Shown: positions 1 through 64,000 of the stretch, one piece after another | How positions within the stretch are numbered: position 1 is the stretch's first letter | Layout of the letters: each line of letters opens with the position of its first letter | Assembly (NCBI GenBank): GCA_963457665.1 | Contig: OY735202.1 | Location: 51,324,281-51,388,280, forward strand | DNA length: 64,000 bases | Source: Thysanoteuthis rhombus | Taxonomy: Eukaryota; Mollusca; Cephalopoda; Oegopsida; Thysanoteuthidae | Direction: 5' to 3' | The notes under the pieces: generated by a model | Seen by the model: only the letters and a program-made list of their open reading frames with translations | Database searches by the model: none | Told to the model about the DNA's origin: nothing | Translations under genes and position numbers: made by a program

Positions 1-2800
1 AATTCAAATTTACATATGTTATGACTCGTACAATTTTCGGGTTGGTAACTTTTCTCCAACTTTTTTTTTTTTTCCTTTTGTCTTGTTTTTCTAGGGAAAT
101 TCTCGTTTTATGAAATGATAATGACATTTAGCTTAATATTCTGGATGGGTTGGAATATAAAACCATATACAATATTCATCTGATTGATTCATTTGCTCTA
201 TGCAACCGTTCTGTCGTGGTTTTATACGTTTTAGAAATTTATCTATTCTGTAAATGGTCATTCTTGTGTTTCTCAAAAGCACAAAAATCACCTTAGAAAA
301 TTTAGTTTCTAATTTTTTTTCTTAGTAGATCTACTGAAACATTCTGAGGTTGACATTTTTTTATTTTTTCATTTTATCAGTCAAAAAGAAAAAAATCAAT
401 TTTGGATATTTAGAGTTTTGAAATGGACGCACAAGTTCTTGGAAAATATGGACAAAAGATTTCGTTTAAGTTTATTTAATTACCAATTTTTAACCCTATC
501 TCTATTTCCATTGATTTTCACATTTTTTTCTTTGTTATCTAACGAACATTTATGATTCCTGGGAATATACTAAACCTGACAATGATATCAGGTTGTTGAA
601 CATGGAATTGCAGATTTACTTTGAAAATGTTCTCATTCTTCATCTGTCTTAATACATTCATTTTACTTTGGCAGGAAATTGTGGATTTACTTCCTAAAGA
701 ATCCTTCATTTGAAGAACCAATTAATTCATGAAAGTTTGGTCTTGTTTGGAGAATCATTCGCTTGTAAGGAAGTTGTCCATGTGCTGGAAAAAAATGGTA
801 ATTCGTAGAAGAGATGAGATAAATAGACAGGATGCAATAAAGTCTCCATCTTCAACTGATTCATCTTTTTGTAACATCAGACATTTTCATGCAACAAAAT
901 GATACTCTTTGCGTTCACCTAATTGGGCATTGTTTAAATTACAAGCTGATCTATATATTTATGTTCATTTATTATTTGATCCTTTTAAAGGAAGATTTGA
1001 TGTACCAAACTTGTTCCATCAAATAGTCATCATAAACTTCCATGGTTGGTAGTTTAGTTCTGGTCTAGGATTTGTCTCATAGTCTGCATTTAGTCATTAT
1101 GTACATCTCAAGTTATTATACAAAATACAATTTTCATTTCAAGTGATGGTACAATGTAAAAATATAAATTTCATTTCATTGTACATTTTCAATACGGGCC
1201 TCCATACATCTGATTATTTTTATTTAGTTTGAATGGATCCCATTTATTATGGGGATTTCTTGCCAATCATGATTTGAGATTGTTCCAATTATTATATTTG
1301 AATGTTTTTTTTTCAATAATGGATAGATATATGATTTTAAAATATCAATTAAAATGTTCTCATCATTGGAAAAAAATGCTGGGCTCTGAACAGAATCGGT
1401 AATTTATTGTCAAACTACCTAAAAAGTTCACTTGTGAATTACTGAGCATCTAAATAACATTAATGAATGTAAATTTCCACTTGGTATCAATGTTACATTA
1501 CATGGATAGACCAATATTGTATTTGACTCTCAATACTCACTGAATTTACATTAAAGTAACATAGTTGTTTATTTTGGTTAGTTGTATTGCAAATTTTATG
1601 TATACAACTAAATGCAAGATGAATGTTTGTAATTTTTGTAGGGGAGAGATATAAGCATTTCTTGAATTGGGAATATATTTTGTGTATAAACTTGATAAAT
1701 TAAGGGGTATAACTGTATTTGTTAGGAAAATCATATATTTTATAATTTATCTTCTTCAAACAGAAATTGAATGGACATTGCAGGATCTTCAATTTTTTTT
1801 TTTTTTTTGAACACTTGGTACTACTGAATCTTACAATAATTTAATGCAAATGTCTTCTACATATTTTGTATGTCTGTTGATACTGATAAGTTTTTTGTGG
1901 CTAAGCAATAGCATTGTTATAACTAGGGCAGAGCCAGTTCCAAAGGAGCATGTTTGGAATAGGATAAAAGATCTATAATCTGTAATTTTGAAGATTTATT
2001 TTTATTGGATTTCTCAAGAACTGCTGATCTAGCAAAAAAAAATGCAGTCCACTCTAAAGAAGAATTGCACAAAAATCTTGTAATTTTCTATATTATTCTG
2101 CTTGTTCCTACTTTCTATCTTGAGTCAAAATGTAACAGAAATTGTAATTACTCTTGCTGTGACTGAGATGGAGTGAGGAATTTTCCCTCATTTTATCTTG
2201 CTGGGACACCTGTTGAGAGAAGATGATGATAAAAATCTGTAGAGGTAAATAAAAAATTTGCAAAAATTTGATTAGACATAAAAATTATGGTGTGATAAAA
2301 ATTTGAAAAAACAATCAATTTGAACCACTTTTTAAAGGATGGAGATCTGTTCTTCCTTAAAGAAAGCGTTTTAGTCCAATCGTTCTGAACACAATTCCTT
2401 TAAATAAGAAACAATTGTTGATCTTGATTATTAAATATAAAACCTTTAAATAAAAAGCAATCCATTTTGATACAAAATCAAAATTTTCTATGCATTATGT
2501 GGTAAGGTTTTTAATTAAGAATTATATGCCTCACACTGAAATCTTAGTTTTCTCCTTATCGTTGTCTTTGAGATGTTTAATTAAAAATTACTCTGTAAGT
2601 GCTGGCCCAATTGGAAATTGCTTTATTCTCCAAGTTGGAGAATTTTAGTTATTGCTTTAAGAAAAATTGTGGTATGCTGTGTTATGGTAGGATATAATAT
2701 TGAGGTTTTTCTTACTGCAAATAATTTCTGTAGTTATGTTTGTGTGGGTATGTCTGTATATTTGCAGATTTTTATAGTTTATGATTAGGAAGAATTAATA
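1..2800. other. AT-rich non-coding DNA, nothing recognised
   Basis: The stretch is AT-rich with T runs and short stop-bounded frames only. I see no conserved protein motif, tRNA-like boxes or clear repeat structure. Confidence 0.6.
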
Positions 2801-3495
2801 TACAGTTATCCCTTGCCATTCGCAGGGTTTTGTGACTGTGAATGTGCTAAATCTGCTAATAATTTTTGCCGACTTACATTCCCCCCAAATTAAACAAAGC
2901 CTTCTCAGAAATCCTCTGTAATTTAACTGAAGTATTTATTTTAAATTTTTACAACTTTATATTATTTTCTTGCAGTTATAACCAAATTTAAACTTTCGAA
3001 GAAGATATTTATTTATTGCTATATGTTTTGAGAGTGTTAGAAATGCATACAGTGCAGTGATTAACAATTTTTTTTTTCTTTCTGTTTTATGCTACTTTTC
3101 ACTTGCATCTAATAAAATTTTCTGTTTGCTTTTTTAAAAATTTCAACCGATCTTAGAAATTTGATGAAAAGCAACAATGATATTTATGATGGTGAGCAGT
3201 AACTTGAAATTGAAAAAAAAATTCAATGTCTAAAAATAATATTTTTTCAACTAACCAATTTGTGAGTTTCGGTTTTCAACTGGTTATTGTTATCCATATG
3301 AATAAATTTTAGTCAATAATTTTCTGCAATCTTATCAAAATGCATCTATATTTACAGTATATTTTCTAAGTATGTGTATGTGTTGTTTTTTTTTTTCTAC
3401 TTGGTACACTGCAAAACTCCTCAAAATATTCCCATTAAATTATTCAAGACTGAACCACGAATTATTGAAACCATGAATAGAAAGGGAAAGCTGTA
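2801..3495. mobile_element. Non-autonomous DNA transposon, Tigger/pogo-like termini
   Basis: The left end begins CAGTTATCCCTTGCCATTC at 2803. The reverse complement of the right end (3493) begins CAGCTTTCCCTTTCTATTC, so imperfect terminal inverted repeats of about 26 bp are visible. Both ends are flanked by TA (2801-2802 and 3494-3495), the target duplication of the Tc1/mariner superfamily. Termini of the form CAGTNNTCCCTTG are typical of the Tigger/pogo branch. The roughly 690-bp interior is AT-rich and shows no transposase, so it is a MITE-type or internally decayed copy. Family assignment rests on the ends alone. Confidence 0.55.
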
Positions 3496-5030
3496 ATTAT
3501 ATCTTAGATGATGCTATTAAATAATTTTATTGCTTTATAGCAATGTCTCATAACTTCTTGCTGGTAATTGAAAAAGTAAAATATATATGAAATTAGGTGT
3601 TAATACCTAGTAAAATCACAGAGTTACAATTTTCTCAGAAAGTACAGATATCACAACAACCTGACTGAGTTGGCAAAATTACAATTAGCATGCAGGATAA
3701 ATTGAATCATGTTAGCTGGTTTATCTGTACATGTAAATCATACTTATATCTTTGCTGTTGGTTTATACATTCAATGTTTTAAAGTAATTCTTTTTTGTGG
3801 TCTCTCTAAGAACTTATTTTACAAAAATGTTTCAAGAATTTTAAAATTTTAGCATATATTAAACGTGATATGTTGTAGGTGTTATTTTGATATCTCCTAC
3901 TCAAATTCATTTGTACTAAGCCAAAACTGAGACATAATTACATTTCTGAAATACTAGTTGTTTGTGATACCATGCTAACCATCATACCACTGTCATCCTA
4001 CTTATTGATTTCAATTGCCTCAAATTTATTGATTTTTGATAATTTGTCAATTTTGGTAGTTTGACCAGCTTGCATTTCAGTTCAGGATTTAAAGGTACCA
4101 AATATGCCCTGCTATATCTGGCAAACCAAACATTGTTTCAATGCTGAGTTGAACTGAAGAATTAGTCACAAATAATTGGAATTATTTCTCTACATGTAGG
4201 AAAATCATGTATATTGGCTATCATAAGAAAATTACAAATGTTGTTGTTACATTGATAATCGAACATTTTAATACACCAGGAAAGTTTTTATATTGCTTTC
4301 AAATGAGAAACTATTTGATATTTAGTAAGCTATTATTTTTCTGTATATTCATCATACTGGGTTGCAGAGTTCTGATGGCTTTTCCTATCTTGAACTTGTT
4401 GGCTTATGGACAAAAAAATCCCAAATTCAGTCATTTCTACATGAATGTTTGATAAAAGCATTTTCTGCTAATTTTTTTTTTTAAATCCCAAGTTATGGAA
4501 CTCTCATTTGAAGTGCTTCTTTTAGACATGAATATAAATATTTTGTAAACTGATTTCTATCTGATATATGCTCATCTGAAAAGAATAACATTTTGGGGAT
4601 GAACTTGCAGACCACACTATCATTTTGAGCAAATTCTTCATCCTATAACTACAAAAACATTGACAGGTATATACTCTCTTACTTTTGATCTTTTAATAGT
4701 AATGTTTTTTAATTCAGCTTTCTGCTCTAAGTCAAATAGGCTATTATGTTTCCAAGTAAGTTTTTATTTTCTTCTTGCAAACTGAATTCTATCATCTGTA
4801 GTCAATTAGTATTGCTGCTTATAACAATAAAAACTTATGTACACTCAATTCAGTCTAGTTGATTAGTAATTGAACTATACATTTTTTATTGCTTTCACTG
4901 TTCAATTAGAATTTCACCGCAAATTTACATTACAACCTCATCATTATACAATAATTCATTGATTGTCAATAATGTCTCTTTAAATTCTTTGTGAACTAGA
5001 AAAAACCATGGAAAACAAGAATTTATATGT
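3496..5030. other. AT-rich non-coding DNA, nothing recognised
   Basis: Only low-complexity AT-rich sequence is visible. The longest frame (4207-4452) is hydrophobic by T-richness and has no recognisable domain. Confidence 0.55.
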
Positions 5031-5031
5031 A

Positions 5032-5946
5032 CAGTAAACCCTTGCTACGACATACTAATTGGGAGAGGGTTGTTGTTGAAGCCAAAAGTTTGTTATACCT
5101 GATAGTTGTCCTGCATTCAGTAAATAAATGTAGTTTTCTGCCTTTAACAAATATCATTCGTAAATCCAAAGGCAGTTTGATTGCTCCTCATTCTATTTCC
5201 GACATCTTATGTCGTTCAGTAAAAATGATACAGTTTGTAGCCTACTCCTAGTTTTTTGGTCCAGTCTTTTGCAGCATTTAGTTAAAGATCAAAGTGAAGT
5301 ATCTGTTCTTTTCACATCAATGAAACATTACATCAACTTCCTGTTTTTAATTTTAAATGCTATTGTAGTTGTATCCATTTTCATACAAAACACCTAATGA
5401 TTTAATTTCCAAAATGCAAAATGAACAATTTATTTTAATACAAAATTTGATAATAATTGGTGAGTTAAAAAAGAGTAATGAATCCTTATAAGGTGAAACG
5501 ATTTAGTGAATTCAAATGACTTGACTTTTTCCCCAGTTTGAAATGCAAGTAAGGTAAACTTGAAAATTTGAAGCGGGAATGCCTGGTCACATACTTTTAG
5601 GTGACGGCAATAAATTAAGATCACAATAAATTTTGTTTTTGTTAATTGAAGAAATGTTTACATTAAATTGAAACTCATGAAGAAAACAATGGCATTACAA
5701 CCATAATAACATTTAGAATTGAAAATTGGAAGTTATTGTCATGTTTTATCAAAGTTAGGAGAACAGACACAACGTCTAGATCTAAAAGCCACCAAAGGCT
5801 AAACCATGAAACTAGGATTATGCCATACTTGTTCATCACATTCATCAAACTTCAATCCGTAAATAAGAAGATAGTTTGTTATAGTCCACGTGTTCATTGA
5901 GGCCGAAATTTGCTATATTTAGTTTTGTTACTGCAAGGGTTTATTG
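5032..5946. mobile_element. Putative non-autonomous DNA transposon with TIRs
   Basis: The left end reads CAGTAAACCCTTGC from 5032. The reverse complement of the right end (5946) reads CAATAAACCCTTGC, so 13 of the first 14 bases match in inverted orientation. Sub-terminal sequences also resemble one another weakly. The interior (about 900 bp) has no transposase-like frame. The end type resembles Tigger-like families, but I see no clean TA duplication at the right end, so the boundary or the family may be wrong. Confidence 0.4.
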
Positions 5947-7369
5947 TTGTTTTTCATGATTGCCATGAGCAGTATACTTTGAGTGTACTTATAAAGTTAT
6001 CAGTGCTTCCATAGAAAAAAAAAATTCAACTAAAATTTTTGAGGATCCATTATATAATCATGAATGGATTTAGTATTTACACTTTGAATGTGCTATTTAT
6101 TGTAATTTAAGTGAGGCAGTTGTAATCACATTCTCTCTTTTTAATCTAGCTATTTTTTTTTTGGATACCTCATGACAGGATACATTGTCTTCAATGTTCC
6201 ATTGATTCTTTGTAGTCTATGTGTGCAAATTTTATTCCTCTGACAAAAGTATGTGTGCACTTTTGAATTCAATATAATGGATCAATATTTTTTCAATAAA
6301 AACTGATAGCTCTCTACAGAATTTGAAATCTTTTGTTCACACATTAATTTCCTTTGTGTGCTGATTGTAAATGTCTGTGTGTGCACGCACACAGCTTAGA
6401 GGGAACTATGATTATCTTGTCCGCTGATTAGAGAGTAGAAAAAAAAACCTTTTATTTGCTAAATGTGTTTGTTTAGTAAATATGACATTACCATTATTCT
6501 TATTTCTTTAAAACCAAGAACCATCTGCATAATCCTGATTGGGCAGGCTTCATTAGATTTTTTTTAATGAGATCTATTTATGGAAAGCATAATGTTTGTT
6601 TTTTTTTTTTCTTTCAAGAAGAGATTTTTTTTCCCTCTTTTTAAAATCCCCCCAAATTAAAGTTTCTTTTTCTTCTCTAAGAAAAAACAAAAATATAATT
6701 AATGGAATCCCCTGGCCCAAAATGACTATGCCTTCTTTATAAATACCACTTTTCCTGAAAGAAAAATTTTTACACACACACACACACATATATAATTCCC
6801 TTCGAACTAGCTTTGTTGTTTTGGTTTTATTTTGTTCTCTTTAGCCTTACATGTATATTGCTTTGTTCTTGAAATTTCTCATTTAAGAATTATTCATGCC
6901 TTGGAAGCGGAACCCTATTATATCTATTTGATCTATCATGATATTTGATTAAAAATTTACATGTATGATTTCCAGTTACAAATCTCATCAATGATTTAAA
7001 TAGCTGATTGAATGCCATGCCTCTGTCCTTTTCATAGCAAAATCTATTCAAAATAGGAATACTGTAATTTTTATTGAAATTTGGGCACTTTTTTAATCTT
7101 TAAGTCATTAAGGTTTTGGCTCTGGATATGTTAACTCGACTATCAAATTAGACTGGTTTCAGTTTTTAAAAGTGTAAACATTGTCTGCTCGAACCTCCAG
7201 AGGGGAAAAAAATGAATAAAGAATCAATAAAAATGTTACCAAAATCTTCAATACAGTATAAACTGGCTGTCCTATGCTTAGAGACTATATAAAATTTCAG
7301 TTGAAATGATGGAAGAAAATCAGCAAAGAAAATAGTCATCGTGACCATTCCTATGTTATTTCTATACAA
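5947..7369. other. AT-rich non-coding DNA with a short CA tract
   Basis: Non-coding, AT-rich. A (CA)n tract of about 18 bp lies near 6772-6788. Nothing else is recognised. Confidence 0.55.
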
Positions 7370-7455
7370 TCTGGAACCAGATGTATGCTGATGACATCAC
7401 CCTATTAGCTGACCAGAAAAAACAATTCTTGTCTCTTTTAGGGTATGAAGCCTAA
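7370..7455 (+). pseudogene. Scrap of LINE reverse transcriptase
   Basis: The + strand frame from about 7372 reads WNQMYADDITLLADQ, which carries the YADD catalytic box of non-LTR reverse transcriptases in its usual hydrophobic context (YADDITLLA). The frame ends in a stop about 15 codons later and no neighbouring RT motif is readable in any frame. This is therefore a short decayed LINE remnant. The clade cannot be set from so few residues; RTE and CR1/Jockey-type elements all use this motif. Confidence 0.5.
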
Positions 7456-8001
7456 TTGATCATCCTGTTATATTGTTAGTCTGAAACATAGAACAGAGAT
7501 TTCTTGATCTTCTGAATCATTTTTCTTTGACCCATGTTTTGCATTTATATATTTTCTCTTTCCATTAATTATTCTTGTCAGAGTAATGGTAGGGTAAGTG
7601 GTTATAGTTGGCCACTGTTTGCTGCTACTGACAATTAGGGATTGAGCAAATACCCTACTGCAGGGGATGGATTGGGACATGACACAAAAATACTAAAATG
7701 ACTGACTGTCTAGGGAAGTTTTTTTTGATTTCTGAAGTAAATGATATGTAACTAAATTAATGGAAATAGATGCATCTTGATTTGGAGGCTCAGGGTGCAT
7801 CTGATTTAGCTCTCTGCTAGTATACATTCATTCAGTTAAATGTTCGGTTTGATCTATTTCTTCTGTAGTTCAAAGAAAATTTTGCAGGTGGAAAAAAAAA
7901 ATAAGACATTGATTGTTAATGATTTATGAGTGTGGGTGCATGATTCATGGAACAGTGCAGCCTTATTTAACAGCTAACAATCACCCCTTTGAATTTACCA
8001 T
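7456..8001. other. AT-rich non-coding DNA, nothing recognised
   Basis: Between the LINE scrap and the PLE insertion I see no coding motif or repeat. It forms the left flank of the PLE target site. Confidence 0.5.
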
Positions 8002-8014
8002 ACATTGCAGTTAT
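8002..8014. repeat. Left target-site duplication of the PLE
   Basis: The 13-bp sequence ACATTGCAGTTAT is repeated exactly at 10994-11006, directly outside the other end of the element. It marks the insertion boundaries. Confidence 0.85.
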
Positions 8015-8142
8015 TATAACTCGGAATTTTTGAGATGAGGTATTATTATTTCCATTATTATTCGGACCATCCTCATCTTTGTTGTTTTTTATACAACGTT
8101 TCGGCCGTTGCACTCTACGGCCTTCGTCAGGTATCATCTGGG

Positions 8143-8205
8143 AGATGATACCTGACGAAGGCCGTAGAGTGCAACGGCCGAAACGTTGTATAAAAAACAA
8201 CAAAG
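8143..8205 (+). ncRNA. Hammerhead-ribozyme-like core, 5' pseudo-LTR
   Basis: CTGACGA at 8152-8158 is followed by a 6-bp stem (GGCCGT 8160-8165 with ACGGCC 8174-8179) and GAAAC at 8180-8184. This is the CUGANGA / stem II / GAAA arrangement of a hammerhead core. Hammerhead motifs are known in PLE pseudo-LTRs. Two points are unresolved: an extra unpaired A (8159) sits between CTGACGA and stem II, and the cleavage triplet is uncertain. GTA at 8188-8190, after a two-pair stem III, is one option, but its flank does not pair well as stem I. Activity is not shown. Confidence 0.45.
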
Positions 8206-8233
8206 ATGAGGATGGTCCGAATAATAATGGAAA
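8143..8233 (+). repeat. 5' pseudo-LTR copy of the PLE
   Basis: A 91-bp sequence beginning AGATGATACCTGACGAAGG, repeated directly at 10904-10994 with a single difference (G at 8185, A at 10946). Confidence 0.85.
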
Positions 8234-10631
8234 TAATAATACCTCATCTCAAAAATTCCGAGTTATACTAACTAATCGGTACGGACCCGAAATAGTTAAA
8301 GAATGGAGAAGAGTCGAACGTCTCCACCAAAAACTGGCTAGAACGTCAAATCACCTGACATTCCTGTTCAGATGTCGGGACCTACGGCTCATTCCAACAG
8401 GCCTAATGACAAAACCCCCGGTACGATCGAAACGAGCTCAACTGGCTGCAGAAAAACTAGGTCATGCCCTAGTACGAGAGAGAATAAGCCACAATAGATG
8501 GAGAAAAAAGCAGCTACAGGATGAAATCGTGACTCGAAAGCAAGCGCTCCTAGACCTAGCGCAAACCGAAGACAGTGCTAGAATCGAAAACTGTCTCCAA
8601 AAATCGTACATGACCGAATGCAAAAATGTGAAGATCATACAAATAAGGAAGCTAGCAAAGCTGAAAGAACGATGCTTAAAGTCCAAGATCGATAATCCAC
8701 AACCCGTAAAGGCAGTGATCAACTTGAGTCAAAGGATACTATCAAACTCTGAAGAATCTATACTAAATAAAGGTCTCAACTTCGCAATCCCGAGTAAACG
8801 AGTCCCTTACTTGGACATCATAGCTCCAATCGAGGCAGCAGCCTTGAATAAGGATCTCCCCCATGCCCAGGGAGATGAGCTAAGATGGAAAGTGAGACAG
8901 GTCCTTGAAAAGGCCAGAGCCTCTGAGCCCAATATACAAAAAGAGGAATGGGCGGCCATCAAGACCCTTCGGAGTGACACAAGTATAGTCATACTGCCAG
9001 CGGATAAGGGAAACGCAACTGTGGTGATGGACAAGCTAGCATACAGTGAAAAGTTGGCCAACATAATTGAGGAGGGTGGCTACTGCAAGTTAAAAAGAGA
9101 TCCCACTCTGAAAACCGAGAGGAAGCTATCACAGATCCTAAGCAAGAACAAGAATCATTTCCCCCCAGTAACATACAGACAGTTAACTCAAAAATATAGT
9201 AAGCCACCACATATGTATGGCCTCCCAAAGATTCACAAGGTAGGTACTCCATTACGACCTATAGTAAGCTGTCGGGGCTCAGCATGCCATCCACTGAGCA
9301 GGTACCTGGTGAGTATAATCAACCCGCTGGTGGGTAAGACCTCATCCTATGTAAAGAACTCAGCTGACTTCGTAGATAAACTCAGAGGGGCTCCAATTCA
9401 AACACAACGAATGTTGAGCCTAGACGTGGTGAGCCTCTTCACACGAGTTCCTACATCCGAAGCACTATCAGTAGTTCGGGATAAATTAGGTTCAGATCCC
9501 ACATTGGATGAACGCACCAGCATCCCCCTTAACAACCTAATGGAAATGTTGACTTTCTGCATAGAAACAACATACTTCCAACTGGGGAATGAGATGTACC
9601 AACAGGAGGAAGGCTTAGCTATGGGATCACCGCTATCACCAGTGATGGCAAATATATACATGGAGTACTTTGAAGAATTGGCCTTAGGAACATCACCACT
9701 AAGGCCAAGCATGTGGCTTCGATATGTAGATGACACCTTCGTACTATGGCCGCATCTGGAAGACCCACAGTTACTACTTGACCATGTGAACTCAATCAGA
9801 GCTTCTATACAGTTCACAATGGAAAAGGAGAGTAACAATAAATTAGCCTTCCTAGATGTACTGGTAACAAGATCAGAACAAGGTTTCAATACATCTGTGT
9901 ATCGTAAGCCAACGTTCACTGGTCGATATCTCAACTTCGCCTCTAACCATCCATACAGCGTTAAAAAAGGGATCGTCCGATGCTTACAGCACCGAGCAAA
10001 GTTAATAAGTAGCGACTCTGACACATACCTCTGTGAGATGCGTAACATAAGCAAGAATCTCCAGAAAAATGGTTATCCCAAAGGCTTAACTGTCACCACT
10101 AGTGAAAGAAGAGTGACGGTGGAGGAGGAGGATGACAATCATAAACCAACAACGGTCTGTCTCCCCTACCTCAAGAATGTGTCTGAGAAGATCCAGAAGA
10201 TCTGCGCCCCATATAATATCCGGGCCGTATTCAGAAGCAGATCAACGCTACGCAGCTACCTCTCCCGCACCAAACCACCCACTGAGTTATCGAACACTAA
10301 AAACTGTGTATACTCAATACCGTGCAGCTGTGGGCACGAATACACAGGTGAAACATGTCGCCCCTTGAAGGTTCGGGTGGAAGAACACCGAAAAGCGGTG
10401 AGTAAAGGTGAAACCAATAAATCAGGTATAGCTGACCATGTATGGAAAGAAAAGGGAGACCACCTACCCCTCTGGAACAAGGTTGAGATAATTGACCAGG
10501 AAGAACATTGGAAAATCCGTAAATTGAAAGAGTCGGCCCATATGCTAGGCAAGCAAAACTGCCTCAGTAATCCTAGCATTGAAATGGATACCATATGGGA
10601 ACCTCTGATAATAAAAGACAGAAAACAATAA
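8145..10631 (+). CDS. PLE reverse transcriptase / GIY-YIG endonuclease
   Basis: The protein copies element RNA at a nicked target site; the GIY-YIG domain makes the nick. The open frame runs from ATG 8079 (850 codons). I start at the second ATG, 8145, because the first lies in the inverted arm. In 850-residue numbering: basic N-terminal PLE region about 65-210; LPADKGN about 305; MYGLPKIHK 379-387; RT motif A around D449 (LSLDVVSLFTRVP); AMGSPLSP 514-521; catalytic YVDD 549-552; a GIY-YIG domain from about 744, with VYSIPCSCG, YTGET at 755-759, R766, H770 and E818 (LKES). No ATG lies between the pseudo-LTR and residue 110, so translation probably starts inside the pseudo-LTR. The frame is complete and long enough for a functional PLE protein. 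The family call is firm; the exact start is not. Confidence 0.88.
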   Translation: MIPDEGRRVQRPKRCIKNNKDEDGPNNNGNNNTSSQKFRVILTNRYGPEIVKEWRRVERLHQKLARTSNHLTFLFRCRDLRLIPTGLMTKPPVRSKRAQLAAEKLGHALVRERISHNRWRKKQLQDEIVTRKQALLDLAQTEDSARIENCLQKSYMTECKNVKIIQIRKLAKLKERCLKSKIDNPQPVKAVINLSQRILSNSEESILNKGLNFAIPSKRVPYLDIIAPIEAAALNKDLPHAQGDELRWKVRQVLEKARASEPNIQKEEWAAIKTLRSDTSIVILPADKGNATVVMDKLAYSEKLANIIEEGGYCKLKRDPTLKTERKLSQILSKNKNHFPPVTYRQLTQKYSKPPHMYGLPKIHKVGTPLRPIVSCRGSACHPLSRYLVSIINPLVGKTSSYVKNSADFVDKLRGAPIQTQRMLSLDVVSLFTRVPTSEALSVVRDKLGSDPTLDERTSIPLNNLMEMLTFCIETTYFQLGNEMYQQEEGLAMGSPLSPVMANIYMEYFEELALGTSPLRPSMWLRYVDDTFVLWPHLEDPQLLLDHVNSIRASIQFTMEKESNNKLAFLDVLVTRSEQGFNTSVYRKPTFTGRYLNFASNHPYSVKKGIVRCLQHRAKLISSDSDTYLCEMRNISKNLQKNGYPKGLTVTTSERRVTVEEEDDNHKPTTVCLPYLKNVSEKIQKICAPYNIRAVFRSRSTLRSYLSRTKPPTELSNTKNCVYSIPCSCGHEYTGETCRPLKVRVEEHRKAVSKGETNKSGIADHVWKEKGDHLPLWNKVEIIDQEEHWKIRKLKESAHMLGKQNCLSNPSIEMDTIWEPLIIKDRKQ

Positions 10632-10634
10632 CAT

Positions 10635-10635
<1 letters not shown>

Positions 10636-10669
<34 letters not shown>
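10636..10669 (+). repeat. Internal poly(A) run after the PLE ORF
   Basis: Thirty-four consecutive A residues start 4 bases after the ORF stop, well before the element's 3' end. Confidence 0.9.
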
Positions 10670-10673
<4 letters not shown>

Positions 10674-10720
10674 TCACCTGAGGTTTAAGACTCCTAAAAA
10701 TTAACACCGGTTGTCCACAT

Positions 10721-10805
10721 GGACACATAGCGCAGTGGTTACAGCATCAGACAAATTACTGTTAAGTAATCTGATGGTACTAGGTTCGATCCTAGTGTGA
10801 GGCAG
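10721..10805 (+). ncRNA. tRNA-like module (Pol III A and B boxes) inside the PLE
   Basis: TAGCGCAGTGGTTA at 10728-10741 fits the Pol III A box and GGTTCGATCC at 10783-10792 fits the B box, about 41 bp apart as in tRNA genes. Between them CATCAGA and TCTGATG can pair as an extended anticodon-type stem around an 18-nt loop that contains a second small stem (TTAC/GTAA). ACTAGG/CCTAGT flank the B box as a T-arm-like stem with a shortened loop. The acceptor ends do not pair convincingly, so this is a tRNA-derived sequence as in SINE heads, not a working tRNA gene. Confidence 0.6.
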
Positions 10806-10865
10806 TATAACAATACTACTAACGCTGAAAGAGGGGAGTACGGTCGATATACCCCCGTCGGATAA

Positions 10866-10871
10866 AATAAA
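10866..10871 (+). promoter_or_regulatory. AATAAA polyadenylation-type signal in PLE 3' region
   Basis: A single AATAAA hexamer lies between the tRNA-like module and the 3' pseudo-LTR. It could serve the element's transcript; this is only positional. Confidence 0.3.
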
Positions 10872-10903
10872 GGGTTCGGTTCGTTACTTCCCAAAAATCT
10901 CCC

Positions 10904-10994
10904 AGATGATACCTGACGAAGGCCGTAGAGTGCAACGGCCGAAACATTGTATAAAAAACAACAAAGATGAGGATGGTCCGAATAATAATGGAAA
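10904..10994 (+). repeat. 3' pseudo-LTR copy with second hammerhead-like core
   Basis: Direct copy of 8143-8233 with one difference at 10946, next to the conserved GAAAC (10941-10945). It carries CTGACGA at 10913-10919 and the same 6-bp stem. The last base overlaps the target-site duplication. Confidence 0.85.
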
Positions 10995-11006
10995 CATTGC
11001 AGTTAT
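10994..11006. repeat. Right target-site duplication of the PLE
   Basis: ACATTGCAGTTAT, identical to 8002-8014. Confidence 0.85.
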
Positions 11007-11978
11007 GTAGAATAATTGATTGTGCATAATTTAATCTTAGGTAAAAGTTCCCAATAAGGAGAAACCCTGATTACTATAGCTACAAAAATATTTTTTTATC
11101 TAATTAAAGCATAGAATTTAGTATGATCATAAACACAAACAATTTGCTTCCCCTAAAAAAAACTTGCTTATTCTTGAAAACTAAAAATTTCCTGGAAAAA
11201 AACGAGAGGTCAGATTCAGTCAAAGCAGTTCATACCCCTCTACCGCATAGGATAAATATTTTTTCAAAAATTTTGCATCCGTCCACTCAAACAAATCTTA
11301 TATATCTGTCTGATTTGGGAAAATTTAACCTGGCAATCATGTGGTGAACAAAACATTTGCAATGAACAGATTTTGTCCTGTATTTCCAAAATCTGGTGAT
11401 AGGAGCTCTGGTAATAAGAGGATTTACAATATAAATCCTATTCAGGAAACCTAGGACTGGACTGATTTACATTGATTTGTTCAGGGTTTTCTAAACTCCA
11501 TTTGAATTATCGGTGTTTATGCTAAAGAATTGATTTTGTTGACGAATGAAAGCATTTTCTGTACATAAGCCCAGCCATATCCTGTGTATATCTGGAATAG
11601 TACAGGTGTTTACTTTTGCACTTTTTCGTTGATCAAGAGATTTATTGTAAATGTGGCCATTTCCAGACTTTAAAGTTTTTAACTCAATCTATACATGAAT
11701 TTGTTGCAAAATTACAGGTATGCCCTACTTTTAGAAAGTTCACTTGGTATCACTTTGCTTTTACAAAAGACCTTTATTAGTGTAGGTTTTCCCTGCTATC
11801 CAAAATGGCGAAAAAATTAGGATCAATTATCATCAATTTATGTGGGAAAATTTTCTGAGCTTCTCTGGACCTCCAAAATAATCTAGTGTGCCTGTTCCGA
11901 TGTTGAAGGTTGAAGTTCGTCGTCTACTGTGGCTGATGTTGAAAACTCCATTTACAGCAGTATGCTTGACTGTTCAGC
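11007..11978. other. AT-rich non-coding DNA, nothing recognised
   Basis: No coding motif or repeat is recognised between the PLE and the hAT-like scrap. Confidence 0.5.
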
Positions 11979-12180
11979 TCAGGGGTTGGAAAACTAAGGC
12001 CCATGAGCCAAATCTGGCTTGCCATCTTGTTTAATCCAGTCTACCGACTTCGAATTTGTGGAGTTGCATACAAAAAGTCTTCGTTTTTCTCATGTCTCAA
12101 TATCCTCTGCTCGAAGATGGGATTCGGCATCTGGCACAAACTTTGTTGAAAAAATGTTTTCAAAGATGAAGTATATTTGA
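11979..12180 (+). mobile_element. Decayed hAT-type DNA transposon scrap
   Basis: CAGGGGTTGGAAAACTAAGG near 11980 matches the style of hAT terminal inverted repeats (CAGGGGTTGGCAAACT-type), followed by the CCATGAGCCAAATCTGGC type of sequence common in those families. About 100 bp further, the + frame at 12121-12180 reads SASGTNFVEKMFSKMKYI and then a stop. This resembles the C-terminal hAT dimerisation segment (CE.LFSKMK). The rest of the transposase is missing, so the copy is internally deleted. No opposite terminus was found. Confidence 0.45.
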
Positions 12181-12207
12181 TCTGTTTGTTGCTCAATGTT
12201 GACTAAT

Positions 12208-12556
12208 TCATCATCATCATCAGTCTTTTAACATCCGTCATTGGTCATTGACTTTCCCTAGGATTCGCCACAATTCTCTATCATGGGCGTTGCAAAGCCA
12301 GTAGTTTCTGAATCTGTCCAGTTCATCTCTCCATCTTGTATTCTGCCGGCCTCAGTTTCGCATATGATCTCTGGGGATCCATGTTGTGTGTCATGATGTC
12401 CATCGGTTGTCTTTCATTCTTGCAACATGGCCTGCCCATTACCATTTGAGTTTTTTAATAGTTTCTATGATGTCTCGGACTCCTGTTTTCTTCCTGATAT
12501 ACTGTGATGTCTTGTGATCTCTCCATGTAAGGTTGAGCACGATCCCAATTATCCTA
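12208..12556 (-). mobile_element. RTE-like LINE 3' end (C-terminal ORF, TGA-type tail)
   Basis: On the minus strand the translation reads GIVLNLTWRDHKTSQYIRKK, then KLKW-WAGHVARMKDNRWT, WIPRDHMRN, GRQNTRWRDELDRF and LWRILGKVNDQ. This is the conserved C-terminal tail of RTE-type LINE polymerases (KWQWAGHVAR...W.PR...RGRQ.TRW.DE). It carries in-frame stops, for example at the Q of KWQWAG, so it is dead. The 3' end (minus strand) finishes in a TGATGATGATGATGA microsatellite at 12208-12221, as RTE elements typically do. The clade name is by motif, not by tree. Confidence 0.75.
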
Positions 12557-12650
12557 AAAAGATGAGTATACAACCAATGCATTCTCCTGATAGTCACTTA
12601 TGGAGCTGAAACATGGAACCTAACCAAGAGAGAGACCAGCAAACTGACTA
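12557..12650 (+). mobile_element. Inverted 5' segment of the same LINE
   Basis: On the + strand, VYNQCILL followed by VTYGAETWNLTKRETSKLT matches the segment that lies just upstream of the 12208-12556 part in intact RTE polymerases. It has the opposite orientation and abuts it, with the N-terminal side of each piece at the junction near 12556. This is the arrangement left by twin priming. Confidence 0.65.
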
Positions 12651-12851
12651 ATTACCACTTGTAATTAAAACTGACTACAAGAACCTCAAAATTGGAACCA
12701 GAATTGACAATATTTTTTGCAAAAGATATTGTTCATAATTCTCATTGATTGATGATACAGGGCAGTTTACATAGGTATATATTCCTAATGTAAAACATTG
12801 AAGTAATTAAAAACTAGTTATTTCCATAGCTCCATGTGATCATTATTTCAT

Positions 12852-12980
12852 TTTCTATTTGTTCTAGCCTGCAAGACATAGAATCATTTCTAATCTGGTC
12901 GGGCTCCTCGAAAGTTTGCCGACTCCTTCAAGCATTTTTCTATCTCATGATTTTTTGTAGCCACTAAAAACAACCTGCAA
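12852..12980. repeat. Dispersed repeat C, copy 1
   Basis: Shares the blocks AATCATTTCTAATCTGG, GCTGACTCCT/GCCGACTCCT and TTTTTCTATC...TTTGTAG with 14795-14910. Identity unknown. Confidence 0.5.
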
Positions 12981-14794
12981 ACCTGTTCTGAACCTATGTG
13001 CCCTTTAAAAACTCAAGTCCTACTTTTCATTACAATTATCGCTGCTCTGTCAGTCATAGCAAAAATCTTGTGCATATGATATGATGATTGCTTTTTTGCA
13101 GTATGCCATTTCTATTTACAAAAGAGGAATGCTCTTGACTTTGAAACATGCTTTCTAACTCAAGAAAGACAATGGCACAAACTCTACAAATTCTATTTGT
13201 GTTATATCTGGAGTAACACAAAAATAACATTTCTGTTCAATTTTTTTTCTATAAATATCTCTGTTGCAAATTTCATTGTGAATTTACTTCGAAAGTTTGT
13301 AATGGAGTTTATTTTTACATCTTGACTATTCAAATACATTATTTGTTAATTTTTTTAAAAACTTGTTCTCACTTTTATGAAGAAGTTGCTTTCTTGCAAG
13401 TTCTTGAATTTTTTTTCTCTTCCTATTTCTGAATACTTCAAGCTTCAATCTAATGCTAGAATTCTGAAAAAAAAATATTTGAAGATTTTTATATAATTAG
13501 TTTAGGATATGACATGGTTTCAAGATATAAAGGTGAAACAGTTGAATATGTTGACTGTACTATGCTAACAAAATGTTTTTTAATTTTTGGTAGCTTTCTC
13601 TATGCTTGGTTATTACAACTCTGAAAATTACACACTTAAAATTGGCACAACTATATAGAATCAGTAGAAAAAATAGGGCAAAACTAAGAATTCCTTCATG
13701 ACGATGACCTAAAACATCCTATTTACATTTGATTTTGCTTACAAATCAAAACGTGAATGTGTAGTATTTATTATGAATACTACAATTTTATAGCATTAAT
13801 GATGACTTATAAATTTTATAAATTATCATTAATGCTGTAAAATTCGGTTACTACAAATTTTGATTGCTAAATCGCATTTTTTATGTCTGATGATAAAGAT
13901 ACTTATGTCAACAATTCTTGAAAGGGAGTTTCCTCAATAAGGCACAACCTAAACATTAATTCTTTCTTGAATTCATTGCAAAGAAATATTTTTGTTTGTT
14001 GTAATTTGAAAGGCATTTATAATTTATGAGCTTCGTTTTAAATTAATTGGTTAAAGAAGAGAAAGTAGCTCAACATTTTTTTTTCTTATTTTCAAGATAT
14101 TTAGAAATTGATTTTCATTTATTTTGTTATATTTACATCTTTGCCTAGATTGTGCCATTGATTCTTAGAAAGAATAAAGTTCATCGGTTTGTCTGAAATT
14201 CATTTCAATCGTGAAAATTTATGAATATTGGAAATCTTATAATGATAGACAAAAGCTCATTGGAAAAAGGTAATTGTTTAATTCATATTTGAACAGTGGG
14301 TGAATCATAATTTTCATGTGTTGCAATCACTATCAAAACAAGGTTTTAAAATGCTGCTTAGATTTATCTAGATTTTGGAAACCTCAGTAATTTTATTCTA
14401 ATGATAATTTTACTCTCCTCTTCAATTCTTTTTGTTCTAGTGTGTTATGGCTTTCCAATGGACCGCTTATGCCCCACCATATGATAATACTTAAATCAAA
14501 GAATAATAGTCCAAAAGAAATTAAAAATATAAGAAAGGAAAGCATCTTGAAAGTTGTCATTTAACTGTCAATTTCAAGCTCTAACAAATGGGTATAATTT
14601 TTTCTGATATTTTCCACAGTTTATTCAATAATTTCAGGGTCTTTTTCAGCTAGTTCCCACCACACTGAATTATTAATCACAGCTATCCATAACTGACTGG
14701 TTTAATCACTGTTCCTGGGTTTGGATTATCTTTATGTTCTGACATATATATGTGTCTATCTATATATCTATCCAAACTTCACCCAGCCCTTACT
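12981..14794. other. AT-rich non-coding DNA around the 13.8-kb hairpin
   Basis: Apart from the inverted repeat at 13725-13880, nothing is recognised. Confidence 0.45.
13725..13880. repeat. Imperfect inverted repeat (MITE-like hairpin)
   Basis: TAGCATTAATGAT (13791-13803) and ATCATTAATGCTG (about 13827-13839) pair exactly apart from one base. Pairing continues outward through AAAATT and ACTACAA to the GATTTTG/CAAAATC-type blocks near 13733 and 13862, with small bulges. The hairpin spans about 150 bp. No target-site duplication was identified. Confidence 0.5.
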
Positions 14795-15140
14795 GTTCAT
14801 AATTTGGCACAGCCATTCCCTCATAAAATCATTTCTAATCTGGCCCATCTGCTGACTCCTGGCTTAGCTTTACACATTTTTCTATCATATGTTTCTTTGT
14901 AGACACTCAATGGGTTGGGGAAATTTTTTTTTTTTTTTCGTTTTTGTTTTTTCTAAATTTCCTTTCAAAATAGGTGGAGGGTTCAGTCTGCAGTGAAAGT
15001 TTGTTAAATTAGTCACCAGTTTGTGCCCATTTGTTTTTTTGAAAATTCAGACTTTTTTTAGCAATCACAGCCCTACAAGAGGTGAAGGAAGTAACTTATT
15101 CATTGATCACCCTCAGCACAGCATGTATAGGTGGCATAAT
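14795..15140. repeat. Dispersed repeats C (copy 2) and B (partial)
   Basis: 14795-14910 matches repeat C at 12852-12980. After T runs, 15062-15125 (CAAGAGGTGAAGGAAGTAAC, ATTCATTGATCACC, then CAACATGGCATG-like remnants) matches the middle of repeat B seen at 18800-19140 and 33870-34145. B and C may be parts of one longer element. Confidence 0.4.
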
Positions 15141-18100
15141 TTCCCTTAGAAAGATAGTTATTATATTATATATCATTTGTAATCGCTAAATAAATATATA
15201 TTTGAAAAAGTTCAGGATATTTTGACAACTTACACTGAGCTGTAATAAAAATAATTATTTAGTATGTTGGGGACTGGGGAATAATTTCATTGTTAGATTT
15301 GATCCTGTGAGGATTTTTCCTTATATCACTTCTCTTCCTCTGAAGTGTACCTATTTTATGTGGTTGATAATCATCATACCAGCTGAAAATCCACTTTAGA
15401 TATTTGTACAGGCTGAAAGCCAAAGGAGAAATTTTTTTTTTTTTTATCCACCCAAGAAATCTAATAGAGCTCCGTTACGTGTAGGAATACTGTCCCTTTT
15501 TCTGATTCCACATTTTAATGTCAACTGGCAGGGCTGAATTGGAGACATCAAAAATGTTCCATGATCTATTGCAGAAAAAAGCCAACATATATTTTCCATC
15601 TTAATGCATTATACATCCTACTCATAATTGACTCAAATCTTTAAATTAAGATTAGGAGATCCTAAAAAGAATGGAATAAGCATTATTTTTGATACAAATT
15701 CCTTACTGATATTTCTTGCTTTCATCAGCCCACACTTATTTCCCCCAACATACTTTCTGTTTTAGCTATAGTTTCTATATCTCTTCTCTGTAAGTTCCTT
15801 TGTTCCTTCTCTACTCGACCATAAACAATGTCTTGATTCAATTCCTCTGAAATTTAACAGAAGGAAGTAATTTCAAGATTTGTTGTTCTTTTCTATCTTT
15901 TTCTGGAGACAATATATTCTTTTGTTCTGTATATAAGAGATAGAAGTATTCTTCATAGATCAAAGTTCATCAGTTATTTTATACTTGTGATATGTGATGT
16001 ATAAAAACCACGAAGTTAAGTGATTTCAAATGGGGAACTTATGTTGCTTCTGCTGGCTTGTTTATTCGGTATCGTATAAAACAAACCTTAGATAATCTCA
16101 TTGTTTTGGGTTTTTTTGTAGTTCTTTGAATAGTCTTGTATTGATTCCTGGTATGGAAGACTTTAATTGCTAAAATTACTTTTTCTTAGCACTGGCTTCC
16201 ATATGGTGTTAGAAATCTACCCTCAGTTTGCTTGTGCATTTGTTTTTCAACAAACTCGTGAGTAGCTTCTTCCTCTTGTAGCCTTCCTCTCACTGTTCCA
16301 TGTTTATTATTATAACCTCAATCACAGTTCCAGAGCTGAAAAACTTCAGTCTTAGCTCTATAAACTTTGGAAATATTGAAGGACTCATTTACAAAATATT
16401 ACTATATTAGTTATTTGTATTTGCTTAAAAAGAAAATTAAATTATTGAATGGAATATTAGTTTTATACCACACCTGAAATTGACAGGACTCTTGGGGGAA
16501 ATAAAATCATCTGAATTGTAAAGCTTTTAAATTTATAAGGTGGCCTTCTGAGCAAATTGTTATAAAGAGGAGAAAAATTTGAACAAATATTGTACTGAAT
16601 AGCTAAACTCCTTACTTGAAGCATCTTACAATTATTGATGCACCTGCTCTCACACACACGCACACACATATTTAATTTTTCTTTTTTTTTTTTTTCAGTA
16701 CTGTATTATGGCATTAAAAATCTCTTGCCAATTTCAGTGCAGAATACAATGTAACGATAGAAAGATGTTTTTTTGTTTTTATCCGAAAAGAAAAAGATAA
16801 TTTCCTGTCTGAAGTTTTGTGTACTTTGCACCTTGGAGATTGTTGAATTGATTTTTTTCACCAATCTGTCTACTGTTCCAATTTCTTTAACCTTTTCTTT
16901 ACATGGAGTCTTTTTTAAACTGAGTGAAGCAATGTGTGATCTCCCATCTTGTTTAAATGGAATGTTGCTAACTTAATAAATTCTCAGCCACTGATGTCCG
17001 GCTACTATAGTCTGCTCTGGATAATTTTATTCTGCTAATGTCTTGTACTCGATGCTTAGCTACAGTTTACCACATATCTGCACACCTTTGGGTTACATTA
17101 TTTTCTGCAATGGATATTTTTTTTTTTTTTTTTTGTCACTTCTGCTTGTGTCCAGCTGTTCGGTGTTTCATCGGTATCTACTCCTTTGACTTTTTTCTTT
17201 TCAAGGTTTTCATGTTTTTTTCATTGAACATTTTTCCCCTTTCTAAACTCTGAAATACTGGTGAAAAATATCATGATAAATTTTCAAATTGAAGAAAAAT
17301 GCAGAAATATTGTTTTGCAACATATGTTTTTTTGTTTTTTTTTTTTTTTTTTTTAGTTTGGCTTCATCTTATAGTATGATCATTGAAGAATTGTTTCATC
17401 AAAGCAATAATCTTAATGCAACCTGACCCCCCCTCCCAACCCATTTAGGAGTAATGTTCAAAAACAAAAATCCTTTCTAAACATAATGAGGAGTAAATGT
17501 TTGAATTTACAGCTTTCTAGCTCTATTGGTACGGCCTGTATTGGTGACATATACATACGCAGCCAGCCGACTAGACCCACTTAAAAACTGAAGAAACTTA
17601 TGTTGACAGCTTTGGTGGATTGTTGATGATTATGACAACATGCATGCATTCCTTTGAAAAATCTCGTCCGTTGACCTTACTTTAGTTACCTTGACTATAA
17701 TTCAAAGACTAATGAATTTGGTGTTTAGAGTGCATTAGACAGACCAAGACATATTTCTTCGACTTAGTAGGTCACTACTAATAAACTACCAAGTCGCTGC
17801 AGTAATTTAAAATACTATCTTTGCCAAACTCTTTGTATCTAAAGATGTCTGATACATTTGTCACTGATGTTATGTCTAAAGTAATTTCTTTATCTGGAAA
17901 TTTTCTATAAATATCAAAAATTTTTCTTACATCTTGAAACATGGCTGCTTTGGCATTTTTCACTTCTCTTATTTTGTTCAGAAAATGCTGATCCTGCTGA
18001 AGAAATGAATAATCCTACGTTTATTCCCTAACATGTCTGAGGAGAATTAGTATAAATATTTCTTGATCGATAACACCACAGAAGTGAATTAAGACATATT

Positions 18101-18759
18101 GCATACATCGGCTGATGGTATATATAGATGTGATGGTAGGATGTGTGTGTATGTGTGAGAATACATATATGTATATTTGCTGATAAGCCTTGTAAACAAT
18201 GAACACATTATGTGAAACATTTAAAGAAAGAACTATTTGATGCGACTTGTACAGTTTGAATAACTTGTGAATTTCTTTTCAGGCTAGATTAGTATACAAA
18301 TGTCATTTAGTGCATTGATGCAGCTGAAATTCTTTCGTACGATAATTCGTATATATGTTGATTTTAAGTTAGATAAGTGATACAGTCTTTGCATAGAATT
18401 GATATTGTTGGGTTAAAGAGAAAAAAGAGCAAAGTCAAAAGCCGTCTAATGCCACTTTATTTTATATTTACAAAACTCGAAAATATTTCGCCAATAATCT
18501 ATTCCTCTAATTTGTTCAAATTGTTCAGACATGAATATTGATACACAAAAAAACAATGTGTGTCAATGATTACCTTATCTCTAAATCTCACCAAAATGCT
18601 AGAAGTATATCCTATCTTGATATTTACATGGGTTAACAAATACTCTTGTTCATCATAGTCCTTTTACATTAACTAAAATATATACTTTTTAGCAAAATGT
18701 AGTGTAATTTTAGTGGATCAACAACTTTTCATCTCTAAATTAATGTATGTTCTTTCTTT
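15141..18759. other. AT-rich non-coding DNA, nothing recognised
   Basis: T-rich, with long T runs at 17118-17134 and 17335-17355 and a short CA tract near 16651-16668. No motif or repeat is recognised. Confidence 0.5.
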
Positions 18760-18799
18760 CTATGGATTGTTAAAGACGGTTAACCAATATTGGTTTGTT

Positions 18800-19140
18800 A
18801 GGTTCTCAAGTGGGTCTAGCTGGTTGGCTATGTGTGTATGTATGTACTACACACACCAAAAAAGCCAGAGTACTGAACATTTAAAAATTTATTCCTTATT
18901 ATGTACAGAAAAAAAATATTTTTCTTTGTATTTTGAACCCCCCCCTAGATTTTTTCCAATGTAAGTTTATGCTAAATTTATCACTGCCCATCAAGAGGTG
19001 AGAGAAATGATATATTCAATGATCACACCTTTTTCCATTTTTTTTAATTGATCATCTCCAACATGGCATGCTGCCAAAAACTTGAGTCATGTGATGATTT
19101 CAATCGAGTTTCTAACCAGACCTGTTTTTTAATTTACTGA
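18800..19140. repeat. Dispersed repeat B, copy 1
   Basis: From about 18810 (GCTGGTTGGCTATGTGTG) through ATTTATTCCTTATTATG, a C run, AAGAGGTGAGAGAAATGA, TTCAATGATCAC, CATCTCCAACATGGCATGCT and CCAGACCTGTTTTTTAA, blocks recur in the same order at 33870-34145. About 330 bp. No coding content; family unknown. Confidence 0.55.
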
Positions 19141-20059
19141 TCTGAATGTGAATTAATTTTTAGAATTTCTTTTCTTCAAATCCATAAAATTCAGTCTCGG
19201 ATGTCCTAGAATTTTCACTTCACTATTAGATGTTTTACATGGATGTTATTGAATACAATCTATACATTTGATCCCTTTTAGAAGCTACATCTAACTACAA
19301 TTGAAGGAATCTTTGTGTGTGTCTCTGTATTGCATGAACTCAAAAACTGGCTATTGTACGAACTTGATATTCGCCAAATATAGTATTCAGTGCAGTGACA
19401 AGTTTGGAGTTGTTTCCTTCAGCGGTCCTAGAGAAATCTAATAAAAATAAAATATTGAAGATTATAGATCTTCATAATTCATAGAAACTATCTCCATTGA
19501 CTTCCGCTCATTAAAATTGTCTAAATTGGAAACAGCAAAGAGAATACTTTAAAGTGGTAGTTCCATACAACAAACAGAAAATCATTTTACATGATGATAG
19601 AGTGGCAAAGTGGTGACATCATGACCGAACTTCTGGTTTCTGCTGTGAATCTTGCCTATTTCTTTTTTTATTGTTTTTTTTTTGGGGGGGGGGTATTTCA
19701 CATCAATTTTGTACAGTTTGTCAGTATAGGATATTCAGTCTTTACTGGATACAAAATTTTGATAATTTTTAGTGATTTTTATCGATTTTCACACTTTTTC
19801 CCCATCAGAAAGCAGATGACAAAACAAGTATGCAACCATTCCTGATTGCAATCACAGATCTGATCTTCACTGTTGCAAATATTAGATTTCCTATTGATGA
19901 GGGATGATTCCAACATTGGAAAGCATTAATCATACATTCTTATAACTTTGAAGAAATATTTTTAGGCTAAAATAGGTGGCTTTAAACAAATCATTGTGAT
20001 TCAAACCTGATGAGCACAAATTAACTGAGACTTGAATTAATTTACATAAGTTTTATTTT
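19141..20059. other. AT-rich non-coding DNA
   Basis: Contains a G homopolymer at about 19682-19692 after a T run. Nothing else is recognised. Confidence 0.45.
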
Positions 20060-20560
20060 TCACATTTTTTTTTTTTTTTCAATCCAATCACCCGATCATG
20101 TACTTGAAAATAGTCTCTAAAAAGAAGTGTGGTCCCTCCTACAGAGCTTACTTTATCTTTGCATCCCAAGTGTGTGCTCCCTACCCCAGCGCTATTCATT
20201 GCTACTTTTTTTCTTCTTACGACTACTCCCATAAAAATAACTAACTCGTCTTGGCATTGTGTCAACTTGAACTTCACAAAAGTCCTTGTGGTGAGGGCAT
20301 TCTTCACTGTGAAAGTTTTCAATGTAGTACATGTGATGGATAGATGACAGATGTGGGGTAGAGCTCATAAGACCTAACCCTTGCCCAGTTACTCATACTC
20401 AGACTATCTCTGTTGAATGCTGGTGGAAGAACTGCAAAGAACATCCATGGCTATTTTGGGAGTGCATTCCACTATGTTAGTCATATATAGACGAATTCAT
20501 ATGGCTCTATACAGTGCTGCTTTTGACCATGTATTATTGCACATTCCCCTATTGTGCCTT
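20060..20560 (-). other. Higher-G+C segment with poly(A) on the minus strand, unidentified
   Basis: Base composition is less AT-rich than the neighbourhood. Read on the minus strand it ends in a run of about 15 A (T run at 20066-20080), as retroposed sequence does. The minus frame 20053-20322 is open for 89 codons (including MNSAGVGSTHLGCKDK) but I recognise no family. It could be a retrocopy, an unidentified SINE or LINE 3' end, or chance. Confidence 0.3.
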
Positions 20561-21125
20561 CAATTGTATCAGAATAAATAAATAATGACTAATTAAAATT
20601 CATTTTAGAATTCATTTTCATTACAATGCCTCCACGTTGTTTTTTTTTTTTTAAATGACAAATTGCTGCTTGGAATTAGAGACTACTGTCATTGAGTCAT
20701 GAGATGTAAAAAAAAAAAAAAAAGCTCTTATAGCTTTTTAAGAACAACTGCACTTCTTTTTAGGGATGACATTACCTGCAAATTAAATGTAGGCATAATT
20801 AAGGTAAGCAAATATCTGTTCAGCAATGTCCCATTTTGTTGGCTTCAATTGTTTTAGATAATATATATAATCTCTTCAGTGCTGATGAGTAATTTATAGA
20901 AATCTAGGTCACTTCTTTCAAGATCAATTGTCATCACTTGCTCCTGAAATTATCAAGATCATCGGTTGTCTTTGAAATTATATTATCAGATTCCTCTCTT
21001 TATTTTTTCTTTGTACAAAAATATGAAAGAGTTAAAACATTGTTCTAGTTAGCCCAATATTCTCCTTCCAAACCAAAGGGAAAAACTACACTTGTATATT
21101 TTTCATAAATGCTCTAAAAGTGTTT

Positions 21126-21156
<31 letters not shown>

Positions 21157-21840
21157 CTTTACTTCTGTTCAGTTTTAGTGCTGTAAAATAATTATATCAT
21201 TTTTTGCAGGAATTGAAAAATTGATCAAATTAAGATAACAATTCTTTTAAAACCCTTGGATCTTCAACTAATTGTATTTACATATTAAGAATATTTCCTG
21301 TCGTGTAATTCATTCTGATCTGCATATTTAGAGAGAACTTATTTCTATTACTATAGAATTATGGCTGGAAAGAAGGTTACCTAAAAGCATGACAACTTGA
21401 GCATCCCTAATGAATTGTTGAATTTATTTCTCATTTACAGCAGGTCTCCTGCCGTTGAAAGCTCAGCTTTAGTAATGCTATTATTGATTCTCTTTAATCT
21501 TGCATAAGTTATCTATATCATTATATTCTTGCAAAGATTTATTTAATAAAAGAATGGAAGTATCAGTGAAAAATGAGCTTAATCAAATCATTACATTTGT
21601 GTTTGTTAATCTGAGCACATGATTAAGTCTTATGTGGCATTCCGAAAGTGAAAAATGTTAATCCCAGCAAAAAAAAGGCTGCCTTGATGTGTTGGGTAAC
21701 TTTTCTTTTAAACTTTTTTAATCATCAAAATGAAAATCAATGATGTCTCAATGTAAAAATAAAAAAATCATTTCAGGTGCACATGAGGATGTTTTTAAAT
21801 TGAACCTTTGAGGAGAGATCACATTATATCTGATCAAAGT
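20561..21840. other. AT-rich non-coding DNA, nothing recognised
   Basis: Homopolymer A and T runs near 20640 and 20709; no motif recognised. Confidence 0.45.
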
Positions 21841-21844
21841 TAAA

Positions 21845-21985
21845 GCTTAAGGCTGATCTGTTGGATTCTGAGGCATTGCTTTGAGGCAATTTGCATATTG
21901 CTCTTTATCTAAAGCTTTGGGCTGATCTCTCAGATTCTCATGCATTGCTCGGAGGCAATCATTCATATAGGGGAAACTGAAAGGT
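21845..21985. repeat. Degenerate local duplication (~70-bp unit, two copies)
   Basis: GGCTGATCTGTTGGATTCTG...GCATTGCTTTGAGGCAAT and GGCTGATCTCTCAGATTCTC...GCATTGCTCGGAGGCAAT are direct repeats about 70 bp apart. No function is evident. Confidence 0.55.
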
Positions 21986-24900
21986 TGGGGGGTTGCTTTT
22001 TCCTCTCCCCGGCACCTCTTCAAATAATCTGTTTGCACAGACAGGAATTTGCAGGGAGTTATGCTTAGAAAATCTAGAAAGTAAAATAAAAGAAATGGAC
22101 TATGTATGAAAATGTTTAAAAGACAAACTGTTTCAAGCTTGTATGATATTTCCTTTTATTCGAAGATACTGACAACATTGCATCCTTTTTATTTGCCTTT
22201 TATTTTCAATAAATCAAATATGAACCAAACAGTTTATTCAGTCGTGTATGATTCATATGAATGAGCATAGAAATTGTCTATATACACACACGCACACACA
22301 CATACATTGTGCATATTTGGAAGAGATGTAATTAGGTATATGAAAGCATGGCAGTAAACAACCAAGTTTACTTGTAATTCATAGCCATTCACAGTACTTG
22401 TACCAGCTAAAATCTGACATATGGAAATTAATATTTTTATCATACATTTTTTTGTCTTTGAATATATAAATGTAACGTGTGTATATTGTAATAAGACAGT
22501 TTTAACCAGATGAACATGGATATGTAGAGGCCAAATTTTGTCTAAGTCTGGAGTTGACTTTGTTAACTCATCACTGTTAAACCAATAAATAAAATTAATA
22601 TTTCATTACTGTGAGTTGAAATCAAGACCAAGTGATTGTTAGTTAATTCTGTTACCGACTGGGCCAAACTGACGAGTCATACATATGAGAAAACTTTAGT
22701 TAGAAATACACAAGGACTGATTTTATTTTGATAAATGAATACATTTTTACCAAAGAAATGAAAATTGTAATTTTATAAGTTTCATTTATTATGAATTCAA
22801 TACGAAAGTTGCTGTAATCACCTTCAGTCAGCGTAGGAGTGGAGATTAACCTTGCTGCTGCCAGGCTTGTTTATGCTTTTTAGTTGTTTTTTTTTTTTTT
22901 CTAACATTTTTCTTCTTTCTATAAGAGTAAGGAGTGGATAAAAACATGTAACCTAGGAAAAAGACAGGTTTTGAAAAATATTTTTTTGGAAGAAATGAAT
23001 ATTGTGAGAAAAGATTTGTTACCAAGAATTTGTAGCAACCTCAGGTCCTGTATCTCCAGCTATCAGCATATTTCATCAACTTAGATACATATGCTCAAAT
23101 TGAGATATACTTGCCATTCATTGGTCAAGGTTATTAAATAGAAATGAGCTGAACAAATATTTCGGTCATTAAAATACCTTTCTTTTTTTTTCTTCAGAGC
23201 AAATATCTAAGGAGATTTTCTTTAAAAAAAAAAAAATAAAATAAAAATTCATTGAAGCTATCTTTTAACTCTCAGCAAGAACTTTCCTATTTCAAATCCA
23301 ATAGATTCTTATTTTACTTCATGAGATTTCCAGGCTTGTTTTGACACTTGCTATTCTATTTAACTGTAGATTGAGTAAGTTGATGTGCATCTATTTCTTA
23401 CATCCTTATCTTACGAAAATTGGAGATTCAGAAAACTTTTCCAGCACCTTGCTTTTCCTTTGGATCTTTCATAACACTCTTGCCTTGTGTTCTCGATTAC
23501 CACCATCACTCAAATCATTAATTTCTAGGTTCTACTGCACAGGTACAGGTACGTTCAGCTTTTGAAAAGAATATTACTTCATGGCTATGTTGTTAACCAC
23601 AACCACCTGCTCTGTTATTGATAAGCTTATTTTTTTCCCCTATTTTCCTTTCATTTGTTGATTATATCAGCATTAGAATAACTACCTTTTATTCATACAT
23701 TCCCCCCGCTCTTATCTTCTTTTTCGGTTGCAAATGGGTGGCAGATGTGACATCTTATTAAATGTTCTTGACTCAGTTTATTTGCATACATCTTTGTGTG
23801 CAGGTATTTTCTTTTTTTCTCTCTTCATAAATCATATCCTTTTTAAAATCTAATATAACCCCAGGAATGTGCCTTTATTTATTCATATATGCAACCATGC
23901 ATTCGAGTATCAGTTTGTGGAATTCATTTAGCAGTGTTTGCTCTGCTGCATTTCCTGACAATCACTTTGATATTTTCAGATGTGTATTTGGATGTGAAAT
24001 ACTTATCTAGGTAAATGTTTTTCATTTTGTACGAAACTAAAATTACACAAAAATATTTCAAATTTAATCCAGTGAGTATTTTGTCAGTCAATTCTAGCAG
24101 ACATATTTAGCTGGAAATTTTTTCTTTTTTTTTTTTTCCATAGGTAGATTCTAATTTTTTTTCCAACAGTTTGAAATGATTTGCTGATTACTTAACTAAG
24201 TTTTTATAACTGTTTATTCATTTACATATTCGTTAGTATGTAAGTAAAAGTAACGGAAATATAACTGAGAATAAGCTTTGGATTATGACCAAATTCTCCT
24301 TATTGGAAGCTAGCAATTTGCATATTGCTCAGTTGTTCCTCTCTATCATCAATAGAGAGTAAATGGAAAGCAACTTACTGTATCTGCAGGTTTACTCTGT
24401 AAATTGAGGGAAATGCAGTTTCATATTTGTTATGGTATCTTTCCAAATAGGAAGTATCTGTTCTGAAATAAAATTGAAAAAAAAAAATGAAGTAATGCAC
24501 AGCCACACTTGTTGGTGTATCTTGCCTCTAAACCTATTTTTTTCTAACAATCCAAGTAAAAAATATATAAACAAAATGGTTTTATTCTATAGATTCTGAA
24601 TTGTTGCTCTTCTAGATTTTAATTAGGAATTGCCATATACCATATTGAAGACATCAGCATTATAAGTAGATAGGAAAAAAAACTGTTAAGTATTGTTCAT
24701 GGGATGGTATTTATCATCAACACTTGCTGCATGATTTAAAATCTTATCCACCTTCAACATAGTAGTTATAAGGTATATATTTCATTGTGTACATGGTCCA
24801 TCTAACAAAATTCAGACAAGAAATGAATATATTTCAGTCTGTTGTCTTATTACTGAACAAACCTCTTTTTCTCATAAATTGGTTTAGTATGTTTTTTGTT

Positions 24901-25587
24901 TCAATTGAGAGACATCTTAATTTTGAATGATTGTCTGAACAGTTTTTCTCACTGGAACTAGCAATATTAATATTCAGGCCTCAAAATATTAAGTGAAAAT
25001 ATATTATAGGAATACATGATTGTTGTAACTCTTTATAGCTATTTTCCGATGCTTTTAACATAGCTCAAGAAGGATTTTTTTTAAATTGGTAAAGGGAATG
25101 TTGAGAAAATATTTATCATGGTGCTATTATAAACTGATTTATTTGAACTGGTTACTTGATCTTGGTTGTTATGGTTATGATGTCTTGTCTATTGTACCCT
25201 CTGGTCTTCGAAACCCTCTATCCAATCCACTGGTTCTCATTCAGCTGTCCATGTGAGGTGATATCTTGTATCAGTCAATTCATATTTTTGATGCCACTTC
25301 TTGTTCTGAACCAGTATATGAATTTCACTGCCTGACTCTGGGATAGAACTTCTGACCACCTGGTTGCTACATACACTTGACTGATACTTGTATCTACAGC
25401 AGAATGAAAACAATTTACAGAGTGGATTGTGTAATAGGTTCAGTTAGAAATTCTCAGGAGGTTACCAACTACAAAAAGCACCTGAAAAAGACTAGTAGGT
25501 TCAATGGTCAAAATGTTTCAACTGTAGCACTGAGATATTCAAATAAATGTGTATAATAGTAATTCATCTCAGAAATTCAGAATAAAC
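21986..25587. other. AT-rich non-coding DNA, nothing firmly recognised
   Basis: No conserved coding motif. A GTTCTATCCC B-box-like string occurs on the minus strand near 25345 but without an A box, so no SINE is called there. Confidence 0.45.
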
Positions 25588-25990
25588 TTTTTTTTTTTTT
25601 TTTTGTCTTTTGGCTTTGTTTAGTGATTTCTCTCTCTTCATCGCCACTCCTCAATCTTTTGAGACACAACTCACAACGGAGTATAGAGGCTGGTAACTAA
25701 ATCCTAGTTTCTGTTGAATGTGTCAGCTTGGTGATCCTTGCAAGTCTCAAGTCAGGTCAAGATCAGGACAACATTCCTACAAAAAATTTTTTATTACCAG
25801 AATGCATGTCAATCGAAAGGATACCTCCATCCTAATCACACAGCTTAGAGTGTACTGGATTAACTGCTGAGTGCACTGGGGAATTTTTCCTAACGAAGAA
25901 TTTTCCATTCTCTTCAATCGAATCAGGACTTTCCACACTTGTTGCAGACATGTTAACCATTACACAATCTGAGCAGACTCTGTTCTTATA
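25588..25990 (-). mobile_element. tRNA-derived SINE, minus strand
   Basis: Read on the minus strand from about 25985, TGCTCAGATTGTGTAATGGT then TAACATGTCTGC gives a Pol III A-box region. About 35 bp later TCCTGATTCGATTGAA gives a B-box region (25914-25928). A body of about 300 bp follows, ending in a run of 17 A at 25604-25588. Head, body and 3' poly(A) make a typical SINE layout. AGAATAA beside both ends could be a short target-site duplication. The boxes are worn (B box GATTCGATTG), so the copy is old. The source tRNA cannot be named. Confidence 0.55.
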
Positions 25991-26049
25991 AGAATAATAA
26001 TTAGGTCTTGAAATGTTCTTATAATGATGATAATTAGGTCTTGAAATGT
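25983..26049. repeat. Tandem duplication, ~33-bp unit
   Basis: TTCTTATAAGAATAATAATT and TTCTTATAATGATGATAATT, each followed by AGGTCTTGAAATG, lie back to back. Confidence 0.7.
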
Positions 26050-26330
26050 CCAGTAGAAAAAAAAATGTTTTTCCATTTCCTTAGAGGACGAATGCTATAT
26101 TTGTTATCTCGTTTACTTGTCATGTTTCACTTTGTTAGTTTACTCCGCGATTCAGGTGCATTTATTGTAAAGATCATGTTGAACCAATGTAGGTGATGTG
26201 ATTGTTTTCTATTGAAACTATTCACAGTACAGAAAATTTAATACTATTTTAGGTGCTGTTACTACAAGATCAAGAATACTGCTTAAAATATAAGAAAAAT
26301 CAATGATTCATCAAATTATGTAAACTTGAT

Positions 26331-26353
26331 ATTATTATTATTATTATTATTAT
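26331..26353. repeat. (ATT)n microsatellite
   Basis: About seven ATT units after GAT. Confidence 0.9.
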
Positions 26354-26839
26354 GTTTGTTCTCTTTAGGCATCTGTCTTGAAGCTACTTTTGTAAACTAT
26401 TTGCAACTGCGGTGATTTTGATCCTCACTGTGTTCCTTCCTCTGTACCCATTTCAATTTGCTCACTTTTCTCTACGTCTAGTCCTATGATTTATGTTGCT
26501 TAGAATGTCTCTCAGTCATTGTAAAAGCAAACATAAAGATTACAGGTTAATTAAATATTTACTAACATAAGATTTGATGACAATTTAGGTAAAATTATTA
26601 TACTTTTTTTTTTTTTTTTTTTCCATACCTGGATATGCTCATTTAAAATTGGATTGTGTTCCTCAATGTCATATGAACCTCGAAACATTTCACTTGCTAT
26701 AACATAGTTGTGTGATGATATTGATGTTCTTCAGCCTGTGCTCCCACTTATTCTTTCAATATTATCTTATCTAATAGTGATGATAGTTCTTACTAGATCA
26801 CTGTTTCATCATGTTTGATTCTGATATTAGCACTGATTC

Positions 26840-27000
26840 TATTTTCTGTCTTTTTGATTCTTTCTTTATTATTTTTGCATTTTTCAAATAGAAATTGTGG
26901 TCTTCCTTTCAGTAGACCATGAGTGCATTTAATAAATTCTCTTTTTCAAAGTTATTTTCCCTATGTACCTTCTATTGCAGTCCTTATGTATTACTTCACA
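26840..27000. repeat. Dispersed repeat D, copy 1
   Basis: GCACTGATTCTAT...TTCTTTATTATTT...AAATTGTGGTCTTCCT... CATGAGTGCATTT recurs in order near 42460-42630 (GCTGATTCTAT, TTCTTTATTATTT, AAATTGTGGTCCTCCT, CACAAGTGCATTT). Possibly the 3' end of an interspersed element; family unknown. Confidence 0.45.
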
Positions 27001-27570
27001 AACACTGATGCTGGTTCATTGTTTTTGTTTTTTTTCCTTGTTGACTACATTTTATTGTTTTAGATGTACAATTTTAATTCTAAGGTTTTTCATTTTGTTT
27101 TCAACTTTTTTGGTTGTTGGATTGGTTAGGAGTATTATGCATCTGGTTATATTATTTTCATCATTTAACTAAAATGCAACAATAAAATTAAACTAGGCGT
27201 AATCATTAGCTATCATCTATGAGCCCTAAGAATTTGCATCACAAAATGCCTGAATGAAGAATTCCAAAATGAAGGCCTACAAAATACATAGAAACAATAA
27301 CAATTTAAAATCAGCATATCCCAGTTTTAAAAAATACTTTGTCTATAGTTTGTATGTATTGTTACTTGAAAAAAAAGTCATTTTGCATTCCTAAAATGTT
27401 CAGTTTTGCAAAACTTGTACTTTGGAGTTGTCATTACCGGGGGAAAATTAAGTCAACAACAATTGACCCTTGTCAAATCAGGATTTGACATGTAACCTTA
27501 TTTCAATCCTACTAGAAGATTTATAAAGAAGTAGTTGTTACTCCATGTATGATGTATGTATTACATAAAG
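27001..27570. other. AT-rich non-coding DNA, nothing recognised
   Basis: No motif or repeat recognised. Confidence 0.45.
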
Positions 27571-27574
27571 TTGA

Positions 27575-27792
27575 ATAGCCCTAAGTGTTCACAGTAGAAA
27601 TTTGAAATTTTGCACACACACTCCTCTCAGTCAGTAGGAAAAACACTTATGGAAAAAAAAGTTCAACCTGATGGCTTAAATTGTAGCATTTATGTATATA
27701 TCTATATGTATGTCTCTCAAGTAAGCCCTATATGTTTGTAGTAAAAACTTGAAATTTTGCACACATGCTCCCCTGAATGAGTACAGAAAAGA
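27575..27792. repeat. Local duplication, ~144-bp period
   Basis: AGCCCTAAGTGTTCACAGTA followed by TTGAAATTTTGCACACACAC (27580-27620) recurs as AGCCCTATATGTTTGTAGTA then TTGAAATTTTGCACACATGC (27724-27770), with related flanks. Confidence 0.6.
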
Positions 27793-28505
27793 GTTAGTTT
27801 TTTGTTTTTTCCTCAATTCAGACTGTTGGCTGGAATATTTGTTTTTCTGTGTGACTGGTTGTATCAATTCAGAGTGGAGTTACCTGAAGAAACCAATCTT
27901 GTTCTATATTTTTCTCTTTATCAAAAGAAGTATAGAGTACAAAACACAAAGAAAAATGCAGTGATGTATTGGACTATATCATTAACACTCTTGATTTTCT
28001 AAATACTAGTTTATTACAGGAAAAGTGAGTAAAATCCTATGGTGTAGTCATAAGGGGATAGAAAAATAACTATCAAACAATCTACTGATCACCTGACTGC
28101 AAAAAATTGTGAAAATTCTATTGAGATAGATTGAATCACTCAGCTTAGGTGAATAATATATTAGAGTATAAAAGGTTACTGATACCAAGGTAGCTTAGCA
28201 ATCTTCATTTAATTTTTTTCTTTTATGTCTTGAATAAATGAATGGTACATTACAGATGAAAATTCAGCTATGTGTCAGGCTGTGGACCTATTGATCTACC
28301 CTCATATATAACACAAATGAATCCCAGGCCCTATCTATATTCATTTATTCTAATGTTTTATGCTAAAGAAACAAAAAGATTTGGATTAATGGATTAAAAT
28401 TTCAGATGGAAAAATCTTTTCCTACATAGTTTTTCTGCAATACATTGTTTTGGGGCCTAGTCCAATAGAAATTCTGTTGCTGTGAAAAATGTATGAAGCT
28501 TATTT

Positions 28506-28508
<3 letters not shown>
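27793..28508. other. AT-rich non-coding DNA, nothing recognised
   Basis: No motif recognised. Confidence 0.45.

Positions 28509-28559
<51 letters not shown>
28509..28559. repeat. (TA)n microsatellite
   Basis: About 25 uninterrupted TA units. Confidence 0.95.
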
Positions 28560-28561
<2 letters not shown>

Positions 28562-29814
28562 AATCATGATTTTGGCTTTCCAAAATATTGAAACTTTTTA
28601 ATAATTAATGAACAAACCTTTTCCTTGAACCATTAAATAAAAATATACATTTTTGACTTTTTTCATGTCTTCTGAAAATTCAACCATTAAGCTCTTTAAT
28701 TGGTGAGTCTTGAAAGGGTTAAGCCTCCTTGCATGACAAATCACTTGGCACTACACACATATTCATGTATTGGAAGACCTAACCTGTAAACCACACATTT
28801 TCCATCAAAGATTCTACATATTTGTTAGGCTTAGTTAGCAAATGAAGCCATGTGTACATATTGGTGGCATTTATAATCTTTCTTGATATCTTGGGCATCA
28901 AAATTTGATTTTTATTCCTTTCAACTGAGAAATTTGCTGACTGTTATTTGTTACATAACCAGAAGTGTCAAGATGATGATGGGGAGCTGCTTTAAAACTT
29001 TGATCCAGATTTCACCAAATCTTGTAGTGTACCTTTCAATGATTGATCTGTTTACATGAAATGCCCTTAGATTACAATGAGGTTATATCAAATATGAGCT
29101 CAACAATCATGATTATGTGCAATTGTGATTGTCTTCCTTTGATCTGAATCATCACAGCAATTAATATTGTTCTAAAACAGTTGGATAAAATTTTTTGAAT
29201 AAGATTTGATGTGTGGCTTCAGTCGTGTGTAAATAAATGTTTGCTCAGGAGTTATAATTGCTCTAATTCTAGCTGACGCCATTTTAGCCATTTCATAACT
29301 GACATCATTTTAGCCATTTCAGCAGTTTTACTGAAGAAAATTAACATTGAATATGAAGGCCATCAATTTTATTGCGTTTCTTTTCTCATGAGTCACTTCA
29401 AATCATCTCTTGAAATTTCAAGATATTTTTATTAACCAGATAAGAGTGTCCCACTTCAAATACCCGTACAGATTACTTATGCGTGAGTTTTTAAAAGGAA
29501 ACTTTTGCATTAATCTTTTTCCTTCTCCCTATTATTTTGAAATTGTACTTATTTCATTTATGCCTTTCTTTTGGTGTACATTCTTGTATTTAGTCCAGTA
29601 GAATTAGGAAAAGACTTCAGACAAATTTTTATAGAAAGGAAAATCAGTTTATAGTTAAAGAAAAGGGTATAAAAGAGAATATCAAAAGTCCTCCAAAATC
29701 TGAGAATAGGTTTTTGAGAAAAATGACCAAACATGATTAGCCTAATAGTGGAGTATGCAGGAAAGATATGTGTGTCTAAGACAAGATACAAACCCTATGT
29801 ATGAGGGTGTAACA
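28560..29814. other. AT-rich non-coding DNA, nothing recognised
   Basis: No motif recognised. The short ATTTTAGCCATTTC string is duplicated at about 29281 and 29310. Confidence 0.45.
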
Positions 29815-30760
29815 GGAGTTCTCAATGAAATTCGATAAAAGGGTGTGTAGTAGGGTAAGGAAGAACTGATGAAATGTTGAAGTGGATCCATATACAATTA
29901 CCTCCCCTAGACCGTACTTATGTCCATGTAACATAATGTAGCCAAATTTTCATGTCTATCCCCTCAATATCTCCTCAAGTTTTCTGTGGATTTCAATGAA
30001 ATTTTGTGGAAGGATAAGCAATGGGAGACAAAAGAAGTTGGGGGAATTCGGGATCAAATCTAGGCTCAATTATCTTCCCCATGTCCTAGCTGACTGTCCA
30101 TAACCACCAAATATCTCCGAAAGTTCTCAATGGATTAGATTTAAATTTTGTGTAAGGGTGAACAAAAGGCTACTGAAGAACTAACTAAATTTTGGGGTGA
30201 AGCCAAGAGTTTCTTTTGATTGGGAGGTATTTTCTGTTATTGTTTTTTTTTTTGCTGTTGTTTTAGTTTTTTTTTTTTTTGTTTTTTTTTTTTTTGTTTT
30301 TTTTTTTCTATACATTTATGTATATGCTCGTGTCTGCCTACATGAACACTCCAAGAGTTCTCAATGAATTTCAATGTAATTTTCTGGAATGGTGGTCTAT
30401 AGGCCACAAAATGAGTGATTGGAATTTAGGGTGAACCCATGCACAAATACTTTCCTTATGTCATAGTTATATGTCCGCATTTATATATTTTGATATGAAG
30501 TTCATGATTGTCTACACAATATCTCCCAAAAGTTTTAAATGTATTTGAATGACCCTTTTATGAAAGGATGGACAATGTGCTGTGGAAAAAGTGATTAAAT
30601 CTTTTTATATTTATGTGTACGTACATATCTGTGTGTACGTACATGTTTATCCACACAAGTTCACAATGAATTTCAATGGCTTTTAGTGGAAGGGTAGACA
30701 ATGGTCCATGGAAAAAGTGATTGAATTTTGTAGTGGATCAATGCATAATTACTTCCCCTG
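29815..30760 (-). repeat. Repeat A array (reverse orientation), about six units
   Basis: The anchor AGTTCTCAATGAATTTCAAT, continuing AAATTTTGTGGAAGGGT, occurs in variant form near 29818, 29974, 30118, 30354, 30530 and 30660. Spacing is about 130-235 bp. Units also share a GTGGATCCA...AATTACCTCCCC-type block. All units here run in one direction, opposite to the first half of the 48.5-kb array. No protein is encoded. Confidence 0.7.
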
Positions 30761-32513
30761 ATAATGGCATTGGAAGAGATGTAGCAGAATCAAAAATCTA
30801 GGTTTACAGGAATCTATTTATTCATCCATCTCTCATTTACTTCACAAGTTATGTAATTTTCTATCTTTGCATTGCCCAGGTTCAGAACTCATGCTCAGTA
30901 GATTCAAATTGACAAGATACACATTTAGAAAGCTGATAGAATTCTCTTCCCAACAAAATATATATATATATAATCAAGAAATAAATGCACTCCTGATAAA
31001 GATTCAGTTGAAATTTTTTTTCAAATTAGAAAAAAGTATCAAAAAGATGGAAAAGATCTTCTTTTTTTTCTTTTTAAATTTGACCAGCAGTTGAAAGACT
31101 GAGAAACTTACAAGTCAGAGTGTCAGTTGACCTGACTGTCAAGCTGAATAAAGCTGATCTTCCTGCTCATATTTTAGACTGCCCTAAAGCTTTACTTGTT
31201 GCCTGCAATGATAGTAAAACGGATCACAGGACAAAGTCTATATTTTATTTAAATATAAAAAAAATGTAATTAGACATATCTACATCTTTTTTGCTGTTTT
31301 TTGTCCTGAAATAGTCAAGATGTCTTTAAATCTTAATAATAATCCCATTTTCTTGATTTCTCAGGTCAAGATTGGAATTTTGACCCTCCTTAAATAGTGC
31401 TGAATAATATTAATTTGAAATTATTCTTGGCTTTGTACACCTGCATACATGTGTGGATGTGAAATACATGCAGCTGTCAATTATAGTTTTGATTTTAAGC
31501 AACTGTGTACATCAATCTTGAGTGGAGGTTGGAAAAACTAGAACAAACTAGAACTTGTGTAAGTTGCTTGAAATTTGTAATTAGTTCATAGACTCATAAT
31601 GATATATAAAGCAAAGAATCAAAATATTTAATTTCTAAGTAGAGAGTAATTTCGGAAAGCAAATGAGAATTTGGAAAACAGAAATACTGAAAACATATTG
31701 AGCATAATTGAGTGGTGTCTCATAGACGTACTTTCAAATTTTACTGGGTTGATCCAGCATATTCAACAAGGCTTTTGGAACAAAAATGCTAGAAAAATCA
31801 GTGTTTCCCAATTATGTAGCCCATCAAGCTTTTGATGTGACATGTCATAGCTTAGTGGGGATCATAGCTAGCAAATCTTCTGAAACCAAAGAAATGTTGA
31901 TAAAAAATAATCGCAACTTTTTTCAATTCTGAAAAAAAAAAGCATAAAAAAATCATGGACACTGAACTCTGGAATCAAATATGTCGGGTACAACTCAAAA
32001 AGGAGTGGCCAAATGCCTATCAAGAAGGAAAAAAAAAGCAAGAATTGGACTGTCTCTGTGGCCCACCAGTGGGGAAACTCAGTTCATGTCTATATGGCTT
32101 AGTTGATTCCATATACTTTGTAACCTTCTTGATGATCAGTTTACTACAAGTCCTTTTCCTGTTCTATGTAAATCTCTTTATCTTTTGATCTAATTGCAGG
32201 CAACGTATCTTTTGTAGACAATCAGTCTGACTTGCTTTTCATGTTTTTTTTTTCTTCAAATGCATCAGAATATCTTATGCAACTCTCAGGTTTATAAAAT
32301 CCTACTCATTCATTAATATATTGTTGAGGTATCCTCTAATTTTGTATTTATGATAAGCAATAATATAAACCATACTTAATGAGGTTCTTTTAGTGAAACC
32401 GCTTCATGGTAAGCAACTGAAGATTCTCTCTAGAAAAATTAATTTATCATTTCTATGTAAAAGATTTCACAGATAGCCATGGTAATTTTTTTCCATCTCT
32501 CTATCTCTTTCTC

Positions 32514-32516
<3 letters not shown>
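30761..32516. other. AT-rich non-coding DNA, nothing firmly recognised
   Basis: A protein-like frame starts at 31955 (MDTELWNQICRVQLKKEWPN) but matches no family I recognise and has no splice or poly(A) context. A short (TA)n lies at 30958-30971. Confidence 0.4.

Positions 32517-32572
<56 letters not shown>
32517..32572. repeat. (AT)n microsatellite
   Basis: About 28 AT units following a CTCTCTAT-type tract. Confidence 0.95.
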
Positions 32573-32575
<3 letters not shown>

Positions 32576-33869
32576 TCTTCCTGTGGCCTAGATAATTAAT
32601 AAACTGACCATGTTAAGCAGCAGGTAAGAATGTAGATTAAAATTTAGTTTTAAATTTCATTTCCACTTGCAGATTTTCTAACAATTCGTGATTTAATTCA
32701 AACATCAATTATGCATGAAGTTCTGTCCAATTTAAAAGAAAAAAACAAAAACATTTGAAGCCATTCTTTGTGGTCATTCATCCTCTTAAAGACTTAGATT
32801 TCAATTCAGTCTCAAATGTGACTTTAGTATGCATATTTATTTAATAATGTGTTATGATAAACACTATACCACTATATCTGGTTTCTTGCATTGTGCAAAT
32901 GTTTTGCTCCACAATGATAACTATTCTGTCCGTACTGCTATATAACCTGAAAAGGATTACATTAGAATTGTGATCTCTTCTACTGCTCATCTGGTTTATA
33001 AATTCAAAAAAAATCCTTTCTGTTGTGGTTCTATTTGTTGATTTTTTTGAAGTTTCATCCATTGTTCATGAGTAAGCAAGACTATTAGGTATTTTAAGGT
33101 TAATCTGTATTTTTCTGATCAAATGTTTATCTTATTTATTGCAGCATTTGTTGAATTATTTTGCTAAATAACTTATTTCAATCAGTATATGTCTACATCT
33201 TGGAATATTTGAGCAAATACAGAACAGCCAGCAGAATTTCTATCCCTGCCAACAATGTTAGTCCAATTCACATAATGATACAATGGCAACTATTACTATT
33301 TTAGACTTCCAACATAAGGTATCCTTTCTATGCATAACCATATATTGAAGAGACAGTTCTAGTAAAATAATTCTATATCTAAATTAAATCAGTCACTCAA
33401 TTGACAAATGATCGAATGTTTCCTAATGGGTTGATGGCATTGCAGTTGTTGCTTGACTAATTTACTTGTTCTTCGGAATGAGTAATACTCTTGTGTTGCT
33501 AACTTTTCCACCCATTTACAAGATCTCAAAGAATATACCAGTGCATTGCATCCTGTATTTATCTATGTAGTAGCTTGGTGGTTTGAACATCGAATGAAAA
33601 ACTGCTCAGTAAATGGTCAAGTGCCTCTGCAACATAATTGAAGCTTCCTAAGCATAATTTACTGAAGAATTATCTTTTTACACTTTTATTATTGATATTA
33701 TGGTAAACTAATTGAAACTATACTCAAAGAAATCTTTTATTTCTAGTACACATTTATCAAAGAGTTACTAGCCACTTTTGTCTCTCTACATGAAATGGTA
33801 CATGTAGATTTGTCTAATTAGAAACTTTTAACCAAAACTGTCCACATGGATTTCTTCAGTTTTCAAGTT
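32573..33869. other. AT-rich non-coding DNA, nothing recognised
   Basis: No motif recognised. Confidence 0.45.
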
Positions 33870-34145
33870 GGTGTGGTTGGCTGTCTTTGTATCTATCATA
33901 CATACAGGCTGCACCAATGAAGCTATAGGGCTGAAAATTTATTCATTATTATGACTCCTCTCAGAATGTTGTTTTTGTTTTTTTTTGGGGGGGGGGTGCT
34001 ATAAAAGGCAAGAGAAGTGACTCATTCGTTGATCACCCATTTTTCCAATCATTTAAAATTGATCGCATCCAACATGACGTGCTGCCAAAAGACATTGCTT
34101 TCATGAAGATTTCTATTGACTAGCAAACCAGACCTGTTTGGAATT
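33870..34145. repeat. Dispersed repeat B, copy 2
   Basis: GGTTGGCTGTCTTTGTA, ATTTATTCATTATTATG, a G run, GGCAAGAGAAGTGACTCATT, GATCACCCATTTTTCC, GATCGCATCCAACATGACGT and CCAGACCTGTTTGGAA line up in order with 18800-19140. Confidence 0.55.
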
Positions 34146-35104
34146 TTCTTTCAAGGTTGAATATTAAATTGCTCTAAACCAGTTTGAAATAATTCACCTT
34201 GTGAAACTTTAGAAATTCAATTTTTATGAAATCATAGTTTTTCATCAAATCTTCACTAAAAAAAATTGACATTCTGAAAAGTTTTTTGATTGCAGTGAGG
34301 TTATACATTCTAGGTTTTTGTATATCTGCATTATCTTTCAAATTTGTATCTGTCTCTCTGTATACATGTGTTGTGTGCTAAGAGTGTCACTTTTATAGTA
34401 TATGTTTAACATTTGAATGCATATGAAGATCCTGTTCATTGCTTCCATCAAGTTATCAGATACTAGCGAATCAACGGGAAGAACTGTTTATATGTTTTAT
34501 CAGTCAGCATATATGAGTGCACAAATGTAAGAGATATTACTTATAGTGAACATGGAAACCACCCACTTAACTGTTTGATGAATGCCTTGTAAGAGTGGGT
34601 GACTGGGGAAGGAATAAAATTATTTTGACTGACCATCAGTTATAATCCTGTTGTCATTCATTCCCCGGTCCTCCACCAAAGTCTAACATGATCATTTCAA
34701 TTTTACTTTACTGTAAGTAGTGAATGTTACAAAAAATGTACATATTTATCTGACATGGTTACTTTGCTATCTGGATCGCTGCAATCACTGGCCTTTGGTG
34801 GGGAGGGGAACATTTTCAAAGAACGTTTTATTCCAGCTGTTAGCTTGTGGATTTTACATAGTATTTATAGTATTTTTATCAGGTATGTATGTATTTCATG
34901 GCCTTGATGTAACTTGGTAACCGGAAGGGACCTTGTTGTGTATGCATAAACATCCATTCTCCTTAATGGATTACTCTGTTGGCGGTGAGATGCCATTGAG
35001 CAATCATGTGTACTGTGTGGCTGTTGTCTTACAATGAATGAGCAAGTTATCGTTCATATCTTGTACAGTGTTTTTTTTTTTTGTTTGTTTTTTTTTTTTT
35101 TTCT
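34146..35104. other. AT-rich non-coding DNA, nothing recognised
   Basis: No motif recognised. T runs at 35070-35101 precede the mariner remnant. Confidence 0.45.
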
Positions 35105-35400
35105 GGCAGAACATTAAGGTCTGACAGCCCCCCCTCTTTCCGAACAGTCCAGATTTGGCTCCTTGTGATTTCTGGCTTTTTCCTAAGAGATTTTAGACTG
35201 AACAAGATTAATAAGAATGAAACCAGGTGGCTGATGGTGATCCTGAAAAATATCTTTGCAGATTATTCTGAAAAAGTGGGAGAGATGCTAAGATAAGTGT
35301 GTTATTTCCCAAGGGGAGTAGTTTGAAGAGGACAAGGGTGCTTGCCCTTGGTAAGCTACTCTTTCATTAATATTGAATGGTCGGGCACTTTTGGTATGTT
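35105..35400 (+). pseudogene. mariner-type transposase C-terminal remnant
   Basis: The + strand reads NSPDLAPCDFWLFPK at about 35140-35184, the hallmark SPDLAP.D.WLFP block of mariner transposases and part of the DDD catalytic neighbourhood. After a frame change the sequence KWERC, then DKCVISQGE, then FEEDKG follows at about 35273-35333. This matches the family C-terminus (W..R..KC....GEYFEGD), with stops replacing residues after KWERC and at the Y of GEYFE. The downstream GGTCGGGCACTTTTGGTATG resembles the usual post-ORF end of such elements. Only the last third or so is present; the N-terminal HTH region and left terminus are not visible. Confidence 0.75.
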
Positions 35401-36933
35401 TCACTAAAGTTGTTATGCATTCGTAAATTAGCTAGTCTATTTGAAGTTGGAAACTTTTGTATCACCCTGATATTGCAAATTTTGCCAACTCTTACAATGT
35501 TGTTTTGAAATGCTCAATGAAAATCTGGATATCCATTTGTAGGTTCTTTCAGAACCTCTGCCCTAGAAACTGTAATACTTACTTATACTATCTTCGTAGG
35601 GCAGATATTCTAATGACATAGTGTGCTCTAAAAAAAAAGCAGCCGTGCCACTTGTGAAACATGAATGAGTTATTTTGAAACAGAAACATGTTAAATTGAC
35701 TAGAAAATACACAATCAAACGTGACAAAATGACAACTGAACAATTCAAAATCAATTCTATGTCAAAAAAAAAAATAAATAAAAACTCCCAAACAAGCAAA
35801 TTTTAAACTTAAACAAAATTTCAAAGCCAACAAACAAGTAGATGCAAAAACAAGGAGGGTTTTCAGACTTTCAACTGCCTTTTGAAATTTCTATCATTGA
35901 ATGATGAGTGTTCACACCAGCCCTCAAAGAAAACTAAAACTAATGACACAGTTCATCTTATGCAGAATCAATTTTATCTAGTATACATTTAGGAGCAAAT
36001 TAGATGTTTTGATCATTTCCCCTTTCCACCACCATATACCTTGTTCAGTTGTCATTTAATCATGTTCTATCCTGTCTTTTCTTCATCCATTTACCAGGAG
36101 ATTCTAACCTTTTGTTTGGTGTCTTATTGACTGGACAGCATCAAACAATTCCTAGATTTCTACGTACAAATGTTCTTGGATGCTCCTCTCAATATGTTAT
36201 TCAAGTATTGCTGTTGACTCCTCTTGCCATTGTGCCTGGATCCTTTGAGCTACCATTTTATTTGCCTGCCCTAACTATCCTTTTCTATTCTCTCCCATGA
36301 TTCTGTTGGGTAATCATCCTTCACAAATCTGTTTGTAGTGCAGATTCAGTTATCACCTATTCCTTAGAGTTTGAACATCCACTTCCTTGAAAATTCCATT
36401 CTTTGATATGATTATGTTGGGTAATCTTCATTTTCCTAGTTGGTTTCTCTTGCTATGAAATAAGAACATTCCATAAGTATTCACATGCTTCTAGTAAATT
36501 TATTCATTAAAAACTGAAAATTACAGTTTGTTTATATTTGGATTCGATTTCACTTGCAATAAGTAAATTTATATTAGATAGATTAAATCAACTGAATATT
36601 TGTTGTAATTTTTCAATCTTTTCATTGAATATAAGATTTCTTGAAAAAAAACTTTTTATGAAAAGCCAAAGCTGCCATTTGTTATTGGTCAAAGCTAAAC
36701 TAGTTTTAGTTTTGCTTCCCATGAATTAGATGATCTTACAAAGTGACTCCCAATTTCTGTGATGAAACGGCTTTCTTGAACCCTCTCTCATAACTTGTTT
36801 ACATAAAATTTCTTTTTCTTGTAATAAAACATCCGCCCATGGATACTAATCAAATATTGGAGGAAGACTAACATGATTAGAATCTGTATGGCACATTGTT
36901 TGAATATATTGGAGAATAACAAAATTGCTATGC
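35401..36933. other. AT-rich non-coding DNA, nothing recognised
   Basis: An 83-codon frame at 36049-36300 has no recognisable domain. No repeat recognised. Confidence 0.45.
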
Positions 36934-37138
36934 TTTTTCTCTATGATCTGATCTTTCTCTATGATCTGATCTTTCTCTATGATCTGATCTTTCTCTATGA
37001 TCTGATCTTTCTCTATGATCTGATCTTTCTCTATGATCTGATCTTTCTCTATGATCTGATCTTTCTCTATGATCTGATCTTTCTCTATGATCTGATCTTT
37101 CTCTATGATCTGATCTTTCTCTATGATCTGATCTTTCT
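36934..37138. repeat. 18-bp minisatellite, ~11 near-identical copies
   Basis: The unit CTTTCTCTATGATCTGAT repeats about eleven times with essentially no variation inside the array. It is followed by a CTTCTTTG break. A period that is a multiple of three keeps all frames open, which explains spurious repetitive ORFs on both strands. Confidence 0.95.
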
Positions 37139-37437
37139 TCTTTGCTTCCTACCACATCCTAGTCTTTCCTTTCTCTTCTCCTGGTTGCCAGAAAGCAAGT
37201 AGCTACTCCCATCTTAGAAACAAAAAAGTTGAGTTTGAACCAAAAGTGGTAGATAATACACTTCAATACAAGTACTGCCACTCCTCACTTGCTTGCATTG
37301 ATTCTTCTGCTGAAGAACAAAAGAAGAAACAATAACCTGAGTTTCAGAAATATAGAGCTTCCACCATGACCTATTGATTTTATATATAAAATTTAGCAAA
37401 CTTGACAGTTATACTGTAACTATAATCCCTCAAATTT

Positions 37438-37500
37438 TTTGGTGTAGTGGTAAGAGTAGATATTTCTGTGTTCAAGGTCGAGGTTGAAGATTATATCCAA
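37438..37500 (+). other. Degenerate tRNA-like (SINE-head-like) sequence
   Basis: TGGTGTAGTGGTAAGAGTAG at about 37440-37459 fits a Pol III A box of the tRNA-Gly/Asp/Val type. About 25 bp later GTCGAGGTTGAAGATT is a worn B-box candidate. Neither arm pairs as a tRNA and no poly(A) end is assigned, so this is at best a fossil SINE head. Confidence 0.3.
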
Positions 37501-38140
37501 GTTTTGTAATTCTGTGCTTTGTTTTTGTGTCAAAGAGAGCAGTTAGGTAGCCAGTAGCTCAGTTTTTTTATCTCATTTCATTTCATTTCAGTACCATCCT
37601 TCACACATTTTTTTTATTTATTTGCTCATATTCAAGTTTTGTTGGCCATTTTCATGTTTGACTATAATTATACTGAAAAAGTGTTGTAAAATTGATTTCT
37701 GTTTCATTACTTTGAAAATGATCTTGTTGAAAAAAATAAACAGTATTGGACCCCAAGAGGAGGAACCATAGGTTAAGTTAAAATCAGATTTCTACTTCAA
37801 CTGTTTTGAAATGGTTTGTAAGCTATTAGATTGTCCAACATGGCTGATTTTGTTTTATGCTTGACAATTTACCATTTTTAAATAGATAATAAAAGAATTT
37901 CAAACTAATTATTTTGAAATATTCAACTATTCAGTGAATGTTTTAATTCTTCATTTTAAGGTAAATATGGAAAGCCTCTCATCTTAAATTTTCCTCATAG
38001 AGATATTAGGTGTAATAGTATTTGAATTTTTTTAACTATTGTCGATTGATTTTTTTCTCTCAGTATTTCTCACGTTAATTTCTGCTGCTCTGAAAGAAAT
38101 ACTTGATTTAATTTTCCTGTTTTTATACTTGAGTTAAAGC
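37501..38140. other. AT-rich non-coding DNA, nothing recognised
   Basis: No motif recognised. Confidence 0.4.
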
Positions 38141-38344
38141 TTGGCTGCAATGGAGCTAGAACTGAAAAGAGAAAGACCAAAGAAAATTATGTTAGTGAAT
38201 GAAGAGCAAGATATTGGTCTCAAAATTGGCCAAAATCATCAATGGAAAAATTTGAAGGTTTCAGTAGGGAATCAACCCAAAACTGCTCAACTTGTAAGCT
38301 ATAGTATTGATTGGAGCCATTTCAAATCATTCAAGAGCAGTTAA
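38141..38344 (+). other. Unidentified open frame, 67 codons
   Basis: The frame begins MAAMELELKRERPKKIMLVN and is lysine/glutamate-rich, unlike the T-rich hydrophobic frames elsewhere in the window. I recognise no domain. A following stretch to about 38420 contains protein-like words broken by stops. It may be a remnant of an unrecognised transposon or a retrocopy, or it may be chance. Confidence 0.2.
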
Positions 38345-40389
38345 CAAGAAAAGCTCATCAAATGTGTTGATTTAGAGAACCTGAAGTCAAGACATGTGAT
38401 TATATTCAACAATATGGAATTTATTTTTACTTTTTATGATCACTTGGGATGAAAATGATTTTTGTATGATAACTTGAAGGAGGATGGGAAGCTATAGCAT
38501 CAACTGAAACCATACTATCATCCATGAAAGGTTATGTTGAACATTTGGTGGTACAGAAGTAGTTTGGCCACTTACAAGGAAGTTATGTAGCAAACAAGTA
38601 ATGCATGTAGACCAGCCTGAAATTGTGCATTAAAAACTTGGTAGCTATTTTGTTGAATTGAAAGGTTATCATTTTGCTATATGATAATGTCTATACTTGT
38701 GTTTGGAAAAATGATGTTACTAAAATTGAATCAGTTGAAGATGGAGATTTATTGCACTGTTACTACTCATCTGGTCTCTCCATAATTACCCCCCTTCTTA
38801 CAGATAAGAACTTCTCCAATCAAGATTGAAACAAAGAAATTATTTATAGATATGTGAACTTTATTAGGAAATAGTTGACTTTTTTCAGAAGTGGAATAAA
38901 TGAATAGACGCCAAGGGGGGATATTTTGATTGAATAAGTATGTTTTTTGGTTTGGGGGATGGTTTTTTTTTTTTTTTTTTTTTTTTGTGTGTGTTTTTTT
39001 TTCTAGTTTATTTTGTTTAAATAGATTAGTAATTTTCATATAGAACAATCTGATATGAGCCTAATCAACCTGATACCTGGAATGAATCTTTTGGTCTCAC
39101 TGTTCTATCCTCTCTTGAATTTCTTGCTAATTCCAAAAATTGAATAACTATTCCAGTTACAGGAATCATTTTAAGGTGATAGACAGGTTAAATGCATTTG
39201 GTGGAGATTTTGACTGTTCTTTTCTAGTATTGTAATTGCTTTGGCTTTTTGTGTGAAATTTTCACGCAATCTTGAATTTGACAGATTAAAATTGTTGCTT
39301 TCTTTTCTGTATCAGTATTGCTGATTGAACAGACTTTCTCCATGGCCTGATCCCAATAATATCTGCAGCTTTACGGTTGATTTTCATGACAAATTTCTGA
39401 AAACTTTGACTTTTTTTTTTTTTTTTTTTCGTTGTTTGTTCATTTCATGACAAGAATGCAAAGATGGCTGACTGCTTGAAACCTGTGCAATAGTGAAGCA
39501 GGAAGACAACTGAGATGAACAGTCAGCAAACCATGTTTAATATTATGAATACTTTTTTTGCTAACCTTTTATTTCTGTTCATCCATTTTCAGTTCGTCCA
39601 ATTCATGAATTTTACCACTTGCTGTTCTTTCTTATTAGTTTCAATATCTGAGGGTTAGCTCAGATATTGGCAAGTACTAAACCTTCTCTCTTTGATCTTT
39701 AGCTCTAATGATTTTTATATCCAAGTTACTAGAAGCAGTATCAAGAAAATGCTCTTTTCTTGCAGAATGTTTAAGGGATTTTATAACAAATAGTTTCATG
39801 TACTGTAATCATATAAGAATTTCTTGTTTGGTTTTTAAGAATTCTACATTGAAGATGTGAGATCATTGTTTGAGAATGAGACAATTGATTATCCTAAACA
39901 GTCAAAGTTTTATTTATGATTACATCACAACACCAAGAATAATATAAGGCCTTAACAAAAGGTTCATAAATTCAACCTTTTGCATCAATCATATGAAATC
40001 AGTCTGGCTAAAAGGTGCACAGCATAGAGAATAGTTACATGTACAGAAATTATGATGATCATATCTGCAATATAGAAAATTTAGACTCAGTACAAAGAAT
40101 TCTTACATTATTACTTGATTATTACAGTACATGTAATTATTTTCTGTTTTATTTGTGATTGATGTGAAAAAGTTGTCGAAGCTCAATAAATTCAAGTTTG
40201 ACACATTCTGGTTTATTCATTTTTTCCCTATCACAACTTGCATCTAGTTTTTTTCTAAGATTTTTAGCAATTTCTTTTTTCTACTCTGAAAAGTGAATAT
40301 CTAAGTTATAAAGGATGAAGATATCATCAAAAAACAAGTTTATGGGTAATCAATATTCAATTAACAAATAAGTCATCGGTGTTTCTGAT
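38345..40389. other. AT-rich non-coding DNA, nothing recognised
   Basis: Long T runs near 38965-38986 and 39412-39429. No motif recognised. Confidence 0.4.
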
Positions 40390-41500
40390 CAATGCTGTGG
40401 AGTCAGCTCTCAAAAACTTCCGACATTTATAGTACATACTCCAACAGATGTAATTAGAATAATTACATATATATCATATATTTATTGAAATTACACATTA
40501 TACAAGACGTTTCATCATTGCCAACGTGAATCATCAGACCACTTTTTAACAACCTAACTTGGCTAAATTTTAGCTTTTGGCTCTAGCTATGTGCTTGTGA
40601 CTTTTATATTATTCATCAAAGAGGTTACAAACATTGAGTAACTTTTAATTGAACATAACACAATACTTACAATATAAAAGAAAAAGGCAATATTTTTATG
40701 TAGTTGAAGGATATAAAGGAAAGAGAATATTTTAAAAAATTAATTTCTTTTCAGAATTAAAGCATTGTTAGAATGTCAAAATCATTGAAGAAATAGTATA
40801 TATAAACAACTGGCTGAACTGAATCAATAATATTTTAACATCTTTTTCTCAAAGACAGAATTGTTTCTGCATAATTCTCCTTTATAGAAGCCCTTGAATT
40901 CGATTTGATTATTCGTAGTGTAAAAAACTTACAAGTCTCACATCACTGATTTGGATGGGTGGCATTGCTATTACTATTCTAGCTACATCACTAATAACCT
41001 CTTGATGAACAGGAATGACTTCTTCTATTGTCAGTTCCTATGAGTGTTTATGCCTGGCCACCACCTTTTAATTCATTTAAAAAATCTTGCTGAAAGTTCT
41101 CTATTTAGACATCTATTGTTTTTCTAACTTGAGACATTGTTGCTTTACTTTGAAAATTTCAACCAGCACAACACATTTATTGAATTGGAAATAACTTGGA
41201 TATGTCAAAAATATCATTCATAATTTCACAGCGAGTCCTTTTTTCTGTTGGTGGATCACTTGAGGGAATGTCATCTTCATTTTCCATTAGTTGAGTATGT
41301 TCTCAAGACTAAGAGAAATGATGTTTGTTGCTATCTAGCCCATGTAGGTGTTGATATACCTGAATAGCATATCAATATAACCACTTATTCACTTTATAGG
41401 TAGTCTCTGTGTTTGGGCATATTTATTAAAGTAAAGGAATGCTGGATGACAGTTTTGGCTGTGATTTTGAGCTCTGCCAATAACTGCTGAAAGTGCTATT
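40390..41500 (-). mobile_element. hAT DNA transposon fossil, minus strand
   Basis: CAATGCTGTGGAGTCAGCTC at 40390 is a terminal motif typical of one large hAT group (CARTGCTGTGGAGTCGG-type). On the minus strand, frames between about 41090 and 40850 read EVISDVARIVIAMPPIQISD, VRLVSFLHYE, and then IKSNSRASIKENYAETILSL and RKRC. This is the C-terminal hAT dimerisation domain (A..IL..PATQ.SVERLFS....I.S..RASI...YAE..L.LR). The reading frame shifts inside this domain and stops are scattered further upstream, so the gene is dead. Weak hAT-like text continues to about 41480. The far terminus and the 8-bp target duplication were not found. Confidence 0.7.
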
Positions 41501-41868
41501 TACGTAATATGTACAAACAACACTTGCACACTAGAATTGAAAAAATTATAAAAATGAATGATTTAATTCCCAATTATATTATAGTTACTAATACTACTCG
41601 ATTAAAAATTCTCAATTCTCAAGTCTCAATTCTGGGGGAAAAATTATTGTCAAACTCTGATTCAAGTTGAAGTTGATTTTATTTTCTTCCTGTAACAATA
41701 GCAATACCTCACCTAATTTAAAGATGTATTCTCTTCACTGTCTATTCCATCACATGAAACCAAACTGATTTATAAAATTAACATTTCCCTTGCATGATTG
41801 CTAGGTAACTCTCTTACCAGCCTATTCTCTCCTCTCAATTTACACATATTTATTTACATACACACTAT
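41501..41868. other. AT-rich non-coding DNA, nothing recognised
   Basis: Possible decayed left part of the hAT element; no motif recognised. Confidence 0.35.
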
Positions 41869-42011
41869 ATATGTATATAATATATATATAGAGAGAGAGA
41901 GAATCGACGAAGCCCCACAAATCACCTGACCAACCAGCCAAGTGGGCTACAGATTCTTTTCTCTTTGCTCGTAATATGCATGAGAACACCACGAAGCACT
42001 ATCAAAATGAT

Positions 42012-42107
<96 letters not shown>
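41869..42107. repeat. Compound microsatellites (TA)n(GA)n and (TA)n(TG)n
   Basis: A short (TA)n(GA)n lies at about 41876-41902. A long (TA)n at 42017-42079 continues directly into (TG)n at 42079-42107. Confidence 0.95.
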
Positions 42108-42110
<3 letters not shown>

Positions 42111-42439
42111 ATGATTTGTCAAGAAAAAACTAATTATTTTTCTGTATTTATTTCCAAAAATCTATTTCATTGACTAGTAATGTTATCAGATCAGATTTAA
42201 ATGATGTTTTTCAAACTTTTGATTATCTTTGTCCTGGAGATTATGCATTGTCATTATGTTCTGGTGGTGTTATTTGACAGATACTGATGTTTTTTATGGA
42301 TATTTTGAATCTTTTGGTTTTGACCATTTCAAATCTTAGCCCATGTCTTTCTTGTAGATCTTGAGTGTTCTTCTATTTTGTTCTAACATAAGCTTTGCCA
42401 ATACTGAAGAAACATGGATTTTTCCAGAATGTTGTTGTA

Positions 42440-42840
42440 TTGTTTCTTCCTGAAATTAATGCTGATTCTATAATTAATCGTCTTTTATTGTTTAGTTCTT
42501 TATTATTTATTCATATTCATTTTTGTTAATTTTTGTTTTTCTTTGATTTTTTTTTTTTTTTTTCTTTTTTCTTATCTGTTAAATTATAAATTGTGGTCCT
42601 CCTGGTTGTGATGGGCCACAAGTGCATTTTGTGTGCTGTTTATTCTTACAGATTATGTTCATAAATTCTCTAGTTATGGAAGTCTCACCATTATATTTCT
42701 TATCGCAGTTTTTTCATGCTTTTTCATGTACGCCAGTACATGTAGGTTTATTATTTGCTTTCATGTTGATTTTGTTTTTATTGATTTAGATGATGTTTAT
42801 AATTTAGGTTCCAAAATTTTAAAATCTATCTGCTAGTCAG
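42440..42840. repeat. Dispersed repeat D, copy 2
   Basis: Matches 26840-27000 over GCTGATTCTAT, TTCTTTATTATTT, AAATTGTGGTCCTCCT and AAGTGCATTT in order; similarity fades after about 42630. Confidence 0.4.
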
Positions 42841-43710
42841 TAAGTTGCTACAACATGATGTATACACAATACATCATCATCTCTCTGCCTTATGTCAATA
42901 TAACCAAATCTAGTACATGCATACTTATTCTCACAAAAGATTACTCTTATAAATTTGGTTGGTTGCTCAGAACAACCTGACTCAATTTAAACTGTACCTT
43001 TCTGTACTTTCTTTATACATCTACCTGTTCACCTCAACAATATACACATGTATACTTTTCTACATGAATAAGCCAATATGCATTCACACACTTCCTTATC
43101 CACTGAATTTTTCTTTTTTTTTTCTTTTCAAATTGTTTCTACTCTTCTGTGACTTTTTCATTCTTATTTTCAGTTTGATTATCATAATAGAACCTTTCAA
43201 GCAGACTATTGTTTGATCTGCAAGCTATGAACAGACTGGTGCCTATTATCCTGATTTCTATTGTGATGGTAACTGTTCCCCTTCCACAAATAACAAGATG
43301 CTGAAATTAAACACTTATCATCTCTTCTTCATTATCACTTACCCACAAATGGTGTATATTTCTGAAGTTTCTAAATTACTGGGAATGTGGGGTGACCAAA
43401 GTGTGTACATCTCAATCCCTCTGAGATTTTCCTAATTCATAAATTATACACAAGTATGAATTTTTTTAGAGACAACATTTATGATCATCCAATTCACATT
43501 TGTATATGTTGTCTTGAATTAGATTTGAACACAGATGATTATCAATTTTAGATATTTACCTTTTGGCAATTAAATCTACTTTTGGTGCTTAGTGGCTAGA
43601 TTTTTCTCCTTGGAATCTTGATCCCACCTTTTAAAAGTTCAGGTTATTTGTTGATTTACTTGATCTGTTTTCAATGTAGATGCTTTATTTGATGATTACC
43701 ATCGTACAGG

Positions 43711-43712
<2 letters not shown>
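42841..43712. other. AT-rich non-coding DNA, nothing recognised
   Basis: No motif recognised. Confidence 0.45.

Positions 43713-43758
<46 letters not shown>
43713..43758. repeat. (TA)n microsatellite
   Basis: About 22 TA units. A shorter one lies at 44042-44056. Confidence 0.95.
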
Positions 43759-43760
<2 letters not shown>

Positions 43761-44549
43761 CTCAGCAAATCTTCTTAGGATCAGAGTATCTGTGTATCTA
43801 TGATCAAAGAGTCACTCCCTGGCACTTGGGACCAAAGTGTTGCATCTGTACACTCATTGAAAAGTGTTACACACACAAATAGATACACATTGTGTTTGAT
43901 AAATGTAAGGTTTTGTGGAATGTTTTTCTGAAATATTGTCTCTTTGTGGAGATTTCAGTCCTCGCTTTTTTTTTCATTTTGAACTCAAACATATGAAAAA
44001 GAACTTCCAAGAAAGAAATATCTTATAAAGTTTATGCAGTTTATATATATATATATACCATAAAACTAATTGCATTGTGTGTATATCTATTTGAAAGGCA
44101 AAATGAAGGAAAATATTCAGTTTTGTTTTTTTCTTTGTTTTTTCCTTAAGATAGAAAAGATGAGTGTTTTATATGCATAACAAATTCAGTAGAATTCATA
44201 ATCTAATGCTGAAAACAACTTACTAGTCTGTTTTGACATGCCATAAAGACATTATTTTACTCAATTCTCTTGCATTTTCATAGTAAATTGACATGATCAC
44301 TCCAGAAGAACGGGAAGTATCTGATTTTCAAACGGAGGAAGGGCACTGTTGGTCAATTTGGAAGTGGAATGAGCCACCTCAAAATAGCACTGAAATTGGA
44401 AAGTTTTACTTCCAACTGTGAACCATGGAATCATGCGATTTACTAATAGAGAAAATGAAACCACTACATCTTGTTGACCTGGGCCATTAGAAAGGTGTCT
44501 TCACATAGAATGTATGAGTGCGAATCACTGTCTGCAGCCTGACATGTGG

Positions 44550-44690
44550 TTATTAGCTGAAATTTTCACTGTATAATATTTTGTCTATAATTAATATTCA
44601 TCACAGAATTAAGTGCATTGCAAAAGGAAGGGATTATGTTGAAAAATTGATACTTGTACAAAATAAGTGCTTTTTTTTCCATCATCAGAC
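44550..44690. repeat. Dispersed repeat E, copy 1
   Basis: AAATTTTCACTGTATAATATT, AGAATTAAGTGCATTG and GTTGAAAAATTGATACTTGT correspond in order to AAATTTCACTGCATAATGTT, ATCAAGTGCATTG and TTTGAAAAATTGACATTTGT at 56615-56725. Family unknown. Confidence 0.4.
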
Positions 44691-47600
44691 TACAGATTTA
44701 TTTGTGTGTGAAAAAACACAAACAGTTTCCTTTTTTTTTTTCTTCTTTTTTTTTCTTTTCCAAGAAAAAGCCAAGTCTTTCAATTATCTTGTTTGAATTG
44801 TCTCACTACCTAAAAATAAATTAGCAATCAATACTCCTTGTAAATGATTATTCACATGGGACTTTAGTCCTTCTTTCGGGTTGTCATTTCTCTTGCATAT
44901 TTTCTTTTGTCTCTTTTGAGGCATTAAGCAATTTTCCAGAAATGTGAATTTTCCCCATAAGGTTCTTATATTTTTACATAGTCACTTTTCTAGTACTACC
45001 TTATGTTGGATGGAACACATTTCACTTTGTTTGGTTCATTGAAGATGAAGAGTTTTTCTAATTCTAATATAAAACTTTTTTCTTCAAAGACTGTCAAAAA
45101 AGCTAAAAGGTGCTTAATGCAAGATGTTGATCAACTGTTTGAATTAAGTTGATAGCTTTTTTATTTCTTTTCTGTTAACGTTGTCACTGGTCACAATGTT
45201 TTGGCTCATCTGTGTGTATATTGAGTCTATTATTTTGAATCTTTGAAAGTGTGGCCAATGTTCTGGTTTCAGCAAGAATTCAACTATTCAATTACACCTT
45301 ATTTATTTCATGCCCAAATTCTCTCACTGACTTTTATTTATTTTTATAAGAGATTTTATCATCATTATTTAGGGATTTCATTATTTACTTCTGTCAATAA
45401 AGTTGGAAGATGTACCATGGATTCACTCATGTCTGTCTGCTCACACAATATCTGCAGAAATTTTCAATTGAATTTTCAACTAGTCATGTTTCAGGGCAGA
45501 TCCATAAATTTCTTTTTTTTTTTTTCTTTTTTTCCCATATGTTTATATATTCACTTATATTTCCAAAAGTTCCAAATAATATTTGTCACATTTTTTGGCC
45601 ATGGGCTTAGGGAAGAATTAGATTTCTGAGTAGATTTAGGAATGTTTTTTACAGCCTCCCCTGCGTTATAGCTATAGGAACTGATTTTCATTCAGTTTTC
45701 AGTGACTGTGTTGAGTGCTTTCTAGTTATTTTTGTGGTTGCTAAAAAGAAAACATTGTTCAAACTTATTAAAATCCAGCTTTCATATTTATTCTGATTTA
45801 TGAAAAGGAAATTATATAGTCTTTGACTCTGTATTTTGTATTTCATGAATTTTGCTTATTTTTCTCTCCTTATTAAAATTTTGTCATTTTTTTCCAAATT
45901 GAAGTATATTAGTTATTTATTTCATTTAATCTCGGGGGGGAAAAAATGTTGTTTTTATCTGTTATTTTTTTTTCCCTTTACAAAACAAGTTTTCTCTTCT
46001 GTGTGTGTGTGTGTGTAAGCGTGCGCTATCAACATTCTTGTGTGCAGTTAGTACCTTCTTCTATCTATTTATGCACATACATTGTGTGTGTGTGTGTGTG
46101 TACTTTTGTGCATATGCATTTGCTTGTCCTTTGACCCTTACTTTTTACCAAATTTGCTGATCCAAGCAGTTTTCCTTCTGTGGAAATCATATGTCAGCTT
46201 TTTGTCAAGCTGATAATTTGCTATGAATTTAAATTCGCAGACTGTTTCTTTCTTTCTAATGTATTTTAATTCTGAAATATGTAGGATCATTATTGAGATA
46301 TTGTATTCAGCTAAGGAATAAAAAATGAAATAGGTAAATTCAAAAAGAATGAAAAAAGATTTTAATCAACATCTAACATTTTGAAACTTGAGTTCTTTTA
46401 TGATCAGTATAATGGATTCAGTGCTGAAAAAAAAAGCTTAAGAACATTCAACCGTGTATAAATGGTAATGCAGTCCATACAGTGTGTTGCCCACTCAACC
46501 TCCATTTTGTTCTCCTGCTCTGCCTCTACACCAACAGAATATTGCTTGGTTATCTGTACTGTCTTAAATACCGAATAAATATGGTTATTTTCCTTTTTAG
46601 TGGTGAAAAATTTCGCCAATATTGTTGAGGCTACTTCTCTTTGGAAAAATATTGCTAAGAAAATATTTTCTGGGGCAAGTTTTTTGCAATGTAAATGAAC
46701 AAATCTTCCACATTTTTAGGGTCGAGATAATTGCATGGTACACTGACCACAATTGTTTCCAGTTCTTTGCTATCATCATTGCTGCCATTATTTTCTTCAC
46801 TCGGTCCCCCCCCTCCCTTCAACCATCTTCCATTCCCATCTTTCTCTCTTTACTTTTTCTCATCTTCTACTTGCATATATATTAGTGATTTTTATACTGT
46901 ATACTATATCTTCTTCATGCTACGTATATTTTCTATCCAGTCTTTCATCTACCTTCCACCCTATTATGTTCTGGTTGAATTCCTCCAACAGTTTGCACAG
47001 ATTGCAGCTATCAAAATATCTTTTAGAAGTTTGCAAACTGCTTCCTCACAGGTTTTCTCTCTTCTTACCAAGATGATATTGCAGCTGCACTGCCCTATAT
47101 GCATAAAGTGTCTATAAGAATATGGTACATGTTACTTGCTTACTTTGATTTTTTTTCTTTTTTTTCTTTTTTTTCTGCTATCTTTCTCTTCAACCAACCA
47201 TTCTTGTTTTGGGAAATGGTTTGTGCTATCAGATGTTTATAGTCTGTCTAAATTACACTATTATATTCTTGTTTTTGTTAAGTAAAGAAACCATATCTGA
47301 AACAAATGTTTTTTATGCTGAACAAAAATACAAGTTACTTGAAATTATTCTTGCAAGTTCAACTTCTGCAAAAGAATTTCATAAATTCAAACCTGTTGTT
47401 TGTTTTTTTTGGGTTTTGTTCTTGCTTTTTTTTTGTTTTGATTTTTTTTTTTGGTTTTGTTCGTTTGTCTTTTTTTGCTCTTTTTTCTTGTTAGCACCAA
47501 TTCTTCTATTCTACCAATGCTCATGGCAACAGCTAAATAAAACCTAGAATAAATTGAAAGTGTTGGCATATTTTGCTTTAAAAATATTTTGACAAATTGT

Positions 47601-48206
47601 GATACTGAACATTTTATTTTTGGACAAGAATGCCTTATGAAATAGTTCTTACATTTTGTAACTTCTTACTTTTATACAATTCCAGCCATTTATCAATGAA
47701 TGTCATGGTACAGTGCAACAGATACAATTTTATCTATCCAAATCAATTAACAAGTTTTCACCAGAGTTAGTTCCCACCATCACTTCCTTTTGGTTTTATG
47801 ATTCTGGGATAGCATTTACTTTTTCAAGGTTATGATAGTTGAGCAAGAATTAAAAGATTGCTGTAAATTTAAGAATGTCCTGACCTTTTTCAATAAGCTT
47901 TGGCTCTTGATGTTAAGGAACCAATTAAAAAAAAAAGAAATAAGTTATATAAATTATGTACCAAGAGTTATGCAACTTTCAAATTGCTTGTTTTTTTGGG
48001 TTTTTTTTATCATTTTGATGTCCATGTTCATTAAATTTAAACAGCTTTGAAGAAAAAAACATTCTTCGTACTTTTGAATTTTTTGAGAAATGTCAATGAT
48101 GAGTTGAGAATAAAGATTCATATAGATTTTTCAGCAATTTCATTGTTGTTGATAGAAGCATGAGATTCGTCTCAAATATTATTTGATGAATATCTACCTC
48201 TTTGCA
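44691..48206. other. T-rich non-coding DNA, nothing recognised
   Basis: Several T-rich open frames (45243, 46731, 47209) are hydrophobic by composition only. Short (TG)n tracts lie at 46002-46015 and 46084-46100. Confidence 0.45.
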
Positions 48207-48249
<43 letters not shown>

Positions 48250-48270
48250 CATATATGTATGTATGCATGT
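48207..48270. repeat. (AT)n/(ATAC)n microsatellite
   Basis: (AT)n interrupted by ACAT and followed by ATGTATGTATGCATGT. Confidence 0.9.
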
Positions 48271-48524
48271 ATACACAAATTCATGCTTTGAAACATTCTC
48301 AAACTGTCCATCATAGCAACTGCTCAAAAATCAGTTATTTTAAATTTTCACAACAAAAAGTTTCTTAATGATTTCTTGTAGTATTAGGTGTATTCAATGA
48401 TATCCTAAAAGTCTACCCTGGTCTGATTACTGGAAAGGTATCATTTTCAAGGTGGCATACAAAGGACTTATTACAGAAATACTTCATGGGTTATTGATGT
48501 TTTCATGCAGCAGTACTCATTCTA

Positions 48525-49825
48525 CTGACAAATTCCTGAATCCACACCAAAATTTAATCATTTCTCCCCCTACAGCCCACAAAATTTCATTGACATTCAT
48601 TGAGAACTATTGGAGACATTTTGTGGGAAGACATGAGTGAATACAGAAATATGTAGAGAAAGAAAAAAGAAAAAAAAAATGAAAAAATATCTCTTAATCA
48701 AAAACAAAATTCTGGATGCCCCCCAAAATTCAATCATCTTTTTCACACTATATGGCTCACTCTTCCACGAATTGGAGTTCATTCAGAACCTATTGGAGAT
48801 ATCAAGTGGACAAACAGAAGCGAATATGAATGTATGATAAAACACAAAAATCTTGCAAGCTTTAGTCACTTCTTCCTTACCATGTGCCATACCCTTTCAT
48901 ATAATTTTGTTAAAATCAATTCAGAACATTTGGAGATATTTTGTTGAATGACAAGAGCAAAAGTTATGAAAAAAAAGCACACTAGAAAAATCATTCTCAA
49001 TCATAGAACAAATCCCCGGATCCATCTTCTTTGGTACTTGCTTTACCCATCCATGAATTTTCATTGAGAAATTTTGGAGATATATGGACAGATAGGAGCA
49101 GATACAGTTATAAAGAAAAAATATACATCCGTCAAATCTTTAGATCTGACCCAAAATTCAATCACTTCGAATTCCTTCCATACTCTGTGGCCCACCTTTC
49201 CACAAAATTTGATTGACATTCATTGAGAACTTTTGAAGATGTCATATAGACAACAGGAGCAAATACAGAAATATAGGAAGAAAAAAAAAACTGATAGATA
49301 TCTCACAATTAAAAATAAATTCTTGGATTCACCCCAAAATTTAATCACCTGCCTTGATACATGTCTCACCCTTACAAAGTTACATTACAGTTCATTGAGA
49401 CTTTATGGAGATATCATGTTGACGGCCAGGAGCCAATACAGAAATTTATGAAAAACAAAACACAAAAATATCTCTCAATCAGAAACGAAATCCTTGATCT
49501 CTCCCAAAGTTTAATCACTTCCTCTTTACAATCTGGTTTGTCCTCTCACAACATTTGATGGATGCTCATTGAGAATTTGTGGCATTATCAGGTTGACAGA
49601 CTGCAGCAAATATAGAAATCTATAGATATTAAAATGGAACAATATCTCTCAATCAAAAACGAATTCCTGCATCTGCCATAAGATTTAGTTATTTCTCCCT
49701 TACAATGTACCTTGGCCTTCTGCAAAATTTAATTGAGAACTTTGGGAGATATCGTATAGACAGACAGGAGCAAATGCAAAAATGTATTGAAAAAAACACA
49801 AAAACATAAGTTCCTGAATCTAGCC
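48525..49825 (+). repeat. Repeat A tandem array, forward half (~8 units)
   Basis: The anchor TTCATTGAGAACTTTTGGAG, with variants, occurs near 48597, 48777, 48919, 49056, 49217, 49391, 49566 and 49733, that is every 137-180 bp. Each unit continues with GACAGACAGGAGCAAATACA, an A-rich stretch, ATCTCTCAATCAAAAAC, CTGGATCCNCCCCAAAATT and a CCACAAAATTTCATTGACAT block. The units are diverged. No conserved frame is present. Confidence 0.75.
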
Positions 49826-50700
49826 TATACCTGTCCAAACCATATCTCCCAAAGTTCTCAGTGAATGTCAATGATATTTTGTAGCAAGGTGGGCCACAAG
49901 ATAGAGAAGGATTGATCAAACTTTGGAGTGGATCAGGTATTTCATTCTTGATTAGAAGATATTTTAGAGTTTTTTATTTTATATTCGCTTCTGTCTGCCT
50001 ACATGATATCTTGGTAATTCCTCCATGAAATTTTGTGGAAAGATGCAGATCGCAAGGGAGAAGTCATTGAATTTGGGGGCAGATCCAGGAATTTTTTTGA
50101 TCGAGAGATATTCGTTTTGATATTTTATACAGTTCTGTATTCGATCATGTCTGTCAACATGGTATCTCCAAAAGTTCTCGTTGAATGTCAATGAAATTTT
50201 GTGGAAGGTTGGGCACAAAGATAAAGGAGTAATTGACATTCATTGAGAACTTGTAGAGATATCATATGGTCAGCAGGTGTAAATACAGAAATATAGTAGG
50301 AAAAAGACCTGAAAAATTTATATCTAATTTGGGTATAGATCCAGGAATTTGTTTCATTTGGAGATATTTTTAGATACATCCCTATATTCACTCCTATCTG
50401 TCAATATGAAATCTCCAAAAATTCTCTAATAATTTGAATGAAATTCTGTGGGTGCTTCAGGTACATTGTAAGGAAGAAATATCAAGTTTTTGCACAGATC
50501 CAGGAATTCATTTTTTATTGAGAGATATTTATCTGTTTTTATATTTTCTACATTTCTGTTTATGCTCCTGTCTATCTACACAATATCTTGAAAAGTTTTC
50601 TATGAATTTCAATTAAATTTTGTGGAAAGGTGGGCTGCAAGATGGAGGAGTGATCAAATTTTGAGGTAGATCTAGAAATTTGTGTTTCATTGGGAGATAT
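49826..50700 (-). repeat. Repeat A tandem array, reverse half
   Basis: From 49826 the same unit runs in the opposite direction (AAGTTCTCAGTGAATGTCAA near 49855, then 50017, 50172, 50415 and 50597). A single forward piece is inserted at about 50230-50320, so the array flips at least three times. Confidence 0.7.
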
Positions 50701-52227
50701 TTATGGCCTTTTGAGGCTTGTTGCTGAATTTGAATTACTGCCTAGCAACCATTGCTAAGGAAAAACCATTTCTGAATGCTTCCATGTCTGAAATTGTTTA
50801 GTACATCCTAAAGTGTCACTATGCCTAGTTTTATGCTTTCATCACAAAGTGAGCAGTTCCAACCAAATTCTGTACTGATCGCCTGGACTATAAGCTGAAT
50901 AGATAAAGAAAAGATTTTTCTATTGACAGTTTCTTTCAACTTACTTTATATTAATAACATTTGTGCTTGTTAGTTGAGGTGATCAGCCAACTTTCAAAAG
51001 TCAGGCTATTGATATCCAATAGCCACTAGCCACTAATATCAAATGGATTAGTTCTAATCGTTTACATAATAATTGTGTCATAACTTGCCATACAACTAAA
51101 AAAAATGTATATATAAGATCGGCTACCAATAACCAAAAATTATAGTACAAAATATGTATCCATTTGTGATGATTTCCCCGCCAAAATTTATTTACTTCTA
51201 ATCTTTTCTTTTTTCTTTGAAAAAAAAAACTTATTGTGAAAAATGATTTTGTTCCTATACTGTACATTATGATTAAACAGATAAAATAAGTGAATTGAAA
51301 TGATCTTGTTTAGATCTAATTTTTTGACAGGCAATTCATTTAAAGTTCGAACAGGGTTTTGCTGATTAGTAATTAGAAAGAACAGTTTTAATTGCCAAAA
51401 TTTAGTGCAGAATTGAAAGAATTATACTTCTACATAAAATAGCCAATGCTTTTTTTATCTTGAAATCCCCTTTTTCTTCTTTTACTTTAATAGTCTAATT
51501 TTACTTTTAAGTAGGTGGAAACATACACAGCAAGCAATTTTACGTTCATCTTACAAGTCAAGCCATGATACCTGTCTTACCTTTTCGATATTTCTACTTA
51601 GTGTCTCCTATTTGATATGCTAGGTTGTGGTTCATTGAAGAGTCACGGTCTAGCAGCTCTTCTCTCTCATAGATTCCCACTTAATGGTAGTAATATTTAC
51701 AATGCTTTAGAATTTGTAACTGCCTCTAGAAATGAAAGGAAACTGACTTGAAAAGGATGTCTGCAAAGTTTTATTTCCAATAATTTTTTCCTTATGGTAA
51801 AAATGTACTTATTAATAGTGATGGGATGTTCTTGTGTGTTCAGTTCATAAAATAGATGAGGTTTTCACTGACATAAAAAAAATTCTTTATTAATCACTTG
51901 GCTAGCATTCAAATGCCTCAAGTGTGTATATGTTATGTATATATGCTTTATAATACAATGCATATTAATAGCTGTGCATGAGTATTATCTGAGTAATAAT
52001 GTATATCCATTTATATACTGTGAATGTATTATGCATTTACATGTGTACATCATTAATGTAAAGGCATGTTTTTTTTATTTGCAATTGGTTGTTTTTATGG
52101 TGCCTCTTAGATAACTTTAATCATAAACCATTGAAACAAGTGCCTTTTATGATTCAAGTCATGAATTTTTATTAGCTTTAATATCATATGGTTAAATTCC
52201 TATACTTGATTATCTTCAAGTGTCGAT
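50701..52227. other. AT-rich non-coding DNA, nothing recognised
   Basis: No motif recognised. Confidence 0.45.
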
Positions 52228-52272
52228 TTGTCTTTTCCTTTTCTCCCCTCTTGGCCATATTCTGTACTTCAG

Positions 52273-52405
52273 GCATCAGTGGAGAAGCATAACGGTGACA
52301 AATTAGACATCGTACAGAGAGTACAACACCTCTTTCACCAAATACTGAATGAAAATCAGTTCATACATAGCTACGATGCCGGCGAGGTGACTTTTGGATC
52401 TGCCA
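52273..52405 (+). CDS. Candidate internal exon, unidentified protein
   Basis: An open segment begins after TCTGTACTTCAG (acceptor-like, AG at 52271-52272) and ends before GTAAAT at 52406 (donor-like). An alternative donor is GTGACT at 52387. It encodes ASVEKHNGDKLDIVQRVQHL, FHQILNENQFIHSYDAGEVT and FGSA: a mixed, soluble, helix-compatible sequence of normal composition in a locally G+C-richer stretch, unlike other frames in the window. As drawn it starts in phase 0 and ends in phase 1. That does not fit the HS6ST last exon, whose first codon needs two bases from upstream. I do not recognise the protein. It may be an exon of another gene, a cryptic or optional exon, or a transposon remnant. 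Confidence 0.35.
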
Positions 52406-52429
52406 GTAAATTGATAAATTCTACCTTAG

Positions 52430-52640
52430 CCCATAGCCCACCCTTCCACAATGTCATTTCATTGAAATTTTCTTACAGATATTGTGTAGACTAACATAAG
52501 TGATTTACATGAATGAAAAGATGGCTCTCAATCGTCTGAAAAAAAATTTCCAAAATTTAATCAATTAATTTTTACCCCGTGGCTTACCCTTCCAGATGAT
52601 TTCACTTTCACTTTTAGAGATATTATTTGGGTCTGTATTA
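52430..52640 (+). repeat. Repeat A, isolated forward units
   Basis: AGCCCACCCTTCCACAATGT, TTTCATTGAAATTTTC and CAGATATTGTGTAGACTAAC, then CAAAATTTAATCA and TGGCTTACCCTTCCAGATG, follow the forward unit order seen at 48525-49825. Confidence 0.55.
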
Positions 52641-52999
52641 AACTACTCAAACATCCAAATCAGGATGTTAACCAAGAATTTTATTTCCTCACCATTTTTA
52701 TAGGATTGGGAAGTTTTCCAAAATCTACATTTCAAAAAATTTTACTGGTATTTTCATTTGAAAAAAGTCCCCCAAATTACCAAAAACCTGCTCAGATTAA
52801 TAGGGAAATTAGAATTGGGGTTTCTGTTAGGAATTAGCTGTTTTACATGACTAGTGAGAACAAATTTATTTGCAGGATGTTAGCCAATTAGAATTGAATA
52901 TGTGAGCTCTTGGATGTTCACATATTCCTACGTCTTTATTAACAGCTAGCAATAATACTTGCCATTACCTGAGCGAATATAACTGCAAATTTAACAATG

Positions 53000-53560
53000 C
53001 TGTTTCCCCTTGCTTTAGATCCCTAGAAAGAAAAGTTCCTCCTTCTATCTGAACCTGAAAGAGAAAATGTTCCCTCTTGCTTTTGGCACCTAGAATAGAA
53101 AAAAACATCCCATACTCAATTTTTACCCCTGATAGTGAAAAAAAAAGGGTCCCTCTTGATTGTGACCCTGAAAGAAGAGAATTTTTCCACCCTGATTTTG
53201 TTCCTGGAAAATGACAAAACATTTCCCAATCAATTTTGATCTCTGACAGTGACGAAAATATTCTCCCCTCTATTTAGACCACTAAAAGATAAAGTCCCCC
53301 ACCCTATTGTGATACCTTAAATTGAATTGATTTTGATTTTGATCTCTTGAGGTGAATAAATTGGCCTTGGATTTTGATTTTTGCCCTTGAATTGAAAAAT
53401 TCCCTTGGATTTTGACTCTTAAAGATGAATTAGGAAGTTCCCTTTAGATTTTTGAACCTTGAAAATAAAAAAATGAATTTCCACTAGATTTTGACCTCTA
53501 GAAGTGGGGAAAAATCTTCCCCTTGATTTTGATCCTAAAAAGTAAAAATTGAAATTGGAA
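53000..53560. repeat. Degenerate ~37-bp minisatellite, about 15 copies
   Basis: A unit close to TTGATTTTGACCCTGAAAGT plus GAAAA and TTCCCCC recurs with anchors near 53018, 53051, 53086, 53126, 53164, 53201, 53239, 53277, 53311, 53341, 53380, 53416, 53453, 53493 and 53530 (spacing 30-40 bp). Copies are strongly diverged. A minus-strand frame through part of it shows an imperfect repeat of about 12 residues, which is a consequence of the tandem structure. Confidence 0.7.
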
Positions 53561-53703
53561 AAAATAACTGTGCTAGGGTCAAACACTCCTTGCGTTATTA
53601 AAATCTAAAAGGTAAACAAAACAAAATTAATTTCTCCATACAATATTATTCCAAAACTAAGTAGCCCATTTCCACTACTGTATTAGTAAGAAATTCAGTG
53701 TTT

Positions 53704-53731
53704 ACAAAAAAAAAAAAAAAAAAAACTATTA

Positions 53732-53763
<32 letters not shown>
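53704..53763. repeat. Two adjacent poly(A) runs
   Basis: A runs of about 23 and 26 bases are separated by CTATTATCTTT. Confidence 0.9.
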
Positions 53764-54779
53764 TACTACAAGGAACACAATTTTAAAATTGATCCTCTTT
53801 TTCTTAAATCTGTCAGTTTTCTTACCTAGAAATAGATATACGAGAATTGATTTATTGTTTGTTTGATGAAATAAAGTATATTGTATTCATCATATCAAAG
53901 AAATCTGACCCTACCATTTTAGTTGTTGTTTGACTCATCATCAGTTTTTGTGTACGTCATGGTTTTGTGTATATGACTCATTGGATTTTGGTGAGGTAAT
54001 ATTGTTACTCTTTGAAAACCAAGTCAACTCTAGAGTTGAAGAAGTATTTGTTTTAAAAGTGAACCAGTACTAAAATTATTCCATCAATGGAAAGTAAACA
54101 AGATAGATTGATAGATACACTAAAATAAGTAGGTAGATAGATAAATGTCAACAACGAATCCACTTTCTTCAGTATGGAAAAAAAAAAAAAAGAAAAATTA
54201 TTGTAAAATGTTCAGTGAATTTAGTGAAAGTTGATTTTAAGTGTTGAAAATGTAAAAATGAAACAAAAATATTTTTCAGAGCATTATTATTGAATTTAGA
54301 TATAGGTATTTCGTGGAAGTTGATTTTAAATGCTCATATTGCTTTTGATAATTACAATCTAAACATCTATAAAAACAAAACTTACAAAAAAAAGAATAGA
54401 TGTGGTTAGAATGAAGTGTTCTTAAATTATATCACAGTATTTCCAGTTCAGCATTGGTAAATAGACCCCCCCCTTCAAACTCCCTTGAAGTGTGACAAGA
54501 TTTTTCTTCTATGCTCTAATCCTGAACATTTAGGGGTACCTTGAATAATTATCCTGGCTGTGATGCACTCCTTAGGAAAAGAAGGCAAACATAATCATAA
54601 ACCTTCATAAATATTAGTATAATTTTAAGACCCAATGAAAGCTTTGTGTAATTTCTACCTGCTAATACAGTCTACCAAGTTGCTGATCTTTTATGAAGCC
54701 TGTAGCTACCGGTGGTTGTTCATGATCTAAATAATTCAATATTTTGAAAGATTATTTCTTAATTTTGCATCAAATAACA
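53764..54779. other. AT-rich non-coding DNA, nothing recognised
   Basis: No motif recognised. Confidence 0.45.
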
Positions 54780-55115
54780 CATATTGCATCTAAAACTCCC
54801 TAACAATGGCAAAAACACCCAAGTGGTTCTGTAAGGCTTTAAGGGCTCCTCCGGACCAGGAGACTTACCATGAAGGGAAGAATGGACAGTGTCCTGCACC
54901 ACCTGATTCTTGTAGAGGATCTCTTGAAATCAGCCAGGAAACTCAACTCGACTTGAGTTGTAGCTACACGTTCCAACAGGATAATCATCCTAAATATCCA
55001 ATCACAGCTGCTAAAAAATGATTCAGATTCAAGAAAATCCAAGTTTTGGTTTGATGAAATAGAATCTCATAACAAAATCTATGGCTAGAATTCAGAGTGG
55101 TAGTGTAAAATATAA
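54780..55115 (+). pseudogene. Tc1-like transposase fragment
   Basis: One + frame reads MKGRMDSVLHHLILVEDLLK and then SARKLNST before a stop. After a frame change SYTFQQDNHPKYPITAAKK follows, then FRFKKIQVLV and QNLWLEF. These match the Tc1 order: G.MD...Y..IL...LL.SA+KL, TFQQDNDPKHT, W....I.VL.WPSQSPDLNPIENLW. The catalytic-region D of QQDN is present. At least two frame changes and several stops make it dead, and roughly the middle third of the gene is all that remains. No terminal repeats were identified. Confidence 0.75.
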
Positions 55116-56540
55116 TTTATTTTTAACATATGGACCTAAAGGAGGAAATCATTTCTCAAAGAATAACTGAAAACTGACCGCCACTTCTCTGGCACAAAGA
55201 AAAGTATTAACCTTTACAATTTTTTTCAAATTTTTTTCTTGTATATGGAACTATGTGGTAGAATTAAAATGAGAAATTGGTTTATAACTACATTACAGTC
55301 TAAAATGATTCCCCAACTTGTCTTACTTCAATTCTATACACTTAATATCATTTTTTTTTTTTAAATTTGAACTATGGAATTGTGTGATAGAAAAGTGATA
55401 AAGATAAAGATTTAGTACAGAATGTCGAAAATATCCCTGTACTTTGTGTGATAAGCAGAAGCAATGGATTATAATAGATTTCTCATAGCTCAATTATTAA
55501 TTTTTCTCAACTTGGTCACTTTCATTCAGTTGCCATTTTAAAAATCTTTTTCTTTTGCCGTCTTTGCTTTTCCTTTTGATTTTAAATCTTTTTTCTTCCT
55601 GTTTCATTAATAGGTTTGTATTTGTTCTGTCTTTCACATGTAATTCCTGTTGGATTTCCATGTAAAATTCTTGGCCTTTCCTTCTATTAGATAAAATATT
55701 TTCAGTTGGATCAGTGGTTGTGTTTTTTTGTTTTATTTTTTTTATCGTTTTCACAGTAATAGGACAGGGAAAATATTATACAAAAAAATTTACATTCAAC
55801 CCTGGCCAAGTGTGTGTGTGTGTGTGTGCATGCCTGCCTATGTGCACACATGCACAAACAGAAACAAAGATAACTGAACTATCAATAACCATGGCAATTG
55901 AAAATGAAGTCAAAATATATTCAATGTTACTCATGAAATATCTTCTTTTTTGTCTCTTACCTCATAGTGAAAGATATACTAATGTGATAGCACCCCCCCA
56001 CCCCCGCAGTATAAATAGATGTATAAAAAGTTATTGGGGATCAACAAAGCATTTGGAGTGTACACGATTACATTAGTTCAATTCGTTCAGCATAGGTTTA
56101 GGTCTGGAAATATAGATAAACATTCTGGGGGGGGGGTCAAACTTCTTGATTGTGAAGAATTATCAATGGCAGTGCACAATTAGACAAATAATAGATCTAG
56201 CACTTTCTGGAGACTGTACTTTGCTGGATTTGTGACCATTAAACCTATCAATAAAGGATGTTGGAAAATGGTTATTACTTCAAATGGGTCATATTTTTAT
56301 TGAATATTTACCATTTTTTATTGTTAATTTCACCCTTCATCTTGCTATATAACAACTAAATACTCTGCATCTTAATCAAAAAGGAAATGCACATAGCAAA
56401 GATGCATTTTAAAAGATATTTGTATTTCTTACATAAAAATTCTGCAGGTACAAAGTGTGGTGTCTAAACTAGATAAGTCTAATGGCTCCGTTTTATCAAT
56501 TAAGAGTCTAAGACATGGCTTGAATTTGTTTATTCAGGTT
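55116..56540. other. AT-rich non-coding DNA, nothing recognised
   Basis: A (TG)n tract at 55810-55828, a C run at about 55991-56003 and a G run at about 56127-56136. No coding motif. Confidence 0.45.
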
Positions 56541-56599
56541 CAATCCTAATGCCACATGTACAAATATGAGGTTGGATCAATAAATCTGTAGTTGTAGTT

Positions 56600-56730
56600 G
56601 CTTAATTTTGATCAGAAATTTCACTGCATAATGTTCAATCTAGGTTAATGTAGAATTAATAGAGAAGCATTAGATCAAGTGCATTGACAAGGATGGAGAT
56701 TTTTGAAAAATTGACATTTGTTGTGTAATA
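56600..56730. repeat. Dispersed repeat E, copy 2
   Basis: Corresponds in order to 44550-44690 (see the shared blocks given there). Confidence 0.4.
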
Positions 56731-57975
56731 TAATTGAATGGTCACACATGATATGTGCCCAATGCACCATTTTTAAAAAGTTGATATTTTTGTTATTTTT
56801 AGAATTACTATCCTCAGTTTTTTTTTGTTTTTTGTTTTTTTTTTTCTTATTTTGGAGCTTGAACACTGCAGTCTGATACTGGTATGTGATAATTTGCAAT
56901 CAGAATCAAGTCAGTTATCAGGGAAGGATTGAAATAGTGTCATCCAACATGAAAGCATATTTGCAATCAGTGGCATGTTGGGCACTTATCATGTGCAGCC
57001 ATTCAATTTTCTTTTTGCCATAATTAAACTACAGGCTGATTGATGTACCTACAAACACCTGTGCACACTTTTGAGAAACTTCCTCTTCAGTAGAGTTCAA
57101 AATATTTCCTCAAATACATTTTTGGATGCAAATATGTTTCAACTGCATAACACATATTGATAGCTATAAGAAAGTACTTATCTAGTTGTTATTGCAGTAA
57201 TAAAAGAAAGTTTTTATTTGAAGTTATTATGGTAATAAAACTATTTCAGTACAAGTTGAACTTAAGCATCCTTGGCCTTTAGTACTTTCTTTCTTTTTTT
57301 CTTCTCTTTTTTTTCCCTCCTTTTTTACCACCTGTAAATATTTTAATGTGCTTAGATGTAAAGCTTCAAGTATTGTCGTAGGTGTAAAGCTGGAAATATC
57401 TTAGATTTAACAAGAACAACACTGACTTCAAATTATCTCTCACTTTTTTCATTTGAATTTTCATTATCCTTGCACTCTACACTGCTCTAAAATATGAAAT
57501 ACCATTTCAAATCCCATATTCTTGAATATTATTCTCTACTATCTGAGCTATACTTGAGACCACATAATTAATGCTACAGGTATTTTCCAACATTGATAAC
57601 ATGAAATTGGAGATAATGTTTATATTTTTTACCTTACTGGTTCTCAAGTGACCTTCTGCTGTTGATAAACAAGCCCACTGTTGCTGTGCTATTAGAAATG
57701 CACATTCTAATGCATGTTATGTGAAATTATCAGTGCATATTGTGCAGTCAGATAGTGGTGTCATCCAAGATCATGACACCTTCTCTAGTAGAACTACCTT
57801 TCCTACTTTGTGTAGACTAACTGACAGTGCATGACAATATTCTTTCATCTGTGCACATCTTTTATTCAAAACTGCAGCCAGAAGCTTTTATACTGTTGCC
57901 ATTTTCATTCCTTTTTAATTTTCACATGGAATAATAATTTTCCAATGATTAAAATGGTTGATAGATCTAGAAAAA
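56731..57975. other. AT-rich non-coding DNA, nothing recognised
   Basis: No motif recognised. Confidence 0.45.
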
Positions 57976-58285
57976 GGGATATTAGTTCTGTAAACTTTCT
58001 ATCTTGTAATGCTGAAAGAGGACAAATTTTTTTAGTCAATTTTTATATAATCTTGGAGTGTCCAGACAAGCCACTTTTATTCTGATCAGTGTTATTTCAG
58101 TGTGTTGTCTCATGATAGTGTGCATATATATAAGTTATAAGATGTGTTGAAATAAAACTGATCTGATTAAAAGTGGCTTGACACATGATTGTGGATACTT
58201 AGGGATTAAATATAAAAATTGACTAAAAAAGATTGTTCTTTTTCAGCATTACATGATGAGAAATTTACATGATTAATATATAATC
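57976..58285. repeat. Long imperfect inverted repeat (~125-140-bp arms)
   Basis: Left arm 57976-58100 pairs with right arm 58148-58285. Paired blocks include TTGTAATGCTGAAAGAGGAC with TTTTTCAGCATTACATGA, TTTAGTCAATTTTTATAT with ATAAAAATTGACTAAA, AAGCCACTTTTATTCTGATC with GATCTGATTAAAAGTGGCTT, and TGTTATTT with AAATAAAA. The loop is about 47 bp. It could be a foldback transposon or a hairpin formed by local inversion; no transposase or target duplication is seen. Confidence 0.75.
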
Positions 58286-59084
58286 CTCAAACTACTCATG
58301 GCTCTGATTTCAACATTTTAGCCCATAAGCTGATAGATAAGAACCTACTTCTTATGTCAGAGTTCAAGAGATTGCAAAAGGACAATATCATGCTTAAATA
58401 TTTAACCTGGAAAACTTATTTCTAACTATTTTTTTTTTTCACTGGAATACAAACAAAAGATATATTATTCCATCTTGTTTGCGGGTATAAACCAGCTTAT
58501 TAAAGGATAATCATGTTCATGTTGGTCAATATAAAATATGCTTTTTTGCTAAATTGGTACTTGAAAATTATGTGGGCAAACTTTGTGAATTGTGTTAACT
58601 TCATTAAACTATACCTGATTGGAAAATGTGTTACCTTCAGTGTTTTTCTTTATTAAGAGACATTTTTTGTTAATTCTAATTATTCTATGAATTGTAAATT
58701 TCTTCATATTCTTGGGCTGATTAGTATCATAGATTATCAAAGCATTTTAAAAATGTTTCAAAAAGGGAAAAATCCAAAGATGAGTAGACCAGTTCAAAAG
58801 AACTTTCTGGATCTTATTGACTTCTTATCTTAAAGAAAGAATATGCTTACAACATATTGTGGTTTTAATGAAATTAAGGTTTGTTCTATGTCTAGAGCAG
58901 GGGATTAATAGAAAATAGGATGTGGCTCTCTAAAGTCACCCACATACAAGGATAACTTTTCAAGCATTGTTCTTAGTTTGTCCATGCCATCAGAGATGAC
59001 CGCATGTATTAACTAGAAAACTCTCAGTGTATACCTCCACCAACACCATCTTCAGGGGGAGTAATTGTGCTTCGATCTACCCCC
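58286..59084. other. AT-rich non-coding DNA, nothing recognised
   Basis: No motif recognised. Confidence 0.45.
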
Positions 59085-59790
59085 AAAATTCAATCATTTC
59101 TTCCATAGCTTATGGTCTACATTCCACCAAATATCATTGAAATTCATTGAGAATTTTTGGAGATAACATTTGGACAAACATAAAATTTGGATATTATGTA
59201 ATTTCAGCAGGAGATAATTGTGCATGGATCTGCTCAAAAAATTTTATCAGTTTTCCCATAACATATTGTCCACAAAATATCATTGGAAATCATCAATAAC
59301 TTTTGGAGATATTATGTGGACTGTCATGAATGTATACATGAATCTAAGTGGGGGGGATCTCTCTCCATTGAAAAAATATTCCTGGATCCGCTCCCAAATT
59401 TTACTACCTCTTCCTTACCCCATTTATCCTTCCCAAAAATTTAATTGAAATTCATCCTCTACTCTTGAAGATATTATGTGGACAGACATGGAATTTTGTT
59501 GAAATTATATGGTTTGGACGTATAATTACGACGTAGGGGAGGTAATTGTACACGGATTCACTCCAAAATTTAATCAGTTCTTCTTTAACTTTTTGTCCAC
59601 CCATCCACAAAATGTCAGAAATTCATAGAGAGCTTTGATGGATATTGTATGGATAGTCATGAGTATACACGTAAATATCTCGCAATCAAAAAAAAAAATC
59701 CTAGATATACCTCTTCCTTCCACAAAATTTGATTGCTTTCAGAGATATCGTGTGAGCAGACGAACAAACTGACTTAATCGAATAGATATG
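59085..59790 (+). repeat. Repeat A array, forward units (~4-5)
   Basis: Forward anchors near 59145, 59288, 59453 and 59622 (variants of TTCATTGAGAATTTTTGGAG), with CACTCCAAAATTTAATCA and CATCCACAAAATG-type blocks between them. Confidence 0.65.
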
Positions 59791-60189
59791 CCTGTTTTCA
59801 ACAGAGGTAAAATATGGATTTACATAGCATTTAAAATACATGTATTAGAGATTTGCATTGCCATGTGCTTTTTTACAAGGACATTCTATTTCACTATACT
59901 GCTAAAGAGGGTACTTAATTTCTGCCATTTTTACGGAAGTACTGTTCACATGAGCCCATGCTGAAAATTCAAGCCAGATAATGTTGAAAAATTAGAAGAA
60001 ATAAGAGAATTTAGATAAAATAAAACCAGATCGAAAGGAAGCTAATTCATATCAACTGTACTTCCTTTAATACTTTCATAAAAATAGTGGAAATGAAGTC
60101 CCCAGTTCAGCATTATTGTTGTTATATTGTGGCAAGAGAGTGGTATATCCTCCTTATTTGTATTTTATAAATTTCTTTGTCCGCTCCTG

Positions 60190-61410
60190 GCTGTTAACAC
60201 CATATCATCAAAAGTTCTCAATGAATTTCAAAGAAACTTTGTGGAAGTGTGGGACACATTATAAGGAAGATGAAATTAGATTTTCATGTTGATCCTAGAA
60301 TATTTTTTGATTGAAGGATTTTTTTTTTCTAAACAAATTTCTCTATTCACTCCTATTTGTCAATACGTCTCAAGAAGTTCTTAATTAATTTTGATGAAAT
60401 TTTGTGAAGGAAGAAGTGATTGAATTTTGGGCTGGATCCAGGAATTTTATTGAGGTTGAAAAGTATTTTTGCATTATTTTTTCTTCCTTTCATTCATTTC
60501 TGTATTCACTCGTGTCCATCTACATAAAATCTGTAAAAGTTCTCCATGAATTCCAATGAAATTTTGTTGAAGGATAAGGCACACATAAAGAAAGATGTGA
60601 TTGGGGCAGATCCAGGTATTTGCTCTTGATTAAAAGGTATTTTGGTGTTTGTTTGTTTTTTGTTTGTTCAATACATTTCTGTATTCCCGTCTCTCTGTTC
60701 ACACAATATATCCAAAAGTTTTGAATGAATTCCCAAGAAACTTTGATGAGAGATTTTTTTTTCATCTTTTTCTTAATACTTTTCTGTATTCGCTCATGTT
60801 ACACAATATTTCCCAAAATCAATAATGAATTTCAATGAAATTTTGTGCAGTTTGTGAAAGAAATGATTAAATTAAAAAATGGTGTGTATCCTGGGATTTG
60901 TATTTGATTGGGCAATATTGAATTTCTTTCAAATAATTCCTGTATTCTATCCTGTCTGTCAATACAATATTTCCAGATGTTCTCAATGAATTTTAGTGAA
61001 ATTTTGTAGGAGTATAAGAAACAAGATAAGAACTGAATTCATGGGCAGATCCAGATATTCGTTTTTGCCTGAGAGATATTTTTCTGTTTTGATATTTTAT
61101 ACGTCCTGCATGTCTGTCTACCCGATATCTCCAAAAGTTCTCCATTAATGTTAATGAAATTTTGTGGAAGGGTAAAGCACGTAAGGCAAATGTGATTAAA
61201 TTTTAGGGTGGACGCGGGAATTCATTTCTGATGGAAAGGTATCTTTTCTGTTTTGTTTTTTCTCTTCATACATTTCTATATTCACTCCTGTCTGTCCATA
61301 TGATATCTTCAAAAGTTCCTTATGAATGTCAATGTAATTTTGAACAATAGTGTACGAAATGAGTGATTTCATTTTGGGACAGATCCAGGAATTTGTTTTT
61401 GATTGAAAGA
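60190..61410 (-). repeat. Repeat A array, reverse units (~8)
   Basis: Reverse anchors AAGTTCTCAATGAATTTCAA and variants near 60213, 60377, 60537, 60716, 60825, 60978, 61136 and 61311 (109-179 bp apart). Each is followed by AAATTTTGTGGAAGG, then GCAGATCCAGGAATT and a TTTCTGTATTCACTCCTGTC block. Confidence 0.7.
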
Positions 61411-62865
61411 CATTTTTGAAATCTTATAATTTGGGATCTAGAAAAGCTAGAAAGATCTAGATTGTGACATTTTGTAGTACATTGACATTACTATCATTCT
61501 CACTAAGCGAAACTCGCTAAGTCAGGTCCTGAATTATGATTATTTGAGAATAGCTTCCCGGAAATACAAATAAAATTTCAAGCCCACTTTGACATCTTTT
61601 TGAAAAGATGATATTTTATAGCTTTAGGCTGATGAAATTTCAAAATCTACAGTACCTCTTTGAGTGGTGAGGATGCCTCTGAGAAAAGAAAAAAAAACTG
61701 TCATGGCACTGAATTTTTCCATATCATTGAGTAGAACAGATCATCTCTTAAGTTACACATTTCAGAATTCTATTGTAATGAAGGATTTTCTATAATTATA
61801 AATAATATAGCTTAATATTAGAATGGAAAATACTTTGCAGAACAGATATTTTCTCAAATTTTATGATGTGCTTAGGCTCCATTGGAACTTAATGTACTTA
61901 AAACTGAGTATATTTGTCATGAGGGAAATAAAGTCTCTGGATGAAATGTTTTTCACAACAAAGAAATAGCTATTTTAGGAAATCACTTTCAAGCTGGAAT
62001 ACAAATTTTGAAAAGTAAATATCAGTGACAGGAGAAAAAGTCTCTAAAGTAAAAAGGTAAAATTAAGACAAAAACCCAGTGAATTTGAAAGAAATGGCAT
62101 TTTATTTGGCTATAAATATCATCTCATGTGGTAGAGATAAAAATTGTTTACTAGAGAAGATGAAATGGCCTGTAAAATTGAATGGCCTTAATGGATGTTT
62201 TCTGTACATATTTGATTTTTGCATAAAACTCCGGTAATGTCTTGTAAGCATACTTCACTGTAAAATGTATTTGCTTCTCAATGGTTCCTCTCTCTCCCCC
62301 TTTTTCTTTTGTCATCTCTTAAGGAGAATTTGGTCTTTATTATTTTTAGCGCAATCCATTGAATACAATTCCTTGTTCCTAAAATGTGGTTCAATTCCCA
62401 TTAGATTAAAGTTATTTAGAGGCTTCTGATTTTTGCAAAAGAAAGTTATGCAGTCACTCAGCCTTTGTAGCAGTGAACTTGTGGACATTCAGAAAAATGT
62501 TGTTCGGATAAATGCAAGAATCTGAAGAAAGAATGAGTGGGCATTTTTTTCTTTCAGTCACTGAAAAATTTATACTATCTGTTGTATAAAAAATGTAGAT
62601 GTCTATCCTTAACACTATGTTTGTTAAATAAAAAATCAGTTAATGTTGAAGAATGGCTTTTTGAGTTAAATACATATTGTTCTTTTTAACCACTTTTACT
62701 ATTTGTATAGCATGGGTTTAGGTTTGAAAGAAGAAAAATGTATTTCATGAATTGACATTTTTGGATAGAACTCAGAAGAACTGATGATTGCTGTATATTT
62801 AGGGTGTTATAATATTAGAGAAATGATGAGAACTTGAAGACAATCCATGATTAATGACTTTTATC
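61411..62865. other. AT-rich intronic DNA before the HS6ST exon
   Basis: No motif or repeat recognised. Confidence 0.5.
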
Positions 62866-62884
62866 TTTTTTCTTTTCCTTTCAG
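62866..62884 (+). promoter_or_regulatory. Splice acceptor of the HS6ST terminal exon
   Basis: A pyrimidine tract (TTTTTTCTTTTCCTTTCAG) ends at 62884. HS6ST homology begins immediately afterwards with (R)YHYITMLRHPV, and the tract itself translates to nonsense, which sets the boundary. Confidence 0.85.
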
Positions 62885-63608
62885 ATACCATTATATCACA
62901 ATGTTGCGGCATCCAGTCCATCGATTTCTAAGTGAATGGCGGCACGTCCAGCGGGGGGCCACGTGGAAGACCGCACGTTACCACTGCAACGGGCGTGATG
63001 CCACGCTGGAGGAGGTACCGTTCTGCTATGAGGGTGTCAACTGGCGCGGCGTTTCGCTGGACGAGTTCATTGCTTGCTCTCACAATATGGCTCGCAACCG
63101 CCAGGTCCGTATGATTGCCAATCTTAGCCTCGTTAACTGCTACAATTCGACAGGTATGTCCATAGAAGAGCGTAACCACCGTATTCTGGAGAGTGCTAAG
63201 GAGAACCTACTCAATATGGACTTCTTTGGGCTGACTGAATTCCAAGTTTATTCTCAGCAACTTTTTGAGAGCACATTTGGTTTGCAGTTTTATGAAGATT
63301 TTGTTCAGTTTAATGTGACACGCAGCAGTCGTGTGAACATAACTATGAACCAATTGGTGAAAATCACAAGACTTAATAAGATGGATATGATGTTCTATGA
63401 CTTTGCTAAGGATTTGTTCCTTCAGCGCTATGATCTGCTCAAACAACAGCAATCACTAACTCCTTTAGGTTCTCTACATGGGAATTACACAACACCCAAC
63501 CCAATTATTACACAGACCACAAAGAGGTTCTATGCAATACCAGACCATCCGCCCAGAAGAAACCTCTCCTATCACAGACCTGTTCGACAATTCCGACGAA
63601 ATGGATAG
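62885..63608 (+). CDS. HS6ST: Heparan sulfate 6-O-sulfotransferase, terminal exon
   Basis: HS6ST is a Golgi type II membrane enzyme that transfers sulfate from PAPS to the 6-O position of glucosamine in heparan sulfate. This exon encodes about 240 C-terminal residues. The first codon is completed by its first base (two bases come from upstream). MLRHPVHRFLSEWRHVQRG holds the 3'-phosphate-binding motif, with the conserved Arg of LRHP and Ser of FLSEW. RGATWK, the ARNRQVRM-type segment (NMARNRQVRMIANLSLVNCY), AKENLLNMDFFGLTEF and LNKMDMMFYDFAKDLFLQRY follow in family order. Sequons NLS, NST, NVT, NIT, NYT and a second NLS fit a glycosylated lumenal domain. The PAPS 5'-sulfate loop, membrane anchor and N-terminus lie on upstream exons outside the recognised sequence. 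The tail after QRYDLLKQQ is poorly conserved in this family. Stop TAG is at 63606-63608. Paralogue number cannot be assigned. Confidence 0.93.
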
Positions 63609-64000
63609 CCACTATTTTTTTTTTTTTTTTTTTCTCTTTCTTATATATATTCTCAACTTGCTTAAAATAATGAAAGGAAGGGAAAATTGTATCATAATGC
63701 TTCATTTATTTTATCTTCGGGGTTTTTTTTTTTTTTTTTTCTCTGAACTATTATTCAAGAAAGATGAAGAAAAATGAGCAACGATCTGCTCAAAGGAGAA
63801 ATTTTTCTTTTTGGAATTTTTTGGAGATTCCTTAATGACCCAGCTGATACATTATTAGCTTTTATCATTTATTCCTTCATTTAGTTTTCTCTGGCATTGT
63901 ATAAAGACCAAACTTAGGTTTAATTCATATTATATATGAAAAAATTTCACATCTGAGGGCAGCTCAAAAAAAACTTTAAATTTTAGTTTTTAATCCTTAT
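63609..64000 (+). other. Probable 3' UTR of HS6ST
   Basis: T runs at 63614-63633 and 63723-63740 and AT-rich sequence follow the stop. I see no AATAAA or ATTAAA on the + strand, so the transcript end probably lies beyond the window. Confidence 0.6.

Follow-up and report, generated by a model that had tools for sequence, protein, structure and literature searches.

A tRNA-like, Pol III promoter-like module between the ORF and the 3' pLTR of a PLE in the cephalopod Thysanoteuthis rhombus

Architecture of the element

The DNA analysed here, a stretch of 64,000 nucleotides from Thysanoteuthis rhombus that we refer to as the window (assembly GCA_963457665.1, contig OY735202.1, positions 51,324,281 to 51,388,280 of the forward strand), holds a Penelope-like element (PLE) at approximately 8015-10993; blastn within the window showed no second copy of its repeat or spacer. 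The element is framed by a target-site duplication (TSD), ACATTGCAGTTAT, whose left copy (8002-8014) is identical at 13/13 positions to the right one (10994-11006), the first A of the latter doubling as the last base of the repeat. One inverted and two direct copies of the pseudo-LTR (pLTR) are present. The inverted copy with its tail forms the left arm (8015-8139, minus strand) and is identical at 125/125 positions to 8143-8267; the inverted repeat extends further, to 8009/8273, with one mismatch. The 5' direct copy (8143-8233, plus strand) overlaps the start of the ORF and is 90/91 identical to 10904-10994. The 3' pLTR (10897-10993, plus strand) opens with the palindrome ATCTCCCAGAT (10897-10907), at which both 5' copies stop, and 10897-10994 is 97/98 identical to the left arm plus the junction. 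Since the pLTR copies are near-identical, the 5' pair being identical and the 3' copy differing from the 5' direct one by a single CG to CA change in 91 bases, we take the insertion to be young.

The element has two end points, 34 nt apart. Its 3' end, where the 3' pLTR stops, is the inner one and matches position 8233, which lies 89 nt into the ORF (uncertain by one A common to the TSD); the outer end, that of the inverted copy, matches 8267, 123 nt into the ORF. According to the accessible sections of work on a PLE of Anolis (Frangieh et al. 2024, PMC11167929), the RNA is reverse transcribed from two neighbouring internal sites near the beginning of the ORF, the sequence separating them makes up the optional 'tail' (30-40 bp) seen in genomic copies, and each of the two DNA strands is cut and extended. 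The 34-nt offset seen here fits internal initiation at two sites. The features expected of pLTRs in a PLE, namely direct and inverted copies, an optional tail of ~30-40 bp and a TSD, are all found at this locus, with three copies, a 34-nt offset and a TSD identical at 13/13 positions.

Taken as a whole, the 5' end of the element (8009-8273) is a near-perfect palindrome with arms of 131 nt and one mismatch. Its centre, ATCTGGGAGAT, matches the hairpin ATCT-CCC-AGAT that opens the 3' pLTR, a pattern suggestive of a cDNA end that annealed or primed itself there. Rfam microRNA matches between 8055 and 8227, all of them below gathering, were put down to the pLTR palindrome.

The ORF (8145-10631, plus strand) starts with an ATG at 8145 and encodes 828 aa without an internal stop. 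It is an RT ORF by its match to Pfam RVT_1 (37.8 bits against a cut-off of 29.6, E 2.2e-9); RVT_1 is a general model and not specific to PLEs, and the RT was assigned to the PLE type from the architecture of the element. Pfam gave no match to GIY-YIG in the ORF up to E 5. Near the C-terminus, inspection by eye revealed the motif VYSIPCSC...EYTGET, which we take to be GIY-YIG-like on the family pattern. A PDB sequence search with the protein returned weak matches only, the best being group II intron-like RTs (E 5.3e-5). No relatives were found in viral_contigs or genome_contigs, which consist of viral and prokaryote sequence only and are thus uninformative for animals, and none of the pattern matches, in one stretch of the former and six of the latter, was confirmed as a relative. 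Compared with synonymous shuffles, the ORF (8145-10628) is depleted both in TT (68 vs 84.5) and in CpG (81 vs 103.8), and its Phe codons comprise 16 TTC and 1 TTT.

A motif scan located hammerhead-like cores (CTGACGA ... GAAAC GTT) in the 5' pLTR (8152-8187, plus strand) and in the 3' pLTR (10913-10948, plus strand), where the CG to CA change falls at 10946, outside the conserved core. Helix I is formed by AUAC/GUAU (4 bp), helix II by 6 bp after one unpaired base, and helix III has at most one pair. The scan was designed after inspecting the sequence; within the window it finds the three pLTR copies only, with 0 occurrences in 200 Markov sequences of 64 kb (one strand). None of the Rfam hammerhead models matched the window at E values up to 10, a result that fits with the minimal form described for PLE hammerheads (PMC7761336, in excerpt). 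The pLTR motif may be called hammerhead-like, with the elements of a putative minimal type I hammerhead.

Other repeats in the window include a tandem array with an 18-bp unit (36890-37192), whose central copies are 96% alike and which is open in one frame per strand, and a clustered degenerate repeat in both orientations, with spacings often of ~145-325 bp (29961-30757, 48570-50654 and 59117-61432). Closer to the element, at 12210-12480, a short ATC repeat precedes what looks on visual inspection like part of a LINE (RTE-like).

The A-run, the spacer and the tRNA-like module

Four nucleotides past the stop codon begins a run of 34 A residues (A34; 10636-10669, plus strand), the longest of the 17 A or T stretches in the window that reach at least 15 nt. 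It is preceded by an AATAAA resembling a polyadenylation signal (10610-10615, plus strand; 20 nt ahead of the run). Since the ORF contains four AATAAA against 3.0 expected by synonymous shuffling, this hexamer alone is weak evidence; taken together, the stop codon, the AATAAA and A34 resemble the polyadenylated 3' terminus of a transcript of the PLE itself. That A34 might be the tail of a tRNA-like SINE was ruled out, as it lies upstream of the tRNA-like head. A further AATAAA, at 10866-10871, follows the tRNA-like module within the spacer and recalls those SINEs whose Pol III RNA is polyadenylated, of which some examples are described (PMC8466645, in excerpt).

Between A34 and the 3' pLTR lies a spacer of 227 bp (10670-10896, plus strand) that contains the tRNA-like module. 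It is present in a single copy in the window, blastn of 10670-10900 having returned, among the matches listed, only itself and matches of 11-12 nt. Neither 5' pLTR copy extends past the palindrome into the spacer, so that the spacer and its module lie outside the pLTR proper. The original prediction had placed the module in the 3' region of the PLE; it does sit there, between the ORF and the 3' pLTR, and not within the pLTR.

An 8-bp direct repeat, AAAAATCT, brackets the spacer, its left copy being located at 10665-10672 and its right copy, which overlaps the start of the pLTR, at 10893-10900 (both plus strand). A duplication flanking the module, regarded beforehand as the mark of a private insertion, is thus partly present. 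As for the TSD of its own that a tRNA-derived SINE would carry, this mostly-A repeat around the spacer, noted after the fact, is a weak candidate. The occurrence of TCT as the three letters following the A-run has a chance of 0.0136 by shuffling, also judged after the fact.

The module itself (10720-10803, plus strand) bears an A box, TAGCGCAGTGGT (10728-10739, plus strand), with 1 mismatch to TRGCNNAGYNGG, and a B box, GGTTCGATCC (10783-10792, plus strand), one base short of GGTTCGANTCC. The boxes were scored against TRGCNNAGYNGG and GGTTCGANTCC as what we take to be the respective consensus sequences, and the 10-base form of the B box was admitted after it was seen. With no more than one fault per box, such a pair occurs once on the plus strand of the window, not at all on the minus strand, and in none of 200 first-order Markov sequences of 64 kb (one strand). 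With two faults per box, one more pair appears in the window (minus strand) and 20 appear in 30 Markov windows. As loose pairs are common in Markov sequence, only the strict pair is unusual, and it is unlikely to have arisen by chance; the A and B boxes of a tRNA-derived SINE are present here in strict form. A tRNA-like sequence with both boxes following an A34 run inside the element, as originally proposed, was recovered (A34 at 10636-10669, boxes at 10728 and 10783).

Models of whole tRNAs gave a less even picture. A lack of support from tRNA-model scanning had been named in advance as a point against the module. The Rfam tRNA model (RF00005) matches 10724-10799 at 25.2 bits, below its gathering threshold of 29. 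No other stretch of the window matches the tRNA model at E values up to 10; this match itself has E = 0.67 for the window and all families and 0.034 when the search is limited to 3.3 kb. Its alignment shows an enlarged anticodon arm and only 4 paired bases in the acceptor stem. ARAGORN found no tRNA with default settings. Its relaxed settings predict a tRNA at 10720-10803, a result that was set aside as non-discriminating, given 67 matches in the window vs 61-98 in each of six Markov windows. The fold of 10716-10805 is not unusually stable (z -1.24), nor is that of 10800-10896 unusual (z -0.77). On these sequence features the module would be a decayed relative of tRNA, promoter-like in the manner of SINE heads, and not a tRNA gene.

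Origin and possible role of the module

A single outer 13-bp TSD, identical at 13/13 positions, surrounds the ORF, A34, the module and the pLTR, which must therefore have integrated together in the last transposition. The earlier proposal that a Pol III-type module and a poly(A) stretch reside inside the PLE and are mobile with it holds for the whole composite.

To our mind the explanation with the best claim, at about an even chance of being right and ahead of both a family-level Pol III promoter and a PLE-dependent SINE, is that the module is a captured segment resembling a SINE head, with a Pol III type 2 promoter-like sequence, carried as cargo in a young and canonical-looking PLE. Reverse transcription would have started at an internal position of a pLTR-bearing RNA, within its ORF-start 'tail', would have passed through the hammerhead and the spacer, and would have gone on into a polyadenylated PLE message at its 3' end, the poly(A). 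The jump into the PLE message may have been either the current event or an ancestral one, and the join may have come about via template switching or via insertion at AAAAATCT. As cargo, the promoter might perhaps still work and yet be dispensable for the PLE. The observed order of ORF, AATAAA, A34, spacer, hammerhead and tail is the one that such reverse transcription predicts. There is also a precedent for capture: in A. vaga, unique spacers of 0.9-1.5 kb before the 3' pLTR of Pen1 are attributed to captured host DNA, and a host gene is framed by Pen3a pLTRs and a TSD (PMC3846280, in excerpt); the 227-bp spacer fits among the captured spacers of the Pen1 type. Against capture stand the weakness of AAAAATCT, at 8 bp and mostly A, and that of the AATAAA. 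From the usual layout of tRNA genes, the 5' end of the module presumably lies at ~10715-10720, and the 46-50 nt between A34 and this expected Pol III start count against a clean jump from the 5' end of a Pol III transcript.

As the PLE is known here from a single copy, one private event and a fixed family structure look alike, and the module could instead belong to the PLE family as a functional component, namely a Pol III promoter producing template RNA. We consider this unlikely. In head-to-tail arrays, the transcript would cross the hammerhead and the ORF of the next copy. A lone copy would yield an RNA of ~375 nt comprising the module, the hammerhead, the tail and flank up to a T7 run (11091-11097, plus strand), which is the first T-run of four or more downstream of the module, lies in flanking DNA and would end a Pol III transcript. 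An RNA of this kind would be usable because PLE reverse transcription starts internally, ignoring the RNA 3' end. The module has retained its A and B boxes, and the sense strand from 8143 to 10993 is free of TTTT. Absence of TTTT from the ORF has P 0.018 when codons are drawn by base composition, and TTT runs number 4 in the ORF vs 12.0 expected by synonymous shuffling (P 0.001). Pyrimidine tracts of the ORF are not depleted, and a stop-to-stop frame at 62838-63608, used as a host comparison and presumably part of a heparan-sulfate 6-O-sulfotransferase exon, has no TTT deficit. However, the deficit of TT dinucleotides fully accounts for the loss of TTT from the ORF (residual z -0.29), and an ORF without TTTT is expected in 37% or 33% of shuffles that use the element's own codon usage. 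T-run avoidance was therefore rejected as proof of Pol III transcription: the sense strand is compatible with Pol III and offers no evidence of its use. The 5' pLTR copies, moreover, are without the module, its tRNA fold has decayed, and Pol III is described as weakly processive (PMC10886601, in excerpt).

A working Pol III promoter counts as a possible, putative function of the module. Its most elaborate form, an autonomous PLE with such a promoter beside its terminal repeat, would rely on a polyadenylated Pol II message to encode the protein and on a hammerhead-tail RNA, made by Pol III, to serve as the template, with template switching joining both at each insertion. This we find improbable; if true, a two-transcript PLE would correspond, among PLEs, to TRIMp3 and might be the birthplace of a PLE-dependent SINE.

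The order of module, hammerhead and tail is also what a PLE-dependent SINE would be expected to look like, and PLEs have been proposed as mobilisers of hammerhead-bearing retrozymes (PMC7229834, in excerpt). The copy described here would then be SINE RNA fused to the PLE message, the SINE belonging to a tRNA-derived family with the same pLTR and tail and mobilised by the PLE. With no short copy found by blastn in the 64-kb window, and with ~46-50 nt of extra sequence separating the A-run from the head, we doubt this account. A LINE might also have inserted a SINE into an older PLE copy in which the A-run adjoined the pLTR, generating AAAAATCT as a TSD, with the copy transposing later. AAAAATCT does flank both sides and begins with A, as targets of the L1 type do, and there is a short AAAAA end; but the SINE would have to start ~48 nt ahead of the tRNA-like head, and 8 bp that are mostly A make a weak TSD, which leaves this insertion scenario with little to recommend it. 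In MALAT1 an encoded A-tract is followed by a tRNA-like structure that is cut by RNase P, and here too an A-tract precedes a tRNA-like segment. That the two form a MALAT1-like device for RNA 3' processing is nevertheless barely credible, in view of the 50 nt between the A-run and the tRNA-like start, the weak acceptor stem and the unexceptional folding.

The locus bears on how template RNA is produced and selected by PLEs. Since its RT seems to have moved on from the hammerhead and the spacer to the poly(A) end of a message, such a copy would preserve the trace of a template switch. PLE-dependent SINEs or retrozymes, for which the literature surveyed has circumstantial evidence only (PMC7229834, in excerpt), could arise by way of a Pol III promoter next to a PLE repeat.

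Comparison with known systems

In its overall plan the element resembles canonical EN+ PLEs as described in the accessible parts of the relevant papers. With PAc of Anolis it shares a hammerhead at the start of the ORF and internal RT start sites (PMC11167929), with A. vaga Pen2a the direct and inverted pLTRs, the optional tail of ~30-40 bp (31 bp in A. vaga) and the TSD (PMC3846280), and with both an ORF of roughly the same size (~830-840 aa). A palindrome at the 5' end of the pLTR is also a feature of Pen2/Pen3a (Arkhipova et al. 2013, PMC3846280). What sets the present element apart is the A34 run and tRNA-like module before the 3' pLTR, of which the same parts of these papers make no mention for PAc or Pen2a. 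A further parallel among PLEs is A. vaga Pen1_Av, which likewise has a non-repeated spacer between the ORF and the 3' pLTR (PMC3846280, in excerpt); the spacer found here, in contrast, is 227 bp long with a Pol III-type promoter-like sequence, and Pen1 is mostly without an inverted pLTR.

Metazoan retrozymes, which have been proposed to be moved by PLEs, also carry type I hammerheads, but as described in the accessible text they are non-coding, give rise to RNAs of 170-400 nt and have classical hammerheads (PMC7229834). The element is not one of these short tandem units, having an 828-aa ORF between its hammerhead-bearing repeats and at most one pair in helix III. The Sm-alpha repeat of schistosomes is SINE-like, with a Pol III promoter and a hammerhead; unlike the module described here, it is not joined to an RT gene.

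In a partial survey of literature titles and abstract openings, with few subscription papers among them, none named a PLE with a tRNA-like promoter, and the accessible part of PMC8848866 contains nothing on such an element. An analogue outside PLEs is TRIMp3 (Helenus, Ajax, Cassandra), a group of short LTR elements whose promoters are of tRNA or 5S type (Kojima 2024, PMC10886601, in excerpt). Their origin has been proposed to lie in SINE insertion into the repeat, and their autonomous LTR partners are argued to need Pol II (PMC10886601). The element resembles TRIMp3 in that a tRNA-like promoter sequence, tRNA- or 5S-derived in TRIMp3, is joined to the terminal repeats of a retroelement (PMC10886601). 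Membership of the Helenus type was rejected, as TRIMp3 are short, non-autonomous LTR elements, whereas here the PLE encodes an RT and the tRNA-like sequence lies outside the repeat. An RT-encoding element with a tRNA-like module of this kind would, if it proves to be a family trait, represent a new combination with respect to the literature surveyed.
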